Source: Hymenobacter artigasi
Lineage (GTDB): Bacteria > Bacteroidota > Bacteroidia > Cytophagales > Hymenobacteraceae
Assembly: GCF_012275535.1 (NCBI RefSeq)
Contig: NZ_JAAVTK010000008.1
Span: forward strand, 124,001 to 188,000
Reading direction: 5' to 3'
Length of the DNA stretch: 64,000 bases
The notes under the pieces: generated by a model
Told to the model about the DNA's origin: nothing
Database searches by the model: none
Seen by the model: only the letters and a program-made list of their open reading frames with translations
Program-made: the position numbers and the translations under genes
In this document: one piece after another, positions 1-64,000 of the stretch
Numbering within the stretch: position 1 is the first letter of the stretch
Layout of the letters: the number at the start of each line of letters is the position of its first letter

Positions 1-2
1 GC

Positions 3-3000
3 CTGGCCGTGAGCAGCGGCACCACCACGCTGGCCAACAACCTTGTGGGCGACCTGCGCGCCCCGGTCGCTACCAGCGCCACCGGCGTGACCGGCCTGCA
101 GGTATCGGGCGGCACCACCGTGAACGTGTATTACAACACGATATACCTGGCGGCTGCGGGCGCGGCTACGTTCGGTTCGTCGGGCATTTACCTGTCGAGC
201 ACCACACCGACGGTTTTGCTCATCAATAACATTGTGGACAACAAATCCACCCCCGGCGCGACCAGCGGCCTGACGGTGGCCCTGCGCCGCTCGGCAACGG
301 CCGTCACCGGCTACGCCAGCACCTCCAACTACAACCTGTACTACGCCGGTGCGCCGGCCGCCAACCGGCTGCTGTACTACGATGGCACCAACTCGTACCA
401 GACGCTGGCCGCCTGGCAGGCCGGCACCGGCATTGCGCCCCGCGAAGCCGCTTCCAAGACGGAGGATGTAACCTTTGCCAGCACTACGGGCAGCGATGCC
501 ACTTTCCTGCACATCAACCCCAGCGTAGCGACGCAGGTAGAAAGCGGGGGCGTGGCCATCAGCGGCATCACCACTGATTTCGACGGCGACACGCGCAACG
601 CGACTACGCCCGATATCGGGGCCGACGAGGGCAGCTTCACGCCCAACGACCAGACACCGCCCACCATTGCCTACACGGCGCTGGGCAACACCGGCAGCAC
701 AGCCAGCCGCACCCTGACGGCCACCATTGCCGATGCCAGCGGTGTGGCCACGGGCGCGGGGGCTCCGCGCATTTACTACCGGCTGAGCACGGACCCCACA
801 TACTTCGGCGCGGTAGCTACCGCGGTGGCGGGCAGCAGCTATACGTTCACCATTGACTACGCCAACATCGGTGGCGCGCCAGCCGGAGGCACTACTATTC
901 AGTACTACGTGGCTGCCCAGGATGCCAGCGTCAACAGCAACGTGGCCAGCAGCCCTACGGGCGGCGCGGGCATCAGCCCGCCCGGCGGCACTGCCCCCGC
1001 GGCGCCCGCCTCGTACCAGATTCTGGCCCAGCTGGCCGGCGACTACTACGTGCTGGGCACGGCCGGGGCCGGTACTTCGCCGGGCGGGGCCACCCGCGAA
1101 TACGCGACCCTGACGGCGGCCGTGGCCGACTACAACAGCAAGGGCCTGGGCGGCGCGGTGCGCTTCCTGCTGTTCAGCAACACGCAGAGCCCCGAGACGT
1201 ATCCGATTTCGATTAATGCAAACGCCGACGCCAGCGCTACCAATACGCTGACCATTAAGCCCAGCGCAGGTGTGACGACCACGCTGAGCGGCAGCAGCAC
1301 GGCCGAGCTTATTTTGCTCAATGGAGCCGACTACGTGACCATCGACGGCTCCAACGCCGCCGCCGGCACCAGCCGCGACCTGACCCTGACCAACACCAGC
1401 ACGGGCACCAGCAGCGCCATTATTTGGGGCCAGACGACGGGCGCGGCCGACGCGGCCACCAACAACGTGGTGAAAAACCTGATGCTGACCGGCAGCGGCA
1501 AAACGGCCACGCTGTTTGGCGTGGGCTTTGGCGGCACGGCCGTGAGCACCAGCAGCCTGGGCACAGCCAACGTGAACAACACGGTGCAGAACAACTCGGT
1601 GGGCCTGGTGCAGTACGGCATCTACTCGCAGGGAGCCAGCCTCGCCAACAAGAACACGGGCACCGTTATCACCCAGAACCTGCTCGGGACCAGCGCCGGG
1701 GCTCTGGTGGGCTACGGCGGCATTGTGGTGGGCTTTGAAGATGGCATCAACATCTCACTCAATACGATAGACAACATCACCAGCGCCGGCTCGCCCGACG
1801 TGGTGGGCATCAACGCCGGCTTCGGCGCGAACGGTATCAACGCCGGTACGTTCACGGGCAACGAGGTGACCAATGCCACCATCGTCCGCAACCGGGTGGG
1901 CGTGGTGAAGAACACCGGCACCTATTCGGCTGCAGGCATTGCCCTGGCCTCGGCCGCGACGGGCACCTCCACCATTGCCAACAACTTTGTGAGCGGCGTG
2001 AGCGCCAACGGCACCGGCGGCGACTTTGGCGCCGGCATCTACCTCGGTGGTGGGGCCGGCACTACGCAGGTGTACTACAACTCGGTGTGGATGAGCGGCA
2101 CCAACGGCGGCAGCTCGGCGGGTACTTACCCCAGTATTGCCCTGGCCATTGGGGGCAGCAACCCGGTGGTGAACGTGCGCAACAACGCCTTGGCCAACAC
2201 CCAGACGACGGGCACGGCCAACTACAACGCCGCCATCGGCCTAGCCTACAGTACCTACACCAACCTCACGTCGGACTACAACGACCTGTACGTGGGCACC
2301 GGCACGTACTATGTGGTGGGCATCACGGGGGGCTTCAACACTACGGCCCCCACGACCAGCAAGTCCCTGAGCATCTGGCAGACGACAACCAGTAAGGATG
2401 CCAGCTCCAAGAGCCTGGACCCGGTCTTTACCTCGGCTACTGACCTGCACAGCGCCTCGCCGGACCTCGACAACGCGGGGACACCCATTACGCCGCCCAT
2501 TGCGGGCATTACCACCGTGGACATCGACGGCGACGCCCGGAGCGCCACCACGCCCGACATTGGGGCCGACGAGTTTGCATACGTCGACAACCAAGCCCCC
2601 ACCATTACCTACACGGCGCTGGGCAACACCACCAGCACCGCCAACCGCACCCTGACGGCTACCATTACGGATGTTAGCGGCGTGGCCATGGGGGCGGGTG
2701 CTCCGCTCATCTACTATCGCAAGGGCAGCAGCGGCGCTTACGTGAGCGCCGTAGCCACCAGCACGGCCGTTAATGGGCTTAACAACGGCACCTACACGTT
2801 CACGCTGGACTATACTGCCATTGGCGGCGTAGCGGCTGGCGATGTGGTGCAGTATTACGTGGCGGCGCAGGATGCCAGCCTGGCCAGTAACGTGGCCACC
2901 AGCCCCACGGGCGGCACGGGCATCAGCCCGCCCGGCAGTACGGCCCCCGCCGGGCCCAACGCCTACACCATTTTCGGCCCGCTGCCCGTGGCAATTTCGG

Positions 3001-6000
3001 TGGGCACCGGTCAGACCTATGCTTCGCTCACCAACACAGGTGGCCTGTTTGAGGCCATCAACGGTGGGACGCTGAGCGGCAATACCACTGCAACCATCAC
3101 CTCGGACCTGACCGGCGAGCTGGGCACGGTAGCCCTGGGCCCGCTGCCCGACGGTGGCAACGGCTACACGCTCACCATTAAGTCGGACGGAACGCTGCGC
3201 AGCATCACGGGTAGCTCCTCGGCTGCCACGGGCCTCGTGCGGCTTGCCGGGGCCAGCCGCGTCACCTTCACGGGGGCGCAGCCCACGGCTGCTTCGCAGA
3301 GCCTGCTGTTCCGCAACGGCAACAGCGCGGCCCCGGCCTTCAACCTGACGGCCGATGCCAGCAACAACACGCTGGCCAACCTGCTGGTAGAAAGCGCGAA
3401 CACCAGCGCCACCAGCGGCACCATCGTGCTGGGCAGCGGCACAAGCACCGGCAACAGCAACAACCTGCTCACCAATCTGGACATTCGCAGCGCGGCCAAC
3501 GTAACATCGGCCAGCTACGCCAACGGCGTGTACTCGGCTGGCCTCAGCAGCACGGTGCTCAACTCGGGCAATACCGTCTCGAATAGCCTGCTGCACAATT
3601 TCTCGGGCAGCGGGGTATTTGTTTCGACCAACAGCACGGGCTGGACGGTATCGGGCAACAGCCTCTACCAGGAAGCCAGCCGCTCCACGGCCACCATCGC
3701 CGTGCGACTGGCCACCGGCAACGGTCACACCATCAGTACGAACAGTGTTTACCAAACGGCGGGTACGCTGACGGGTGCGTTCACCGGCATCAGCCTCATT
3801 GGCGGTGGTACCGGGCACCTGGTGCAGGACAACTACGTAGGCGGAGCCACCGCCACCGCCACCGGCACCACGCTGGCGGCCACTGGGGCCACCAACGGCA
3901 TCCTGCTCACGGTGGGCACTTCGGCGGCCACCAGCGTGCAGGGCAATGTGGTGCGGGCGCTGAGCAGCACCGGCGGCACGTCACTGATTGCCGGCATTCA
4001 GGTAACGGCCGGTATGGTGAACGTGGGCACCGTAACGGGCAACATCGTCGGGAATGCGGGCACGGGGCAGGGCCTTGGGGCCAGCTACGTCGGGCGCGGG
4101 ATTTCGGTGACCAGCACCGTGCCCGTAGCCATTCGCAACAACCATGTGCTGAACCTGAACACGACGAGCAATGCGCAATTGGCCGTGTACCTGTACGGTG
4201 TTTTTGTGAATAACACGAGCACGACCACCGTGGCCAACAACACCATAAACGGCGTGACCAACGCCTCGCTGGTGGATGACACCAACGACGATGGCCCCCT
4301 CACCCGTGGCATCTTCAGCTCCGCCACCGGAGTGATTACGGTGCAGGACAACCAAGTGGCAAATGTGGTGAGTACCGCCGCTGCCACGGGCGTCAATACT
4401 TCCAACAGCTATAACTACATCACGGTGCAGGGCATTTTGCTTTACCAGGCGGGCAGCGCCTCGCAGGTGGCGCGCAACCGCGTCTGGAACGTGTCGTCTT
4501 CCAGCAACGGCACCGGCTTACTCGCCGATGAGGTCTACGGGGTTCAGCTCTCCAGCACCACAGGCGTGGCAATCGCCAACAACCAACTCAGCCTGCTGGC
4601 TTCGGTCGCAACTGCGCCATTCACGGCCGGCATATACGACGCCAGCGGCAGCAATACCATTGCTTTCAACTCGGTGTACCTGGCCGGCGCGGGCGCGTCC
4701 GGCACCTTTGCTTACTACCGGGGCGGCACCACTGCTACCACCCTGCGCAACAACATCTTCTACAACGCCCGCACTGGCAGCGGCAGCAACTACGCCGTCG
4801 CCACCGGCTCGGCCACGGGCTTCGTGGGCTCTACCACCAACCCCGGCCCCAATACGTCGGACTACAACCTGTTCTTCACCGCCGATGCTGCCAAAGTGGG
4901 TCTGTACGGCACCACCGGCTACTCGTTTGCCGGCTGGAAAACCATCAGCAGCGGCGACGGCAGCAGCATGAGCGAAACCAGCGCCGTGGTGCTGGCGGCC
5001 AGCCTGTTTGCCAGCCCCGCCACCGGCGACCTGGCGCTGGCAGCCGGTAGCCCGGCCGCCTGGTATGCCAACGGCACGGGAGTGCAGGTCGCCAGCATCG
5101 GCACCGACTACTTGGGCACCGCGCGCCCCACCACCGTGGCCGCCGGTGCGCCCGACATCGGCTCGGCCGAAGTAACGCCCACTGCCACGCCCCCGGCCAT
5201 GGCCGTATCGGCCGCCCCCGTGGCGGGCGGTACGCAGATGTTCACACTCGGCGGGCGCACCCTGGTCAGCCTCACGTACGGCAGCGCCGGCACGGTGCCC
5301 ACCAGCGTGGTGGCCCGCTACTACTCGGGCACCAACCCGCCCGCGCCTTTCGTGGCCGGGGCCAAGTATGCGAATGCCTATTTCACTTTCAGCAATGATA
5401 ATTCCGACGGCAGCGCCTACACGTACCAGCCCACGCTCAGCTACGACCCGGCCCTGCTGGGCACCATCGTCGGCGAAACGGCCCAGCGCATCAGCCAGCG
5501 TACGGCCAGCAACAGCGGCTACGCCACCTTCGCCTCCACGGTGGTGAACACCCTGAGCCGCACCCTCGCCGGTCCGGCTACCCTGGACCGCCTGGGCCTG
5601 CTGGCCATCAGCGATGCGGCCAGCCCGCTGCCGGTGCAGCTGGTTCGGTTTGAAGCCACCCGCCAGGGCACTGATGCCTTGCTGGACTGGGCCACGGCCA
5701 CGGAGCTCGATAACCAGGGCTTCGACGTGCAGGTGAGCCTGGATGGGCAAAGCTTCCGGTCCCTGGCCTTCGTGGCCGGGGCAGGCAGCAGCGCCACCCC
5801 GCGCAGCTACCGCTTTGCCGACCACGAAGCCAGCAAAGCCGGCCTGCGCTACTACCGCCTGCGCCAGGTGGACCGCCAAGGCACGGCCACGTTCTCGCCG
5901 GTACGCACCGCGCTGTTTGAGGCCCCGGCCGCCCAACTGGTGGCCTGGCCCAATCCCTATCAGCAGGCGGTGCGCCTGAGCGTGGTGCTGCCGCTGGCGG

Positions 6001-6194
6001 CCCCCTCGGCCACCCTCACGCTGCTTGATGGCGTGGGCCGGCAGGTGCTGCGCCAGGAGCTGGGCCCGCTGCCCGCCGGCCTCAGCGAGCCCGCGCTTGA
6101 CCCCGCTGCCTTCGGCCGGTTGCCGGTGGGTATCTATGTTCTGCGCCTCTCAACCCCCGCCGGCACGCAGGTGTTGAAGCTGATAAAGGAGTAG
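3..6194 (+). CDS. Giant T9SS-secreted beta-helix repeat protein (5' end outside window)
   Basis: This is a very large extracellular protein, probably a surface adhesin or structural protein. The reading frame is open to the left edge, so the true start lies upstream; the GTG at 9 is internal. More than 2060 residues are visible. Most of it is Ser/Thr/Asn/Gly-rich with recurring N-N and G-N motifs typical of right-handed parallel beta-helix (PbH1/NosD-like) repeats. An Ig-like module of about 120 residues starting near visible residues 213 and 860 occurs twice (both copies hold TYTALGN or AYTALGN and the later IQYYVAAQDAS or VQYYVAAQDAS). The last 220 residues hold the usual linker (FEATRQG, LDNQGFDVQ, YYRLRQVD) and a type A T9SS sorting domain with WPNP and PVGIYVLRL. 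The substrate or ligand is unknown. Confidence 0.9.
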   Translation: MAVSSGTTTLANNLVGDLRAPVATSATGVTGLQVSGGTTVNVYYNTIYLAAAGAATFGSSGIYLSSTTPTVLLINNIVDNKSTPGATSGLTVALRRSATAVTGYASTSNYNLYYAGAPAANRLLYYDGTNSYQTLAAWQAGTGIAPREAASKTEDVTFASTTGSDATFLHINPSVATQVESGGVAISGITTDFDGDTRNATTPDIGADEGSFTPNDQTPPTIAYTALGNTGSTASRTLTATIADASGVATGAGAPRIYYRLSTDPTYFGAVATAVAGSSYTFTIDYANIGGAPAGGTTIQYYVAAQDASVNSNVASSPTGGAGISPPGGTAPAAPASYQILAQLAGDYYVLGTAGAGTSPGGATREYATLTAAVADYNSKGLGGAVRFLLFSNTQSPETYPISINANADASATNTLTIKPSAGVTTTLSGSSTAELILLNGADYVTIDGSNAAAGTSRDLTLTNTSTGTSSAIIWGQTTGAADAATNNVVKNLMLTGSGKTATLFGVGFGGTAVSTSSLGTANVNNTVQNNSVGLVQYGIYSQGASLANKNTGTVITQNLLGTSAGALVGYGGIVVGFEDGINISLNTIDNITSAGSPDVVGINAGFGANGINAGTFTGNEVTNATIVRNRVGVVKNTGTYSAAGIALASAATGTSTIANNFVSGVSANGTGGDFGAGIYLGGGAGTTQVYYNSVWMSGTNGGSSAGTYPSIALAIGGSNPVVNVRNNALANTQTTGTANYNAAIGLAYSTYTNLTSDYNDLYVGTGTYYVVGITGGFNTTAPTTSKSLSIWQTTTSKDASSKSLDPVFTSATDLHSASPDLDNAGTPITPPIAGITTVDIDGDARSATTPDIGADEFAYVDNQAPTITYTALGNTTSTANRTLTATITDVSGVAMGAGAPLIYYRKGSSGAYVSAVATSTAVNGLNNGTYTFTLDYTAIGGVAAGDVVQYYVAAQDASLASNVATSPTGGTGISPPGSTAPAGPNAYTIFGPLPVAISVGTGQTYASLTNTGGLFEAINGGTLSGNTTATITSDLTGELGTVALGPLPDGGNGYTLTIKSDGTLRSITGSSSAATGLVRLAGASRVTFTGAQPTAASQSLLFRNGNSAAPAFNLTADASNNTLANLLVESANTSATSGTIVLGSGTSTGNSNNLLTNLDIRSAANVTSASYANGVYSAGLSSTVLNSGNTVSNSLLHNFSGSGVFVSTNSTGWTVSGNSLYQEASRSTATIAVRLATGNGHTISTNSVYQTAGTLTGAFTGISLIGGGTGHLVQDNYVGGATATATGTTLAATGATNGILLTVGTSAATSVQGNVVRALSSTGGTSLIAGIQVTAGMVNVGTVTGNIVGNAGTGQGLGASYVGRGISVTSTVPVAIRNNHVLNLNTTSNAQLAVYLYGVFVNNTSTTTVANNTINGVTNASLVDDTNDDGPLTRGIFSSATGVITVQDNQVANVVSTAAATGVNTSNSYNYITVQGILLYQAGSASQVARNRVWNVSSSSNGTGLLADEVYGVQLSSTTGVAIANNQLSLLASVATAPFTAGIYDASGSNTIAFNSVYLAGAGASGTFAYYRGGTTATTLRNNIFYNARTGSGSNYAVATGSATGFVGSTTNPGPNTSDYNLFFTADAAKVGLYGTTGYSFAGWKTISSGDGSSMSETSAVVLAASLFASPATGDLALAAGSPAAWYANGTGVQVASIGTDYLGTARPTTVAAGAPDIGSAEVTPTATPPAMAVSAAPVAGGTQMFTLGGRTLVSLTYGSAGTVPTSVVARYYSGTNPPAPFVAGAKYANAYFTFSNDNSDGSAYTYQPTLSYDPALLGTIVGETAQRISQRTASNSGYATFASTVVNTLSRTLAGPATLDRLGLLAISDAASPLPVQLVRFEATRQGTDALLDWATATELDNQGFDVQVSLDGQSFRSLAFVAGAGSSATPRSYRFADHEASKAGLRYYRLRQVDRQGTATFSPVRTALFEAPAAQLVAWPNPYQQAVRLSVVLPLAAPSATLTLLDGVGRQVLRQELGPLPAGLSEPALDPAAFGRLPVGIYVLRLSTPAGTQVLKLIKE

Positions 6195-6204
6195 GTTCTA
6201 AGCG

Positions 6205-6246
6205 CAAAAAAAGAGCCCTGGCAACTGCTAGGGCTCTTTTTTTGCA
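6205..6246. terminator. Bidirectional intrinsic terminator
   Basis: An 8-bp stem (AGAGCCCT with AGGGCTCT) is flanked by an A7 run on the left and a T7 run on the right. It lies between the convergent ends of the beta-helix protein gene and the MutS-like gene and can stop transcription from both sides. Confidence 0.9.
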
Positions 6247-6286
6247 GTGGCGGCTTACACGCGGTGCGCCGGTGCTGCGATGGAGC

Positions 6287-7897
6287 TCAACCGGTGGCCG
6301 TGCCCGGGGCGGCGGCACCGGCCGCGTCCAAGGTGCGGCTCAGGGCCAGGGCCTGCTGCACGATGCTGGCCGGGTAGCCCGCCCGGGCCAGCAGCCGGAT
6401 GGCGTTGCGGGTGGTGAGCGGGCCGGGCTTGAGCTCGTAGTCGAAGTACCAGTCGGCCTCGGTCACGGTTTCGGAGAAGTGGTATTCGGTGAAAGCCGGG
6501 GCCAGGAGTGCGCCCAGCTCGCCGTCGTGCGTGGAGGCCACCACCAGGCTGCGCGCTTGCAGGTGCGCCAGCACCGCCTGCGTGGCCGCAATGCGCTCTA
6601 CCGTATTGGTGCCCTTGAACAGCTCGTCGAGAATAAACAGGTAGCCCTCGGCTTCGGCCTGCTGAATAAAACCCAGCACGGCCTCGGCCTCGGCGAAATA
6701 GTAACTCTTGCCCTCGGGCAGGTTATCGGCCAGGTTGATGCTGGATACTACCCGCCGGAATGGGGCCGCGTAGGCCGCTGCCGGGCAGGTGGCAATGGTT
6801 TGGGCCAGCAGGGTATTGAGGCCGATGGTACGCATAAAGGTGGTTTTGCCCGACATATTGGAGCCCGTGAGCAGGATGCTGGCCTCGGTTACGGCCAGGT
6901 CGTTGGGCACGCAGCCGGGCACCAGCGGGTTGTAGGCCGCCGTGAGGTGCAGGCCGGTTTCTTCGGTTGAAAAAACCGGGGCGCAGTGTGGGTATCTCGC
7001 TCGAAATCCAGCTACTGCTACCGCGCAATCGGCGTAGCCCACCGCCTCGTACACGGCCCGGATGGCCTCGGCGTGTTGCATCACGTCGCGCCGGCAGCGG
7101 TGGTACACGATAAAATCGAGCAGCAGCACAATCTTCACGTATTGCAGAATCAGCCACGGCAGGGCCGCCAGGTCGGACTGCAGCTGGCCCTCAAACTGCA
7201 AAAAAGCTACCTTGCTCACAATGGAGCTCAGCCGGCCCAGCGGCGCGGCCAGCCCGGCCAGGGGCTTCAGGGGCAGGCTCAGGCGGCCCAGGTCGCGCCC
7301 GGCGCGGTAGAGGCTGCCTAATTGCAGCATGGGCCGCACGCCGGCCACCACCCGCGTCCGGTTCCAGAAATGCAGCAGTGTGTGCACCAGCAGCTGTCCG
7401 GCCGTGAGCAGCCACAGCGCCGGCTCCCAAAAGCCGCCCACGGCCGTGGCCAGCAGCAGCAGCACCAGCGCCGGGGCGGTGGCCGTCCAAGACAGCTCGG
7501 GCAGGGCATCGCCGGCCAGCAGGTCGGCCAGGTAGTAGGCTTCGGTAGAGGCGAGGCGGCTGAGGGCCAGCTGCGCCCGGCCGCGCTCGGTGGGCTGGGT
7601 GCCGAAGAGCTGAGCGGCGGCGTCGAACTCCCGCAGGGCCGTTGCATCGGCCAGGGGGCTGCGCAGGCGGTGGTAGAGGCACTGCTGGCCCACGCGGCTC
7701 ACGGTGCCGTCGAGGAGCGTGAACAGCTCGTCGCCGTTCAGGTCGGTCCAGGTTTGCTGGTCGAGGCGGTGGTAGGCGGGCTCGTCCTGCACCGCCGCGT
7801 GGTAGCGGGCAATGAGCGGAAAGTTGCGAAAGCGGGTCGTGGGCTGCTGCCACTCGGCGTCGAGGGCGGCCAGCCGCTCGGAGGTTGAAGTCCACAT
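6287..7897 (-). CDS. MutS-like ATPase (DNA mismatch repair MutS family, short form)
   Basis: The protein has 536 residues and corresponds to the C-terminal core and ATPase of MutS without the N-terminal mismatch-binding and connector domains. The ATPase shows a Walker A motif [10 protein letters not shown], a Walker B region [12 protein letters not shown] and the later STHDGEL, which are hallmarks of the MutS V domain. Hydrophobic stretches in the first half (around [11 protein letters not shown] and [15 protein letters not shown]) suggest membrane association, as in the short MutS-like proteins common in Bacteroidota. The ATG at 7897 was chosen because the longer frame runs into non-homologous sequence and towards the divergent gene. 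Its true role is unclear, since proteins lacking the mismatch-binding domain are unlikely to perform classic mismatch repair. Confidence 0.85.
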
Positions 7898-7935
7898 GGA
7901 AAGCGAGGGGAGGGGTGCCGCAGGTGGCGGCCAGG

Positions 7936-7943
7936 CAAAAGTA
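7936..7943 (-). promoter_or_regulatory. Putative -7 promoter element for the MutS-like gene
   Basis: On the minus strand this reads TACTTTTG, a perfect match to the Bacteroidota -7 consensus TAnnTTTG, 39 bases upstream of the start codon. I found no clear TTTG partner 19-21 bases further upstream. Confidence 0.45.
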
Positions 7944-8030
7944 CTGGCGGCGGCCGGTTGCCGCCGGCCCGTGGCTTTCCCTATTTCTGCCGTACTTGGC
8001 GGCGCAAAATCCACCCATTTCCACCCACCT

Positions 8031-8435
8031 ATGAACCCCCAGCCGCAACCGTCCAATGCCTTTATCGCCGCTTCCTGGGCAGCCCTGCTGGCGGGGCTGG
8101 CCGCCTTCATCATCGGCCTCTGGAACGCCGCCATGCCCCTGAACGAGAAAGGCTACTACTTCACGGTGCTGATGTACGGCCTGTTTTCGGCCATTTCCCT
8201 GCAAAAAAGCGTGCGCGACCGCCTCGAAGGCATTCCCGTAACCAACATTTATTACGGCCTGAGCTGGTTTTCTACCGTACTGTGCATTCTGCTGCTCAGC
8301 GTGGGCCTGTGGAACGCCACGCTCACCCTGAGCGAAAAAGGCTTCTACGCCATGTCGTTTCTGCTGAGCATGTTCGCGGCCATTGCCGTGCAGAAAAATA
8401 CCCGCGACAGCCAGCGCGTGTGCACTGCTCAATAA
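8031..8435 (+). CDS. YiaA/YiaB-type inner membrane protein
   Basis: This 134-residue membrane protein consists of two tandem copies of a two-helix unit. Each copy has a hydrophobic helix ending in GLWNA, a short loop with L(N/S)EKG(Y/F)Y, a second helix and then a basic turn (LQKSVRDR and VQKNTRD). That arrangement is characteristic of the YiaA/B two-helix family of unknown function. The ATG at 8031 sits directly before the hydrophilic N-terminus; an upstream extension would overlap the promoter region of the divergent MutS-like gene. The next gene starts 18 bases downstream on the same strand, so the two are probably cotranscribed. Confidence 0.8.
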
Positions 8436-8453
8436 ATCCGCTTACCCCAATCT

Positions 8454-9143
8454 ATGCCGCTTACGCTTCGCAAAACCCTAAAATTCACCGCCTATACCGT
8501 TGGCGGCATCATCGGCGTCGCGGCGCTTTACGTGGGCACGGCGCTGGTGCTGTCGGCCATTCCGGTGCCCAAGGCCGACCCCAACGCCCCGGCCGACGTC
8601 ACGGTTTTTCTGCACACCAACGGCGTGCACACCGACATCGTGCTGCCCATCAAAACCCCGCAGATTGACTGGGGCCAGTCGCTGCCCGTCGCCAATATTC
8701 CCTCGCAGGATAGCACCATGCGCTACATCGCCTTCGGCTGGGGCGATAAAGGATTTTACCTCGATACGCCCACCTGGGCCGACCTCAAGGTGAGCACGGC
8801 CTTCGTGGCGGCGTTCTGGCTGGGCTCGTCGGCCATGCACACCACCTACTTCCACAGCCTCGCGCCCGGCCCCGAAACCATCCCGCTCCACCTCAGCCAC
8901 GCCGAATACGCCCGCCTGATTGCCTACATCCAGCGCAGCTTCGCCCTCGATGCCGCCGGCCGGCCCCAGCACATCGCCGGCCACAGCTACGGTCCGGACG
9001 ATGCTTTCTACGAGGCCCACCGCGTGTACAGCTTTCTCTACACTTGCAACACCTGGACCAACAACGCCCTGAAAGCCAGCGGCCAGCGCGCCTGCCTCTG
9101 GACGCCTTCCGACAAAGGTATTTTCCTCATCTACGGCCGGTAG
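8454..9143 (+). CDS. DUF2459 / TIGR02117 family protein
   Basis: This 229-residue protein has one N-terminal membrane helix (about residues 11-35), so the remainder is probably periplasmic. The block FLHTNGVHTDIVLP, followed by FGWGDKGFYLDTPTWADL and the C-terminal YSFLYTCNTWTNNALK, fits the DUF2459/TIGR02117 family, sometimes found near urease genes and of unknown function. The conserved His, Cys and Asn residues (NGVHTD, CNTWTN) recall the layout of a papain-like NlpC/P60 fold, so a hydrolase role is possible but unproven. It follows the YiaA/B-type gene with an 18-base gap. Confidence 0.8.
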   Translation: MPLTLRKTLKFTAYTVGGIIGVAALYVGTALVLSAIPVPKADPNAPADVTVFLHTNGVHTDIVLPIKTPQIDWGQSLPVANIPSQDSTMRYIAFGWGDKGFYLDTPTWADLKVSTAFVAAFWLGSSAMHTTYFHSLAPGPETIPLHLSHAEYARLIAYIQRSFALDAAGRPQHIAGHSYGPDDAFYEAHRVYSFLYTCNTWTNNALKASGQRACLWTPSDKGIFLIYGR

Positions 9144-9301
9144 CCGGTTGGCGCGGCCGGCTGCGAGCGTTTCGGGTACGGAGCCGGCGGCCGGCTCCGT
9201 GGGCCGCAGAGGGAGCATCACCGTTCTTTGTTGCTCGCGTTTGGCCGGGTGCGTTGTTTCGCACGCCGTTTCCCTCGTCTTGTCCCGCTATTTTGCTTCT
9301 A

Positions 9302-9979
9302 ATGCAGCCCGCAACCATAATCACTCCCCGCACCGCTCGTTTTTTTAGCCTGGGCGAGCCGGGGCCCGCCATTCAGCACATCTGGATATGCCTGCACGAC
9401 CACGACCAGCCCGTGGCGGAGCTGGCCGCGCAGCTTGTGAACCTCGATACGCCGGAGCGGCTGCTCATCCTGCCCGAGGCGCTTTCGCGCTACACCCTGC
9501 CCGATGGCTCCGACCAGCCCGCGTCGGACCGCGCCATGTGGTTTGCCCCCAATTCGATAGCCGACGACCTGGCCGATTCGGCCACGTATCTGCAAGCCCT
9601 GGCCGCCCAAACGCTGGCCGCCTGCCCGGCCGGCACCCCCGTTACGGTGCTGGCCTACGGGCACGGGGCGGTGGTGGCCTGCCACTGGCTGGCCGAAAGC
9701 ACCATGGCCTACCAGCGGCTGGTGCTGTACGCGGCCGTGTTTCCGCCGCTGCCCGACCGGCGCACCTTACTGGCAGCCTTGCCGCTGCGCCCGGTGCAGG
9801 TGGTGGCCACTACCGCCGATGTCTTTACGCCCGAAGCCGATGGCCCGGCCCTGCTCCAGGACCTGCGGGCCGCCGGCCACACCGCCCGCCTGAGCTACAC
9901 CGAGCCCGGCCCGCTCACGCTGGCCGCCCTGGGCGCGGGCCGCGAAGAAGGTGGCCTGCTCACCTCCGCCACGGCCTGA
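9302..9979 (+). CDS. Alpha/beta-hydrolase-like protein lacking the nucleophile serine
   Basis: This 225-residue protein looks like a carboxylesterase/phospholipase-type alpha/beta hydrolase. It has an early beta strand HIWICLHDHD, a cap-like stretch with WFAP, an elbow LAYGHGAVVAC, and late strands VQVVATTADVF and GHTARLSYTEPG. In active members the elbow is G-x-S-x-G; here the serine position is glycine (GHGAV), so classic catalysis is not expected and this may be a pseudoenzyme or binding protein. The ATG at 9302 follows 158 bases of non-coding sequence; the longer frame upstream overlaps the DUF2459 gene and has no homology-like features. Confidence 0.6.
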   Translation: MQPATIITPRTARFFSLGEPGPAIQHIWICLHDHDQPVAELAAQLVNLDTPERLLILPEALSRYTLPDGSDQPASDRAMWFAPNSIADDLADSATYLQALAAQTLAACPAGTPVTVLAYGHGAVVACHWLAESTMAYQRLVLYAAVFPPLPDRRTLLAALPLRPVQVVATTADVFTPEADGPALLQDLRAAGHTARLSYTEPGPLTLAALGAGREEGGLLTSATA

Positions 9980-10007
9980 GCCGGTGGCCGGGTGAGCAGG
10001 CCAGCGA

Positions 10008-10277
10008 CTACTTCACCTTAGCTTGCATCTTGATGCCCTTCAGGTTGCTTGTTGCACCGTCGAGCTGCTGCTTCAGGGCCTTGAGCTTGCTTTTTTCCGT
10101 GTTCACAACCTGGTTTTAGTCGCGCACCTGGCTTTGCAGGCTCTCCACCTTTTTGGCCTGTTCCGAAACCATGGTATTGGAGGAGTTAACATCGTTGTTG
10201 ATGTTGCGGCTGGACGAGCAGCTGCTGAAAACGGCGCTGGCCAGCAACAGGCCGAACAGAGTATGAGAAGCTTTCAT
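10008..10277 (-). pseudogene. Small coiled-coil lipoprotein interrupted by an in-frame TAA
   Basis: From the ATG at 10277 the frame codes for a lipoprotein signal (lipobox VFSSC, Cys20) and an Asn/Ser-rich linker, then stops after 53 codons at TAA (10116-10118). The same frame continues without another stop to TAG at 10008-10010, giving a Lys/Gln-rich helix ending LKGIKMQAKVK. The whole 89-codon frame aligns without gaps to the intact paralogue at 10523-10798 in the last 50 residues: VESLQSQ matches VQALTTQ and QQLDGA matches QQLDGS. The stop falls opposite a Gln, so one CAA to TAA change explains it. If read as is, a 53-residue lipoprotein peptide is made. Readthrough or a sequencing error cannot be excluded. 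Confidence 0.75.
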
Positions 10278-10522
10278 GGGATTGGGGAGGGGTTTGAAAA
10301 AGTGATGAGTAGTGACGTGACGCAGCTTCTTCGGCGGCTTGTGCTTGTGTTTCTCGTTTCGGGTTGCTTCTCGCCCAAAAACGGCCCACAAGCATTAACC
10401 CAGAAACGAGCAGCCGATTGAAAATCTTAGCACCAGCGCTGTCGGCGTAGAAGCAGTGGACAAAAAGGCAAAGTGGCTGCGGTCACCAGTCGCCGCCGGC
10501 CCGCACCGGTCAAAAAGGAGCT

Positions 10523-10798
10523 TTACTGAGCAGGGCCCATTTCCTTTTTGAGCCCTTCCAGGTTCTGGCGGGAACCGTCGAGCTGCTGCTGCATGGCGGC
10601 CGGCTTGGCTTTCTCCGCCTCGATAACCGCCTTCTGCTGTTCGAGCTGCGTGGTTAGGGCCTGTACTTTGCCCGCCTGCGCGGCAATGGCCGGGGTACTG
10701 GAGTTCAGGTCGGCGGCCAGTGGGTTTTCGGCTTGGCAGCCGGCCAGGAGCAGGCCCAAAAGCAATAGCCCGCCAGGGCCGGAAAGAGCGATACGCAT
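10523..10798 (-). CDS. Small coiled-coil lipoprotein
   Basis: This 91-residue protein has a short hydrophobic signal ending in the lipobox LLAGC (Cys21). The mature part is a single predicted helix rich in Gln, Lys, Glu and Ala (around residues 40-85), resembling the small Lpp-like coiled-coil lipoproteins. It is paralogous to the interrupted gene at 10008-10277, 245 bases downstream on the same strand. It lies 49 bases downstream of the mechanosensitive channel gene, so cotranscription with it is possible. A structural role between the outer membrane and the periplasm is an inference from shape alone. Confidence 0.7.
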   Translation of the reverse strand: MRIALSGPGGLLLLGLLLAGCQAENPLAADLNSSTPAIAAQAGKVQALTTQLEQQKAVIEAEKAKPAAMQQQLDGSRQNLEGLKKEMGPAQ

Positions 10799-10847
10799 GA
10801 TGCAAAGAGAATAAGGGAATGCGCCGGCTACCGGCCGGCAAAAATGG

Positions 10848-11717
10848 CTATTGCGCCCGGCGCACGTTGACGTTGAGCTCGGGCGCCTCCACCAGCTGGA
10901 AGGTAGCCGATGCGAACTTAATGGCTCCGGCCGTCGCATCAACTTCCTGCAAAATCCTGGTGAACAACGCCGTTTTGGTCGCCCGGCGATTCCGGTAGCT
11001 CACCACGTAGCGCAGGGTGAATTCCACCCAATTGTCGTTGGCCACCAACGATACCATCGGCTCGGTGTTGGCGTCCTCCAGGCGGTACTTGCGCTGCATG
11101 AGCTGCCATTTCTCGCGCGAGGCCGTGGTCAGGTCGCCGGCTACTGCCATGCCCACGGCCGTGAGCAGGGTAGTGGCGCGGGCATAGTCGCTGCCGTACT
11201 GAATGGGGATTTTGATTTCATCCCAAAGAAAGGGGAATTCACCGGAGTAGTTGAAAACGGGTTCCTTGAACACGTAGCTGTTGGCAATGAGCACGATGCG
11301 GCCGTTGTACAGGTCGCCATCTACCCACTGCCCGGTTTCCATAATGGTGGTGCGCAACACGCCAATGTCCATCACGTCGCCCTTGATGCCGCCGAGCTGC
11401 ACCCGGTCGCCGCTCTTATAAAAGCCGCCAAACATGATGGCCAGCCAGCCCGCAAACGAGGCAATCACCTCCTGCAGGGCAAAGGCAATGCCCGCGCCGG
11501 CCACCCCCAGCGCCACCGTGAGGCCCGCCAGCTTGTCGCTGTACACGATGGTGAGCATCACAATCGTGAGAAACACCCCCAGGAAATTGCTGAATTTAGT
11601 GGCTCGGTAGCGGTTGTCGTTGTTGGAAATTTTGGCCAGAAAATTTCGCTGAATCAGCTTGATAATGACCCAGACGATGGCCAGGCCTACGCCGGTCGCC
11701 ACCAGCTTGCCCACCAC
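10848..11717 (-). CDS. MscS-family mechanosensitive channel (start disrupted)
   Basis: This protein has two or three N-terminal membrane helices (VATGVGLAIVWVIIKLI, FLGVFLTIVMLTIV, ALGVAGAGIAFALQEVIASFAGWLAIMF). The pore-lining helix is followed by the beta domain signature GDRVQLGGIKGDVMDIGVLRTT, as in MscS. The GTG at 11717 is the first usable start in an open frame. Three codons further upstream of the usual N-terminus there is ATG-GAA-TAG (11741 down to 11733) and then YLFNPVV in frame, so the natural start was probably the ATG at 11741 and codon 3 has become a stop. Translation may restart at the GTG. The larger MscS gene lies immediately upstream on the same strand. Confidence 0.75.
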   Translation of the reverse strand: MVGKLVATGVGLAIVWVIIKLIQRNFLAKISNNDNRYRATKFSNFLGVFLTIVMLTIVYSDKLAGLTVALGVAGAGIAFALQEVIASFAGWLAIMFGGFYKSGDRVQLGGIKGDVMDIGVLRTTIMETGQWVDGDLYNGRIVLIANSYVFKEPVFNYSGEFPFLWDEIKIPIQYGSDYARATTLLTAVGMAVAGDLTTASREKWQLMQRKYRLEDANTEPMVSLVANDNWVEFTLRYVVSYRNRRATKTALFTRILQEVDATAGAIKFASATFQLVEAPELNVNVRRAQ

Positions 11718-11808
11718 CGGATTGAAGAGATACTATTCCATAAGTAAGAGGCTGGCAGCAGGAGGATTATTGCGTCCTGTTGGTCTATCGCGGTGTTTTG
11801 CCGGGCGC

Positions 11809-13716
11809 TTAGTGGGCGGCCGGGCCGCTGCTGGCGGCCGGCGGCTCTACCCGGAAGCTGGGGGCCACGTAGTCGGCGGACAGGTAGCTGGCCGGGATGG
11901 TGGTCTGGTTGCCATCGCGGGCGGCGCGGTAGTGGGGCGACATAATCTCGACCCCGGCCGCGTTGAACTGGTCCTGAATGTTCTGGTGAATGCGCGAGTA
12001 GATGCCCGCCTGCGCCCCGGCGGCGCGGGTGTAGGCATTGAGCTGGTAGCTCACGTAGAAATCGTCGAGGCTGGTTTGCAGGATGAAGGGGGCCGGGTCG
12101 GGGAGCAACTCCTCCACCTGGGCGGCGGCGGCCAGCATCAGGGCGTGCACCTGCTTCCAGGGCACGTCGTAGCCGATGGTGATGGTGGTGTGCAGAATCA
12201 GGCCGCGGGTGGGGGCGGCGGTGCTGTAGTTGGTGGTGTGGGAGCTCATCACCGAGGAATTCGGAATGGTGATTTCCTCGTTCTTGACGGTGCGGATGCG
12301 CGTGACGAGCAGGGTTTTTTCGAGCACGTCGCCGGTCACATCGCCGATTTTCACCCGGTCCCCGATTTTAAAGGCCCGCATATACGTCAGCACCAGCCCG
12401 GCCACCACGTTGGAGAGCGAGCCGGCCGAGCCGAAGGTGAGCAAAAAGCCCAGAAACACCGATACCCCCTGAAAAATAGGCGAATCGGACCCCGGCAGGT
12501 AGGGGAAAACCACTACCAGCGCAAAGGCAAACACCAGCACCCGCACAATCTGATAGGTCGGGTCGGCCCAGTCCGGATAAAAGCCGTCGATGGTGAGCGT
12601 GCCCTGCCGGATGCCCTCCTTCAGCGAATAGATGAACTTGAGCACGTAGCGAAACACTGCCACTATCACAATGATGGTGAACAGGTTGGGCAGGTAGTTC
12701 CAGACCGAGTGCAGAATCTTGCGCACCGGGTTCAGCACGTAGCCCACCAGCATATCGGCAATGTTCTGGGTGCCGGGAAAAATGCTGAACACGATGGGCA
12801 GCACCAGGTAAATGGTGAGCAGAATCACGGTCCATTGCAGAATGGTGAGCAGCAGCAGCACGGCATTGAGCTGCCAGTCGGCATTGAAAAACTCATAGGT
12901 GCCCATCTTCATGCCCGTAAACCAGGTGCCCTTGCGGGCCACCAGCTTGCCCCGCACCCAGCCAAACAGCCGATTGATGTACTTAACGGCAAAGAAGAAC
13001 ACCAGCAGCACGAGCAGCGTGAGCCCGGCCTGTCGCAGGTAGGTCTTCACGCTATTGGCCTTCTGGTAGGCCGTAATGGCCCGGATAATGGCTTGCTGAT
13101 GCTGGCGGGCCAGCGAGTCCTTGCTCACATTTTGCCACAGCGCGTCGTTGTCGCTCACGCTTTGCAGCACGCGGTCGGCATACATCAAATCCACGGTTTG
13201 CTCCGAGGGGACCAGTCGCAGCGAGTCGGGCCGGAAGAAGGCCTGCTTCTCCAGCTCCAGAATTTTGCTGGTCGTGAGCGCGGCCCGTTCCTGCGGCCGA
13301 AACGGCCCGAACCGGGTGTACACGTAGAACAGCGTATCGGCGTGGGCCACCACGGGGTAGCCCCGGGCAAACTGCTTAAGCGAATCGATGTAGCGATGGG
13401 CCCGCACCTGCCGCATCGAATCGACGGTGCGCAGTGCCTGAAATTGGGTGAGCAACTCGCGCTCGCGCGAGCGGTTGGGCCCACTTTTCAGCCCCAGCAG
13501 CTCCTGTTGCAGCTGGGCCAGCTGGGCCGTGTTCTGGCGGCGCAGCGAGTCGAGGCGCTGCAGCCGGCCCATGTCGGTGCTCAGGCCCAGGGTCCGTACC
13601 GAGTCTTTGGTAACCGTGGCGGCGGGCTTGGCTGGCGGGGTTTGCGCGTAGCCGGCGCGAGGGGTAATAAATAGGCTCAGGCACAGCAGCCAGAGGCCCA
13701 GGGTATAAAAACGCAT
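11809..13716 (-). CDS. Large MscS-family mechanosensitive channel with periplasmic domain
   Basis: This 635-residue protein has a signal peptide (cleavage near GYAQ), then a long charged, partly helical periplasmic region to about residue 230. It continues with several membrane helices (for example LLVLLVFFFAVKYI, VILLTIYLVLPIVF, LFTIIVIVAVFRYVL, VLVFAFALVVVFPYL). The MscS core follows: a pore helix rich in Gly/Ala/Ser (FGSAGSLSNVVAGLVLTYM), then AFKIGDRVKIGDVTGDVLEKTLLVTRIRT and IPNSSVMSS. It is expected to be a pressure-gated channel in the inner membrane. It is paralogous in the core to the gene just downstream. The pair plus small lipoproteins suggests an envelope-stress locus. Confidence 0.9.
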   Translation of the reverse strand: MRFYTLGLWLLCLSLFITPRAGYAQTPPAKPAATVTKDSVRTLGLSTDMGRLQRLDSLRRQNTAQLAQLQQELLGLKSGPNRSRERELLTQFQALRTVDSMRQVRAHRYIDSLKQFARGYPVVAHADTLFYVYTRFGPFRPQERAALTTSKILELEKQAFFRPDSLRLVPSEQTVDLMYADRVLQSVSDNDALWQNVSKDSLARQHQQAIIRAITAYQKANSVKTYLRQAGLTLLVLLVFFFAVKYINRLFGWVRGKLVARKGTWFTGMKMGTYEFFNADWQLNAVLLLLTILQWTVILLTIYLVLPIVFSIFPGTQNIADMLVGYVLNPVRKILHSVWNYLPNLFTIIVIVAVFRYVLKFIYSLKEGIRQGTLTIDGFYPDWADPTYQIVRVLVFAFALVVVFPYLPGSDSPIFQGVSVFLGFLLTFGSAGSLSNVVAGLVLTYMRAFKIGDRVKIGDVTGDVLEKTLLVTRIRTVKNEEITIPNSSVMSSHTTNYSTAAPTRGLILHTTITIGYDVPWKQVHALMLAAAAQVEELLPDPAPFILQTSLDDFYVSYQLNAYTRAAGAQAGIYSRIHQNIQDQFNAAGVEIMSPHYRAARDGNQTTIPASYLSADYVAPSFRVEPPAASSGPAAH

Positions 13717-13999
13717 ACCGGGAAAGGAAGAAAGATGGCAGGGATAAGCCCGACAATTTAGGTAATCTTTCTTCCCAAGCTAGTATTTTATGCTAATCAA
13801 CGCCCTTTACGCGGTCAGCGGGACCAGCGTCCACACGAACGGGAATCGGGCGATTTGAGTAATTGCTGTTAAGCACTCGGTTTCTGGTTGCTCGTTTCTG
13901 GTTGCTCGATTACTGTTTTTAAGCCGTTTTAAGGTCGGATTTCAACCAGCAGCAACAGCAGCCCAGGCCGCTTGCGTGGCGGGCATTCCCCCCAAAACA

Positions 14000-14035
14000 A
14001 ACCGACCCCGCCGGCGATGAAGCCAGCGGGGTCTT
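14000..14035 (-). terminator. Intrinsic terminator of the 82-residue protein gene
   Basis: An 8-bp stem (GACCCCGC with GCGGGGTC) is followed on the minus strand by a T-rich tract. The rest of the 355-base gap from 13717 to 14071 has no gene. It holds a tandem repeat of a 14-base unit (GTTTCTGGTTGCTC, near 13879-13906). Confidence 0.6.
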
Positions 14036-14071
14036 AAGGGATGAAACCATCGGGCGAACGGCCGGCGCGGC

Positions 14072-14320
14072 CTAGTTCAACCATACATCCGCCACTTGCT
14101 CGAAGCGGTGGGCGGCAAAAGCCCCGTAGGGACGCTCGGCGTAGAAACCGAGGACGTGCACCTGCGGCTGGCCCGTGCGCACATGCGGCAACACGCGCAC
14201 GGCGTACACGCGGCCGGCCTCAGGCCAGTCGCCAACGTAGTCGGCCGGACGTTGCGCGTCGTTCACGCAACGGGCAAATTGCTGCAGGGGCAGCGGCGTA
14301 GGGAGTTTGACGTTTGACAT
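14072..14320 (-). CDS. Hypothetical protein (82 residues)
   Basis: I do not recognise this protein. It is compact and soluble, with no signal peptide. Two conserved-looking stretches stand out: RVYAVRVLPHVRTGQPQVHV, which reads like a beta hairpin, and GFYAERPYGAFAAHRFE. Two ATGs are possible (14320 and 14326). A -7-like element on this strand (TATCTTTG, 14324-14331) would overlap the earlier ATG and leave almost no leader for the later one, so either transcription starts elsewhere or the message is nearly leaderless. It lies alone, followed by a terminator. Confidence 0.55.
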   Translation of the reverse strand: MSNVKLPTPLPLQQFARCVNDAQRPADYVGDWPEAGRVYAVRVLPHVRTGQPQVHVLGFYAERPYGAFAAHRFEQVADVWLN

Positions 14321-14331
14321 ACCCAAAGATA

Positions 14332-14878
14332 CAATTATTACAGTAAACTAAAAAATTTGGAAAGAATTTTATTTAGGCTTTTTTGATGAGTAGTTGGGTG
14401 ATTTCAGGTTTTCAACATGATTATATCATGAAGTGTATAATGTGGTCAGCGAAAGGTAGTTGTGTAATGGGTAGGGTAATGGAAAATGCGTGGCTAAATT
14501 ATTTAGTAATTTATGGGGCTTAATATTTTCGCTTAAACAGTTAAATATTGTTATGCTAGTATTGTTTAGCGGGTTTATCGTTGCTCCACTTTTTAGCACC
14601 CGGCAACTGCTGTTGGGTGGTTGCTTGGGGCCGGTGAGCTAGTCCCGGCTGCGTGCCGCAATGGGCTGGAAAATAATTGCGCGGGTCAACTACTGGTGGC
14701 GTAAGCGGGAGCCGAGATGCACCACAAACCTAGCGCGCCAGGTGCGACAGATTGTACTAAACCGCTGGATAGCTGATATTCCCCGGCGAAGCACCCATTA
14801 ATCACTATGTATGCTCCCGGCGGCGGCGGTAATGCAGTGCAATAGCGGCAGGCGGCACGAACTGCTTTCGGCTCAAGC
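14332..14878. other. AT-rich intergenic island without a gene
   Basis: This stretch of about 550 bases is unusual for this GC-rich chromosome. The part from about 14330 to 14580 is strongly AT-rich with many stop codons in all frames, and includes short palindromes such as ATGATTATATCAT. No open frame, tRNA or obvious riboswitch is visible. The right half (14600-14878) returns to high GC, also without a supported gene. Confidence 0.6.
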
Positions 14879-14924
14879 CCAAAAAAGGCCCTTCAACATG
14901 CGGATGGGCATGTGAAGGGCCTTT
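14879..14924 (-). terminator. Strong intrinsic terminator after the delta-60 repeat protein gene
   Basis: The hairpin has an 18-base arm AAAGGCCCTTCAACATGC facing a near-perfect complement, followed on the minus strand by a T6 run. It lies 22 bases past the stop codon of the delta-60 repeat protein gene. Confidence 0.85.
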
Positions 14925-14945
14925 GGTCAAGTCTGGTAGGCGCCG

Positions 14946-17477
14946 CTAACGGGTTACCACTACTTTCTGCTGATAGGTGCCGGCCGTGCCGGGAATGCGC
15001 AGTACGTACACGCCAGCTGCTATCGCGTTCAGGTCGAAGGTGGCTTCGGCCTGCTGGGTGGGCAGGGCCCAGCGGCGCACGGCGCGGCCGGTGAGGTCGA
15101 GCAGGGTGGCCTGCGTGGCGGGCGCTACGGCCGGCAGCACCACGGTGACGCGCTGGCTGGCGGGGTTGGGGTACACTGCCAGGGGCAGGGCAGCCGTGCC
15201 GGCGCGGGTAGCCGTGGCCACGGGGTTGGTGAGGCGGGCCAGGCCGATGCGCGCCTGGCCGGCTATCGAGCGGAAGTTGCCATAGGCAATGATTTTGCCA
15301 TCGGGCTGCAGCGTGTAGTTGGGCGTGCTGTCGTCGCCGGTAAAGATGGGGGCCGGGGTGCTCACGGGCGCGAAAGCGTTGTCTAGGCTGCCATTGCCAT
15401 TGAGCCGCACCAGCATAGCGGCCCCGTACTGGCCTATGGTGGTGGCCAGAATGCGGCCGTCAGGCAGCACCAGATTGGGAGAATAGCTGGTGGTGAGGCC
15501 ATTAAAGGTGGGGTCGATAGCGCCGTCAACCAGCAGGCGCACGGTGTTGAACGGCACGGTCTGGCCATTGAAGGTGCTCACGTTGCTCACCAGCAGCTTG
15601 CCATCGGGCTGTTGCAGCAGGCTGGGGAAATTCCCCGGGCCGGCTCCGGCTCCAATTGCAAACGTATTATCCAGGGAGCCATCGGCATTGAGCCGAACCA
15701 GCGTGTAACCCGGGGTAGAGCCCGTGCCGGTTTCGGAATAGGTGAGCACAATCTTGCCACTCGCCTGAATAAAGGCGCTGTTGACTGTGCGAGTCAGGCT
15801 GCTGGTGGGTGGCACAAAGGTGTTGTCAAGCGTGCCGTTAGCATTCAGCCGCGCGATGCCGTTGCGGGCCGCGCCCCCAAAAGTGGTGAAAGTGCCGTAG
15901 GCCAGGACGCGGCCGTCGGGCTGTGTCTTAATGCCAACGAGGCCGGGCCCAGCGCTTGTCGTCAAGCCAAACGACACCGGTGTAAAGGCATTGTCGTTCG
16001 CGCCCGATGGCAGGGTGTGGGTGAGGGTGTTTGTCGAACCCAATCCAAGAATGTTGTAAAAGCTGCCGTCGGGCAGGGCACCCGCCAGCGAGCCATTGCT
16101 GGTGGAGTACGATTGGTCCACCGTGCCGTCGGCGTTGAGCCGAACCACGGAGGAGAGAGAAGAGGATGGTATTCCGTTGAATTCGGTGAATGAGCCTATT
16201 ATCAGCAGTTGGCCGTTGGTGAGCGGGGCCACGTTGGAGATGGTGCCGCGCCGCTCAAAAACAGGGGCAAAGGTCGCGTCGATGGTCCCGGCAGTGGTCA
16301 GCAGGGCCGCGCCGGTTTTGTTCACGCCGTCGTACTGGGTGAGGAGGCCCACCGCCAGCACCTGACCATTGGGCAGTGGCGCGAGGGTCACCACGGTGTT
16401 GTTGGCTCCGGTGCCGGCGGCGTAGCTGGCATCCAGGGTGCCACCGGGCAGCAGGCGGGCCACCCGGCCGCGCGCCACGCCGTTGAATTGCACAAATGTG
16501 CCGCCTATCAGTACGTTGCCGTTGGGCAACAACACCAGCGACTGGACCGAGGCGTTAACTCCGGTGGCGTTGGTGGGGCCGGTGCCCGGCGCGAAGCTGG
16601 CATCCAGCGCGCCGGTGGGCAGCAGGCGCACCACCGCTGGCGAGGCCTGGCCGTTTACCTGCGTGAAGGAGCCGCCCACCAGCAGCTTGCCGTCGGGTTG
16701 CTGCACTGCGGCGTTGACCGTGCCGGTGAAGCCCGCGCCCAGGCCGAATGTGGTGTCGAGGCTGCCGTTGGCATTCAGGCGCACGAGGCCGCCGGCCTGT
16801 CCGCTGAAGGCCGTGAACGAACCCCCAACCACAATCTTGCCATCGGTTTGCACCACGATGGTATTCACGATGCCGCTGGTAGTACCCGTGCCAATGCTGA
16901 ACGAGGCATCCGGCGTGCCGTCGGTATTCAGCCGTACCAATGCTCCGGCCTGCCCGGGCGCAAAGCTGTTGGTGCTGCCCACCAGAATCTTGCCGTCGGG
17001 CTGAATGGCCAGGCTGCCGATTTGGCGCAGCACCCCAGGTGTGAGCGACGCGAAGGTCGGGTCGAGCGTGCCATTGGCATTCAGGCGAGCGAGGGCTAGC
17101 GCCGGCGTGCCGTTGTAGGTAGTGAAGCCGCCGGCAATCAGAATCCGGCCATCGGCCTGCAGCGCCACGGCCCCGATAAAGCCATTGGCCCCGATGCCGC
17201 CCGGATTAAACGTCGCGTCGGAAGTGCCGTTGGCGTTGAGACGCTGGATTTTGCTGGCCAGCACCCCATTCACAAAGTCGAAGCCGCCGGCAGTTATCAC
17301 CTTGCCATCGGGCTGCACGGCCAGGCGCTGCACGCCGGTTTGCAGGCCGCCCAGGTAGCCGTTTTTCAGCACCGTGGGCTGAAAGGTGGGGTCCAGTATC
17401 TGGGCCTGAAGGCTGGCAAGGCCAGCACCGCACAGCAGCCCCACAAGCAAAAACAGGCGAGTAAATACGTGTTTCAT
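14946..17477 (-). CDS. Delta-60 repeat protein with T9SS sorting domain
   Basis: This 843-residue secreted protein starts with a signal peptide (cleavage near ASLQAQ). It then has about a dozen tandem units of roughly 55-60 residues, each carrying a QPDGK(I/V)(L/I) turn, GGxFT and RLNxxGxLDxTF. This is the delta-60 repeat, which probably folds as a beta-propeller. Residues from about 760 form a type A T9SS sorting domain (VYPNPASQRVTVVLP, GVYVLRI). It should be exported by T9SS and retained on the surface or released; the ligand is unknown. The ATG at 17477 was chosen over the longer frame because the signal peptide begins directly there. Confidence 0.9.
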   Translation of the reverse strand: MKHVFTRLFLLVGLLCGAGLASLQAQILDPTFQPTVLKNGYLGGLQTGVQRLAVQPDGKVITAGGFDFVNGVLASKIQRLNANGTSDATFNPGGIGANGFIGAVALQADGRILIAGGFTTYNGTPALALARLNANGTLDPTFASLTPGVLRQIGSLAIQPDGKILVGSTNSFAPGQAGALVRLNTDGTPDASFSIGTGTTSGIVNTIVVQTDGKIVVGGSFTAFSGQAGGLVRLNANGSLDTTFGLGAGFTGTVNAAVQQPDGKLLVGGSFTQVNGQASPAVVRLLPTGALDASFAPGTGPTNATGVNASVQSLVLLPNGNVLIGGTFVQFNGVARGRVARLLPGGTLDASYAAGTGANNTVVTLAPLPNGQVLAVGLLTQYDGVNKTGAALLTTAGTIDATFAPVFERRGTISNVAPLTNGQLLIIGSFTEFNGIPSSSLSSVVRLNADGTVDQSYSTSNGSLAGALPDGSFYNILGLGSTNTLTHTLPSGANDNAFTPVSFGLTTSAGPGLVGIKTQPDGRVLAYGTFTTFGGAARNGIARLNANGTLDNTFVPPTSSLTRTVNSAFIQASGKIVLTYSETGTGSTPGYTLVRLNADGSLDNTFAIGAGAGPGNFPSLLQQPDGKLLVSNVSTFNGQTVPFNTVRLLVDGAIDPTFNGLTTSYSPNLVLPDGRILATTIGQYGAAMLVRLNGNGSLDNAFAPVSTPAPIFTGDDSTPNYTLQPDGKIIAYGNFRSIAGQARIGLARLTNPVATATRAGTAALPLAVYPNPASQRVTVVLPAVAPATQATLLDLTGRAVRRWALPTQQAEATFDLNAIAAGVYVLRIPGTAGTYQQKVVVTR

Positions 17478-17631
17478 AAATACACTGGTTATTAAGGTGG
17501 AAAGGATTTTTGTCGCTACAGGTAGCAGCCGGCCATAAATATAAAAAGGAGCCGCATAGCAGCTCCCTTTTATATGAATAATCAGCAAAGCTGGAAAACA
17601 ATAAATAGAGCTAATCTACCCGTTTTCAGTC

Positions 17632-20475
17632 CTATTGAATAGCTACGGCCCGGCTCATAATCTGGTGGCGACCCACGGCCTGCACCACGTACCAGCCGGC
17701 CGGCAGGCTGCCCAGCTGCACATCGAGCAAGTGGCCGGCCGCCGCCTGCCGCCGCACCACCTGGCCCAGCGCATTCAGCAGTCGCACTTCCACAAGGCCG
17801 AAATCGGCGGGCACTTCCACCCGCAGCGGGCCGGTGGTGGGGTTTGGGTACACCCGGAAATCAGTGGCTGCCAAAGCTGCCGGGCGCGTGGGCAACACGG
17901 TGGCATAAACCGTGGCTGCCGCATCGGCCGAGGCCTGGAGTTGCGCCAGCGTAGGCGCGGCCAGCACGGCAAAGGCCACGGTGGTAGAGTCGCCGGGGGC
18001 CAGCCGGGCCAGCCTGGTGCCCACCACCTGCGACACATCGGCCCCGTTGGGCAGGCCGGCGGTGCGCTGGGCGCGGGCAGTGCCGCTGCTCAGGGCCAGG
18101 AATTTTTCGGCCAGCGAAAAGCCATCGGCCAGGCGGATGGGGGAGCCGGCGGGCGCGCCGCCGTCGATGGAATACACGGCCGGCGCACCGCCGCGCAGCA
18201 GCCGGACGCCCGCGTAGGCCATGGGGGCGGGGGTGCCGGCCGGGCCGGCCAGCGCGTAGCAGTAGCCCAGGGCGCGGGCGCTGTCGTAGGCGGCGGCGTT
18301 GCGGGCGGCGCCGTTGGAGTTGGGCAGGTCCCAATCGGCGAAAATGCCGACATAGAGGGGCTTGAGCGTGTCGGCAGTGAGGTTTTTGAGCGAATATTCC
18401 AGCACCACGAAATCGCGGCGGCCGGGCGTGGCCCAGGCGTAGGCGCGCTGGCGCACGGCCACGCCCACGCTCCGCACGCGGCTGCCGGCCACCGGAATGG
18501 TGTCCTGAAAGGCCACGCGGGCTTCCTGGTCGGCGCGGGGGCCGGGCTGCTGGCGGGTGGCCTGGCGCAGGCTGAAAAATGACTGCCGCGACTGCCCGCC
18601 GCTGCTGCGCAGCCGGTCCGACACGCGTGTGGGCGTGGTGGCCAGCAGCAGGCCGCCTTCGCTCAAGATGTTGCCACCGGCGCGGTAGCTCAGGCCCGCG
18701 CCCACGGTGCCAGCCAGGTTATCGAAGGCCAGATTGCCCCGGCTGGTGAGCGTGATGTTCAGGTCGTTGGCATCGAGCACCACATAGTCGGGGTTCAGCA
18801 TGAGGTCCACGTATTGGTCGTACTGAAAGCCGCCGGCGGCCGTGATGCGGTAGCGCAGCGTGGCCGTGGCATTGAGCGGGATGCCGCTGGGGGCCACCGC
18901 CAGCCGGAAGGGCGCGCTGAAGTTGGTGGCGCGGGCCAGCGTAGCCATGTTGCCCACCGCAAAGCTGCCCTGCCGCACCGTGAGGTAGGGCGAGAGCGAA
19001 GTGACCGTGACCGTGAGCCCGGCCACCGGCAGCAGCATATTCTGCACGTCCACGGCCAGGCGCAGGGTGTCGCCGGGGGCGTAGGCGGGCCGCGCCGGCA
19101 GGAACGTGCTGGCGATAACGCGGGCTTCCCTGGGGTTTTCGGTGAGGGCGCGCAGCACGTTGAGGCGGCCGGTGCCGAGGCGGCCGGCCCAGGCTGCGTT
19201 GGCGGGCAGGGCGTCGATGTTGTCGGCGGTCTGGCGCAGGCGGGCCCGTACCTGGGCGGCCGTGAGCTGTGGGAACTGCCACCGCACCAGCGCCGCCGCC
19301 GCCGCCACCATGGGCGAGGCAAACGAGGTGCCGCCCACGGCCACGTAATCGGCATCGGCCACGCCGCTTGCCGATACCGTGTGGTAGCCCTGCGTGGTGA
19401 GGATGCTGATGCCCGGGGCCACCAAATCGACGCGGTGGTTGAACGTGCCGCTGCCGCTTTTCTGGTCCGTGCTCTGCACCCCGGATACCGACAGCACATG
19501 GTCGTAGGAAGCGGGGTAAAAGAGCACGTCGGCGTTGGTATTGCCGGCGGCGGCTACCACCACGGCGTCGCGGTTCACGGCCGCGTACGTAATGGCGTCC
19601 TGCTCGAAGCGCGAGTAGCCGCCTATCGCGCCCCAGCTCATGTTGATGACCTGGCAGCCGTGGTCGGCGGCATACACCACGGCCTCGAACCCGGCAAAAG
19701 AGCCCGTGGGCGTGTTCGGATAAATGTTGAGGGGCATAAACCGGCACTGGTTGCCCAGGCCGGCAATGCCGAGGCCGTTGTCGGTGCGGGCGGCGGCCAC
19801 CCCGGCCACCATCGAGCCGTGGATGATGGTGATGTCGTAGCCGCAGTCGTTGTCGTTGTTGGCCAGGTCCCAGCCGGTGAAGTTGTCCACGTAGCCGTCG
19901 CCGTCGTCGTCGAGGCCATTTATAGGGTCGGCGTAGTTGTGCTTCAGCTGCTGGCGCAGGTCCTCGTGGGTGAGGCGCACGCCGCCGTCGGTGATGCCGA
20001 TAACGATGCTGCTATCGCCCCGGGTCACGTCCCAGGCGCGATAAGCGCGGATTTGCTTGAGGTAGAACTGGCTAGCTGCGAGGCTGGTGAGCGTAGAGTC
20101 GGCCCGGGGGTCGTTGGGCTGGTACAACGGCTCGCGGGTATAGAGCGGCTCCACGTACTCCACGGCCCCGGTGCCCAGCAGCACGGCCCGGGCCCGGTCA
20201 AAGGGCGTGGCGGCGGGCAGCTCGACCTGGTAAATCTGCCGCAGGTCTACGCTGCCGGGCCGCTCGGGATTGGGGGCCTGGGTGTGGGGGAATTTCTGCC
20301 GCAGACCGTGGGCGCTCAGCGCATTCAGCGCGGCCTCAAGGGCGGCCGGGGCCTGGCCGGGCCGCAGCTTCAGCACCAGCCGGCCGGGAATGGTGGGCGG
20401 CGTGGCCAGGGCCGTAGCCGCCTGCCCCAATCCAATTATTAAGTAGAAAAATAATGCGCGTAACGTGTTTTTCAT
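17632..20475 (-). CDS. Subtilisin-like (S8) serine protease with T9SS sorting domain
   Basis: This 947-residue secreted protease has a signal peptide (about 1-24), a propeptide-like region, and an S8 domain from about 130 to 450. The catalytic Asp is in GITDGGVRL, the His in IHGSMVAGV, the oxyanion Asn in VVAAAGNTNAD and the Ser in GGTSFASPMVAAAAA. The His motif is HGSM rather than the usual HGTH; the catalytic first His is kept. The loop LDDDGDGYVDN probably binds calcium. Two beta domains follow, then a type A T9SS domain (VYPNPTTGPLRVEVP, AGWYVVQ). A -7-like element with one mismatch, TATCTTTA on the minus strand, lies about 30 bases upstream of the start. It probably degrades external protein. 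Confidence 0.93.
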   Translation of the reverse strand: MKNTLRALFFYLIIGLGQAATALATPPTIPGRLVLKLRPGQAPAALEAALNALSAHGLRQKFPHTQAPNPERPGSVDLRQIYQVELPAATPFDRARAVLLGTGAVEYVEPLYTREPLYQPNDPRADSTLTSLAASQFYLKQIRAYRAWDVTRGDSSIVIGITDGGVRLTHEDLRQQLKHNYADPINGLDDDGDGYVDNFTGWDLANNDNDCGYDITIIHGSMVAGVAAARTDNGLGIAGLGNQCRFMPLNIYPNTPTGSFAGFEAVVYAADHGCQVINMSWGAIGGYSRFEQDAITYAAVNRDAVVVAAAGNTNADVLFYPASYDHVLSVSGVQSTDQKSGSGTFNHRVDLVAPGISILTTQGYHTVSASGVADADYVAVGGTSFASPMVAAAAALVRWQFPQLTAAQVRARLRQTADNIDALPANAAWAGRLGTGRLNVLRALTENPREARVIASTFLPARPAYAPGDTLRLAVDVQNMLLPVAGLTVTVTSLSPYLTVRQGSFAVGNMATLARATNFSAPFRLAVAPSGIPLNATATLRYRITAAGGFQYDQYVDLMLNPDYVVLDANDLNITLTSRGNLAFDNLAGTVGAGLSYRAGGNILSEGGLLLATTPTRVSDRLRSSGGQSRQSFFSLRQATRQQPGPRADQEARVAFQDTIPVAGSRVRSVGVAVRQRAYAWATPGRRDFVVLEYSLKNLTADTLKPLYVGIFADWDLPNSNGAARNAAAYDSARALGYCYALAGPAGTPAPMAYAGVRLLRGGAPAVYSIDGGAPAGSPIRLADGFSLAEKFLALSSGTARAQRTAGLPNGADVSQVVGTRLARLAPGDSTTVAFAVLAAPTLAQLQASADAAATVYATVLPTRPAALAATDFRVYPNPTTGPLRVEVPADFGLVEVRLLNALGQVVRRQAAAGHLLDVQLGSLPAGWYVVQAVGRHQIMSRAVAIQ

Positions 20476-20559
20476 CAGGTAGAAGCGTTGCAGTGATATC
20501 GCAGTTAAAGATAAGGGCTTACGTATTTATTACGCGGGTTGGATTATCGGCGTATCCGT

Positions 20560-20599
20560 AAAAAGCAAGCCCGCCGCTTCGGCAGAAGCGGCGGGCTTG
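20560..20599 (-). terminator. Intrinsic terminator after the small secreted basic protein gene
   Basis: A perfect 15-bp stem (CAAGCCCGCCGCTTC and its complement) with a four-base loop is followed on the minus strand by a T-run. It ends the gene at 20621-20875. Confidence 0.85.
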
Positions 20600-20620
20600 G
20601 CAGAGTAGCGTTGCGCGGTG

Positions 20621-20875
20621 CTAACGCGGGTTGTAGAACTTGTAGGGCTTAGGCGATTTGGCCGTTTTGAAGGACTCCAGCTTGTGGGGCTTCAGGTCGA
20701 TAACCGGGCGGTTGCTCTCGCGGCGAAACTGGATTTTGTTGTTTTTTCCCCGGCTCGATTCCGAGGTGCGGGAAAAGGCGCGCCGGGCTTTCAACTTGGG
20801 GCGCGACTGCGCGGTGGCCGGAATGGTTAGGCTCAGGCCGAAGCCGAGTAGGAGCAGGGAGAAAAACTTGTGCAT
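20621..20875 (-). CDS. Small secreted basic protein, unknown function
   Basis: This 84-residue protein has a clear signal peptide (LLLLGFGLSLTIPATAQ) followed by about 60 mature residues that are strongly basic (many Lys and Arg, few acidic residues). I do not recognise it. The end, KSPKPYKFYNPR, is Pro/Tyr/Lys-rich. The start at 20875 places the signal peptide directly at the N-terminus; the two longer alternatives add residues without signal-like character. It has its own terminator. Confidence 0.6.
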   Translation of the reverse strand: MHKFFSLLLLGFGLSLTIPATAQSRPKLKARRAFSRTSESSRGKNNKIQFRRESNRPVIDLKPHKLESFKTAKSPKPYKFYNPR

Positions 20876-20965
20876 GACGGTAAAAAAAGACGGTGAAGGA
20901 CGGGGCAAATAAGTTGCTCGGGAAGTGATTTAGAAGCAAGTAAACGGTTAACCAGTAGCGGACAG

Positions 20966-21274
20966 CTACAATAGGGCTTGTACGTCGTGGCCCAAATTTT
21001 CGATGTCCTGCCGCAGCTGCTGCCAGGTGCCGTGCTCGGAGCCGGAGGTCGGCGTGTCGGCCTGCGTAAGCTGTGCTGCCAGGCGGGCGCGCTTGGCTTC
21101 GAGGGCGGCAGCGTGGGCCTCGTAGGTATTGGTGGAGCCGGCGGCCGTGGCGTGGGCGCGGTTGTGCAGGGTCTTGATTTTGGCATCCAGCTCATCGAGG
21201 GCCAGGCGCAGGTTGGTGGCCGAAAGCTGCGGGTCGCGCGGAGCGGAAGCGTCGGAAGTAGGGGAGGGAACCAT
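20966..21274 (-). CDS. Small coiled-coil protein, unknown function
   Basis: This 102-residue protein has no signal peptide. A Ser/Pro-rich start is followed by a helix from about residue 20 to 70 rich in Ala, Leu, Lys and Glu (LALDELDAKIKTL, AAALEAKRARLAAQL), which looks like a coiled coil, then a linker and a second short helix (TWQQLRQDIENLGHDVQALL). I cannot assign a family. The layout resembles small stress-associated helical proteins, but that is only a guess. Confidence 0.55.
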   Translation of the reverse strand: MVPSPTSDASAPRDPQLSATNLRLALDELDAKIKTLHNRAHATAAGSTNTYEAHAAALEAKRARLAAQLTQADTPTSGSEHGTWQQLRQDIENLGHDVQALL

Positions 21275-21430
21275 GGGCGGCGAAGTAAGCGGCAGGACAG
21301 TTGGGTATTGTACTGCTTTCGGCCCCGAAAAGATGCCGCCCAGGACTGTCGTCCGCCCCCCGGTTATGTTGCCAACATTACCACAACAAAAGGATAATTC
21401 TCCGGCCGCTGCGCCCGCAATAAGGCCAGG

Positions 21431-21438
21431 TAGCTTTG
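21431..21438 (+). promoter_or_regulatory. Putative -7 element for the TonB-domain gene
   Basis: TAGCTTTG matches the Bacteroidota -7 consensus TAnnTTTG exactly and lies 27 bases before the ATG at 21466. No TTG element at the usual spacing is visible upstream. Confidence 0.5.
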
Positions 21439-21465
21439 TGGCATAGAACTTTAGCCCGACCCCTC

Positions 21466-21909
21466 ATGCATTACCGTTGCGCTTTTGTGGCTGGCCTGGT
21501 GGCGGCGGCGAGCGGCCTGGCCCAGGCCCAGACGGCTTCGGTAGTGGCGGTAGCCCCGGCCGAAGGCAGCAGCGCCGCCGCCCCGGCGGCTCCCACCGTC
21601 TACTTCACGGCCGAGGAAATGCCGGGCTTCCCCGGGGGCGACGCGGCGCTGGTGAAGTTCCTGAGCAGCAAGGTGCAATACCCCGCCGCCGCCATCGACC
21701 GTGGTTTGTCCGGCAAAGTCCACGTCGCCTTCACCGTAGACCCCGCCGGCCACCTGCACGACCCGCGCGTAGTGCGCGGCCTGGGCAGCGGCCTCGACGA
21801 CGAAGCCCTGCGCCTCGTGCGCCTCATGCCCTGGTGGACACCCGGCCGAATCCACGGCCAGCCCGTGTGGGTGAGCATGACCATGCCCATCGTGTTTCGG
21901 GCGCTTTGA
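21466..21909 (+). CDS. TonB C-terminal domain protein (energy transducer-like)
   Basis: This 147-residue protein has a signal peptide or membrane anchor (about 1-22, ending GLAQAQ), an Ala/Pro-rich linker, and a TonB C-terminal domain from about residue 50. The domain begins EEMPGFPGGDAALVKFL and continues with YPAAAIDRGLSGKVHVAFTVDPAGHL, a typical Bacteroidota form. Because it lacks the long Pro-rich spacer and the N-terminal domain of true TonB, it may be a periplasmic TonB-like protein rather than the ExbBD-linked transducer. A -7-like element lies just upstream. Confidence 0.8.
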   Translation: MHYRCAFVAGLVAAASGLAQAQTASVVAVAPAEGSSAAAPAAPTVYFTAEEMPGFPGGDAALVKFLSSKVQYPAAAIDRGLSGKVHVAFTVDPAGHLHDPRVVRGLGSGLDDEALRLVRLMPWWTPGRIHGQPVWVSMTMPIVFRAL

Positions 21910-21921
21910 AAAATTAGTTCG

Positions 21922-22489
21922 TCAGCCACCAAGGGTGCGGGGCAGGCCCAACTCCCGGGCCAGTGGGGCCGCGCCCGACTGCCACAGGGCGGCCAGCACG
22001 GCGTTGGCAGTTTCGGCCAGCTCCAGGTGGAAGTCTTCGTGCAGGCGGGTGGTCTGGCGCAAGGCTTCCTGGGTGCGCTTGGCCAGGTGCTGGAGCAGGG
22101 GCTGGGTGGGGCCGTGCAGGCGCGCCGTGCTGGCGCGCCGTGCTGGCCGTCTGGTGCCGGAACACGTTGGCCAGCAGTCGCCAGCTGAGCTCGGCTTCGC
22201 CAAAGGCATCGTCGGTTATTTTGGCGTGGTAGGCCAGCCGGGCCTGCAGCTGCCGCAGGATAACGAGCAGGTCGTTGGGCGTTTGGTGGAAGCCCCGCAC
22301 CGGGTCGTCGACCTGGGTGCGCAGGGCGGCGCGGCGCATTTCCAGCGCCTCGGGGCCTTCGAGCAGCCGGAAGGCCAGCTGTTCGGTCAGCACGGCATCC
22401 TGGGCCACGAGGCGGGCTAGGAGCTGGTCTTTTTCTTTCTGCGGCAGCTGCAGCAGGGCTTTGCGAAGGTCGGGCGGGAGGGCGGGCAT
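21922..22489 (-). pseudogene. Hypothetical helical protein frameshifted by a 13-bp tandem duplication
   Basis: The frame from the ATG at 22489 codes for a hydrophilic helical protein (PEALEMRRAALRTQVDD, QLQARLAYHAKITDDAF, WRLLANVFRHQTASTAR) and then runs into low-quality Pro/Arg-rich sequence ending at 21914. At 22119-22144 a 13-base unit is present twice in tandem. Removing one copy joins the frame to a second one ending at 21922 and gives a smooth continuation (LHGPTQPLLQHLAKRTQEAL, then LHEDFHLELAETANAVLAAL). The intact protein would have about 184 residues. I do not recognise the family. Tandem repeats can expand and contract, so the gene could be switched on and off by slippage. Confidence 0.8.
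22119..22144. repeat. Perfect 13-bp tandem duplication inside a coding frame
   Basis: The unit GGCGCGCCGTGCT occurs twice without interruption. Thirteen is not a multiple of three, so the duplication shifts the reading frame of the overlapping gene; deleting one copy restores it exactly. Confidence 0.95.
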
Positions 22490-22559
22490 GGGGAGGCGCT
22501 ACGCGGGCGGGGGTTCAGCCGCAAACTACGTGCCCCGGACCGGGAAGGTGCCGCCACGC

Positions 22560-23372
22560 CTACCGGGCCGGCAGTATCAGGACGGGCAACGCGCTGTCCA
22601 GCACGAGCTGGGCCGTCACGCTATTATGAAAAAGCTTGCCCAGAAAGCTGCGCTCACGAGCAATCACCACCAGCAAATCGAAGTCGTGGGGCTGGGCCAC
22701 CTGCAGAATGCCCCGGGCCACGCTGGCGCTGGTCACGGTGCGGGCGTGGGGCGGGGCCAGGTCAGCCAGCAGGCCGGTTTGCTGCACCGATTCCAGGGCG
22801 GCGAGGTCCTGCTCGTGGTGGCCAGCCGATACGTTGAGCACGGTCACTTCGGCCTTTAGGGCGGTGAAGAGCTGCTGCATGGTGCCGGCGTGTGCGCCCA
22901 GGTTGAAGGGTTCCCCATCCACGGCCATCAGCACGCGCCGGGGCGGGGCCGTGCTGCTGGTCAGGTAGGGCACCACCAACATGGGGTAGGGGGCGTGGCG
23001 CAGCAGCTCGAGCGAAGTGGTTTGCACCAGCTCATCGGGCAGGTCGGAGTGGTCGGGGCGGCCCAGCACAATCAGGGCGGGGTGGTGCCGGGCCACGGCA
23101 TCGGCCACGGCCACTTCCACGCGGCCGTAGCCTACTTCGGACACCACGGGCACCGGCAGGCCGCGCGCCACACTGCTCAGGGCCAGCGCCACGGCTTCCT
23201 TGCTCAGGTCGGAAAAATCGCCCGTGAGGCGCTCCGGGTCCAGCACGGAGTCGCGGCGCACATTCAGCAGCACCAGCCGGGCGTGCAGGGGCCGGGCCAG
23301 GTTGGTGGCATAGTCCAGCGCCCGGTTGGCGGCCTGGAAAAAGTCGGTGAGAACGAGCAGGGAGGCGGTCAT
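22560..23372 (-). CDS. Tandem universal stress protein (USP)
   Basis: This 270-residue cytoplasmic protein consists of two USP domains. The first (about 1-142) opens with LLVLTDFFQAANRALDYATNLA and contains LIVLGRPDHSD and PMLVVPY. The second (about 150-270) contains RVLMAVDGEPF, DFDLLVVIARERSFLGKLFHNSVTAQL and PVLILPAR. The glycine-rich nucleotide-binding loop is not well preserved. The ATG at 23372 places strand 1 at the N-terminus; an in-frame extension to 23402 adds only ten residues. The upstream gap shared with the divergent L,D-transpeptidase contains an FNR-like palindrome (23457-23470). Confidence 0.9.
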   Translation of the reverse strand: MTASLLVLTDFFQAANRALDYATNLARPLHARLVLLNVRRDSVLDPERLTGDFSDLSKEAVALALSSVARGLPVPVVSEVGYGRVEVAVADAVARHHPALIVLGRPDHSDLPDELVQTTSLELLRHAPYPMLVVPYLTSSTAPPRRVLMAVDGEPFNLGAHAGTMQQLFTALKAEVTVLNVSAGHHEQDLAALESVQQTGLLADLAPPHARTVTSASVARGILQVAQPHDFDLLVVIARERSFLGKLFHNSVTAQLVLDSALPVLILPAR

Positions 23373-23456
23373 GATGAGGAGAGGCTGGTGAGAATGCGCC
23401 AAGCAAAGAACCGGCTTGCACTGCGCCGGTCAACTGGCATACATTATTAAAAACAC

Positions 23457-23470
23457 TTGATTTTTATCAT
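23457..23470. promoter_or_regulatory. Single FNR-like palindrome between divergent USP and L,D-transpeptidase genes
   Basis: TTGAT-TTTT-ATCAT matches the classic FNR box (TTGAT-N4-ATCAA) except for the last base. It lies 84 bases from the start of the USP gene on one side and 120 bases from the L,D-transpeptidase start on the other. I see neither a second box at 22-23 bases nor a -7 element at the 33-base spacing seen at the other sites, so the direction of control is unclear. Confidence 0.6.
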
Positions 23471-23590
23471 GTTTTGCGAAGGGCAGCTGGCCTTATCATA
23501 CGGCCTTGGCCCCAGTCCCGCAAGCCAGCGAAGGGATTTGGTGAAGTAATATATATTAATTACTATTATAATGAATTAAGTCTGCTGCTG

Positions 23591-25060
23591 ATGGCTGCTC
23601 TTCGCCTCCTGCCGGTTTGCCTGTGCCTGGTCCTGGTGGCCTCGGGGAGCGGCTCCGCGTCCGTCTGGCAGGCCCCGGCCCCGGCTTCGGCCGCCACCAA
23701 CCCCGCCAGCCCACTGCCCACCGAGCCCGTGGCGCCCTACATTCAGGCCCTGCTCGATACCACGGCGGCCGGTAGCCAGCGCGCCGCCGATGAGCAGCGC
23801 GGCCTGCAGGCCGGAGCCGCCCTGCGGGCGTTTTACGGCCCCAACTGCGCCCCGGCCTGGGGCCCCGCGCCCGACAGCCTTAATATCGGCGCCGCCCTGG
23901 CCCTGCTGGCCCGCGCCGCCGAGCACGGCCTGAGCCCCGCCGACTACCGCCTGGGCCAGCTGCTGGCCCTGCGCGATTCGCTGGGCCGCGCCCGGCACCC
24001 GGCCGCTGCCCGGCAGGCCCGCCTCGACGTGTACCTCAGCGATGCGGTGCTGGCTTTTATGCGCGATTTGCGGCGCGGGCGGCTGCGGCCCTACACGGTG
24101 TCGGGGGGGGAGCGGGCCGCCGGGCCGACCGGGCAGCCGGGTGCGGTGCTGCGCGCCGCCCTGGCCGGCCACAATGTGCCCGCCGCCCTGCTGGCCAGCC
24201 AGCCCGCCAACCGCGAGTACCGGCAGCTGCAGCAGGCCCTGGCGCAGTGGCTGGCGGCCCCCGTGCTGCCCGACTCGGCAGCCCGGCACCAGACCCAGTA
24301 CGAGCTGGTGGCCCTGAACCTGGAACGCTGGCGCTGGGATGGCATTCCGGAACCCGAATACATCCTCATCAACCTGCCCGCCTACGAGCTGGAGGTAATT
24401 GCCCGCGACTCGGTGCAGCGCCGCCACCGTGTGGTGATAGGCAAGCCCGAAACGCCCACGCCCACGCTCAGCAGCCGCCTCAGCCACTTCACGCTGGCCC
24501 CCGACTGGCACGTGCCGCATTCCATTGCCACCCGGGAAATATTGCCCCGTCTGAAGAAGGACCCCGGCTATCTGTACCGCAACAACTACCGCCTCACCGA
24601 TGCCCAGGGCCGGGGGCGCAACCCCTGGCACATCAACTGGGCTACCGTCACGAAAGAGAACTTCAGCTACACCATCCGGCAGTCGGCCTGCTGCGATAAT
24701 GCGTTGGGCAACATCGTGTTTCGCTTTGCCAATCCGTACTCCATCTACGTGCACGACACGCCGGCGCGGGCCTTGTTCAAGGCCAGCCGCCGCGCGCTCA
24801 GCCACGGCTGCATTCGCCTGCAGAACCCCATGCTGCTGGCCGCCTACCTGCTGCGCCGCGAAGGCCGCCCCGTGCAGCTGCCCACCGAAGACGAATGTGC
24901 CCGCATGCCGCGCTCGCGCGATGTGCGCCTGAGCCGGCCTCTGCCGCTCTACGTGCGCTATGCCACCTGCACCGCCGAGAACGGCCAGCTGCGCTTCCTG
25001 GCCGATGTGTACCACCGCGACGAACCCCTGCGCCAGGCCCTGTTTGGCCTGCGGCCCTGA
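23591..25060 (+). CDS. L,D-transpeptidase (YkuD family)
   Basis: This 489-residue periplasmic enzyme should make or edit peptidoglycan 3-3 crosslinks, or attach lipoproteins to the wall. It has a signal peptide (about 1-24), then an Ala-rich helical scaffold domain (about 50-250) as in YcbB-type enzymes. The YkuD catalytic domain starts near YILINLPAYELEVI and contains the motif SHGCIRLQNP with the catalytic His and Cys. The ATG at 23591 begins directly at the hydrophobic signal. It is divergent from a USP gene, with an FNR-like box between them, and lies just before further stress-protein genes, so it may be part of a microaerobic envelope response. Confidence 0.92.
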   Translation: MAALRLLPVCLCLVLVASGSGSASVWQAPAPASAATNPASPLPTEPVAPYIQALLDTTAAGSQRAADEQRGLQAGAALRAFYGPNCAPAWGPAPDSLNIGAALALLARAAEHGLSPADYRLGQLLALRDSLGRARHPAAARQARLDVYLSDAVLAFMRDLRRGRLRPYTVSGGERAAGPTGQPGAVLRAALAGHNVPAALLASQPANREYRQLQQALAQWLAAPVLPDSAARHQTQYELVALNLERWRWDGIPEPEYILINLPAYELEVIARDSVQRRHRVVIGKPETPTPTLSSRLSHFTLAPDWHVPHSIATREILPRLKKDPGYLYRNNYRLTDAQGRGRNPWHINWATVTKENFSYTIRQSACCDNALGNIVFRFANPYSIYVHDTPARALFKASRRALSHGCIRLQNPMLLAAYLLRREGRPVQLPTEDECARMPRSRDVRLSRPLPLYVRYATCTAENGQLRFLADVYHRDEPLRQALFGLRP

Positions 25061-25092
25061 GCCGAAACCCGCGTTTCAACCGCTATGGCCGG

Positions 25093-25158
25093 ATGATAAA
25101 AATCATGCAATAAGGCGATTAACATCATGGCGGTGCCGGGTTGATGGTGCGTTATTTG
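25093..25158 (+). promoter_or_regulatory. Paired FNR/CRP-like operator with promoter, site E (small membrane ORF and USP genes)
   Basis: The distal box is ATGAT-AAAA-ATCAT (25093-25106) and the proximal box GCGAT-TAAC-ATCAT (25115-25128); the centres are 22 bases apart. The -7-like element GTTATTTG (25151-25158) is exactly 33 bases, centre to centre, from the proximal box. The predicted transcript starts near 25165 and leads into the small ORF at 25213. The same geometry occurs at four other places in the window. Confidence 0.7.
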
Positions 25159-25212
25159 ACTGCCCGCCCACGCCGCTCAATGCCAGTTTCATCATTCCAA
25201 AGCCTACTGCTT

Positions 25213-25317
25213 ATGCAACCGATGCTGCTTCTGTTTTCGCTGCTGCTGGCCGGCGTGCTGACCCTGCTGGGGTGGCACCTGGAAGCCAATGTCCGGCCCG
25301 CCGGGGCAGCGCTGTAA
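25213..25317 (+). CDS. Small single-helix membrane ORF (34 residues)
   Basis: The frame MQPMLLLFSLLLAGVLTLLG plus a short polar tail with Trp21 forms one predicted membrane helix of about 18 residues and a 14-residue hydrophilic end. It starts about 50 bases after the predicted start of a paired-box promoter and ends 71 bases before a USP gene, so it could be the first gene of that operon. There is no recognisable family. Small one-helix proteins commonly accompany terminal oxidases, but nothing in this one points to a particular partner. Confidence 0.4.
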   Translation: MQPMLLLFSLLLAGVLTLLGWHLEANVRPAGAAL

Positions 25318-25388
25318 CGACCCGCCGGGGAGTAGCCCGGGCAGGGATATTCGGGATATTCTGGACGTTATTTTTTTGGCTCAAAGTC

Positions 25389-26204
25389 ATGAACCCATCT
25401 GTTTTGGTACTCGACAATCCGCCGAATCCGGCGGCGCAGGCCACCCGGTGGGCGGCCGCGCTAAGTGCCCCGCTCCAGGCCCGGCTCGAACTGCTGCACC
25501 TCTGCCAGGGCCCCGAGCCGGCGGGGCGGTCCGAAGCTGCTCAGGCCCTGGCCCACCAGCTGCCCGCGTCCCCCGGCATCACCAGCACCCGGGAGCCGCT
25601 CGTCGAAGCCGTGGCCACGGCCGTGCACCGGTACCGCCCGCTGCTGCTGGCCCTGGGCCTGAGCGAGGAGCACGGCCTGTTCGACCACCTGCTGCACAAC
25701 CGCGCCCTGCCCGCGCTGCGGGCCACCCACCGGCCCCTGCTGCTGGTGCCCGAAGCCGCGCCCGAACCCCGGCTGCCGCGCCGCGTGGTCATCGCCGTCG
25801 ATGCCGAGCCTTTTGAGCTCAATGCCGCCGCCAAGGCCCTGGCCCCGCTCATGGCTGCCTGGCACGCCTCCTACACGGTGGTGCACGTCACGGCCGCTCC
25901 CGAGCCACTGGCCCTTTCCAGCCGCATGGCCCTGGCCGATGTGCGGGCCAGCCGGCTGTTGCCGGCCGCCACCTCGCTGGTGCTGCAGGAGTCGCACCAC
26001 CCCATCCCGGCCACCGGCATCGTGGAGGCCCTGTACGGCCCGCGCATCGACCTGCTGGTGCTCATTGCCCGCACGCGCTGCTTCCTGGGGCGGTTGTTTC
26101 ATCGCAGCGTCACGGCGCAGGTGCTGCGGCACACGCCCGTGCCGGTGCTGCTGCTGCCGGCCGATACCCCCGAGCTGCCCAGCTGGATGCCCAGCATGAG
26201 CTGA
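25389..26204 (+). CDS. Tandem universal stress protein, divergent N-terminal half
   Basis: This 271-residue protein has two USP-like halves. The second half is the better match: RRVVIAVDAEPFELNAAAKAL, then YTVVHV, IDLLVLIARTRCFLGRLFHRSVTAQVL and PVPVLLLPAD. The first half is degenerate (VLVLDNPPNPAAQ, LLALGLSEEHGLF). The ATG at 25389 was chosen because the upstream part of the longer frame overlaps the L,D-transpeptidase gene in another frame. It lies downstream of paired-box site E and the small membrane ORF, and 129 bases before another USP gene on the same strand, so the three probably share a transcript. Confidence 0.85.
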   Translation: MNPSVLVLDNPPNPAAQATRWAAALSAPLQARLELLHLCQGPEPAGRSEAAQALAHQLPASPGITSTREPLVEAVATAVHRYRPLLLALGLSEEHGLFDHLLHNRALPALRATHRPLLLVPEAAPEPRLPRRVVIAVDAEPFELNAAAKALAPLMAAWHASYTVVHVTAAPEPLALSSRMALADVRASRLLPAATSLVLQESHHPIPATGIVEALYGPRIDLLVLIARTRCFLGRLFHRSVTAQVLRHTPVPVLLLPADTPELPSWMPSMS

Positions 26205-26333
26205 GGCGTTGAATGTCACTTGAATTGCCGAATGCTCAGGATGACAAACGTCGAAAAGTCGAAAAAATTAAACTGCTGGAATTGCCGAACTACTGCCCAG
26301 GCTATTGTGCTGCCACCTTTTTCTCGCTTCGTC

Positions 26334-27173
26334 ATGCAACCCAACTTTGTTGTCTTAACCGATTTTTCGCTCGCCGCCGAGCGCGCCCGGGTGTATGCCG
26401 CCGCCCTGGCCACGCCCCTCAAGGCCGACTTGCACCTGATACACGTTTTCCTGCCGCAGCCCATCACCACCGAATACGGGATGGTGCTGCCCGTGCTCGA
26501 CGACCAGTACGTGCCCGCCACCCGGCGCAGCCTCCAGCAGGTGGCCGCCTCCCTGCCCGTGCACGCCACCGCCGAGCTGCTGGAATCCGACTGGCCCAGC
26601 GCCATCGAGCAGGCCCTGCACCAGCACCACCCGCTGCTGCTGGTATCCGGCCTCACGGCCACCAGCGGCTACCTCGACGAGTGGCTGAGCAACCGCACCC
26701 TGCCGCTGGTGCACCAAACCGGCTTTCCAATGCTGCTCGTGCCCGAGCACCTGCCTGATGCCGCCATGCATCCGCCCCGCCGCGTGGTGCTGGCCCTGGA
26801 AGCCGACCAAGCCTTCACGCTGGAGCCCGCCGCCACTGCCGTAATCCCAGTGCTGCAGGCCCTGGAGTGCGAAATTATTTCGGTGACGGTGCTGCCGCCG
26901 GGCGCGCCGGGCGGCACCGGGGCGGGCTTCGCGGCGGCCCAGGCATGCGGCCTGGCCTCTGCCACGCCCGGCCACGAGCTGCGCCCGGTGCTGAGCGAGC
27001 TGCCCGCATCGGGGGTGCTGCAGGCGGTGCAGGAGCTGAACGCTGACTTGCTGGTATTGCTCGACCAGGGCCACGGCTGGATGCACAAGCTGGTGAGCGG
27101 CAGCGTGATAGACCATGTGCTGCGCTACACCAAGGTGCCGGTGCTGCTGCTATCGGCCCGCCCGCGCGAGTAG
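26334..27173 (+). CDS. Tandem universal stress protein
   Basis: This 279-residue protein has two USP domains. The first starts NFVVLTDFSLAAERARVYAAAL and includes LHLIHVFLP and PLLLVSGLTATSGY. The second includes RRVVLALEADQAFTLEPAA, ADLLVLLDQGHGWMHKL and VPVLLLSARP. It follows the preceding USP gene by 129 bases. The gap contains a weak box-like sequence (ATGAC-AAAC-GTCGA, 26241-26254) about 33 bases before TGGAATTG, a poor -7 match, so separate control is only a possibility. The start was chosen at the ATG directly before strand 1. Confidence 0.88.
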   Translation: MQPNFVVLTDFSLAAERARVYAAALATPLKADLHLIHVFLPQPITTEYGMVLPVLDDQYVPATRRSLQQVAASLPVHATAELLESDWPSAIEQALHQHHPLLLVSGLTATSGYLDEWLSNRTLPLVHQTGFPMLLVPEHLPDAAMHPPRRVVLALEADQAFTLEPAATAVIPVLQALECEIISVTVLPPGAPGGTGAGFAAAQACGLASATPGHELRPVLSELPASGVLQAVQELNADLLVLLDQGHGWMHKLVSGSVIDHVLRYTKVPVLLLSARPRE

Positions 27174-27244
27174 GAACGGAGCGGCCATCAACGTTCGCCG
27201 CAACAATTAAAGCTCCTCCTTCGGGAAGCTGCGAATTGTGCGAA

Positions 27245-27310
27245 ATGATAAAAGTCAGCTACCGGTGTGATGCTGATTATTGGATGTGCAGGAAGAATGA
27301 GCGAGCTTTA
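27245..27310 (+). promoter_or_regulatory. Paired FNR/CRP-like operator with promoter, site D (orphan short transcript)
   Basis: The distal box is ATGAT-AAAA-GTCAG (27245-27258) and the proximal box GTGAT-GCTG-ATTAT (27267-27280), with centres 22 bases apart. The -7-like GAGCTTTA (27303-27310) is exactly 33 bases from the proximal centre and nearly identical to the element at the ccoI promoter (GAGCTTTG). The predicted transcript starts near 27317 and runs towards the convergent hemF gene. Only a very short ORF lies in this 425-base gap, so the product may be a small RNA. Confidence 0.6.
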
Positions 27311-27433
27311 AGGGTGGTATTCACGGGGCAGTCCCTGCCTCGCGGAGCGCCTTCGGCTGGCCGGTGGGCGCCTCGCCAAATCGGCCTGCTTTCTTCATTC
27401 ATGCGGGAATTTCAGCGATTCCCCGCCAGGACC

Positions 27434-27598
27434 ATGCACGTTTCTGCCGACCATCTGCAACTGATTTTTGTGTCGTCCACGGTTTCGGCGGCGTGGGGCG
27501 CGGGCTGGGTGGCTACGGCGGTGCCGGCTCCGCGCCTGGGGCAAATGTCCGTTGCCGTGGTGCCCGTGCCGGTGCGCCTGACGGTGGTGCCGGCCTAA
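27434..27598 (+). CDS. Possible small protein (54 residues) behind paired-box site D
   Basis: The frame begins MHVSADHLQLIFVSSTVS and ends in a Val/Pro-rich tail (VAVVPVPVRLTVVPA). An upstream ATG at 27402 would add 11 residues. It shares its last four bases with the end of hemF on the other strand. There is no known family, and codon use alone does not separate it from chance in a GC-rich genome. The only support is its position behind a well-formed operator-promoter. Confidence 0.3.
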   Translation: MHVSADHLQLIFVSSTVSAAWGAGWVATAVPAPRLGQMSVAVVPVPVRLTVVPA

Positions 27599-28551
27599 GC
27601 GGTCGCCCCGTCGGCCGGCACGGCCAGCCAGTCGATGCCCTGGCGCAGCCACTGCTGCGAGGCGGCTTCGGGCGAGGCGGGCTCGGGCGTGAGGTTGTAG
27701 TGCCAGTCGGCCTGCGGGGGCAGGCTCATGAGGATGGACTCGGTGCGCCCGCCGGTTTCGAGGCCGAAGCGCGTGCCCCGGTCGATGGCCAGGTTGAACT
27801 CGGCGTAGCGGCCCCGGCGCACGCGCTGCCACTGCTGCTCGCGCTCGGTGTAGGGCAGGGGCGCATTCTGGCGCATAATGGCGCTGTAGCTGCGGCCATA
27901 CACCTCGCCCACGTCCTGCACGAAGGCGAACAATTCCTCAAACAAACCATCGCGGCCCACCGTGAGGCGGTCGAAAAAGAGGCCGCCCACGCCGCGCGTT
28001 TCCTGGCGGTGGGGCAGGTAGAAATATTCATCGGCCCAGGCCTTGAAGCGCGGGTAATAGTCGGGTTGGTGGCGCTGGCACACCTCCCAAATCTGCTCAT
28101 GAAACCAGCGGGCCTGCCGCGCATCCACATAAATCGGGGTCAAATCGAGCCCACCACCGAACCAGGCTTCGCCGTTGCCGGCCTCGAAATACCGCACGTT
28201 CATGTGCGAGATGGGCACCCGGGGGCTGCGCGGGTGCTGCACCACGCTCACGCCGGTGGCAAAGTAGCGGCGGTCGGGCATGAGCAGCTGCCGGGCGGCG
28301 GCCTCGCTCATCTCGCCCCACACGGCCGAGAAAGCCACGCCGCCCTTCTCCAGAATATCGCCGTGCTGGAGCACGCGGGTGATGCCGCCGCCGCCCTCGG
28401 CGTGGGTCCAGTCCTCGGGCACGAAGCGGTGGCCGCTGCCGTCGGCGGTTTCCAGGCGGTGGCACAGCCAGTCCTGAAACTGCCGCATCCATTGCTCGAC
28501 CATGGCGCGGGGTGAGGTAGCAGGGAGGGGGGGCAAGGCAGAGGTTTCCAT
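27595..28551 (-). CDS. hemF: Oxygen-dependent coproporphyrinogen III oxidase
   Basis: HemF converts coproporphyrinogen III to protoporphyrinogen IX using oxygen, in haem synthesis in the cytoplasm. The 318-residue length is normal. Clear family blocks are RVLQHGDILEKGGVAFSAV, SHMNVRYFEAG, AWFGGGLDLTPIY, EYFYLPHRQETRGVGGLFFD and RRGRYAEFNLAIDRGTRFGL. It is the last gene on the minus strand of the cbb3 oxidase island, 71 bases after a USP gene, with a short palindromic repeat in the gap. Its place here suggests haem supply for the oxidase. Confidence 0.95.
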   Translation of the reverse strand: METSALPPLPATSPRAMVEQWMRQFQDWLCHRLETADGSGHRFVPEDWTHAEGGGGITRVLQHGDILEKGGVAFSAVWGEMSEAAARQLLMPDRRYFATGVSVVQHPRSPRVPISHMNVRYFEAGNGEAWFGGGLDLTPIYVDARQARWFHEQIWEVCQRHQPDYYPRFKAWADEYFYLPHRQETRGVGGLFFDRLTVGRDGLFEELFAFVQDVGEVYGRSYSAIMRQNAPLPYTEREQQWQRVRRGRYAEFNLAIDRGTRFGLETGGRTESILMSLPPQADWHYNLTPEPASPEAASQQWLRQGIDWLAVPADGATA

Positions 28552-28584
28552 TAGTGAAATAAGAAAGGCTATAAAAAATAAACG

Positions 28585-28612
28585 GTCATGCTGAGCGGAG
28601 TCGAAGCATGAC
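28585..28612. repeat. Short palindromic repeat (GTCATGCT...AGCATGAC)
   Basis: This 28-base element begins GTCATGCTGAGCG and ends in the complement AGCATGAC. It shares its end sequence and general make-up with the arms of the large inverted repeat at 30915-31022, so both look like members of one intergenic repeat family. Confidence 0.6.
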
Positions 28613-28622
28613 GGGCAGACGC

Positions 28623-29567
28623 CTACACCCAGTTCACGCCGTGGTAGGTAGCGCGGCTACCGGCGGTGGCCGTGGCCCCGGCTGCTGCTTCAGTTGGCTC
28701 CTCCTGCCGGGCCAGGCGCTCGGCGCATTTGTCGCAGCACTGCACGGCGGGCTGGCGCTCGGCGGCGCGCAGCACCAGCACCGGAATGCGGGTGTGGTAG
28801 GCCTGTGTGGTGGTGTAGCAGGCATCGAAATAGCGCAGCAGCTGGGCAGGGCTGGCGGGCGCAATCACCAGCAGCTGGGCCTGAATGTGGGCGCAGAACT
28901 CGCTGATGCCTTCCAGCGGGGCATCGTCTTCGAGCAGATGTGGGGTGCAGGTGGCCGTCCAGCCCAGTTGGGCAGTGGCTTTGCTCAGGCCCTGGCGCAG
29001 GCTGCGCCGCTGCGGCCGCTGGGCGGGCGCGTAGAACTGCACCAATTCGAGTGGGGCCGTGCGGAAGGCGCTTTCCAGGGCGGCCAGGTGGGGCAGCACG
29101 GTGGGGTTGAGGGTGCCGAAATCGGCGAGGAACACCAGGCGCTGGGGCAGCGAGCGGCGGCCCGGCGGCACCACCAGCACGGGGCAGGCCACAAGCTCGG
29201 TGAGGGCGGCGGCGTGGTTGCCGGGGGCTTCCTGGCGGCCGCAGTCGATGTGCTCCAGGCCCATCACCACGAGGTCGGCAGCGCAGCGGGTGGCCTCGGC
29301 GCGGATGTGGTCGTGCAGGCAGCCGGCCAGCACCCGGTAGTGGTAGCGGATGCGGCGGCCGTCCTGCCGGGTGAGCTGCTGGTAGCGCAGGCGCTCCACC
29401 AGGCTGTGCAGGTGCTGCTCCTGGGTTTCGAGGGGGGTAACCACGTCCTCGGGCTGGCAGTAGAGCAGCACGATTTCGGCCGGCCAGCGCACGGCCAGCT
29501 TGTTGGCATAGGCGAGGGTGGCCTCGGTGGCGGCGGTGTGGTCGAGGGGAACGAGAATGGTTTTCAT
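28623..29567 (-). CDS. Universal stress protein with Cys-rich C-terminal extension
   Basis: This 314-residue protein has two USP domains. The first starts MKTILVPLDHTAATEATLAYANKL and has DLVVMGLEHIDCGRQEAPGNHAAAL, VACPVLVVPPG. The second covers RLVFLADFGTLN to IPVLVLRAAE. After it comes a tail of about 45 residues with CCDKCAE (a CC-x-x-C cluster that could bind metal) and an Ala/Thr-rich end. The first domain has a G-x2-G-like element (GLEHIDCG) of uncertain value. The gene sits 31 bases downstream of the TauE/SafE-like gene and upstream of hemF, all on one strand. Confidence 0.88.
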   Translation of the reverse strand: MKTILVPLDHTAATEATLAYANKLAVRWPAEIVLLYCQPEDVVTPLETQEQHLHSLVERLRYQQLTRQDGRRIRYHYRVLAGCLHDHIRAEATRCAADLVVMGLEHIDCGRQEAPGNHAAALTELVACPVLVVPPGRRSLPQRLVFLADFGTLNPTVLPHLAALESAFRTAPLELVQFYAPAQRPQRRSLRQGLSKATAQLGWTATCTPHLLEDDAPLEGISEFCAHIQAQLLVIAPASPAQLLRYFDACYTTTQAYHTRIPVLVLRAAERQPAVQCCDKCAERLARQEEPTEAAAGATATAGSRATYHGVNWV

Positions 29568-29598
29568 GGGCGGGTATTGAAGGGATAGTTAGCAGAAA

Positions 29599-30324
29599 TC
29601 AATGGCAGTCGAGTACCTGGCTGGGTTGGGAGCCGGCCGCCGCCGCCGGCGCCTGCAGCTGCGGGCTCATATAAGGAATGCCCAGCCCCAGCCCCCGCAC
29701 GATGAACAGCACCGCCAGCGCCGAGGCCGCGTAGGGCACCGCCCGGCGCAGCCGCCCGCGCCAAACCAGCGGCACCAACTGCCCGCTCAGCGAGAGGCCC
29801 AGCATGAGCGGCAGCGTGCCCAGCCCAAACAGGGCCATGTAGGCGGCCGCGCCCGCCACGCCCGGCGCGCTCAGTGCTCCGGCCAAAGCGAGGTACACCA
29901 GCCCGCAGGGCAGCAGGCCATTGAGCAGCCCCGTGGCAAACAGCGCCGGCCTGGAAGCCTGCTGAAACAGGCGGCCCAGCGTGGCTTTTACCCAGGCCAG
30001 CGGCCGCCCAAAACCGAGCCCATCGGCGAGCCGCGCCGTGTAGCGCTCCGGCACTGCCACCAGCAACAGAATCAGCACCCCCGAGGCAATGGACAGCCCC
30101 TGCTGCACCCCCGCCAGCCGCAGGCCCTGGCCCAGCAGGCCTGCGCCCGCGCCCAGTGTGGCGTAGGTGGTGGCCCGGCCCAGGTTATAGAGCAAGCGGC
30201 CGCCTACGTAGCGCAGCCGGCTGGCCCCCGCCGCCGGCCCGGGCAGCGCCAGCGCAATGGCCCCGCACATGCCCACGCAGTGGAAACTGCCCAGCAACCC
30301 AAATAAAAAGCCAGCCCAGAGCAT
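29599..30324 (-). CDS. Sulfite exporter TauE/SafE-family protein of the cbb3 cluster
   Basis: This 241-residue protein has about six membrane helices. It opens with the typical FLFGLLGSFHCVGMCGAIALAL and holds LLNGLLPCGLVYLALAGAL later, the two Cys/His-containing helices of the family. Members beside ccoN genes are thought to take part in copper or cofactor handling for the oxidase; that role is inferred from neighbourhood here. It lies between FixH (106 bases upstream) and a USP gene. The last residues (QVLDCH) carry a Cys-His pair at the C-terminus. Confidence 0.85.
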   Translation of the reverse strand: MLWAGFLFGLLGSFHCVGMCGAIALALPGPAAGASRLRYVGGRLLYNLGRATTYATLGAGAGLLGQGLRLAGVQQGLSIASGVLILLLVAVPERYTARLADGLGFGRPLAWVKATLGRLFQQASRPALFATGLLNGLLPCGLVYLALAGALSAPGVAGAAAYMALFGLGTLPLMLGLSLSGQLVPLVWRGRLRRAVPYAASALAVLFIVRGLGLGIPYMSPQLQAPAAAAGSQPSQVLDCH

Positions 30325-30350
30325 GAGGTGAAATAGTGAGTTGGTGGATT

Positions 30351-30427
30351 AGTGGATTGGTGGAATAGTGCCATAGCTAGCAGAGATGGACATCGAACCC
30401 ACCAACCCACTATTCCACCAATCCACC
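30351..30427. repeat. Imperfect inverted repeat between fixH and the TauE/SafE-like gene
   Basis: Arms of about 19-20 bases (GTGGATTGGTGGAATAGTG at 30352-30370 and its complement at 30408-30427) enclose a 37-base spacer. The words AATAGTGAGTT also occur as direct copies outside the arms. The element fills most of the 106-base gap. Confidence 0.7.
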
Positions 30428-30430
30428 ACC

Positions 30431-30895
30431 TCACCGAATAGTGAGTTCTTTTTCGAGGAAGTAGGCTTGGTTATTGGCCGTGAAATCGACCCGCACGCGC
30501 CAGTAGCCGGGCAGCAGTTGGGCGGTGTTGAACTGTTGCTGCGCGCCGGTTTGCAGCGGCAGGGTGAAATCCAATTTTTGGTCGGAAGGGCGGAAGAAGT
30601 GGATTTGGCCCTGCACCGGTTGGCTGGCCAGCGCGGGCGGGAGTTGCAGCGTGAGGCGCTGGGTGGCGGCCTCGTGGTGCAGCTGCACGGGCGCGGGCAG
30701 GGCGGCGGTGCGCGCCATCGATTCCATGCGCTGCTGGTAGGCCAGCTCCTGCTGGTAGTAGTCGGGGCTGACGAGGTCGACGGTGGTCCGCATGGCCTGC
30801 TGCACCATGAAGCCGATGTAGCCGGCGAAGAGCACGAACACGGCAATGATGGCGTAGGGCCAGATGGTGCGGGGTTTGGAGGGGGAGGTGACCAT
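30431..30895 (-). CDS. fixH: FixH family protein
   Basis: This 154-residue protein has one N-terminal membrane helix (YAIIAVFVLFAGYIGFMVQQA) followed by VDLVSPDYYQQELAYQQRM, the usual FixH/CcoH start, and a beta-sandwich-like periplasmic domain. FixH helps assemble the cbb3 oxidase, together with CcoI and CcoG. It is 155 bases downstream of ccoG on the same strand; the gap is filled by a large inverted repeat. Confidence 0.9.
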   Translation of the reverse strand: MVTSPSKPRTIWPYAIIAVFVLFAGYIGFMVQQAMRTTVDLVSPDYYQQELAYQQRMESMARTAALPAPVQLHHEAATQRLTLQLPPALASQPVQGQIHFFRPSDQKLDFTLPLQTGAQQQFNTAQLLPGYWRVRVDFTANNQAYFLEKELTIR

Positions 30896-30914
30896 GGATA
30901 TTAGGGTAAACAGG

Positions 30915-31022
30915 CCGTCATGCCGAGCGCAGCCGAGGCATCTCGCGTGGGCTAGTAATTCAATCGTTGAAAAAGGAATAGTGGTGGCACGCGAGATGCC
31001 TCGGCTGCGCTCGGCATGACGG
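30915..31022. repeat. Perfect 35-bp inverted repeat between ccoG and fixH
   Basis: The two arms (30915-30949 and 30988-31022) are exact complements over 35 bases and begin with CCGTCATGCCGAGCGCAGCC. The 38-base spacer is AT-richer. A T-run follows the right arm. If transcribed it would make a very stable hairpin inside the operon. Its end sequence resembles the palindrome near hemF at 28585. Confidence 0.95.
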
Positions 31023-31050
31023 GCTTTTTCAGCCTTTCATATTCTCGTAC

Positions 31051-32457
31051 TCACTGCACCGGCCCGAGAAACTTCGTGCTCGTCTCCGCAATCAGCTTTC
31101 CTTTACTGAACAGGCCGATGCGGATTTTCTGGTTGGTGTGGTGGAGGGCGGCGCGGGGCAGCTCGGCGAAAAACACGCCCTCGGCAATGCCCTGGGCGGG
31201 CAGGGTGAGCGTGGTGGTGCTGATGAGGGAAATGGTGCCCTGGGCCGGTTCCAGCAGGCGCAGGGTGAGGGGGTAGGGCTGGTTGGTCTTGTTGATGACC
31301 GAGATATTGTATAGGTTGGTGATGGTGCCGTGGTCGGTTTTCTGGAAGAGCTGGCCGGGCGTGCGCAGCACCGTGGCCGCCACGTTGGCCCGCGACACCA
31401 GCAGGCCGGTGAGCACAATCAGCAGGAAGGCCAGCACGCCGGAAAGGGCTTTCACGCGGCCGGTGAGGCGGAATTTGGTGCCCTCGGCAATGCCATTCAC
31501 GGAAGCGTGGCGGATGAGGCCCTGCGGCTTATTTATCAGGTCCATGATGTTGTTGCAGGCATCGATGCAGGCCGTGCAGTTGGTGCATTCGAGCTGGGTG
31601 GCGCCGTTGCGGATGTCGATGCCCGTGGGGCACACCTGCACGCACTGGTGGCAGTCGATGCAGTCGCCGGCGGTGCGGGTCTGGGTTTTGCGCAGCTTCT
31701 CGCGGGGCTCGCCGCGCTGGTAGTCGTAGGCTACCACAAGGCTGTCCTTATCGAGCAAAACGCCCTGCAAGCGGCCATACGGGCACACAATGGTGCACAC
31801 CTGCTCCCGAAAACGCGCAAACACCGCATAAAACAGGCCGGTGAACACCGTGAGCGCCGCCAGCCCGCCCAGGTGGGCCGTGGGCGCATCGGTCACAATC
31901 TTCATCAGCTCCTCGGTGCCGATGATGTAGGCCAGGAAAGTGTTGGCAATGATAAATGAGATGGCCAGAAACAGCGCATGCTTGGTGGTTTTGCGCCAGA
32001 GCTTATCCCAGTCCAGCTCGCGCCGGTCAAGGGCTTTTTGCTGGGGCGCGTCGCCCTCCAGCCAGTACTCGATGCGGCGGAACACCATCTCCAGAAAGAT
32101 GGTCTGGGGGCACACCCAGCCGCAAAATACCCGCCCGTACACGACGGTGAACACGATGATGAACACCAGAAACGTGAGCGTGGCCAGCAGCAGAATGAAG
32201 AAATCCTGGGGCCAGAAAATCTGCCCAAAAATGATGAAGCGCCGCGCTGGCAGGTTCAGCAGCAGCACCGGCAGGCCGTTGATGCGCAGCCACGGCCCGG
32301 CAAAGAGAAGCGCCAGAAAGCCGTAGCTCAGCGCCTTGCGGTAGCGGTAGAGGCGGCCGGCGGGCTTTTTGGGGTAGAGCCACACCCGCTCGCCCGCCGC
32401 GCCTATCGTGGAGAGCGAGTCGCGGTATGAGTCGTCGGGCTGGAAGGGGGTGGACAT
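31051..32457 (-). CDS. ccoG: Cytochrome c oxidase accessory protein CcoG (FixG/RdxA)
   Basis: This 468-residue membrane ferredoxin-like protein is involved in delivering copper to the cbb3 oxidase. It has about five membrane helices, the motif VFCGWVCPQTIFLE in the second loop, VCTIVCPYGRLQG, and two iron-sulfur cluster motifs: CIDCHQCVQVCPTG and CTNCTACIDAC. A C-terminal Ig-like domain (about 360-468) is periplasmic. Gene order ccoP-ccoG-fixH on one strand agrees with a cbb3 assembly operon. Confidence 0.95.
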   Translation of the reverse strand: MSTPFQPDDSYRDSLSTIGAAGERVWLYPKKPAGRLYRYRKALSYGFLALLFAGPWLRINGLPVLLLNLPARRFIIFGQIFWPQDFFILLLATLTFLVFIIVFTVVYGRVFCGWVCPQTIFLEMVFRRIEYWLEGDAPQQKALDRRELDWDKLWRKTTKHALFLAISFIIANTFLAYIIGTEELMKIVTDAPTAHLGGLAALTVFTGLFYAVFARFREQVCTIVCPYGRLQGVLLDKDSLVVAYDYQRGEPREKLRKTQTRTAGDCIDCHQCVQVCPTGIDIRNGATQLECTNCTACIDACNNIMDLINKPQGLIRHASVNGIAEGTKFRLTGRVKALSGVLAFLLIVLTGLLVSRANVAATVLRTPGQLFQKTDHGTITNLYNISVINKTNQPYPLTLRLLEPAQGTISLISTTTLTLPAQGIAEGVFFAELPRAALHHTNQKIRIGLFSKGKLIAETSTKFLGPVQ

Positions 32458-32473
32458 GGTCGTTCTGGCGTTC

Positions 32474-32612
32474 GCCTCACCCCCCGGCCCCCTCTCCGAT
32501 GGAGAGGGGGAGCCGAGTCGGCACGGACGAATTTATTTAGCGTGTCGAATTGAGTAACTGGTCAGCTGGCTCCCCCTCTCCTTTTCGGAGAGGGGGCCGG
32601 GGGGGGAGGCGC
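32474..32612. repeat. Compound inverted repeat between ccoP and ccoG
   Basis: Two C/G-rich hairpins (a CCCCCTCTCC arm with GGAGAGGGGG in each) are arranged head to head. The left begins with a C6-containing arm and the right ends in its G7-containing complement, so the whole 139-base stretch is itself an inverted repeat with a spacer of about 50 bases. It fills most of the 173-base gap between the two genes. Confidence 0.9.
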
Positions 32613-32630
32613 ACCGTTGGGACGTTCCTC

Positions 32631-33509
32631 TTACAGCTTCGCCACCGCCTTCCCCACCGCTTCCTTCTCGCCCTGCGGTGGCTTGGCATTAGCCGGTTTC
32701 GTGCCTTGCAAACTCAGCACGTAAGAGCTGACCTGCAGAATCTGCTTGCCCGAGAGCTTGCCTTTCCAGGCTACCATGCCCTTGCCGTTGATGCCGAATT
32801 TGATGGTTTTGTAGATGTGGTTTACCTCGCCGCCGTGCAGCCAGAATTCGTCGGTCAGGTTGGGGCCGATTTTGCCCTCGCCGCTGGCCCCGTGGCAGGG
32901 AGCGCAGTTAGTAGCGAAAATGGCTTTGCCGCTGCTCAGCTCGGCCGGCACCAGCAGGGGCTGGTAGGTGGTGAGCAGGTTGGGGTCGTCGGGAGTGGCG
33001 GCGATGAGCAGGGCGGCCTGCTGCATCTCGGCGGCATATTCGGCCCCCTGCAGCTGGCCGGTTTTGAGAACGTGGTAGTAAGCGAGGTAGCCGACGGCGA
33101 AAATAATGGTGGCGTAGAAGCCGTACTTCCACCACGGCGGCAGGTCATTGTCGAACTCGTGGATGCCGTCGTAGTTATGGTCGAGCAGTTCGTCGCGCAC
33201 GTCGCCCTGCACCAGGCGGGCATCGCCCACCAGCAGGCCCAGCACGCGGCCGCTCCAGGTGTCGTGCACCAGGGGCAGGTCGTAGAGCTGGCGCAGCTGC
33301 GGCTTCATCTGCCGCGTGATGACGATGCCGGTGAGCAGCAGCACCAGCAGCAGCAGGCCCAGCAGGCTCAGCAGCAGCCAGAACAGTACTTCCTGCTCGC
33401 TCATGGCGGCGGCTTTGGCAGCGGGGGGCGCGTCGGGCGTTTGGGCGGCCGCCGCGTAGCCGCCGAGCAGGCCCGTGGCGAGTAGCAGCAGGGGGCGTTT
33501 GGTTAACAT
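32631..33509 (-). CDS. ccoP: cbb3-type cytochrome c oxidase subunit III, mono-haem form
   Basis: This 292-residue protein carries electrons to the oxidase. It has a signal-like start, a membrane helix (FWLLLSLLGLLLLVLLLTGIVI), then the typical CcoP N-terminal segment DGIHEFDNDLPPWWKYGFYATI with a second helix. The cytochrome c domain has a single haem motif CAPCHGASGEG (near residue 206) and a likely axial Met in NGKGMVAWKG. Classic CcoP has two CxxCH motifs; only one is present here, as in some Bacteroidota. Its first seven bases overlap the end of ccoQ. Confidence 0.93.
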   Translation of the reverse strand: MLTKRPLLLLATGLLGGYAAAAQTPDAPPAAKAAAMSEQEVLFWLLLSLLGLLLLVLLLTGIVITRQMKPQLRQLYDLPLVHDTWSGRVLGLLVGDARLVQGDVRDELLDHNYDGIHEFDNDLPPWWKYGFYATIIFAVGYLAYYHVLKTGQLQGAEYAAEMQQAALLIAATPDDPNLLTTYQPLLVPAELSSGKAIFATNCAPCHGASGEGKIGPNLTDEFWLHGGEVNHIYKTIKFGINGKGMVAWKGKLSGKQILQVSSYVLSLQGTKPANAKPPQGEKEAVGKAVAKL

Positions 33510-33706
33510 AGTTCGTCGGGGTCGAGGTGCGATTTCAGGGTTTCCGTTTCGTCTTCCAGGGGCAGCTGGCTCATGCTGTGCAGGTGCTGGCGGTTGGCAA
33601 TCAGCACATACACCAGCAGGCCGATGAAAAAGAGAAAGAAGATGGCGAAGGAGATGAGCGGATATACCGTGATGCCGGCAATGGACTGGAGCACGTTCTT
33701 TTCCAT
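33503..33706 (-). CDS. ccoQ: CcoQ-like small cbb3 oxidase subunit
   Basis: This 67-residue protein has one membrane helix (ITVYPLISFAIFFLFFIGLLVYVLIA) and a short acidic cytoplasmic tail. Its position between ccoNO and ccoP, overlapping ccoP by seven bases, and its shape identify it as the small CcoQ/FixQ subunit, which stabilises the complex. Sequence alone would not be enough. Confidence 0.8.
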   Translation of the reverse strand: MEKNVLQSIAGITVYPLISFAIFFLFFIGLLVYVLIANRQHLHSMSQLPLEDETETLKSHLDPDELC

Positions 33707-33709
33707 AGA

Positions 33710-33791
33710 GTAGCGCGGACTTTGTAGTCCGCTAGTGAACAGGGTGAGAAGAATAGATGAGGGAACTCGCGGACTACAAAGTCCGCGCTAC
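33710..33791. repeat. Perfect 22-bp inverted repeat; arms contain TTTGTA-loop palindromes
   Basis: The arms (33710-33731 and 33770-33791) are exact complements. Each arm holds its own small palindrome GGAC-TTTGTA-GTCC. The right arm reaches four bases into ccoNO and supplies the stop codon of that gene (33788-33790). Confidence 0.95.
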
Positions 33792-35974
33792 TTTTTCACC
33801 TTGATGTCGGTGCCCAGGCGTTGCAGGTAGGCAATGAGCGCCACGATTTCGCGGTCCGATTTCACCTCGATGTCCTCCTTTTTCAGCTCGGCCACGATGC
33901 CCCGGGCCTGGCCCTGCGCATCGGCCACGGCCTGCTGGTCGAAGCCGGCGGGGTAGGGCGTATTCAGGCCCTGCAGCACCCGAATTTTGGCGGGCAGCGT
34001 GCTGTAGTCAATCGTGTTTTCGAACAGCCACGGATAGGGCGGCATAATGGAACCGGGCGACATGCTGGTGGGGTCCATCATGTGGTTGTAGTGCCAGGAG
34101 TTGGGGTATTTCTGGCCCACGCGCTGCAAATCGGGACCAGTGCGCTTGCTGCCCCACAGGAAGGGCCGGTCGTACACGTATTCGCCGGCTTTGCTGTATT
34201 CGCCGTAGCGCTCGGTTTCGGAGCGGAACGGGCGCACCATCTGGGTGTGGCAGTTCGAACAGCCTTCCTTGATGTAGAGGTCGCGGCCTTCTAGCTCGAG
34301 CGGCCGGTAGGGCTTCACCGAGGCAATGGTGGGTACGTTCGACTTCACCAGAAAGGTCGGAATCATCTCCACCGCGCCGCCGATGGCGATGGCCACCGTG
34401 GCGCCCACGGCCAGCTGGAAGGGCCGGCGCTCCAGCCAGCGGTGCCAGTGGCCGGCCTGCACGTGCGGGTCTTCGCTCTCGGGGCCGAGGGCCGGAGCCT
34501 GGGCCTTTTCATTCACCAGCAGCGTGCCGGCCTGGGCCGTTTTGTAGAGGTTGTACATCAGCAGAAACACGCCGCTGAGGTAAAGCACCCCGCCGATGCC
34601 GCGCAGGTAGTACATGGGCACCAGCTGAATCACAGTTTCGAGAAAGTTGGGGTATTGCAGCATGCCCTCGGCATTAAACTGCTTCCACATAAGCCCTTGC
34701 GTGAAGCCCGCCCAGTACATGGGAATGGCGTAGAAGAGGATGCCCAGCGTGCCCAGCCAGAAGTGCGTGGTGGCCAGTTTTTTGGAAAACAGCGGCGTTT
34801 TGTAGAGGCGCGGCCACAGCCAGTACAGCATCCCGAAGGTGAGGAAACCATTCCAGCCCAGGGCCCCGACGTGGACGTGCGCCACAATCCAGTCGGTGAA
34901 GTGGGCAATGGCATTCACGTTTTTCAGGCTGAGCATGGGGCCTTCGAACGTGGCCATGCCGTAGGCCGTGATGGCCACCACGAAGAACTTGAGCACGGGC
35001 TCCTCGCGCACTTTGTCCCAGGCGCCGCGCAGGGTGAGCAGGCCGTTTATCATGCCGCCCCAGCTCGGTGCAATCAGCATGATGCTGAAGGCCACGCCCA
35101 GGCTCTGGGCCCAGTCGGGCAGGGCGGTATAGAGCAAATGGTGCGGCCCGGCCCAGATGTAAATGAAAATCAGCGACCAGAAGTGAATGATGCTCAGGCG
35201 GTAGGAATACACCGGCCGCTCGGCCGCCTTGGGCAGGAAGTAGTACATCAGGCCCAGGTAGGGCGTGGTGAGGAAGAAGGCCACCGCGTTGTGGCCGTAC
35301 CACCACTGCACCAGGGCATCCTGCACGCCGGCGTAGGCCGAGTAGCTCTTCATCCAGCTCACGGGCACTTCGGCCGAGTTCACAAGGTGCAAAACGGCCA
35401 CCGTGATGAACGTGGCGATATAAAACCAGATGCCCACGTACAAATGCCGCTCGCGCCGCTTGGCAATGGTGCCAAACATATTCCAGCCAAACACCACCCA
35501 AATCACGGTAATGGCAATGTCAATCGGCCATTCCAGCTCGGCGTATTCTTTGCTCGTGGTGTAGCCCAGCGGCAGCGTGGCCACCGCCGACAGGATGATG
35601 AGCTGCCAGCCCCAGAAGTGGATTTTGCCAAGGACGTCGGAATACATCCGGGCCTTGCACAGGCGTTGCAGCGAGTAGTAAACGCCCGTAAAAATGCCGT
35701 TGCCGACGAAGGCGAAAATCACCGCGTTGGTGTGCAGCGGCCGGATGCGGCCGAAGGTGGTGTAGGCCGTGCCCATGTTCACCTCGGGCCGGGCCAGCTC
35801 GAAAGCGGCCAGCACACCCACCATCATGCCGATAATGCCCCAGATAACGGTGGCAATGCCGAAGTCGCGAACAATCTTGTTGTCGTAGAAAAAAGTCTCA
35901 ACGGCCCGGTTCACAACCCTGGGAATCAGGGGCGCTCGGGGAGCAGCAATGGGAGCTAGCGGTTCGGCCTGCAT
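33788..35974 (-). CDS. ccoNO: cbb3-type cytochrome c oxidase, fused subunits I and II
   Basis: This 728-residue protein combines CcoN (about 1-470) and CcoO (about 510-728), the high-affinity oxygen-reducing core. The CcoN part has twelve membrane helices and the haem- and copper-binding His motifs (for example [56 protein letters not shown]). The CcoO part has the haem c motif [12 protein letters not shown] and then [22 protein letters not shown]-like family sequence (seen as [17 protein letters not shown]). The fusion is common in Bacteroidota. Transcription probably starts near 35998 under paired-box site C. The stop codon lies inside an inverted repeat. Confidence 0.95.
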   Translation of the reverse strand: [728 protein letters not shown]

Positions 35975-36002
35975 AGAGGGGGAATTGAATTATTTGGTAC
36001 CC

Positions 36003-36069
36003 CAAAGGTCCCGGCCGATTGTGTGGTGAAAGCTGACGAAAGTCAGGTGTGCGGGCTGATTGATGTCAG
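36003..36069 (-). promoter_or_regulatory. Paired FNR/CRP-like operator with promoter, site C (ccoNO)
   Basis: The proximal box is CTGAC-GAAA-GTCAG (36033-36046), a perfect palindrome. The distal box is CTGAT-TGAT-GTCAG (36056-36069); the centres are 23 bases apart. The -7-like element, GACCTTTG on the minus strand (36003-36010), is 33 bases from the proximal centre, placing that box near -41 relative to a start at about 35998. The distal box overlaps the last codons of ccoS. Confidence 0.8.
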
Positions 36070-36242
36070 GTAGCCGAGCTGTCGGGCGGAATATCCGGCT
36101 CCGTTTCGTCCTCAAACAGCATTCGCACGGCGGGCGTGTAGTCGTCCTCGTATTGCCCCGAGCGCACGGCCCAGAAAAACGCGGCCAGAAAGGTGAGGGC
36201 CACCAGCAGGCTGATGCCGATAAGCAGGAAGATGATGGACAT
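36066..36242 (-). CDS. ccoS: cbb3 oxidase maturation protein CcoS
   Basis: This short 58-residue protein starts MSIIFLLIGISLLVALTFL, a single membrane helix, continues FFWAVRSGQYEDDYTPAVRML, the standard CcoS/FixS signature, and ends in an acidic tail. CcoS is needed to insert cofactors into CcoN. It starts 12 bases after ccoI ends, so it is cotranscribed with ccoI. Its stop codon lies inside the distal box of the ccoNO operator. Confidence 0.95.
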   Translation of the reverse strand: MSIIFLLIGISLLVALTFLAAFFWAVRSGQYEDDYTPAVRMLFEDETEPDIPPDSSAT

Positions 36243-36254
36243 GGTGGAGATGAA

Positions 36255-38690
36255 TTAAAGCCCGCGCCGCCACGCGGCCAGCCGCACCAGCACCGTGGCA
36301 AACACCATCACGCTCAGCGAGCTGATGGGCATGAGAATGGCCGACACAATGGGCGTGAACCGGCCCTGCACCGCCAGCGTGAGCCCAACGCCGTTGTAGA
36401 CGAACGACAGCACGAACGTGGCCAGCACTATGCGCAGGCAGGCCCGCGAAAAGCCCAGCATGGTGGCCAGCTGCCCAAAATTGCCGGCTTCCAGAATGGC
36501 ATCGCAGGCGGGCGAGAAGTTGGTGAGCGTGTCGGTGAGGGCAATGCCGGCATCGGCGCGCTGAAGGGCCCCGGCGTCGTTCAGGCCGTCGCCCACCATC
36601 ACCACGGTGCGGCCCTGCTGCCGAAGCTGGGCCACGTAGTCGAGCTTGTTTTGCGGCGTTTGGCGGAAGTGGATTTCGGCCGCCGGGCCAAACAGCTCGC
36701 GCAGCCGGGCTTGCTCGGTGTCATTATCGCCCGAGAGCACGGCCAGGCGGTAGTGCCGGCCGAGCCTGGCCAGCACCGGCCGCAGGCTGTCGCGGTACAC
36801 GTTGCGGAAGGCGTAGTAGCCGCGCCAGTCATCATCCAGGCTGATGTACACGCGGGATTGCGGCGTGCCGGCCGCATCTTCGGTGGCTGCTGAAGTGCCG
36901 GCAAACGCGGCCGTGCCCACCCGCACCACTATGCCGGCTACGGTGCCGCACACGCCCTGGCCGGGCGTCTCGGCAAAGTCCGATACGGCCAGGGCGCTGG
37001 CCGGCAGTTCCGAGGCCAGGCGCTGGCTGAGCGGGTGCGTGGACTGGCGCACCACGGCCGCCACGGCCTGCTGCTGCCCGGGGCTGAGCAGCGGCCCCAC
37101 GTACTCGACCGCCGATTGTTTGACATCGGTGAGCGTGCCGGTCTTGTCGAATACGATGGTATCGGCGCGGCCCAGGGTTTCGACCACGGCCGAGTTTTTG
37201 AGGTAGAACTTACGCCGGCCCAGCACCCGCAGCGCGGCCCCCAGCGCAAACGGCGTGGCCAGCGACAGCGCGCACGGGCAGGCAATCACGAGCACCGACG
37301 TGAAGGCCCGCAGCGCCATCGCCGGGCTTTTGGGGTACCAGTAAATGGCCGCGCCCAGCGCCAACGTCAGCGTGAGGCCCACGAAGTAGCGGCCCACTTT
37401 GTCGGCGTAAGTTTCCAGCGAGGGCTGTTTTTCCTTCTGAAAAGCGGGGTTGTTCCAAAGCTGGGTGAGGTAGCCCTGCGACACTTCGCGCACCACTTCC
37501 AGCTCCACGGCCTCGCCCATTTGGCGGCCGCCGGCGTACAGCAGGTCGCCGGCCCGGCGGGCCACCGGCTCGCTCTCGCCCGATACAAAGCTGTAGTCAA
37601 TCTGGCCCGCGCCGCGCAGCAGCACGGCATCGGCCGGAATGATTTCCTGGTGCCGCACCCGGATGCGCTGCCCGGTTTTCAGCACCTTCACCGATACCGA
37701 TTCCTCGCCCGTGGGCGTGAGGCGCGTCACGGCCACGGGGAAGTAGGAGGTGAAGTCGCGGTCGAAGCGCAGGGCGTCGTAGCTGCGCTGCTGCACCCAT
37801 TTGCCAATGAGCATGAAGAACACCAGTCCCGTGAAGGAATCGAAATAGCCCGGCCCGCGCTGGGTCACAATTTCGACCACGCTGGTCGCAAACAGCGCCG
37901 TGAGGCCCAGGCTGATGGGGAAATCGAGGTTGATGTAGCGCTGCCGCAGCCCCTGCCAGGCCGAGCGGTAGAAGCCCCGCGCACTCACCAGCAGCACCGG
38001 CAGCGCCAGCAGCAAGCTCAGGATACCAAAAAACCGCCCAAACGTGCTTTGTAACTGCCCGGCGAAGGAAAAATACTCCGGAAAAGCCAGCAGCATCACA
38101 TTGCCGAAGCCGAAGGCCGCCACGCCCAATTGGTAGTACAGCGTGCGGCTGCCGGCGTGGGGCTGGGCACCCAGCTCGGCCAGCGTAATCTGCGGCTCGT
38201 AGCCCACTGCGGCCAGCAGCGTCACCACTTCCTTGAGTGTGGTGGTGGCGGGCTGGTAGCTCACCGTGAGCTCCTTGCGCAGGAAATTGACTCGCGACGA
38301 TGAAATGCCGGGGTTCAGCCTGAACAGGTTCTCCAGCAGCCAGATGCACGACGCGCAGTGCATTTGCGGAATGCTGAATGTGAGCCGCGCCAGCGTGGGC
38401 GAGCGGAAGGCCAGCAGCTGCGCCTGCACCGTTTCGGCGTCGAGGTAGTCGAAGCGGCCGGGCAGCTCCACGGCCTTGGTTTTTTGGCCGGGGTGCTCGT
38501 CGAGCCGGTAGTAGGTGCAGAGGCGGTTGGCGGCCAGCAGCTCGTACACGGCGCGGCAGCCCGCGCAGCAAAAGGTCAGCTCCGGCGCTGCCAGCAGGCG
38601 CAGGGGCGTATCGGGGCAGGCATCGCCGCAGTGCGTGCAGGCTACGCCAACGTGGGGCGGGGGTGGGGCAAGGGCAGGCGCGAGGGGCAC
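36255..38690 (-). CDS. ccoI: Copper-transporting P-type ATPase CcoI/FixI
   Basis: This 811-residue P1B-ATPase supplies copper for cbb3 oxidase assembly. The N-terminus has a Cys-rich segment (CTHCGDACPDTPLRLL, then FCCAGCRAVYELL), followed by a metal-binding domain with MHCASCIWLLENL. It then has membrane helices, the ion motif CPCALSLATP, the phosphorylation site DKTGTLTD and the hinge GDGLNDAGAL. The start is uncertain: no ATG fits, and the frame is open far upstream into a repeat. I chose the GTG at 38690, because the predicted transcription start from paired-box site B is near 38711. The TTG at 38714 would be too close to that start or upstream of it. Confidence 0.9.
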   Translation of the reverse strand: MPLAPALAPPPPHVGVACTHCGDACPDTPLRLLAAPELTFCCAGCRAVYELLAANRLCTYYRLDEHPGQKTKAVELPGRFDYLDAETVQAQLLAFRSPTLARLTFSIPQMHCASCIWLLENLFRLNPGISSSRVNFLRKELTVSYQPATTTLKEVVTLLAAVGYEPQITLAELGAQPHAGSRTLYYQLGVAAFGFGNVMLLAFPEYFSFAGQLQSTFGRFFGILSLLLALPVLLVSARGFYRSAWQGLRQRYINLDFPISLGLTALFATSVVEIVTQRGPGYFDSFTGLVFFMLIGKWVQQRSYDALRFDRDFTSYFPVAVTRLTPTGEESVSVKVLKTGQRIRVRHQEIIPADAVLLRGAGQIDYSFVSGESEPVARRAGDLLYAGGRQMGEAVELEVVREVSQGYLTQLWNNPAFQKEKQPSLETYADKVGRYFVGLTLTLALGAAIYWYPKSPAMALRAFTSVLVIACPCALSLATPFALGAALRVLGRRKFYLKNSAVVETLGRADTIVFDKTGTLTDVKQSAVEYVGPLLSPGQQQAVAAVVRQSTHPLSQRLASELPASALAVSDFAETPGQGVCGTVAGIVVRVGTAAFAGTSAATEDAAGTPQSRVYISLDDDWRGYYAFRNVYRDSLRPVLARLGRHYRLAVLSGDNDTEQARLRELFGPAAEIHFRQTPQNKLDYVAQLRQQGRTVVMVGDGLNDAGALQRADAGIALTDTLTNFSPACDAILEAGNFGQLATMLGFSRACLRIVLATFVLSFVYNGVGLTLAVQGRFTPIVSAILMPISSLSVMVFATVLVRLAAWRRGL

Positions 38691-38717
38691 AGGCAAAGGG
38701 AGGGCTGATGGCAACCC

Positions 38718-38783
38718 CAAAGCTCCGGCCCCGCGCCAGCCCCCCGGCTGATGAATGTCAGCCAACAACCTGATTAATCTCAG
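38718..38783 (-). promoter_or_regulatory. Paired FNR/CRP-like operator with promoter, site B (ccoI-ccoS)
   Basis: The proximal box is CTGAT-GAAT-GTCAG (38748-38761), extended to GGCTGA/TCAGCC. The distal box is CTGAT-TAAT-CTCAG (38770-38783); the centres are 22 bases apart. The -7-like element, GAGCTTTG on the minus strand (38718-38725), is again exactly 33 bases from the proximal centre. Confidence 0.8.
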
Positions 38784-38815
38784 CGGGAACGTAATGCTGG
38801 CGCGTGTCTGCCTTT

Positions 38816-38947
38816 GCTCTTTCGGAGTTGTACTCCGAAAGTGGGCCTGCCGGGGACTTGCAGTCCCCACGCACGGCGCGGCATTCCTCACATAGGGGGC
38901 TACAAGCCCCCGGCAGGGTGGCTTTCGGAGTACAACTCCGAAAGAGC
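38816..38947. repeat. Compound hairpin element with TTGTA/TTGCA loops
   Basis: The outer 26-base arms (38816-38841 and 38922-38947) are exact complements, each itself a palindrome CTTTCGGAG-TTGTA-CTCCGAAAG or its reverse. Between them lie GGGGAC-TTGCA-GTCCCC and GGGGGC-TACAA-GCCCCC (TTGTA on the other strand), joined by matching CCTGCCGGGG and CCCCCGGCAGG. Stems differ in sequence while the loop is kept. It lies in the 349-base gap between the receiver-CRP gene and ccoI. Confidence 0.9.
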
Positions 38948-39039
38948 GTCGCGCAAAAATGCCCCTCACGCCCGAGCCGCAGGCTCGAAGCCAGTCGGCA
39001 CGCGTCGCAGACGCGCGCCAGCGCACTCATTGAGCGTGT

Positions 39040-40095
39040 TTACCAGTTAGGCTGGCGCAGCTTTTCGGGCTGCAGTAGCCGGATGCCGTGACTGCTCAGT
39101 TCAATCAAACCGCTCTGCTTGAACTCGCTCAGGGTGCGGATGAGCGACTCCGTGGCGGTGCCCACCACGGCGGCCAGGTCATCGCGCGAGAGCTGGATGA
39201 CGGCCTCCGGCGTGGCCCCGGCCTGCTCGTGCAGGCGCAGCAGGGCATCGGCCACACGCCGCCGAATGGAGCCGTAGGCCATGCCCAGCAGCTGCTCCTC
39301 GCGCGTGCTCACCCGCCCCGCCAGCAGGCGCACAAACTGCTGGCCCACGGCCGCGTTGCGGTGCAGCAGCGTTCTGAAATCGTCCTTCGGGATGTAGAGC
39401 AGCGTGGCATCGTCGAGCACCAGGGCGGTGTCGGCGTGCGGGCCCGGCTCCAGCAGCGGCAGGTAGCCGAAGAACTCGCCGGGGCCATACACGCCCGTTA
39501 TCAGCTCCTTGCCGCCGGGGTTGCGGCGCACGGTTTTCACGCGGCCGGTTTGCACGAAGTACAGGCGCGTGGGCTCGTCGCCTTCGGCGTACACTTCCTG
39601 TTTTTTGCGCAGCGCGTGCGGGCGGCGGTCGGTGGTGAGGTCGTGGAGCTGGCCGGCGGCGGCGGCATCGTCCAGAAAGTTGCCCAGGCCCTCGGGGGCG
39701 CGCAGGTCGTAGTCGGGCTGCAGCTGGCGGAAGCGGTTGAGGCGGCTGCTGATGGCGCTCAGCAGCTCGGTTTCCTCAAAGGGTTTGGTGAGGTAGTCGT
39801 CGGCGCCCAGCTCCATGCCCCGGCGCTGGTCGGTGCGCTCGGTTTTGGCGGTGAGGAAGATAAACGGCACGCCCGCCAGCTGCGGGTTCTGGGTGAAGAT
39901 GTGCAGCACGCCGTAGCCATCCAGCACGGGCATCATAATATCGCACACCACCAAATCGGGCTTGGTGGCCAGGGCCTGCTCCACACCGACTTTGCCGTTT
40001 TCGGCCGTGAGCACGGCGTAGCCGGCCAGCTCCAGAATCTCGGCCGTGTTTTCGCGGATAATGTCGTTGTCCTCAATCAGCAGAATGGTTTTCAT
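39040..40095 (-). CDS. Receiver domain fused to CRP/FNR-type regulator
   Basis: This 351-residue transcription factor joins a two-component receiver (about 1-120; acidic pair Glu8/Asp9, phospho-acceptor Asp52, Lys104 in TKPFEE) to a cyclic-nucleotide-binding-like domain (about 145-265) and a CRP-type winged helix (about 275-345). The binding pocket lacks the usual Arg for cAMP, and the only Cys is next to Asp52, so there is no FNR-type iron-sulfur cluster. The recognition helix reads ESLIR at 316-320, against E-x-x-S-R in FNR. It overlaps the histidine kinase gene by 23 bases, so the kinase is very likely its partner. It is the best candidate for binding the paired boxes of this island. Confidence 0.93.
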   Translation of the reverse strand: MKTILLIEDNDIIRENTAEILELAGYAVLTAENGKVGVEQALATKPDLVVCDIMMPVLDGYGVLHIFTQNPQLAGVPFIFLTAKTERTDQRRGMELGADDYLTKPFEETELLSAISSRLNRFRQLQPDYDLRAPEGLGNFLDDAAAAGQLHDLTTDRRPHALRKKQEVYAEGDEPTRLYFVQTGRVKTVRRNPGGKELITGVYGPGEFFGYLPLLEPGPHADTALVLDDATLLYIPKDDFRTLLHRNAAVGQQFVRLLAGRVSTREEQLLGMAYGSIRRRVADALLRLHEQAGATPEAVIQLSRDDLAAVVGTATESLIRTLSEFKQSGLIELSSHGIRLLQPEKLRQPNW

Positions 40096-41683
40096 AGGGA
40101 ATGGTAATGGTGACGGTGGTGCCCACGCTCAGCTCGCTGTGCAGCGAAATGGCACCGCCCATCAGCTCCAGGTATTTGGAAATGATGTAGAGGCCCAGGC
40201 CGGTGCCGGGGGTGTTGGCCACGTTGCGCGCCCGGTAAAAGCGCTGGAACAGATGCTCCTGGTCTTCGGGCGAAATGCCCACGCCCTGGTCCTGCACGCG
40301 CAGCGTGAGCAAGCCGGCCTGGCCGGTGGCACTCAGCCCGACGGTGGTGTTTTCGCCGGAATATTTCAGCGCGTTGGAAAGCAGGTTGACGAGGATTTTG
40401 CGCAGCAGCGAAGCATCGAGCCACACCATTTCGGGGCCGTCGGCGCTTAGCTCGATGTGCTGGCCGGGCCGGCGCAGGCCCTGCACTTCGGCCACGGCCT
40501 CGCGCAGCAGGGCAGGCACGGCCAGGTGGGCCGGGTGGGCTTCAATCTTGCCCTCCTCAATTTTGCCCACCGACAGAAACTCCTCCAGAATATCAGTCAA
40601 ATGCTTCACCGAGGCCCGGATGCGGCCCAGATGGCGCAGGCGCTGGGGCTGCTGCTCGGCGGCCGGGTACTTTTCGACCAGCGTGGCCGAGGTGAGCACG
40701 GCCGTGAGCGGCGTGCGGAACTCGTGCGAGGCCATGGCCACGAAGCGCGACTTGAGCTCGCCCAGCTCCTGCTCGGCGGCCAGGGCCTTGGTCAGTTCCA
40801 CGGAGCGGCGCTCCAGCTGGGCCAGCGTGGTCATCAGGGCGTGGGTGCGGTCGGCCACCTTCTGTTCCAGCTCGGCATTGAGGCGGTCCACGCGCTGGCG
40901 CTCGGCCTGCAGGTTCTGCTCGGCCTCCTGCTTGGCGCTGATATCGACCACGTAAGCCACCACGTACAGCTCCTCATCCAGATGAAAATAGCTCAGGCTG
41001 ATTTCGACTGGAAACACCGAGCCGTCGCGGCGGCGGGCCAGCAGTGCCCGGTTCGAGCCCATGGCCCGCACCGAGGGGTGTGCGTTGAAGGACTCGCGCA
41101 GGTGCTCGTGGCGCCCGCGCACGGCATCGGGCACCAACACCTCAATGGGCTGGTCTGCCAGCGCGCCCGCCGGGTAGCCGAAGAGCTGATGCGATTTTTC
41201 GTTGGCCAGCACGATATGGCCCTGCCGGGTAGCCACGATGATGCCGATGGTGGCGTGGGTGAACACGGCCTCGAAGCGCCGCACGCTCTGGGCCAGGCTG
41301 CGCTCGGCCTCGTGCAGGCGGCCGGTATCGGTGAGGCGCACCAGGAAGTAGGGCTTGCCGTCGAGGGCCAGGCTGGTGAGCTCCAGGTTGGCCCAGAAGG
41401 GGCGGCCCGCGTGCCGGCGGATTTCCACTTCCCGCGCGTAGTGCCCCACGGCCAGGGTTTCATCGCGCACCTGCTCCCACTCGGCCGGGCTGAGGGGCGG
41501 CAGCAACAGGGTACGCACGGGGTCGTCGTACAGGGCCTGGGCCGACGGGTAGCCCAGCAGGCGGTAGCCGGCCGTGTTCACGCGGGTAAACCAGGCCGCG
41601 TTCACATCATACAGGCCCACAAAGTTGCTGGCCTGCTCAAACAGAATGTCGGTGAGCGGGTTGCGGTAAAAGTCGACGGGCAT
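40073..41683 (-). CDS. PAS-domain sensor histidine kinase
   Basis: This 536-residue soluble kinase has no membrane helices. It has two PAS domains (about 12-125 and 135-250), a coiled-coil linker (about 252-310), the phospho-acceptor helix with His320 in MASHEFRTPL, and an ATPase domain with NLLSNALKYS, DQGVGISPED and GTGLGLYIIS. The second PAS ends RAMGSNRALLARRRDGSVFPVEISL, a general PAS pattern; the haem-binding His of FixL is not at the matching position, so it is not an obvious oxygen-binding FixL. The signal is unknown but should be intracellular. It overlaps the receiver-CRP gene. Confidence 0.93.
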   Translation of the reverse strand: MPVDFYRNPLTDILFEQASNFVGLYDVNAAWFTRVNTAGYRLLGYPSAQALYDDPVRTLLLPPLSPAEWEQVRDETLAVGHYAREVEIRRHAGRPFWANLELTSLALDGKPYFLVRLTDTGRLHEAERSLAQSVRRFEAVFTHATIGIIVATRQGHIVLANEKSHQLFGYPAGALADQPIEVLVPDAVRGRHEHLRESFNAHPSVRAMGSNRALLARRRDGSVFPVEISLSYFHLDEELYVVAYVVDISAKQEAEQNLQAERQRVDRLNAELEQKVADRTHALMTTLAQLERRSVELTKALAAEQELGELKSRFVAMASHEFRTPLTAVLTSATLVEKYPAAEQQPQRLRHLGRIRASVKHLTDILEEFLSVGKIEEGKIEAHPAHLAVPALLREAVAEVQGLRRPGQHIELSADGPEMVWLDASLLRKILVNLLSNALKYSGENTTVGLSATGQAGLLTLRVQDQGVGISPEDQEHLFQRFYRARNVANTPGTGLGLYIISKYLELMGGAISLHSELSVGTTVTITIPYENHSAD

Positions 41684-41736
41684 GGCGGGCTATTAAGCCG
41701 GTAAGGTACCACCAGAATGGCCGCCTGCGGAGTATC

Positions 41737-41803
41737 CTGACGCATGTCAGGGCTTCGGCCTGACGGCTGTCATGTCCGGGCCTCCGGGGGCCGGCTAATT
41801 TTG
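41737..41803 (+). promoter_or_regulatory. Paired FNR/CRP-like operator with promoter, site A (thioredoxin-like gene)
   Basis: The distal box is CTGAC-GCAT-GTCAG (41737-41750), a perfect palindrome. The proximal box is CTGAC-GGCT-GTCAT (41760-41773); the centres are 23 bases apart. A perfect -7 element TAATTTTG (41796-41803) is 33 bases from the proximal centre. The distal box is also only 54 bases upstream of the divergent histidine kinase start, so autoregulation is possible, although no matching -7 element is visible on that strand. Confidence 0.8.
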
Positions 41804-41838
41804 TCGCACACTTTTCTGCTCCCTTTTTTCATTGTGCC

Positions 41839-42177
41839 ATGACTGGCCTTCAGGCTGTTGAGTATGAGCGTCCGGCGGCGGCCGTGCTGCTGGTGATGCT
41901 GCCGCTGGCGGCCCGGTACCCCCTGGCTCAGCCCCAGGGCGTTTTCGCGGCCGCCCTCGCCACCCTGCAAAGCCAGCTGGGGCCCGCCGTGCGGGTGCTG
42001 CAAATTGATGAGGCCAGCTACCCCGCCATCATGAGCAGCTTTGCGCCGGCCCAGCTGCCCGCCAGCGTGCTCATGCACCACGGCGTAGAGCTTTGGTGCT
42101 GCTCCGGCCTGCCCGACGCGGCCGAAATCGACGCGCTGCTGGTGGGGAAGAACGGTGGGGCAGGGGCAACCCGCTAG
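41839..42177 (+). CDS. Thioredoxin-like fold protein without CxxC
   Basis: This 112-residue protein reads like the thioredoxin fold: strand AAVLLVMLPL, helix, then VRVLQIDEASYPAIMSSF, the cis-Pro region LPASVLMHHGVELW, and a final helix DAAEIDALLV. There is no CxxC in the usual place; two Cys occur together later (WCCSG). A redox or binding role is therefore only a guess. Its leader is about 29 bases from the start predicted by the paired-box promoter, which ties it to the regulator locus. Confidence 0.6.
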   Translation: MTGLQAVEYERPAAAVLLVMLPLAARYPLAQPQGVFAAALATLQSQLGPAVRVLQIDEASYPAIMSSFAPAQLPASVLMHHGVELWCCSGLPDAAEIDALLVGKNGGAGATR

Positions 42178-42332
42178 AACGTAACGGCATTAGCCAAGAA
42201 CGACAGCGCAAAGGAATAGCCAGCCAAACTGGGGAAGGGCCAAATCACAGCAAACCCGCATAAATAAGCCCCCATCCGGCAACAATTTGCGTACTCCGCT
42301 GGTCTGCGTCGTGCTGTTTGCCTTGCTTATCT

Positions 42333-44441
42333 ATGCCTCTTCGTTACCTGTTGCTGTTGTCCCTGGGGTTGCTCCAGCTGCCCGCCCGGGCCCAAACCCG
42401 CCCCGATACCACCCGCATCGTGGCCCTGCCCGAAGTCCCCGTAACCGGCTACGGCCAGCGGCTGCCGCTGCGCCGCACCGCCGCCGCCATCGGCGTGATT
42501 GATGCCCGCGTGATTGCGCAGTTCAGCCCCACGGCCCTCACGCAGGCCGTGAATACGCTGCCCGGCGTGCGGCTGGAGGAGCGGGCCACGGCCAGCTACC
42601 GGCTCAGCATTCGGGGGAGTTCGCTGCGCTCGCCGTTCGGGGTGCGCAACGTGAAGGTGTACTACAACGGCATCCCCTTCACCGAGGCCGGCGGCAGCAC
42701 GCCGCTCAATCTGCTCGACCCCGCCATTATCGGGCGGCTCGAAGTGCTGAAAGGGCCGGCCGGCAGCGTGTACGGCGCGGGCACGGGCGGCGTGGCGCTG
42801 TTTGGTACGCCGGCCGTGGCAGCGGGCGTTAGCCGGGTGGCGGTGGGTGCCACGGTGGGCAGCTACGGCCTGCTCCGCAGCACCATCACGGCCGAAACGG
42901 GCAGCGCCACCAGCAGCATCCGCGCCCAGTACGCCCACCAAAGCCTCGACGGCTACCGCCAGCAAAGCGCCTTGCAGCGCGACGTTTTCGCCCTCGACAC
43001 CCGTACCGTGGCTGGCCCCAAAACCACGCTGGCCGCTCACCTGCTCTACACCGACATCAGCTACCAGCTGCCCGGTGGCCTCACCCGCGCCCAGTACGCG
43101 GCCGACCCCCGGCAGGCGCGCCCGGGCACGGCCACCGCGCCCGGCACCGTGGCGCAAAAGGCCTTTTACGCCTCGCGCACCGGCCTGCTGGGCCTCACCC
43201 ACGAGTACCGCTTCACGGATAAGCTGGAGCTGCAAACCACGCTCTACGGCAGCGGCACCGTCATTCGGACGCCGTATCTGGTGGATTACGAAAGAAATAC
43301 CGGCGTGGGTGTGGGCGGGCGCACGGCCCTGAGCTACCGCACGTTGCTGGCCGGGCGCGTGCTGCGGGTGCAGGGCGGCGGCGAGTTCCAGGCTGGCTTC
43401 ACCGACGGGCGAAGCTACCAGAACAATGGCGGCACGCCCGGCGCGCTGCGCTACAACGACGAAATCGCGACCACCACCGGCTTCGCCTTCGCTCAGGCCG
43501 ACTACAGCCTGCCCGCCGATTTCCAGCTGACCGTGGCCGCCAGCTACAACCGCCTGCGCTACCGCATCGCGCGGGTGAGCAACGCCGCCACCCAGCCCAA
43601 CGATTACCAGCTCAGCCGCGATTTCCAGCCGGTGGTGTCGCCCCGCGTGGCGCTGCTGCGCGAGTTCAGTCCCAACTTATCGGTGTATGCCAGCGTGAGT
43701 ACCGGCTTCTCGCCGCCCACGCTGGATGAAATTCGGACTTCTGATGGCCGCATCAATGGCGACTTGCAGGCCGAGCGCGGCACCAGCTACGAGGTGGGCG
43801 CACGGGGTAATTTCTTCGCTAATAAGCTGACTTACGAGGTGAACATCTTCGACCTGGAGCTGCGCCAAACCATTGTCAGCAGTACTACGGACCAGGGCAT
43901 CGTCGTCTTCCGCAACACCGGCAGCACCCACCAGCGCGGTCTCGAAGCGGCCCTAAGCGGCTGGCTGTGGCGCGAAACCGGCCCCATTTCAAGCCCCGAA
44001 AATGCGCAAGCTGCCGGGCGCGACCTGCGCGCCTGGGCCAGCTACGCCTACAATAATTTCCGCTTCGGCAGCTACACCAGCGGCACCACCGACCTGAGCG
44101 GCAATCGCCTCACCGGCACCACGCCGCACACGCTGAGCGCGGGCCTGGATTTCAGCGAGCGCCTCGGGTTCTACCTCAGTCCCAGCCTCAGCCATCAGGC
44201 CCGCATCGTGCTCAACGATGCTAATACCGAAGAAGCAGCCGGCTACTGGGTGTTTGGGGCGCGGGGCGGCTGGCGGCGCAGCTTCGGTCATTTGGAAACG
44301 AATATTTACGGCGGTATCGATAATGCCACCGACCGCAATTATAGCTTGGGCAATGATTTGAATGCCTTCGGTGGGCGGTATTTCCAGCCCGCGCCGGGCC
44401 GGGCGTGGTACGCCGGGGCACAGGTGGGCTGGCGGTGGTAG
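42333..44441 (+). CDS. TonB-dependent outer membrane receptor
   Basis: This 702-residue receptor has a signal peptide (cleavage near PARAQ), a plug domain (about 40-160, with LTQAVNTLPGVRLEERATAS, IRGSSLRSPFGVRNVKVYYNGIPF and LEVLKGPAGSVYGAGTGG), and a 22-strand barrel to the end (last residues VGWRW, as expected for barrel insertion). The substrate is not clear from sequence; the plug resembles iron-complex receptors. It has no carboxypeptidase-like N-terminal domain, unlike the receptor at 57352. It is followed by a repeat-rich gap. Confidence 0.9.
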   Translation: MPLRYLLLLSLGLLQLPARAQTRPDTTRIVALPEVPVTGYGQRLPLRRTAAAIGVIDARVIAQFSPTALTQAVNTLPGVRLEERATASYRLSIRGSSLRSPFGVRNVKVYYNGIPFTEAGGSTPLNLLDPAIIGRLEVLKGPAGSVYGAGTGGVALFGTPAVAAGVSRVAVGATVGSYGLLRSTITAETGSATSSIRAQYAHQSLDGYRQQSALQRDVFALDTRTVAGPKTTLAAHLLYTDISYQLPGGLTRAQYAADPRQARPGTATAPGTVAQKAFYASRTGLLGLTHEYRFTDKLELQTTLYGSGTVIRTPYLVDYERNTGVGVGGRTALSYRTLLAGRVLRVQGGGEFQAGFTDGRSYQNNGGTPGALRYNDEIATTTGFAFAQADYSLPADFQLTVAASYNRLRYRIARVSNAATQPNDYQLSRDFQPVVSPRVALLREFSPNLSVYASVSTGFSPPTLDEIRTSDGRINGDLQAERGTSYEVGARGNFFANKLTYEVNIFDLELRQTIVSSTTDQGIVVFRNTGSTHQRGLEAALSGWLWRETGPISSPENAQAAGRDLRAWASYAYNNFRFGSYTSGTTDLSGNRLTGTTPHTLSAGLDFSERLGFYLSPSLSHQARIVLNDANTEEAAGYWVFGARGGWRRSFGHLETNIYGGIDNATDRNYSLGNDLNAFGGRYFQPAPGRAWYAGAQVGWRW

Positions 44442-44464
44442 TGAACACGAATGGAGTAGCCAAC

Positions 44465-44618
44465 AAAGCCCCAGCGGGGCGACATGTCGGTAGTGGCAGC
44501 ATACACCGAATGATAAAGCCCCAGCGGGGCGACACTTGTCGAACAAGTGTCGCCCCGCTGGGGCTTTGAAAACCATAATTACGGTTCATTGCTACCGATA
44601 TGTCGCCCCGCTGGGGCT
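44465..44618. repeat. Nested inverted repeats built from GCCCCAGCGGGGC units
   Basis: Four copies of AGCCCCAGCGGGGCGACA or its complement occur in 154 bases: 44466, 44516 (forward), and near 44549 and 44601 (reverse). The inner pair forms a hairpin with arms of 25-26 bases; the outer pair encloses it. It lies downstream of the TonB receptor and before the end of the convergent acidic protein gene. Confidence 0.9.
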
Positions 44619-44634
44619 AGCATAATTGGCCGTT

Positions 44635-44907
44635 CTAGCTATGCTCTTCGGGCAGGGTGAAGGCAGTGTCGCTAGGGTTGATGAGCTCTTTGGGCAGGGT
44701 ACCGGGAATTTCGCCGGCGGCCTGCTCGCTCATGTTCATGTCCTGCTCGAAGGTGCGGAGGGAATCATCCATCTCGTCGGCTTTTTCCTGGCCCGAGTCG
44801 TTGTTATTGTCGAGCACCTGGCCGTGGGTGGCCGCGTCGAGCATGGGGGTAGAGGCACCGTCTTCCGAAGGTTCCTGGTCGAAAGTATCGTTGGGGTTAT
44901 TAGGCAT
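44635..44907 (-). CDS. Small acidic disordered protein
   Basis: This 90-residue protein is very rich in Asp, Glu, Asn, Ser and Thr, with almost no hydrophobic core, so it is probably disordered. I do not recognise it. Another acidic protein of similar composition is encoded 51 bases upstream on the same strand (44959-45402). They could be stress-related (desiccation or general stress) proteins, but this is a guess from composition. Confidence 0.6.
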   Translation of the reverse strand: MPNNPNDTFDQEPSEDGASTPMLDAATHGQVLDNNNDSGQEKADEMDDSLRTFEQDMNMSEQAAGEIPGTLPKELINPSDTAFTLPEEHS

Positions 44908-44958
44908 GGTCGGGGATAAAAAATCGAATGGGAAACGAAGCGTAGGGCCGGGGCCGGC

Positions 44959-45402
44959 TTACTCGTCTTTGGCGGGGTAGTCGGCATCGGCCGATTCCTC
45001 GCGGGTGTTGTGGGTGCCGCCGCCGGCGTAGCGGGGGTCGTCTTTGGCCCAGGCTTCGCGCAGCTCGGTGTTGTCGCCGCCTTCGGCCTGCACCTTGCGC
45101 ACCAGCTCAGTGGCCTGGTTCTGCATAATGTGGCCGGGCTGGTCTTCGGGGTTGTCGGGGGCATTCTGCGCTTCTTTCTCGCGGTCCGAGAACTCGCTGA
45201 ACTCGTCGGGGTTGTCATTGGCCCCGCTGCGGCCGGGGGCGGCGGTATCGGCAGCGCTGGCATGGCCGAAGCTGCCGTAGTCGGGGCTGGCGGCCGTCAC
45301 GGCGGGGTCGTTGGGATTGAGACGGTCAGCGGCGGCGCGTTCCTGCTGGTCGGTAGGACGGGGGGCGTTATCGTTTGAGAGGGGGGGAGTGGGCGTATCC
45401 AT
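44959..45402 (-). CDS. Acidic disordered protein, unknown function
   Basis: This 147-residue protein is dominated by Asp, Glu, Asn, Pro, Ala and Gln. One short helical part is visible (HIMQNQATELVRKVQAEG, near residues 90-110), the rest looks disordered. It is probably cotranscribed with the acidic protein gene 51 bases downstream. No signal peptide and no recognised family. Confidence 0.6.
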   Translation of the reverse strand: MDTPTPPLSNDNAPRPTDQQERAAADRLNPNDPAVTAASPDYGSFGHASAADTAAPGRSGANDNPDEFSEFSDREKEAQNAPDNPEDQPGHIMQNQATELVRKVQAEGGDNTELREAWAKDDPRYAGGGTHNTREESADADYPAKDE

Positions 45403-45541
45403 GCAGCTGCAGAAGAAAATGAAGGGGATTGAAAAGCAAACGGGCTTGGGCCCGCTTCAATAATCTCTGTACGCAAACCGGCGGTACTCGTTCGCTTTTG
45501 CGTATAGCCCGCAGCTTTTATCCTTTCAACTACGCAAGCCC

Positions 45542-45817
45542 ATGCCCATTCAGCACGACCCCAAAAACCAGCAATTCACCCTCACCCAAGACGGCCACAC
45601 CAGCGAGCTGGCCTACGCCCGCCCCGCCGAGGGTATTATCGACGTCACCCACACCTTTGTAGATGAGGCCCTGCGCGGCCAGGGCTTGGCCGACGACCTG
45701 GCCCGTGCCGCCCTGGCCTTCGCCCGCGAAGAAAAACTCAAGGTGAAAGCCAGCTGCAAATTCATGGCCGGCTTCGTGCAGAAGCACCACGCCGAATACG
45801 CCGACCTGCTGGCGTAA
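45542..45817 (+). CDS. GNAT-like N-acetyltransferase, YidJ/Gcn5-related short form
   Basis: This 91-residue protein matches the short acetyltransferase-like family related to YidJ. It has a beta meander (NQQFTLTQDGHTSELAYA), then HTFVDEALRGQGLADDLARAAL, where RGQGLA is the acetyl-CoA loop, then LKVKASCKFMAGFVQKH, with the conserved Cys. Substrates are not known. It is followed by a solo repeat copy and a terminator. Confidence 0.85.
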   Translation: MPIQHDPKNQQFTLTQDGHTSELAYARPAEGIIDVTHTFVDEALRGQGLADDLARAALAFAREEKLKVKASCKFMAGFVQKHHAEYADLLA

Positions 45818-45828
45818 AGCCCGTTGGT

Positions 45829-45860
45829 CCGGTCTGACCGCCCCAGGCGGCCCGACCGGG
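45829..45860. repeat. Solo copy of a CCGGTCTGACCGCC palindrome family
   Basis: CCGGTCTGACCGCCCCAGGC followed by the near-complement is closely similar to each arm of the large inverted repeat at 61002-61106. Here only one arm is present, 12 bases past the GNAT gene. Confidence 0.75.
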
Positions 45861-45885
45861 CCTACTGTGCACTCAACCAACCGAA

Positions 45886-45928
45886 CACAAAAAAGCCCCC
45901 CGACCAACCGGCCGGGGGGCTTTCTTAT
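45886..45928. terminator. Bidirectional terminator between GNAT and endonuclease I genes
   Basis: A GC-rich hairpin (AAAGCCCCCCG with CCGGGGGGCTTT and a short loop) has an A-run on its left and T-rich sequence on its right, between convergent genes. Confidence 0.8.
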
Positions 45929-45945
45929 AGCCAAAGCAGGGCAGC

Positions 45946-48288
45946 TTACTGCACCACGACGCGGCCGGTATATTCGACCCCGGCGCACAGCACGCGCACG
46001 GCGTAGAGGCCGGCGGGCAAGCCGCGCAGGTCCACCGAAGCCGCTTCGGTGGCGCTGAGCAGGGCGGTGCGCTGGCGCACGGCGCGGCCCAGCATGTCGC
46101 GCACTTCCACCGTGGCGGCGAGGGCGGCCGACTGGCCGGGCAGGCGTAGCTGCACGTTTTCGGAAGCCGGGTTGGGGTAGATTTCGAGGGCCGTGCGCAG
46201 GCCGGCGGCGGTGCGGGTGGCCGTGGCCACGTTGCAGGCCGTGCTGGTGTAGCTGCCCACGCCGGCGAAGTTGTCCACGCCGTTGCCGGTCCAGGTGGCG
46301 GCACCGTAGGGGCCATACCAGCGGCCGCCCTGGTTGGTGTTGGGTAGGCGCACCATGGTGTTGTTCAGAGTTGAGCCGCCGCCGGCCACCGTCCATTCGG
46401 TGGGGCGCTGGCCAATTACGCCAATGATGTCGAGGGTGTCGGTGCCATCAAAGAGGGCAATGGCATCGTCGCCGTTGAAGTAGGCCACGGTGCTCAGCAG
46501 GTCGGCCTGAGCGGCCACGCCGTTATCGGTCACGCCAACGTTGGCAATCACGTACACGTCGCCCGGGGCGATGGTACCCGTCAGGGCCTGCGTGGTGGTG
46601 GGGGCGGTGGCGCCGTTGGCATACAGCACCACGCGCTTGCCGGCCAGGGGCATGGGCGAAGTGGTGGGGTTGTAGATTTCCAGTACCTTGGTGTTGCCCG
46701 TGTTCGACTCGGTGTACTGCGTGAAGTAGGGCTTGGTACAGGGCGCGCCGGCCGGGGCCGCGTCGTCGTTGGTGATGGTGAGGACGTGGGCAGTGGGCTG
46801 GCCCAGCAGCACGGTGGTGCTGGAGGGCGTGCCCAGGCGCAGGCGCACGGTTTCGTCGGGCTCGAAGGTCAGGTCGCCGTTCACAGTCACGGTCACGGCC
46901 CGGGTGGTGGGGCCGCCCACGGTGAAGCTCACGCTGGTGGTGTTCAGGGTGTAATCAGAAGGCGAAGAGGCGGTGCTGTTGGCCACGTCCACGCTCACCG
47001 GCACGGTGAGGGCGCTGGTGATGGCCGCGCCGGTCAGGGCCACGTTCACGGTGTAGGTGCTGGTGCCGGTGTTGCCTTCGATGATGGCACCCGTAGCCGA
47101 GGCGAAGCTCACCGTGGATGGCGTGCCGTCGTCGTTGAGGATGGTGAGCGTGTGCACGTTGGGGCCGCCCAGGCCGGTGCCGGTGCTGGCATTGGTCAGG
47201 TTGAGAACAACGGTTTCATCGGCTTCGGGCTGGGTGTCGCCGTTCACGTTCAGGGTCACGGTCTGGCTGGTGCTGCCGGCCGGGAAGGTCACGGTAGCGG
47301 GCGAGGCGAAGGTGAAATCGGAGCCGCTGGTGGCGGTCGAGTTCATTGCATCGAAGCTCACCTGCACGGTGGTGGCCGTGGTGGCGGCCGGGGCCAGGTT
47401 CACGGTAAACGTGTACGTGCTGGTGCCGGTATTGCCCTCAATGATGCTGCCCGTAGCGCTGGCAAACGTGAACACCGGGCCGGGAGGGGCCAGGCCGTAG
47501 GCCAGGGCCACCAGCTCGGGGTGCTCGATGTAGGGGTTGTAGTTGCCCTGGCTGGCGGCCACGCGGCGGTTGCGCTCAATCTCGTGGGCATCCACCGGGT
47601 CGGCCAGGTGCCAGGCGTAGAGAGTGGCCAGCGGGGCCAGTGCCGTGATGCTCTGGTGGCCGGTAGCAATCAGTTCCGGCTGGGTGTCGTGCATCGTGTA
47701 GAAGTAGAACGCCGTGCGGGCCACGTTGCCCTTGTGGTCTTCGCGGGGCTCAAACTGCGAGTTGGTGTCCTCGCTGTACTCGTCGATGTTGGTGGTCGGG
47801 ATGGTGCTCTGGCTGGTAGTGTTGCGCATCCAGAGGGTGGTGGTGGCGTCCGGAATGTCGGCGTAGGGGTTATTGCCCCGGTTCGAGTTCCACTGAATGT
47901 AGGTGGGGTAGAGGTGGTGCATGTCCGACACCATGCGGGCAGCCGAGCTGAACCACGACTGCGGAATGCTGTGCTCGCAGTTGATATTGGCCGCCGACGT
48001 GGTGCTGCTGCTGGTGAAGCTGAACGGGTTCGGGGTGTTGTAGCCCGAGTACACGCAGGTTACCGAGCTGTTGTAGTTATCGGCGTAGTTATACATTTTG
48101 GCCCGGGCTCCGGCATAGGAGAGCACCGTGCGCTTGCCGTCGTACCAGTTGGTGCGCAGCCAGTCGCGCAGGGCCTGGCCCTGCAAGTTGGTGGGTGGAG
48201 CAGCCGGTACGGCCGGGAAAACCTGGGCCTGCAGCGCGGCAGGTACCAGGGCCAGCGCCACCAGCAGCGAAGCGAAAAAGTGTTTCAT
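45946..48288 (-). CDS. T9SS-secreted endonuclease I with Calx-beta and lamin-tail domains
   Basis: This 780-residue extracellular nuclease has a signal peptide (to about 20), then an endonuclease I domain (to about 260) with the family signature NCEHSIPQSWF and SDMHHLYPTYIQWNSNRGNNPY. Two Calx-beta domains follow (each with EGNTGTSTYT and a VNGDxxxExDETV calcium-type motif), then a lamin-tail-like domain (LEIYNPTTSPMPLAGKRVVLY) and a type A T9SS domain (EIYPNPASENVQLRLP). It probably degrades external DNA. A one-mismatch -7 element (TATCTTTA on the minus strand) lies upstream, as for the S8 protease. Confidence 0.92.
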   Translation of the reverse strand: MKHFFASLLVALALVPAALQAQVFPAVPAAPPTNLQGQALRDWLRTNWYDGKRTVLSYAGARAKMYNYADNYNSSVTCVYSGYNTPNPFSFTSSSTTSAANINCEHSIPQSWFSSAARMVSDMHHLYPTYIQWNSNRGNNPYADIPDATTTLWMRNTTSQSTIPTTNIDEYSEDTNSQFEPREDHKGNVARTAFYFYTMHDTQPELIATGHQSITALAPLATLYAWHLADPVDAHEIERNRRVAASQGNYNPYIEHPELVALAYGLAPPGPVFTFASATGSIIEGNTGTSTYTFTVNLAPAATTATTVQVSFDAMNSTATSGSDFTFASPATVTFPAGSTSQTVTLNVNGDTQPEADETVVLNLTNASTGTGLGGPNVHTLTILNDDGTPSTVSFASATGAIIEGNTGTSTYTVNVALTGAAITSALTVPVSVDVANSTASSPSDYTLNTTSVSFTVGGPTTRAVTVTVNGDLTFEPDETVRLRLGTPSSTTVLLGQPTAHVLTITNDDAAPAGAPCTKPYFTQYTESNTGNTKVLEIYNPTTSPMPLAGKRVVLYANGATAPTTTQALTGTIAPGDVYVIANVGVTDNGVAAQADLLSTVAYFNGDDAIALFDGTDTLDIIGVIGQRPTEWTVAGGGSTLNNTMVRLPNTNQGGRWYGPYGAATWTGNGVDNFAGVGSYTSTACNVATATRTAAGLRTALEIYPNPASENVQLRLPGQSAALAATVEVRDMLGRAVRQRTALLSATEAASVDLRGLPAGLYAVRVLCAGVEYTGRVVVQ

Positions 48289-48466
48289 ATGAAACGGGAG
48301 AAGGGGATAATGGGATGAGGGATAAGCGCGGTGGCAGAGGGAAGCAGTAAAGATAACGGATTCAGCCCGGGCAGCTGAAACCCCGCTCGTTACGAAACCA
48401 AGAAGACTTCGCCCTATTTTCGTCCCCTCATACCCCCATACTCTCATACCCTCATACCTTACACAA

Positions 48467-48766
48467 ATGGCCGACATCACCACCACCGAACTCCGCCAGC
48501 GCCTGCAGGCCGGCGAAACCCCGCACCTCATCGACGTGCGCGAACCTTGGGAAAACGAAGAAGCGAGCATTCCCACGGCCCAGAACATCCCCCTCGGCTC
48601 CCTGCCCGAGAAGCTCGACGACCTCGATGCCTGGAAGGACGAGGAGGTAATTGTGCACTGCAAGAGTGGCTCCCGCTCCTCGCAGGCCAAAGCCTACCTC
48701 ACCCAGCAGGGCTTCAGCAACGTGCGCAACCTGCTGGGCGGCTTCACTGAGTATTCGGCCGGTTAG
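48467..48766 (+). CDS. Rhodanese-domain protein
   Basis: This single-domain 99-residue rhodanese has LIDVREPWENEEASIPTAQNI and the active-site loop HCKSGSRSS with the persulfide-forming Cys65. It should transfer sulfur to an unknown acceptor in the cytoplasm. Full length for the GlpE/PspE-like class. It is convergent with recQ, separated by an inverted repeat. Confidence 0.93.
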   Translation: MADITTTELRQRLQAGETPHLIDVREPWENEEASIPTAQNIPLGSLPEKLDDLDAWKDEEVIVHCKSGSRSSQAKAYLTQQGFSNVRNLLGGFTEYSAG

Positions 48767-48781
48767 CAAGTAAGCGCCTCC

Positions 48782-48860
48782 CTTGTAGCATATGCTTTAG
48801 CTTGTGCAGCGTCAGGCAGTTTCGCGCCATCGCCGCACAAGCTAAAGCATGTGCTACAAG
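48782..48860. repeat. 26-bp inverted repeat between rhodanese and recQ genes
   Basis: The arms CTTGTAGCATATGCTTTAGC... (48782-48807) and its complement (48835-48860) match over 26 bases with one mismatch, with a 27-base loop. They sit exactly between two convergent genes. Confidence 0.9.
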
Positions 48861-48863
48861 CCG

Positions 48864-50801
48864 CTATGCCGCCACCAGCCGCCCGTCGGTCGCATACGCC
48901 AGCTCGCCCCGGTCCACCATTTCCCGCACGGCTGCAGTAATAGCCGCCGCATCCTTCGGCGGAAACGCGGCCAGCAGCTCGCGCGGCGACAGCGCCCCCG
49001 CCCGCAGGTGCGCCAGCAGCGGCTCTCGCAACGACGGAACCTGGGCGGCCGCCTGTGCCGCTTTTTTCTCGGCCAGGCAAATGTCACACACCCCGCAGCG
49101 GGCCGGGTCGGCCTCGTCGAAATAGGTGAGTAGCAGAATCTGGCGGCAGCGCGCGCCGCTCAGGTACTGGCCCACGGCATGCGTTTTGGCGCGGGCCAGG
49201 TCGCGGGCGGCCGTCATTCGCACCTGGTCGATGGGCAGCTTGGCCGCATCGAAGCGCGGCGTGGTGAACATGGCCTGCGGCGACTCCTGCTTGGGCTGGT
49301 AGTGCAATATGCCCGCCGTGTGCAGATAGCGCAGCTGCTGGCGCACTTCCACCACGCTGCGGCGCAGGTGCGTGGCCAGCGAATTTTCTGAAATGGTCTG
49401 AAAATCGGCAAACAGCTCGCCGCCGTGCAGCCGTAGCAGGGCCTTTATCAGCAAGTCGTGCTGCGCATTAGCCACCTGGAAGGTGTACAAATCCTGATGG
49501 CTCATTATCAGGTGCACCCGCGCCGGCTGGTTCACGGCTTCATTCAATTGCACGAAGCCTTCGCGCTGCAAAATCTTTAGCGAATTGTGCGCGTCCACGG
49601 CCTTGATTCGGTAGGTTTCGGCAAACTGCTGCAGGTCGAACTCGAACGCGGCCAGCTCGCCGCCACCTACCGCCGTGCGCGAGTAGTTGGCTAGGGCCTG
49701 GTACACGCGCTTCACGGTATCGAGGGGCGGAAACGACTGGCTGGTGCGGCGGCGCAGCTCGTCGGCATCGCTGGGCCCGGCCAGCAGCACGGCAAAGGCA
49801 TATTGGCCGTCGCGCCCGGCGCGGCCGGCTTCCTGGTAGTAAGCTTCCAGGGTATCGGGTGCGTCGAGGTGGGCCACGAGGCGCACGTCGGGCTTGTCGA
49901 TGCCCATGCCGAAGGCGTTGGTGGCTACGATGAGGCGTACTTTATCGGCAATCCAGTCCTGCTGCACCTGGGTGCGCTTTTCCGACGGCAGGCCCGCGTG
50001 GTAGGCCGCCGCCGCAAACCGGTGCTGCTGCAGAAACGCCGCCGTGTCCTCCGTCTGCCGCCGGGTGCGGGCGTACACAATGGCCGTTTTGTTCGGGCCC
50101 ACGCCGCGCACCACTTCCAGCAGCCGGCGCAGCTTGTCCTCGGTCTGCAGCACCGAGTACGAAAGCTTGGGCCGCGCAAAGCTCTGCCGAAACACGCCCG
50201 AGCCCGGCCCAAACTTCAGCTTCTCCACGATGTCGGACTGCACCTGCGCCGTGGCCGTGGCCGTGAGGGCAATCACCGGCGTGCCGGGCGGCAGCTTCTC
50301 GCGCAGCTCGGCAATGCGCAGGTAGGGCGGCCGGAAATCATAGCCCCACTGCGAGAGGCAGTGCGCCTCGTCCACGGCCAGCAGGCCCACGTTCATCTTC
50401 GCCACCCGCACCTGAAACAGCTCCGTGAGCAGCCGCTCGGGCGACACGTACAGGAACTTCACGCTGCGGCCGTACACGCAGTTGTCCAGCGCGTGGTCAA
50501 TTTCCTGGTGGCTCATGCCCGCGTAAATGGCCTCGGCCTTCAGCCCGCGCTTGCGCAGGTTGTCCACCTGGTCCTTCATCAGGGCAATGAGCGGCGACAC
50601 CACGATGCAGATGCCCGGCCGCGCCAGCGCCGGCACCTGAAAGCAGATGCTCTTGCCGCCGCCGGTGGGCAGCAGCGCCAGCGTATCGTGCCCGTTTAAA
50701 ACCGAATTGATGATTTCCTCCTGCCCCGGCCGGAATGCCGTGTGCCCCCAATGCTCCTTCAGTAGGGCTAATGGTGAGGTTTCGGTAGGAGCGGAGGACA
50801 T
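48864..50801 (-). CDS. recQ: ATP-dependent DNA helicase RecQ
   Basis: This 645-residue 3'-5' helicase acts in recombination and repair. Motifs in order: FRPGQEEIINSVL, Walker A LLPTGGGKSICFQVP, VVSPLIALMKDQV, the DEAH box VDEAHCLSQWGYDFRP, TATATAQV, and YYQEAGRAGRDG. The RQC zinc site is seen as CRQILLLTYFDE with CGVCDICL. The end is a winged helix rather than a clear HRDC domain (about 590-645). It is slightly longer than the E. coli protein. No operon partner. Confidence 0.95.
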   Translation of the reverse strand: MSSAPTETSPLALLKEHWGHTAFRPGQEEIINSVLNGHDTLALLPTGGGKSICFQVPALARPGICIVVSPLIALMKDQVDNLRKRGLKAEAIYAGMSHQEIDHALDNCVYGRSVKFLYVSPERLLTELFQVRVAKMNVGLLAVDEAHCLSQWGYDFRPPYLRIAELREKLPPGTPVIALTATATAQVQSDIVEKLKFGPGSGVFRQSFARPKLSYSVLQTEDKLRRLLEVVRGVGPNKTAIVYARTRRQTEDTAAFLQQHRFAAAAYHAGLPSEKRTQVQQDWIADKVRLIVATNAFGMGIDKPDVRLVAHLDAPDTLEAYYQEAGRAGRDGQYAFAVLLAGPSDADELRRRTSQSFPPLDTVKRVYQALANYSRTAVGGGELAAFEFDLQQFAETYRIKAVDAHNSLKILQREGFVQLNEAVNQPARVHLIMSHQDLYTFQVANAQHDLLIKALLRLHGGELFADFQTISENSLATHLRRSVVEVRQQLRYLHTAGILHYQPKQESPQAMFTTPRFDAAKLPIDQVRMTAARDLARAKTHAVGQYLSGARCRQILLLTYFDEADPARCGVCDICLAEKKAAQAAAQVPSLREPLLAHLRAGALSPRELLAAFPPKDAAAITAAVREMVDRGELAYATDGRLVAA

Positions 50802-51078
50802 GGGGCGAAGTTACGGCCAGGTGTTGCTAAACGATGGGCTTTTGCTTGGCTTTGTATTGTGCACCAAGACAACAATTGGCCGAAAAAACGCTTTCGGTAG
50901 GAGTTCGTAAAACTCGTCCCAAAACGGCATTTCGTGAACGACGAAAGTGAGCGAAGTTTCTTAAACTTAACGCACCCGCTTTCCTGTCTTTGAAAGGGCT
51001 TGTTTATACAAGTAGGCACTTCAGTGTTTCTTTTAGCAAAAGGAGCGTTAGTTTGCTGTCACCTACTTTGTCCTTCGC

Positions 51079-51633
51079 ATGGCTAAGCTTCTTTTGGCAC
51101 TCCTCTCGATTTTGCTGCCGTGCGCCGTGTCCGGTCAGCCCACGTGGCATCGCCCGCCTGGAGGCCTACAGCAGGAACGCTGCCTGGAGGCGGAAGTAAA
51201 GCAGCAACTCCGAACCCTGCGGCGCCAGCATGTCGACAGCCTGTTCACGGTGCGGCACTACTTCGAGCAGGGTGGCTTTGACCACGTGGTGGCCTACGTC
51301 GTCTGGCAACACGCCGGTCAAGGCCAGGTGCGCACGCTGCGCGGGTGTGGAGCGGAACAGAGCTCCCAACCTTTTCCAACCCAATCCTTATTTGCCTTTT
51401 ATCAGCAGCACCAACTAGCTACCCTGCCAGAGTTGGTCGTCACCCACCTGCACGACCCGTACCTATATAGTGTCGAAGTCACCCTGCTGGGCCTCACTCA
51501 TGCCTTCGTGCTGCAAGAGTACCAGCGCCAGCCCAGCCTTTCGCGCCCGCTCCTGCCTGGCGAAACCCCGACCATGCAGGCACCAGAACCGCGAAGCATG
51601 TGGGTGAGCCTTTTTGAACAAAGTCTTCCATAG
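51079..51633 (+). CDS. Secreted hypothetical protein
   Basis: This 184-residue protein has a signal peptide (LLLALLSILLPCAVSGQ). The mature part has two Cys (CLEAEV and LRGCGAE) that could form a disulfide and no recognisable domain. The region RRQHVDSLFTVRHYFEQGG, followed by VVAYVVWQ, looks like helix then strand. The 277-base gap upstream has no gene; base composition there is lower in GC. Confidence 0.55.
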   Translation: MAKLLLALLSILLPCAVSGQPTWHRPPGGLQQERCLEAEVKQQLRTLRRQHVDSLFTVRHYFEQGGFDHVVAYVVWQHAGQGQVRTLRGCGAEQSSQPFPTQSLFAFYQQHQLATLPELVVTHLHDPYLYSVEVTLLGLTHAFVLQEYQRQPSLSRPLLPGETPTMQAPEPRSMWVSLFEQSLP

Positions 51634-51695
51634 AAGTTTGCCAAAACGGTGATTAAAACAATCCTGCCTCACTGCCCCTTAAAATATGCTCACCA

Positions 51696-51724
51696 AAAAG
51701 CCCGGCACCTTACGGCACCGGGCT
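51696..51724 (-). terminator. Intrinsic terminator after the SMAQTRAI-motif protein gene
   Basis: A hairpin with an AGCCCGG/CCGGGCT stem is followed on the minus strand by TTTTTGG, 25 bases past the stop of the gene at 51750. Confidence 0.65.
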
Positions 51725-51749
51725 AGTAGAAGCAGGAAAAGCAACAGGA

Positions 51750-52538
51750 TTAAGCCGCCACCTTCTCCACGTTCTCACGGTCATCAATGGCCTTGCGCAA
51801 CTTGGCAATGGCCTGCACCGCGCGCTCCTCATCGAGGCGGTTGATGTTGAGCAGCATCTTTGTCTTCTCCGGGCGGGTGATAACCGGATGGTTCAGCAGA
51901 CGGATGATTTCCTCCTTGTGCGCAGCCGTGGCGTACTGCACCGGCGCGGCGGCCGGGGCATCAACCGTGGCGGCCGGAGCCTCGGCGGGCAGCACCTGCA
52001 TGGCGGGCACGGGCTGGGCTGCTACCGGCGCGGGAGCGGCTACGGCCACCGTGTTGGTGTTGTAGTCCATTTCCTCGGCGGGCGTGGGCTCGTAGCCAGC
52101 GGCGCGGATTATCCAGGCCAGGCAGTTGCGGTAAGCCTTGCCGATGGCACGGGTCTGGGCCATGCTCATGATGGCAAATTCCTGGTAGAATTTCTTGCCA
52201 CTCTCCTTGTTGGAGCACACCGCGAAGCCGGCGCCCACTGTGGTGCCGTGGCGCAGGTCAAAGAGCGTCACTTTGGCCTGGTACTTCATTTCCTCGGGGC
52301 TGCTCACGTTGATGACGTGTTCTACGATGGGCACGATGCCCAGGCGCGAACCGGCGTACTGCCAGCCCTCCACGTTCACAAACTCCTTGCCTTGCACGTT
52401 GGTCGTGAGCTTGTTATCCTTGATGAACTTAGCGAGGTCCTTCGCCAAATCCAGCGTCTCATCGGAGCGGGCAATGTCGTAGCTCTCGACTTTAACTTTT
52501 TTGGTAACTTCCTTGGTGGTTTTGGGGGCCTCGTTCAT
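51750..52538 (-). CDS. Protein with SMAQTRAI motif, possibly phage- or recombination-related
   Basis: This 262-residue cytoplasmic protein has a basic start, a central domain (about 25-150) containing GWQYAGSRLGIVPIVEHV, a beta strand pair, SMAQTRAIGKAYRNCLAWIIRAAGY and EPTPAEEM, an Ala/Pro-rich linker, and a C-terminal helical part (about 200-262). The SMAQTRA-GYEPTPAEEM pattern recurs in uncharacterised bacterial and phage proteins; its layout recalls single-strand annealing proteins, but I cannot confirm that. The ATG at 52538 was preferred over an upstream TTG. No phage genes surround it, so it may be a domesticated or leftover gene. Confidence 0.6.
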   Translation of the reverse strand: MNEAPKTTKEVTKKVKVESYDIARSDETLDLAKDLAKFIKDNKLTTNVQGKEFVNVEGWQYAGSRLGIVPIVEHVINVSSPEEMKYQAKVTLFDLRHGTTVGAGFAVCSNKESGKKFYQEFAIMSMAQTRAIGKAYRNCLAWIIRAAGYEPTPAEEMDYNTNTVAVAAPAPVAAQPVPAMQVLPAEAPAATVDAPAAAPVQYATAAHKEEIIRLLNHPVITRPEKTKMLLNINRLDEERAVQAIAKLRKAIDDRENVEKVAA

Positions 52539-52780
52539 GGCTTTGTTCTTTAGTAATGTGTCCAACTGATGTTCGGGTTAATAACCCATGCCTAGAAAGA
52601 AACGTGCCAGAATTGCCAAAAATATTGGTAAATTTTATTGCTGTTGTTCAGTCATTTATCAGCAATAAGAAAATTATTAAGGACTAATCAGGTTGGGAAG
52701 GCTCGATGGCGGCCCTTACTAAGCTCCTCCGTTTAGTAAACATAGCCCGGCGGGCATCGTTTCGGCGGCGCCAGGCATCA

Positions 52781-52860
52781 GTTCCCGCAGCGGGTGCCGT
52801 GTAAAAAGGCGGAGGTCCGCAGAGCCGTGCCGAAACACTTCTGCGGACCTCTGCGGGAAC
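52781..52860. repeat. Nested inverted repeats in the gap before the ABC ATPase gene
   Basis: The outer arms are GTTCCCGCAG and CTGCGGGAAC (52781-52790, 52851-52860), the inner arms AGGTCCGCAG and CTGCGGACCT (52813-52822, 52841-52850). The rest of the 346-base gap (52539-52884) is AT-rich on the left and has no gene. Confidence 0.75.
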
Positions 52861-52884
52861 CGATGTACAGGACGAGAAATGAAC

Positions 52885-53544
52885 CTACCCGCCTTCCAGA
52901 ATGTGCCCATCGCGCATCACAATCTTACGGTCGGCCATTTCGGCCAGCTGGTCGTTGTGCGTCACGATGACGAAGGTCTGGCCCAGCTCCTTGCGCAGCA
53001 GGAAGAAAATCTGGTGCAGCTCCTGGGCATTTTTGGTGTCGAGGTTGCCGCTGGGCTCGTCGGCAAAAATAATTTCGGGCGAGTTAATCAGGGCGCGGGC
53101 CACCGACACGCGCTGCTGCTCGCCGCCGCTCATCTCGCTGGGCTTGTGGTCGGCCCGGAACTCCATGTTGAGCATGCCGAGCAATTCGCGGGCCCGCACG
53201 CGCACTTCTTTTTCGGAGCGGCCGGCCAGGTAGGCAGGCAAGCACACGTTTTCGAGGGCCGTGAACTCGGGCAGCAGGTTGTGAAACTGGAAGATGAAGC
53301 CGATGTGCCGGTTGCGGAACCGGGCCAAATCGTTGCGCCCCAGCGAGCTCACCGACTCGCCATCGAACAGGATATCGCCCGAGTCCGGCGTGTCCAGCGT
53401 GCCCAGAATGTGCAGCAGCGTGCTCTTGCCAGCTCCCGAGGAACCGACAATGCTCACGATTTCCGACTTTTCAATCGTCAAATCAATGCCCTTGAGTACG
53501 TTCAGGGAATTGTAGCTCTTATGAATGTTGATAGCTTGCAGCAA
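52885..53544 (-). CDS. ABC transporter ATP-binding protein, LolD/MacB type
   Basis: This 219-residue ATPase should power lipoprotein release or a MacB-like export system at the inner membrane. It has Walker [13 protein letters not shown]-loop [18 protein letters not shown], signature [14 protein letters not shown], Walker [13 protein letters not shown] and switch THNDQ. The [11 protein letters not shown] stretch is typical of LolD. No membrane subunit is encoded next to it, so its partner lies elsewhere. A possible -7 element (TAGCTTTG on the minus strand, 53582-53589) lies 38 bases upstream. Confidence 0.92.
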
Positions 53545-53679
53545 CGGCGGGCAGCGATAGACGTGAATGAAGCGGTAGTGGCAAAGCTACGCACAATCCG
53601 GGCGGTGCCGTGCCGCGCATTATACGCAGCCAGCCAATTAAGCGTAAACCGATTTTCCGCCTTGACTCCTTTTCTTTTC

Positions 53680-54852
53680 ATGCCCCCTTCTTTCACTTCA
53701 GTGCGCCGCTGGTGGCCGCTGGCTTTGCTGGCCCTGGTGCCGCTGCTGGCCCTGTGGAGCTGGCCGCGCCGCGCCGCCCTCCCCGCCGAAACCGCCCGGC
53801 AGGCCCAGACGCTGGCCACGGCCCCATCGGCTTTTGAGGCGGCGTTTGCGCCGCGCGGCCGGGGCGCGGTGGTGTCGGACAGCACCCGCCTGCGTGGCGT
53901 GAGCTGGGTGGGCGGCGACTCCGTAACCATTGCCGAGCTGGCCCCGCTGCGGCGCGACCACATCAGCTGGATTGCCCAAACGCCCTTCGGCTGGCAGGCC
54001 GTCGCTGCCGAGCCCGCCGTGCAGCTGCACACCGCCCGGCCCGGCGGCCGCTTCGGCCTGTGGGGCGAAAGTGACGCCGGCATTGAATACACCGCCCGGC
54101 TGGCCCGGCCGCGCGGCATTCGCACCTTGCTCAAGCCGCACTTGTGGGTGCGGGGCCGCAGCGCCTGGCCCGGCGATATTAACATGACCAGCCCGGCGGC
54201 CTGGGATGCGTGGTTTGCCAGCTACACCACCTTTATTATGCACTACGCCGCGCTGGCCGAGGCCGCGCACCTCGACGGCCTGTGCATTGGCACCGAATTG
54301 CAGCACGCCACCGAGCCGGCCCACGAAAAAGCCTGGCGCAGCCTGATTAAGCAGATTCGGCAGGTGTACCACGGCCCGCTCACCTACGCGGCCAACTGGA
54401 GCGGCGAGTACGAGCAAATCCGGTTCTGGGACGCGCTCGACTACGTGGGCATTCAGGCCTATTTCCCCCTGTGCTCGTCTGCCAGCCCCTCGCTCGATAC
54501 GCTGTTGCGCGGCTGGCAACCCCACCTGCAAAAGCTGGCGCAGTGGCAGAAAAAAATCAAAAAACCCGTAGTATTTACCGAAGTGGGCTACAAAACCACG
54601 CCCGATGCCGCCGCCCGCCCCTGGGAGTGGCCCGAGCGCACGGCCGCCCTGCAAACGCCCGACGAGGCCACCCAGGCCCGCTGCTACGAGTCGCTGTTTC
54701 GGGCCTGCTGGGGCCTGCCCTGGCTCAAAGGCATGTTTATCTGGAAGTGGTACCCCGGGCTGGAGGCCGACGGCCCGGCCCGCCGCCACGCCGACTTCAC
54801 ACCCCAGCACAAGCCCGCCGAGCAAGTGCTGGCGCGGTGGTACGGTATGTAG
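53680..54852 (+). CDS. Glycoside hydrolase family 113-like protein
   Basis: This 390-residue protein starts with a membrane helix (LALLALVPLLALWSW) and then holds a TIM-barrel related to GH113 beta-mannanases. Key parts are RGIRTLLKPHLWVR, LDGLCIGTELQHATE, where the Glu is the likely acid/base, and KPVVFTEVGYK, with the likely nucleophile. The C-terminal WKGMFIWKWYPG-like part (seen as KGMFIWKWYPG) closes the barrel. It should act in the periplasm on an unknown glycan. The ATG at 53680 starts just before the helix. Confidence 0.85.
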   Translation: MPPSFTSVRRWWPLALLALVPLLALWSWPRRAALPAETARQAQTLATAPSAFEAAFAPRGRGAVVSDSTRLRGVSWVGGDSVTIAELAPLRRDHISWIAQTPFGWQAVAAEPAVQLHTARPGGRFGLWGESDAGIEYTARLARPRGIRTLLKPHLWVRGRSAWPGDINMTSPAAWDAWFASYTTFIMHYAALAEAAHLDGLCIGTELQHATEPAHEKAWRSLIKQIRQVYHGPLTYAANWSGEYEQIRFWDALDYVGIQAYFPLCSSASPSLDTLLRGWQPHLQKLAQWQKKIKKPVVFTEVGYKTTPDAAARPWEWPERTAALQTPDEATQARCYESLFRACWGLPWLKGMFIWKWYPGLEADGPARRHADFTPQHKPAEQVLARWYGM

Positions 54853-54863
54853 CACCCAAGCTT

Positions 54864-54965
54864 GTACCATAAGCTTTCGCTTGTGACGAGCGCAGCGAGT
54901 TTCGGCGTCCGCGCCGTTCAACGGGCACACCCGCTGCGCTCGTCACAAGCGAAAGCTTATGGTAC
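54864..54965. repeat. Perfect 34-bp inverted repeat after the GH113-like gene
   Basis: The arms (54864-54897 and 54932-54965) are exact complements over 34 bases, beginning GTACCATAAGCTTTCGC, with a 34-base spacer. It lies just past the GH113-like gene and upstream of the sucC promoter. Confidence 0.95.
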
Positions 54966-54992
54966 ATGAATATGGCACAATTCGGGCTACAA

Positions 54993-55024
54993 TTGGGCTA
55001 CTGCCTGCCTGCTTCGTACTTTCG
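54993..55024 (+). promoter_or_regulatory. Putative sucC promoter
   Basis: TTG (54993-54995), then 21 bases, then TACTTTCG (55017-55024), one mismatch from TAnnTTTG. It ends 50 bases before the sucC start codon. Confidence 0.55.
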
Positions 55025-55074
55025 CCCCAACAACCGCGAGGTAGCGTAGCTAAAACCACCCCTTACCCGTTTTT

Positions 55075-56268
55075 ATGAACATTCACGAATATCAGGGCAA
55101 AGAAATCCTGAAAAAATACGGCGTCCGCGTGCAGGAAGGCATCACCGCCGATACCCCCGAGGAGGCCGTAGCCGCCGCCGAGAAGCTCACCGCCGACACC
55201 GGTACCAGCTGGTACGTGCTGAAAGCGCAAATCCACGCCGGCGGCCGGGGCAAAGGGGGTGGAGTGAAACTCGCCAAGGGCATCGACAAGGTGAAGGATA
55301 TTGCCGAAAGCATCCTCGGCATGCAGCTCATCACCAAGCAGACCGGTCCCGAGGGCCGCAAAGTACATAAGGTATTGGTGGCGCAGGACGTGTACTACCC
55401 CGGCGCTTCGGAGCCGAAGGAGTACTACATGAGCGTGCTGCTGGACCGTGAGCTGGGCAAAAACGTCATCATCTACACCACCGAGGGTGGCATGGACATC
55501 GAGGAGGTAGCCGAGTCGCACCCCGAGAAAATCCACCGCGAGCACGTAGACCCTTCGGTAGGCCTGCAAGGCTTCCAGGCCCGCAAAATTGCCTTCAACC
55601 TCGGTTTGGAAGGTGAGGCCCAAAAGGAAATGGTGAAGTTTGTAACCGCTTTGTACAAGGCCTACGACGAAACCGATTCCAGCATGTTCGAAATCAACCC
55701 GGTGCTGAAAACGTCGGACAACAAAATCCTGGCCGTTGACGCCAAGGTGACGCTGGACGAAAACGCCCTGTACCGCCACAAGGATTTCGTGGCCCTGCGC
55801 GACTTCAATGAGGAAGACCCCCTGGAAGTAGAAGCCAGCCAGAACAACCTGAACTACGTGAAGCTCGACGGCAACGTGGGCTGCATGGTGAACGGCGCCG
55901 GCCTGGCCATGGCCACCATGGACATCATCAAGCTGAGCGGTGGCGAGCCCGCCAACTTCCTCGACGTAGGGGGTGGAGCCAACGCCCAGACGGTAGAAGC
56001 GGGCTTCCGCATCATCCTGAAGGACCCGAACGTGAAGGCCATCCTGATTAACATCTTCGGCGGCATCGTGCGGTGCGACCGGGTTGCTAATGGGGTAGTT
56101 GAGGCTTACAAAGCCATCGGCGACATCCGCGTGCCCATCATCGTGCGCCTGCAAGGCACCAACGCCGAAGAAGGTGCCCGCATCATCGACGAGAGCGGCC
56201 TGAAAGTAGCCTCGGCCGTGTTGCTGAAGGATGCTGCCGCCCGTGTGAAAGAAGTGCTGGCCGCGTAG
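55075..56268 (+). CDS. sucC: Succinyl-CoA ligase (ADP-forming), beta subunit
   Basis: SucC forms the ATP-binding half of the enzyme that converts succinyl-CoA to succinate and ATP in the TCA cycle. The 397-residue protein has an ATP-grasp domain starting [41 protein letters not shown] and the ligase domain with [13 protein letters not shown] and [15 protein letters not shown]. The alpha subunit gene is not next to it. An AT-rich inverted repeat follows just past its stop. Confidence 0.96.
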
Positions 56269-56273
56269 CGGCA

Positions 56274-56358
56274 ATTATAAATTTTGAGTTATAAATTATA
56301 AATGGCCACTGGAGCATCTCCGGTGGCCATTTATAATTTATAACTCAAAATTTATAAT
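56274..56358. repeat. Perfect 36-bp AT-rich inverted repeat between convergent sucC and ohr
   Basis: The arms (56274-56309 and 56323-56358) match exactly, starting ATTATAAATTTTGAG. The 13-base loop can pair internally (GGAG with CTCC). It fills the gap between the two convergent genes almost completely and is strikingly AT-rich for this chromosome. Confidence 0.95.
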
Positions 56359-56360
56359 TT

Positions 56361-56792
56361 CTACAAAATGGCCTCGCCTTTCACGCGCAGCTCCACTTCC
56401 ATGTTGCCGCGGGTGCCCACCGAGTAGGGGCAAATCTGGTGGGCGTGGCGCACCATGTCCAGCGTTTTTTCCTGGTCGAAGGATTTGAGGTCCACGTCGA
56501 GCACGGCGCTCAGGCCGTAGCCTTCGCCCTCCTGAAACAGGGTAACCGAGCACTGCACGGTGGTTTCGGGGTCGAGCCGGTCGCCAGCCTTTTGGGCGAT
56601 GACGAGCAGGGCCTGCTGGAAGCACGAGGCGTAGCCAGCGGCAAACAGCTCTTCGGGGTTGGTAGCGTTTTTCTTGCCGCCCAGGCCCTCGGGTACCGAC
56701 ATGTCGAGGTCGATGATGCCGGTGGAGGAACGGACGTGGCCGCTGCGGCCACCAACGGCCGAAGCATCGGCCGTATACAGGTTCTTTTTCAT
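56361..56792 (-). CDS. ohr: Organic hydroperoxide resistance protein (Ohr/OsmC family)
   Basis: This 143-residue peroxidase reduces organic hydroperoxides. It has the family start YTADASAVGGRSGHVRSS, the catalytic Cys57 in GYASCFQQAL and the resolving Cys121 in AHQICPYSVGTRGN. The two Cys and PEELFAAG are the Ohr hallmarks. The gene stands alone, convergent with sucC. Confidence 0.95.
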   Translation of the reverse strand: MKKNLYTADASAVGGRSGHVRSSTGIIDLDMSVPEGLGGKKNATNPEELFAAGYASCFQQALLVIAQKAGDRLDPETTVQCSVTLFQEGEGYGLSAVLDVDLKSFDQEKTLDMVRHAHQICPYSVGTRGNMEVELRVKGEAIL

Positions 56793-56907
56793 GAATGAGG
56801 CGTGAAAGTGGAAATTTCTGATGCAATAAGGGTCGTTGGCTTAACTCGTTTTGGCCCGCCCGGGTTATGGCATTCGGGGAAAATTGCCAAGGAATTTGGC
56901 GCGGAAA

Positions 56908-56939
56908 TTTGGTCGCCCTCGCTTTTATGGCTACTTTTG
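56908..56939 (+). promoter_or_regulatory. Bacteroidota consensus promoter of tRNA-Arg
   Basis: TTTG (56908-56911), 20 bases, then TACTTTTG (56932-56939). Both elements match the consensus exactly. The tRNA begins 11 bases after the -7 element. Confidence 0.85.
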
Positions 56940-56950
56940 CAGCCTAATAC

Positions 56951-57022
56951 GGCCGCGTCGTACAACGGATAGTATGAGAGTTTCCGAAGCTCTTGATTTA
57001 GGTTCGATTCCTAACGCGGCCA
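56951..57022 (+). tRNA. tRNA-Arg (anticodon CCG)
   Basis: This 72-base cloverleaf has an acceptor stem GGCCGCG/CGCGGCC with discriminator A, D stem GTAC/GTAT, anticodon stem AGAGT/GCTCT with loop TTCCGAA (anticodon CCG at 56984-56986), and T arm TTAGG-TTCGATT-CCTAA. CCA is not encoded. It decodes CGG, a useful codon in a GC-rich genome. Confidence 0.95.
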
Positions 57023-57025
57023 CTT

Positions 57026-57060
57026 AAAACCCCATTTCCTGCTTGGAAATGGGGTTTTTT
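57026..57060 (+). terminator. Terminator of tRNA-Arg
   Basis: The stem AAACCCCATTTCC with its complement GGAAATGGGGTTT and a TGCTT loop is followed by a T6 run directly after the tRNA. The remaining gap up to 57351 shows no gene. Confidence 0.9.
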
Positions 57061-57351
57061 ATTTTCGGGGGTTCTGTACAGGGCACGAATGGGCATTTTC
57101 CTCGCTGAAACGGCTTGTCGAAGCGTCAGTCAGCACAGGCCCGGAGTTGCTGTTCTACGATATATTCGGCCTGGGTTCAAGTTCATTTACGGGGTGTAAC
57201 GACGTGACAATTCGCGACGCTGTATTTCGCGCATTAACTCGAAATATGCCCCAGGAGGCTGTACGGGCAAGTATTTGCGCGGGCTGCCGGCTTTTTGCCC
57301 GCTCTGCGTGACAATTAGCAAACATTTTCCTTTCCCGATACTTGGTGCTGC

Positions 57352-59793
57352 ATGAGAATAATTACCCTGCTGCTTTTTCTGCTGTTTTCCTTCGCTGGCC
57401 GCGCCCAGAACCCGGGCACCGTGGCCGGTACCGTGCGCGACCGGGCCACCCAGGAAGCCCTGCCCGGCGTGAGCGTAACGCTGGAAGGCACCACTTTCGG
57501 CACCGCGACCGATGCGGAAGGCCGCTACCGCCTCACGGGTGTGCCGGCGGGCGCCTACAACCTGCGCGCCAGCTTCGTGGGCTACGATGCCCTGCTGCGC
57601 GCCGACGTGGCCGTGAGCAGCGGCAACGTGAACACCCTCAGCCTGGAGCTCAACAAAAGCCCCCAGGCACTGGGCGAGGTGACCGTGACGGCCAACCGCG
57701 CCATTCGGGTGGCCACGGCCGAAACGCCGCTGAGCGTGCAGCGCCTCACCACCGAGGAAATCAAGAGCAACCCGGGCGGCAACTTCGACATTTCGCGGGT
57801 GATACAGAGCCTGCCCGGCGTGGGCGGCGGGGGCAGCGGAGGCACGGCCGGCTTCCGCAACGACATCATCATCCGGGGGGGCGCGCCCAACGAAAACGTG
57901 TACTACCTCGACGGCATTGAGGTGCCCATTATCAACCACTTTCCCACGCAGGGCAGCGCGGGCGGGCCGGCCGGCATCCTCAACGTCAGCTTTATTGAGG
58001 ACGTGACGCTGAGCTCCTCAGCGTTTCAGGCGCGGTACGATAACGCGCTGAGTTCGGTGCTGCAGTTCCGGCAGCGCGACGGCAACTCGGAGCGGCTGCA
58101 GGGCAACCTGCGCACCTCGGGCACCGAGGTGGCGGCCACGCTCGAAGGGCCGCTCACCAAGAACACCACGTTTTTGGCTTCCGCCCGGCGCAGCTACCTG
58201 CAGGTGTTGTTTAAGCTGATTGACTTGCCCATCCGGCCCGATTTCTACGACTTTCAGTTTAAAACCACAACGAAGATTTCGCCCAAAACCACGCTCACCA
58301 CGCTGGGGCTGGGGGCCATCGACCACTTCGAGATTGTGCCGCCCAGGAAGAGCTCGCCCAGCAAGGAGTTCATCCTGCGCAACAACCCCACCATCGACCA
58401 GTGGAACTACACCGTGGGCCTGAACCTGCGCCACCTCGTGGATAACGGCTACCTGAACCTGGCCCTGAGCCGCACCCAGCAGCACAGCGCCGCCGACCAG
58501 TTCCAGTACGGCTACACCGGCCAGGAGGCCTACCGCAAGCTATTTGCCCGCAGCGGTGAAACCGAAAACAAGCTGCGCGCCGACGTGAACAAGCGTGTGG
58601 GCCGCTGGCAGTACAGCTACGGCGTAGTGGGCCAGCTGGTGCATTACGATAACAACCTGCGCAACCGCATCCGGGCCGAAGTGCGCGATGCCAGCGGTGC
58701 GCTCGTGAGCCCGGCCGTGACGGTGAACTTCACCACCAGCCTCGATTTTGTGCGCTACGGCCTGTTTGCCCAGGCCACCCGCACCTACGGGCCCGAGGGC
58801 CGCCTCACGGTATCGGCCGGCGTGCGGGCCGATGGCACCAGCGCCCTGCTCCAAGGCTACCGGCTCGACCGCACGCTCTCGCCGCGGGCATCATTGAGCT
58901 ACGCCCTGCTGCCCACCCTGAACCTGAACGCCAGCCTGGGCCGCTACTATAAGATTCCGCCGAGCACCATTCTCGGCTACCGCGACCCGGCGGGCCGGCT
59001 CGTGAACGAGGGCAGCCGCTACATCCGGTCCGACCACGCCGTGGCGGGGCTGGAGTGGCTGCCCACCCAGGGCACCCGCGTCACGCTGGAGGGCTTCTAT
59101 AAAAAGTACGCCTACTACCCGGTGAGCGCGCGCGACGGCATCAGCCTGGCCAACCTGGGCGGCGATTTCAACGCCATTGGCAACGAGGCCATCACCAGCA
59201 CCGGCGACGGGCGCGCCTATGGGGCCGAAGCCTTTTTCCAGCAGAAGCTCAGCGGCAAGCTCTTCGCCATTGTGTCGCTCACGGCCTTCCGCTCCGAGTT
59301 TTCGGGGCGCGATGGGGTGTACCGGCCCACGGCCTGGGACACGCGCTTTCTGGGCTCGGCGCTGCTGGGCTACAAGCTGGGCCGGGGCTGGGAAATAGGG
59401 GCCAAGTACCGCATCGGCGGCGGCGCGCCCTACACGCCCTACGACGAAGCCGCCAGCCGCGCCAGCTACCAGGCCGTGGGCCAGGGCATCCTCGACTACA
59501 GCCAGCTCAACACGCGCCGGCTCGGGGGCTTTCAGCAGCTCGACCTGCGCCTCGACAAAAAAGTGAGCCTGCGCCGCCTGAGCTTCGATTTCTACATCGA
59601 CGTGCAGAATGCGCTGCTGACCAAGCCCGTATCGGTGCCCACCTACACCTTCGAGCGTCTGCCCGACAACTCCGGCTACACCACCACCGACGGCCAGCCC
59701 CTGCGCCCGGATGGCGGCAACGCCGTACCGGTTTTATTGCCGGCAAGTGACGCGCTGGTAGTGCCCACAATTGGGTTCATCGTGGAGTTTTAA
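57352..59793 (+). CDS. TonB-dependent receptor with carboxypeptidase-like N-terminal domain
   Basis: This 813-residue outer membrane receptor has a signal peptide (to about 18, FAGRAQ), a carboxypeptidase regulatory-like beta domain (about 20-105, TVAGTVRDRATQEALPGVSV), a plug (about 110-230, with IIIRGGAPNENVYYLDGIEVP) and a barrel to the end (IGFIVEF). The plug stretch RYDNALSSVLQFRQRDG is typical of a Bacteroidota subfamily of unknown substrate. No SusD-like partner is present. The start at 57352 is directly before the signal peptide. Confidence 0.92.
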   Translation: MRIITLLLFLLFSFAGRAQNPGTVAGTVRDRATQEALPGVSVTLEGTTFGTATDAEGRYRLTGVPAGAYNLRASFVGYDALLRADVAVSSGNVNTLSLELNKSPQALGEVTVTANRAIRVATAETPLSVQRLTTEEIKSNPGGNFDISRVIQSLPGVGGGGSGGTAGFRNDIIIRGGAPNENVYYLDGIEVPIINHFPTQGSAGGPAGILNVSFIEDVTLSSSAFQARYDNALSSVLQFRQRDGNSERLQGNLRTSGTEVAATLEGPLTKNTTFLASARRSYLQVLFKLIDLPIRPDFYDFQFKTTTKISPKTTLTTLGLGAIDHFEIVPPRKSSPSKEFILRNNPTIDQWNYTVGLNLRHLVDNGYLNLALSRTQQHSAADQFQYGYTGQEAYRKLFARSGETENKLRADVNKRVGRWQYSYGVVGQLVHYDNNLRNRIRAEVRDASGALVSPAVTVNFTTSLDFVRYGLFAQATRTYGPEGRLTVSAGVRADGTSALLQGYRLDRTLSPRASLSYALLPTLNLNASLGRYYKIPPSTILGYRDPAGRLVNEGSRYIRSDHAVAGLEWLPTQGTRVTLEGFYKKYAYYPVSARDGISLANLGGDFNAIGNEAITSTGDGRAYGAEAFFQQKLSGKLFAIVSLTAFRSEFSGRDGVYRPTAWDTRFLGSALLGYKLGRGWEIGAKYRIGGGAPYTPYDEAASRASYQAVGQGILDYSQLNTRRLGGFQQLDLRLDKKVSLRRLSFDFYIDVQNALLTKPVSVPTYTFERLPDNSGYTTTDGQPLRPDGGNAVPVLLPASDALVVPTIGFIVEF

Positions 59794-59843
59794 GGGCCAG
59801 CCGTTGGGGTGGAGGTCGGCTTGTTTGATATGAAGCAAAGATG

Positions 59844-59894
59844 TAGCGCGGGGTGGTGCGACGACGATTTCGGTCGTCGCACCACTCCGCGCTA
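59844..59894. repeat. 22-bp inverted repeat (one mismatch) with seven-base loop
   Basis: The arms TAGCGCGGGGTGGTGCGACG.. (59844-59865) and their complement (59873-59894) enclose a seven-base loop, 50 bases after the TonB receptor gene. The remainder of the 401-base gap up to 60194 has a second perfect hairpin (59947-59983) and an AT-rich tract near 60040-60100, but no gene. Confidence 0.9.
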
Positions 59895-59946
59895 GGCATT
59901 TGTTCGAAATGGTTGCGTGGGCGCTGCTTGTTTCTGCCGTGGCCAC

Positions 59947-59983
59947 AGGAAAGCTCCTTTGCAGCCTGCAAAGGAGCTTTCCT
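59947..59983. repeat. Perfect 17-bp hairpin, possible terminator or RNA structure
   Basis: AGGAAAGCTCCTTTGCA and its exact complement enclose a three-base loop. No T-run follows, so it is not a standard terminator. A further small palindrome CTGCTGCAT/ATGCAGCAG follows at about 59994-60015. Confidence 0.7.
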
Positions 59984-60194
59984 GCTTCGTGCCCTGCTGC
60001 ATCGATATGCAGCAGCTTGACATTTTTGAACTGCCGATGTAATAACTACTGCATGAACAAATAAAACATATATAAATATTTTATGTTATAAACAAGATTT
60101 AACACCGCTGTGGGCACATGCGTTAAACCCAATACTACCGTGCCGCCGTATAGGCTGAACACTATTAGTGACTCTCACTCCAACTCCCAATACC

Positions 60195-60923
60195 ATGAAC
60201 ACGAAAACCATCTTCACCGCCCTCGCCCTCACCGTAGCCTGCTCGGCCACCTCCTTCGCGCAGGATATGAAGACCAAGAGCGACGACGAGAAAACAAAAA
60301 CCACCGTCGACGGCATGATGACCAAGACCAAAATGGCCGACGACGGCAAAATGAAAGTCAAAGGCAAATCGGCCGCTGGCGACAAAATGAAAGCCAAAAC
60401 TCAGCCCCGCTCCGCTGCCGACCGCAAAAAGATGGGCATGGCAGATAACGCAATGAGCAACGGCGTAATGGTGGGCGGTGCCATGATGACCCCCGATAAA
60501 GACATCGTGGACAACGCCGCCGGCAGCGCCGACCACACCACGCTGGTAGCCGCCGTGAAAGCCGCTGGCCTGGTTGAAACGCTGAAAAGCGCCGGCCCCT
60601 TCACCGTATTTGCCCCCACCAACGCGGCTTTTGATAAGCTGCCCGCTGGCACCGTAAATTCGCTGGTGACGCCCGAAATGAAGCCCACCCTCACTAAAAT
60701 CCTCACCTACCACGTAGTGCCCGGCCGCCTCACGGCCGCCGACCTCAAGAATGGCCAGGTGCTGACCACCGTAGAAGGCGAGCAGCTGACGGTAATGATA
60801 TCCGGCAGCAACGTAATGCTGAAAGACGCCAAGGGCGGCATGGCCACGGTCACCATCCCGAACGTGATGTCGAGCAACGGCGTAACGCACGTAATTGACA
60901 CCGTGCTGATGCCGGCTAAGTAG
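60195..60923 (+). CDS. Fasciclin-domain secreted protein
   Basis: This 242-residue protein has a signal peptide (to about 22, SATSFAQ), then an unusual linker (about 23-95) made of Lys, Met, Thr, Asp and Ala repeats (DGMMTKTKMADDGKMKVKG). A single fasciclin domain follows (about 100-242) with AGPFTVFAPTNAAFDKLPAGT, LTYHVVPG and VTHVIDTVLMPAK. Such domains mediate adhesion at the cell surface. The Met/Lys-rich linker might bind metal, but this is a guess. A strong terminator follows. Confidence 0.92.
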   Translation: MNTKTIFTALALTVACSATSFAQDMKTKSDDEKTKTTVDGMMTKTKMADDGKMKVKGKSAAGDKMKAKTQPRSAADRKKMGMADNAMSNGVMVGGAMMTPDKDIVDNAAGSADHTTLVAAVKAAGLVETLKSAGPFTVFAPTNAAFDKLPAGTVNSLVTPEMKPTLTKILTYHVVPGRLTAADLKNGQVLTTVEGEQLTVMISGSNVMLKDAKGGMATVTIPNVMSSNGVTHVIDTVLMPAK

Positions 60924-60952
60924 TTAGCAAATTCAGGCTTCGTGCCCCAATA

Positions 60953-60986
60953 AAAAGCCGTCCGGAGTTATCCGGACGGCTTTTTT
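60953..60986 (+). terminator. Intrinsic terminator of the fasciclin gene
   Basis: The stem AAAGCCGTCCGGA with its exact complement and a GTTA-type loop is followed by a T6 run, 30 bases past the stop codon. Confidence 0.92.
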
Positions 60987-61001
60987 GCTGATAAAGCGGC
61001 A

Positions 61002-61106
61002 TTGCGCCGGTCTGACCGCCCTAGGCGGTCCGACCGGTTGAAGCACCCCCCGATTTCGTCCGCACGACAACCGGTCAGACCGCCTAGGGCGGTCTGACCG
61101 GCGCAA
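61002..61106. repeat. 39-bp inverted repeat (one mismatch), arms themselves palindromic
   Basis: The arms (61002-61040 and 61068-61106) match over 39 bases with one mismatch. Each arm contains GGTCTGACCGCC...GGCGGTC, a palindrome by itself. A solo arm of the same family lies at 45829-45860. The element sits between the convergent fasciclin gene and the T9SS protein gene. Confidence 0.95.
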
Positions 61107-61147
61107 CGACTTCCTAAAAAGCTTCGATTGCTACAGGGGCACAAACG

Positions 61148-63136
61148 CTATTCCAGCATCAGCTTTTGCCCGATGGTGCGGCCGTCGGCCAGGGTCAGGC
61201 GCACGGTGTAGAGGCCGGCGGGCAGCGTGGGCAGGGCCAGGGTGGGGTTGCCGGCCTGGGCAGTGGGCTGCTGCCACACCACGCGGCCGAGGGCATCGAC
61301 CAATACTGCCCGCACAAAACCCGGCCCGGCAATACTTACGGTGCCGTGACCGTGCCCGGCAGGGGCGGGGTTGGGGTATAGGCTGTAGGCGGCGGCGGCG
61401 CGGCCGGCGGCCGTGGCGGTGGCCACGTTATTGGTCATCACGGGGCGCATCATGAGCGCGCCCCGGCCGGATGCGAAGTTGGTGGTGTCCCACACGCCGG
61501 CGTTGTCGCGGCGCAACAGGTGCTGGGCCGGGAAGCTGCTGTTGTAGTCGAGGCCATAGGGCAGGATGCGGCCCGCCGAGGTAGAAGGCTGCGAAAAGCC
61601 CACGTAAAAAATGCCCGATACCGGCACCGGCTGGTCAAAATCAATCTGATAATACTGCCAGCCGGCCGGAATATTGGCGGCGGCCGGGATGGTGGCCGTT
61701 TTGGTAACCCGGGCGGTGGCAGCGGGGCGGCCGTTCGCATTGTCCCACACGCTGATGGTGACGGGGCGGGCATCGAAATCCAGCGTCCGGTTGCCGCCGG
61801 CCACGCTGGAGCCGGGATATACTGGGTACAGGCGCAGGCCGCGCACGTAGTCGGCCTGGTTCAAATCGAAGCGGTAGGCGAAGGCGAGCTGCTGGCCGCT
61901 GGTGAAGGGGTCGAGGTTGGTAAATCCTTCGGCCGTACCATCGTCGTAGGCGTAGTAATTGGCCAGCTCCACGTCCCGAAAAATGGTGTCGTTGGGCAGC
62001 GTAAGTGGGTTTTGCTCCTGCGAGTTCAGCGCCATGGTGTAGCGCAGGCGCTTGGCATCGGGCGTGGCAGGCAGGGCCACGGTGCTGGCCGCATCAGTCA
62101 CGGGCGTGAGGCGGGGCAGCGTGCCCAGCGGCAGGCTGCGTTGCAGCCAGGTACCCAGCACCGGGCCGGCCGGCAGCTGCTGCACGGTGCCCAGCACGTT
62201 CACGTTGAGTGGGAGCAGGCCGCTGCGCAGGTTGCTGTAGTTCACGCCCAGCCTGGCGGTCAGCTCGCTGCCGGGCGGCGAGGCCGCGTTGAATTGCCAG
62301 ACCGGCATGGAGGTGAAGCGGCGCAGGGGGCTGCGCATGCCCCCCGACGGATTGCCGCCGGTGAGGCCGCCCCCGGCCCCCGAATCCAGAAACGTGGTAT
62401 CGGCCAGGCCGGCGGTGCGGCCCCGGTTCAGCAGAATATAGTCCACGCTCCAGTTGTCGCGGTTTTCGGAGCTGTTGCCGGTGGCAATGAACATAAACTG
62501 GAAATTGCCGTGCAGGTATTTGGCCTGCTCCAGCAGCACTACCTGCTGCCGGAAGCCGGTGCGCACGCGCTGGCCGTTGTAGGCCCACACCTGCTCCCAG
62601 GCATTGGCGTCGGTTTTCACAAACAGCTCCAGACGCACGGGGGTAGTGCTGCCGTTGGACCCTGGGGTGCTCACGATGCTGCCGGCCTGCCAGGCAAAGC
62701 TGAGCGCTACCTTGTCGTTGGCCGTGAGGCCGCCCAGGTTGATGGGCTGCGATACCAGCGAGTCGATGGGGCCGTACACAATGTTTACCTGGCCGCTGTA
62801 GTTCTGGCCGTTGGCGCGCAGGCCGTCGAGGGTGGCGGCCCCCCGGGTGAGGGGCTGAATGGCCAGGCGGTTGCTCACGAATGCGCCCCCCGTGGGCATC
62901 CACTTTTGCGGGTTGGGCGTACCGTTCAGCGGCGTGGTGAAGTCATCGAAAAAGGGCAGCGCCAGGGATGCAGTGCCCCGCAGCTGGGCACGGGTGGCGG
63001 CGGTGGGTGCATAAGCCGCCCGGCCGGGGTCAGCCGACAGGGGCTCGGAAGGCGAGAGCTGGGCCGAGGCCGCGCCGGCGCTCAGCAGCAGCGCCGGCAG
63101 CAGCAAGCGCGACAACATGTGGAATCGTGGCATCAT
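61148..63136 (-). CDS. T9SS-secreted protein of unknown function
   Basis: This 662-residue secreted protein has a signal peptide (SRLLLPALLLSAGAASAQ) and a beta-rich body. One part (about 60-215: ALPFFDDFTT..., DGLRANGQNYSG..., KVALSFAWQAGSI..., NWSVDYILLNRG) resembles the concanavalin/MAM-like modules found in T9SS cargo. A second (about 395-545) holds YYAYDDGTAEGF and WQYYQIDFDQPVPVSGIFYVGF. The end (from about 580) is a type A T9SS domain (SLYPNPAPAGHGHGTVSI, AGLYTVRLTLADG). Three in-frame ATGs lie in the first seven codons; the signal core fits any of them. Confidence 0.85.
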   Translation of the reverse strand: MMPRFHMLSRLLLPALLLSAGAASAQLSPSEPLSADPGRAAYAPTAATRAQLRGTASLALPFFDDFTTPLNGTPNPQKWMPTGGAFVSNRLAIQPLTRGAATLDGLRANGQNYSGQVNIVYGPIDSLVSQPINLGGLTANDKVALSFAWQAGSIVSTPGSNGSTTPVRLELFVKTDANAWEQVWAYNGQRVRTGFRQQVVLLEQAKYLHGNFQFMFIATGNSSENRDNWSVDYILLNRGRTAGLADTTFLDSGAGGGLTGGNPSGGMRSPLRRFTSMPVWQFNAASPPGSELTARLGVNYSNLRSGLLPLNVNVLGTVQQLPAGPVLGTWLQRSLPLGTLPRLTPVTDAASTVALPATPDAKRLRYTMALNSQEQNPLTLPNDTIFRDVELANYYAYDDGTAEGFTNLDPFTSGQQLAFAYRFDLNQADYVRGLRLYPVYPGSSVAGGNRTLDFDARPVTISVWDNANGRPAATARVTKTATIPAAANIPAGWQYYQIDFDQPVPVSGIFYVGFSQPSTSAGRILPYGLDYNSSFPAQHLLRRDNAGVWDTTNFASGRGALMMRPVMTNNVATATAAGRAAAAYSLYPNPAPAGHGHGTVSIAGPGFVRAVLVDALGRVVWQQPTAQAGNPTLALPTLPAGLYTVRLTLADGRTIGQKLMLE

Positions 63137-63281
63137 AAGTTAGCAGGAGGTTGAGGGCCTAACGACCAAAGCGCCCGGAATAGTGCATTACGACGAAGCG
63201 GTGCCCCGCGCCGCCATGCCAGTGAAAAAGCTTGCCCGGCACGGCGACGCAAAGCACCGCTTTGCGTTGAAAATTAACGGC

Positions 63282-64000
63282 TTATTTCGCTACCCAGATA
63301 TCTACCAGCTGGCCCATCCGGATGGTGGCATCCGGGCCAGGGGTGGGGCGCTGGCGCACCACCGTGCCGGGCGTCTGGCCATCGGCGGCGGGCTGCTCAA
63401 ACACTTCGCCTTTTTGCAGGCCCTGGCCCACGAGGAGCGTAATGGCCTCATCCTCGGGCATATTGATGAGATTGGGCACGGCGAAGGTCTGGTTGCCCTG
63501 GCCGTCGCCCACCACGAGGTCGACCTTGGTGCCTTTGGCGATGGGCGCGCCGGCCGCGATTTCCTTGCCGTTCACCAGCTGCTTCAGTACCGCGCCGGAG
63601 GCTAGGTCGGGCACCAGCTGAATCTGGCCCACCACGAGGTCGTAGCTTTTGAGAATGAGCATGGCGTTTTTCGAGGAGCCATCGGTGAGCTTGGGCATCT
63701 TAATCACTGGCGGGTTCTTCATGCTCACCTGCAGGTAGATTTTGCGGCCTTCCTTCACTTTTTCGCCGGGGGCGGGGTCCTGCACCAGCACCGTGAAGGG
63801 GCGGATGTTAGGGCTGTAGCTGGAGTCGTCCACGAAGTAGTTCAGGTTGCGCTCGTCGAGGTAGGCTTCGAGGTCGGCCACGTTCATGCCCGTCACCTTG
63901 GGCACCGTGATGGTTTCGCCGTGGTGGGTGCTCATGGGCAGGTACACGTAGAAAAAGCCTAGTACGAGCAGCAGGCCCGCCACGGCAATGAGCACGAAGT
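63282..64000 (-). CDS. PASTA-domain protein (5' end outside window)
   Basis: The gene enters from the right edge; its start is not in the window. The visible part, about 239 residues, begins with a membrane helix (LIAVAGLLLVLGFFYVYLPM) followed by three PASTA domains (about 30-95, 96-165, 166-237), each with VP(K/N)-type starts, a central helix and a VxDPAPG or VxQRPTPG-like turn. PASTA domains bind peptidoglycan. In Bacteroidota this arrangement is a short membrane protein rather than a PknB kinase, but what lies upstream is not visible. Confidence 0.9.
   Translation of the reverse strand, partial: FVLIAVAGLLLVLGFFYVYLPMSTHHGETITVPKVTGMNVADLEAYLDERNLNYFVDDSSYSPNIRPFTVLVQDPAPGEKVKEGRKIYLQVSMKNPPVIKMPKLTDGSSKNAMLILKSYDLVVGQIQLVPDLASGAVLKQLVNGKEIAAGAPIAKGTKVDLVVGDGQGNQTFAVPNLINMPEDEAITLLVGQGLQKGEVFEQPAADGQTPGTVVRQRPTPGPDATIRMGQLVDIWVAK

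Follow-up and report, generated by a model that had tools for sequence, protein, structure and literature searches.

A two-component system encoded in the cbb3 (cco) island of Hymenobacter artigasi probably constitutes a FixL-like oxygen circuit in which a single protein, a receiver fused to a CRP-type regulator (REC-CRP), replaces both FixJ and FixK and drives the cbb3 genes at low O2. The window, i.e. the whole 64-kb stretch analysed (C8:124001-188000), belongs to a 5.5-Mb genome; its relevant genes, boxes and promoter elements are listed in Table 1.

Table 1. Genes, boxes and promoter elements of the cco island and the adjoining kinase–regulator pair (window coordinates)
Feature	Position	Strand	Basis of assignment
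DsbD_2 cytochrome c biogenesis protein	29599..30324	-	domain
ccoH (FixH)	30431..30895	-	domain
ccoG (FixG_C)	31051..32457	-	domains
ccoP (FixP_N + cytochrome c)	32631..33509	-	domains
Fused ccoN-ccoO (COX1 + FixO)	33788..35974	-	domains
-7-like element of ccoNO promoter, GACCTTTG	36003..36010	-	
Proximal ccoNO-promoter box CTGACTTTCGTCAG	36034..36045	-	
Distal ccoNO-promoter box CTGACATCAATCAG, 23 bp upstream of proximal	36057..36068	-	
ccoS-like protein, 58 aa	36066..36242	-	sequence and place
ccoI-type metal ATPase (E1-E2_ATPase, HMA, ATPase-cat_bd); start codon uncertain	36255..38714	-	named by domains and place
-7-like element of ccoI promoter, GAGCTTTG	38718..38725	-	
Proximal ccoI-promoter box CTGACATTCATCAG	38749..38760	-	
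Imperfect second ccoI box CTGAGATTAATCAG, 22 bp upstream of proximal	38771..38782	-	
REC-CRP response regulator, Asp52, helix E316-S-L-I319-R320	39040..40095	-	Pfam domains, alignment, AlphaFold2
Two-PAS histidine kinase, PAS2 FixL-like	40073..41683	-	domains, PDB comparison, alignment
Kinase-promoter box CTGACATGCGTCAG, read on kinase strand	41738..41749	-	
Box CTGACGGCTGTCAT, 23 bp from the kinase-promoter box	41761..41772	+	
Small thioredoxin-fold protein without CxxC, 112 aa, divergent from kinase	41839..42177	+	

A receiver–CRP fusion and its FixL-like partner kinase

The regulator gene encodes a 351-residue protein with Pfam matches to Response_reg (residues 4–115), cNMP_binding (161–247) and HTH_Crp_2 (280–348). 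Its N-terminal part displays the acidic residues, acceptor Asp, Thr/Ser and Lys that characterise response regulators: D9, D52 and K104 are invariant and T82 is nearly so among 20 aligned rows, and Asp52 is kept in 82 of 82 aligned regulators, the one in the window included. The remainder of the protein displays the features of the CRP/FNR superfamily, a cNMP-binding fold followed by HTH_Crp. PDB and fold matches agree with this assignment, the CRP part being matched by the FixK2 structure 4i2o and by FNR structures, and the best fold matches of the AlphaFold2 model (mean pLDDT 85, pTM 0.49) being CRP structures. In this model, a helix spanning residues 315–327 holds the E316-S-L-I319-R320 motif of the recognition helix (T-E316-S317-L318-I319-R320). 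In NCBIfam, the top matches (the best 25 of 108 and of 88 families) score far under the cut-offs.

The ligand sites of CRP and FNR are missing. In an alignment with Mycobacterium tuberculosis CRP, Tyr and His occupy the positions that we take to be those of the cAMP-pocket Glu and Arg, which sets the protein apart from cAMP-dependent CRPs, and Cys51, inside the receiver, is the sole cysteine, which leaves none of the four-Cys 4Fe-4S arrangement of FNR. The preliminary description of this gene, a receiver with acceptor Asp52 joined to a CRP fold that lacks the cAMP pocket and the FNR cluster, carries the helix E316-S-L-I319-R320 and is overlapped by the gene of a partner kinase, is confirmed as an observation; its interpretation is partly supported, as detailed below. 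The resemblance of the kinase to FixL, the geometry of the promoters and the thioredoxin-fold partner had escaped that description.

The kinase open reading frame ends inside the start of the regulator gene, at position 40073, so that the two genes share 23 bp. The kinase has the architecture PAS-PAS-HisKA-HATPase_c, the second PAS domain being recognised by Pfam and the first being visible in matches to DosP. When its N-terminal 255 residues are compared with the PDB, seven of the best eight matches are FixL. More specifically, His192 and Arg212 align, with no gap between them, with the FixL residues that we take to be the heme-ligand His and the distal Arg, so that the sequence combines a FixL-type PAS domain (proximal His, distal Arg) with HisKA and HATPase_c. 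The second PAS domain is therefore FixL-like and contains a putative heme site. Across loci, and with the reference row subtracted, 61 of 70 kinase homologues with a letter at the position have the His and 43 of 71 have the Arg, these counts being drawn from 77 kinase matches, some of which are partial or lie far from a regulator.

FixL binds heme and O2, and O2 inhibits its kinase activity. The kinase in the window could instead sense a signal other than O2 (redox state, quinone or another small molecule) with a second PAS domain that does not bind heme, a reading to which we give appreciable but clearly lesser weight. The FixL likeness is one of sequence only, and the distal position is occupied by Leu, Met, Gly or another residue in part of the family; FixL-like PAS motifs are also found in PAS proteins of unknown ligand. 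Yet FixL is the best PDB match, and among the 30 PAS_9 domains read in this genome (out of 33 matched; the kinase in the window was judged by its FixL PDB alignment) both heme-site residues occur only in the two kinases linked to REC-CRP proteins, which favours an O2-sensing role.

Another question is whether the receiver controls DNA binding. The CRP fold might bind an unknown ligand or be always active, phosphorylation playing no part: its cNMP-binding part, being intact, might accommodate a different ligand, and the phosphorylation switch put forward in the preliminary description is itself deduced. We nevertheless regard this alternative as unlikely in view of the conserved catalytic residues of the receiver, the absence of the cAMP-pocket Glu and Arg, and the presence of a kinase gene within 400 bp of the regulator gene in 71 of 82 discovery loci. 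Control by phosphorylation from the adjacent kinase is the reading retained hereafter.

Full-length relatives of the REC-CRP fusion were found in 43 of 296 sampled Bacteroidota genomes, representing 33 of 139 genera. Six plasmid records that contain the fusion call it just 'response regulator' or 'transcriptional regulator'. A 299,298-bp plasmid of Hymenobacter swuensis (NZ_CP007144.1) carries the genes of the kinase and of the REC-CRP protein; contig G110:C2 (locus L145), of equal length and with the regulator at the corresponding place, contains ccoNO as well. The module can thus be plasmid-borne.

The kinase gene is flanked by a divergent gene for a small thioredoxin-fold protein, which shares the box-bearing region with it. 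Of 133 kinase-bearing loci, 90 have a homologue at the corresponding divergent position, within the genus Hymenobacter and in Spirosoma and not in more distant loci; one also accompanies the paralogous pair on contig C15 of this genome (L109:6960-7253). None of 93 homologues contains a CxxC motif. The predicted structure of the 112-residue protein, of low confidence (pLDDT 68), matches thioredoxins. A feedback role, suggested by analogy with FixT, an inhibitor of FixL, or a docking role is only a guess for this protein.

Boxes and promoter geometry in the cco island

The kinase–regulator pair lies next to a ccoI-type gene, a gene that is presumably ccoS, judging from its sequence and place, and ccoNO, ccoP, ccoG and ccoH; coproporphyrinogen oxidase and universal-stress-protein genes are found nearby. 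The pair thus sits, as proposed initially, inside its likely regulon, among boxes that it would recognise. Association of the regulator with cbb3 genes extends to the genus. In a survey of 120 genomes, with thresholds of E 1e-60 for the regulator and E 1e-100 for ccoNO, the former was detected in 89 genomes and the latter in 65; all 65 ccoNO genomes contain the regulator and none of the 31 regulator-less genomes contains ccoNO (Fisher p = 5e-14). A short inverted repeat of the TTTCGGAGTTGTACTCCGAAAG type was also observed between the regulator and ccoI genes (window 38820-38950).

The box pattern TGAYNNNNRTCA occurs eight times in the window for 1.25 expected, a number reached in none of 100 shuffles. 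In the whole genome it is found 196 times, the reversed pattern 90 times. Genome-wide, CTGAYNNNNRTCAG is found 14 times versus 4, four of the 14 lying in the cco island, and TTGAYNNNNRTCAA 10 times versus 4, none of them in the window. Likewise, 126 kb of sequence upstream of the query genes of the 82 discovery loci contain 154 boxes versus two control matches. The boxes tend to come in tandem with a fixed spacing: of 73 pairs of neighbouring boxes, 72 show a distance of 22 or 23 bp (72 of 72 on recount). The TGA of the distal ccoN box doubles as the stop codon of the ccoS-like gene.

The boxes also stand in a constant position relative to a promoter element. The Bacteroidota -7 element is TAnnTTTG, which the elements of the ccoNO promoter (GACCTTTG) and of the ccoI promoter (GAGCTTTG) resemble. 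In Ile-type promoters (see below), TTTG lies 33 bp from the centre of the gene-proximal box in 28 of 31 cases for ccoNO and in 35 of 35 for ccoI. Genome-wide, a box followed by TTTG at 26–28 nt is found 12 times versus two control matches, three of the 12 being in the cco island. This geometry places the proximal box at about -41 from the predicted start. Class II CRP/FNR activators bind boxes whose centre lies at about -41 to -42 relative to the transcription start; the proximal box would accordingly occupy a class II-like position, from which the regulator would activate transcription.

The kinase side is less regular, a distance of 33 bp between box centre and TTTG being found in 10 of 46 cases. 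Since the divergent thioredoxin-fold gene shares the upstream region of the kinase gene, the distal kinase box, which is often A..G in both classes of loci described below, may serve that gene. In the window, the 41761..41772 box stands 27 nt before the TTTG of TAATTTTG (41796-41803), in the direction of the thioredoxin-fold gene. A TTTG at 32–34 bp, on the strand that leads away from the kinase, was found in 21 of 52 Ile-type and 5 of 31 Ser-type loci, a weak test of this assignment.

Covariation between residue 319 and the first base of the boxes

The first base of the boxes had been described as variable within the island. This is not the case in the ccoNO, ccoI and kinase promoters: of the ten half-sites in their five strict boxes, nine begin with C and one with A; the variation noticed earlier came mainly from three further boxes of the window, at 23458, 25094 and 27246. 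Most half-sites of these three begin with A or T, and the first two boxes lie near universal-stress-protein and L,D-transpeptidase genes; a different member of the regulator family may recognise them.

Residue 319, which precedes the Arg of the recognition helix, is Ile in 93, Ser in 42 and Val in 2 of 137 REC-CRP proteins. We compared it with the first base of half-sites located 20–130 bp upstream of the projected starts of the kinase, ccoNO or ccoI genes; C and T were scored, A and G were not, and the two Val-type regulators and a truncated one were left out. In the discovery set, half-sites of Ile-type loci display 117 C and 8 T, those of Ser-type loci 6 C and 28 T. The prediction, set beforehand, was then borne out in a held-out set that includes close relatives of discovery loci and is thus not fully independent: 125 C and 7 T for Ile, 12 C and 25 T for Ser (p = 7e-15). 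This set comprises 58 loci (60 fetched, two exact copies dropped) and yielded 88 sites from 35 Ile-type loci and 25 sites from 15 Ser-type loci. Taken alone, held-out ccoI promoters do not discriminate between the classes (Ile, 37 C and 0 T; Ser, 3 C and 1 T; p = 0.1). When both sets are counted by locus, 58 Ile-type loci have a C majority and none a T majority, with five ties, and 19 Ser-type loci have a T majority and none a C majority, with ten ties, among which is the Ser-type locus of this genome. The Jensen-Shannon divergence between the two classes is 0.305 at base 1 and at most 0.053 at any other position (T2-G3-A4 are fixed by the pattern). An unconstrained base 1 is consequently rejected: C predominates there in Ile-type loci, and T in Ser-type ones. 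Of the earlier idea that the altered helix relaxes the reading of base 1, the link between the substitution and this base stands, but Ile does not free the base, which is mostly C.

At the level of whole genomes, the agreement is partial. The cco promoters are C-type in nine of nine genomes listed as having Ile-type regulators only (in one of them, G115, there is a further regulator match, with an unread helix); in these genomes, the regulator gene is on another contig or more than 100 kb from the cco genes in six cases, and 12–21 kb away in three. Among the five genomes with Ser-type regulators only, G061 and G085 have T-type boxes, G079 and G087 have mixed CTGA..TCAA boxes and G032 has C-type cco boxes. 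Genomes G101, G017 (two copies) and G080 possess both types of regulator, with the Ser type adjoining the cco genes: their ccoNO promoters are T-type and their ccoI promoters C-type. G074, where the Ser type adjoins cco and the Ile type lies elsewhere, lacks a strict ccoNO box, and its ccoI box is of the C/G kind. Thus, the prediction made for cco promoters held except in G032, G074, G079 and G087 and at the ccoI promoters of G101, G017 and G080. Note that loci L188, L190, L191, L196 and L198 form a Ser subclade with the helix ESLSRILSELR and asymmetric cco boxes, CTGA..CAAATCAA.

The association is compatible with two interpretations. In the first, residue 319 would set the base 1 preference (Ile for C, Ser for T), although Ser at this position does not appear to be an absolute determinant: in preliminary assays (PMC4505428), a Pseudomonas putida FNR that has Cys in place of the Ser was still able to bind a TTGAT box. 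In the second, to which we ascribe a somewhat lower but considerable probability, the association reflects lineage history, boxes having drifted along with regulator clades without residue 319 reading base 1. The phylogeny bears on both. A 50-row tree has four changes at residue 319 and the best trees four or five (the short regulators L075, L083 and L084 were left out of one tree); no single-change tree appears among 200 bootstrap trees, which speaks against a purely historical origin. A single origin of Ser is nonetheless not rejected by the AU test (p-AU 0.064), no more than one change is required when only branches with strong support are considered, and at most two independent Ser/Ile pairs can be drawn from the tree. 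The p value of 0.064 and the single forced change mean that the covariation may rest on few events, as the historical interpretation would have it. This interpretation also accommodates the exceptions noted above (G032, G074 and, in genomes with both regulator types, the ccoI promoters) and the fact that many other residues separate single clades. On the other hand, within the recognition helix residue 319 is the only one that parts both larger Ser clades from the Ile group (with the proviso that it helped define the groups), and base 1 is the only box position that changes strongly. That Ile or Ser determines the reading of C or T, arose more than once and insulates paralogous FixL–REC-CRP circuits within the genus is, in our judgement, a proposal standing slightly below an even chance. 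Given the contrary genomes and the AU result, we place more confidence in the regulatory circuit than in a causal role for residue 319.

The preliminary description had also pointed to a better-matching CRP/FNR paralogue as a threat to its assignment. This threat is partly real, as the genome encodes two other CRP-fold proteins with FNR-type helices, a second REC-CRP protein on contig C15 (E-S-L-S-R) and a stand-alone regulator on contig C4 (E-T-V-S-R); by the genus-wide pattern, both would be expected to match C-type boxes less well (the boxes of the C15 locus are themselves mixed). That locus (L109, G000:C15:18401-38400) contains a kinase paired with a REC-CRP protein whose helix is Ser-type, a thioredoxin-fold gene of its own and two boxes in which the first bases are mixed; no match to cbb3 genes was found in the 20 kb read. 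The C4-type paralogue, detected in 58 of 120 genomes (E 1e-60), does not follow the cbb3 genes: it is present in 28 of 65 genomes with ccoNO and in 30 of 55 without (p = 0.27). Either protein could bind the TGA-N6-TCA core through its E-x-x-S-R helix, in which case the fused regulator would be a mere neighbour of the cco genes. We consider this improbable, since the C4 type, as counted at this threshold without its more distant members, shows no association with ccoNO, the cco boxes are C-type in a genome with two Ser-type proteins, and the box base mostly tracks the type of the REC-CRP regulator. The fused regulator is hence the preferred reader of the cco boxes.

Proposed circuit and its relation to known systems

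In the circuit that we favour, the FixL-like kinase would autophosphorylate when O2 falls and would phosphorylate Asp52 of the fused receiver. A dimer of the phosphorylated regulator would then bind the tandem CTGAY-N4-RTCAG boxes, as suggested by their location and by the covariation, and would activate transcription from the proximal box at the class II-like position. It would thereby switch on ccoNOPGH and ccoI-S, and probably its own operon together with the gene of the thioredoxin-fold partner. The base preference associated with residue 319 would keep paralogous REC-CRP circuits partly insulated from one another.

The output of FixJ is a LuxR-type HTH and the recognition helix of FixK is E-x-x-S-R. 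The regulator studied here corresponds to neither: its output is cNMP_binding plus HTH_Crp_2, it has a fused receiver, which a stand-alone FixK does not, despite the absence of cluster cysteines, and its E-S-L-I-R helix goes with CTGA..TCAG boxes, its Ser-type relatives being closer to FixK in this respect. Compared to FNR and FixK2, it shares the CRP fold and an E-x-x-x-R recognition helix but differs by the Ile that replaces Ser before the Arg, by its N-terminal receiver and, in the case of FNR, by the lack of cluster cysteines.

The FixL-FixJ-FixK cascade of Rhizobiales and Caulobacterales, as outlined in one account (PMC4999443), has cbb3 targets, TTGA..TCAA boxes and, in some species, self-feedback. 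The present system resembles it in having a FixL-like PAS kinase, a CRP/FNR regulator without iron-sulfur cysteines, cbb3 genes and TGA-N6-TCA boxes. It differs from it by the absence of a separate FixJ step, the receiver being fused to the CRP fold with an HTH_Crp output, and by its CTGA..TCAG boxes, its -7-like Bacteroidota promoter element and the thioredoxin-fold partner gene. In the hFixL-FxkR-FixKf pathway of Rhizobium etli and relatives, described in that same account (PMC4999443), the response regulator is likewise a protein distinct from the CRP-type one. Both pathways comprise a FixL-type kinase, a response regulator and a CRP-type output, but the last two, distinct proteins in R. 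etli, form one protein here. In a literature search that covered mostly open-access journals, none of the titles and abstracts found describes this REC-CRP fusion or its boxes, which falls short of a proof of novelty.

If the proposed circuit is correct, Bacteroidota would possess a FixL-dependent O2 circuit in which the kinase acts directly on the CRP-type activator of the cbb3 genes, a pathway shorter than the textbook cascade. The covariation of Ile or Ser with C or T would then provide a natural and testable case of change in DNA specificity within the CRP/FNR family, and it also bears on how duplicated regulators may become insulated.
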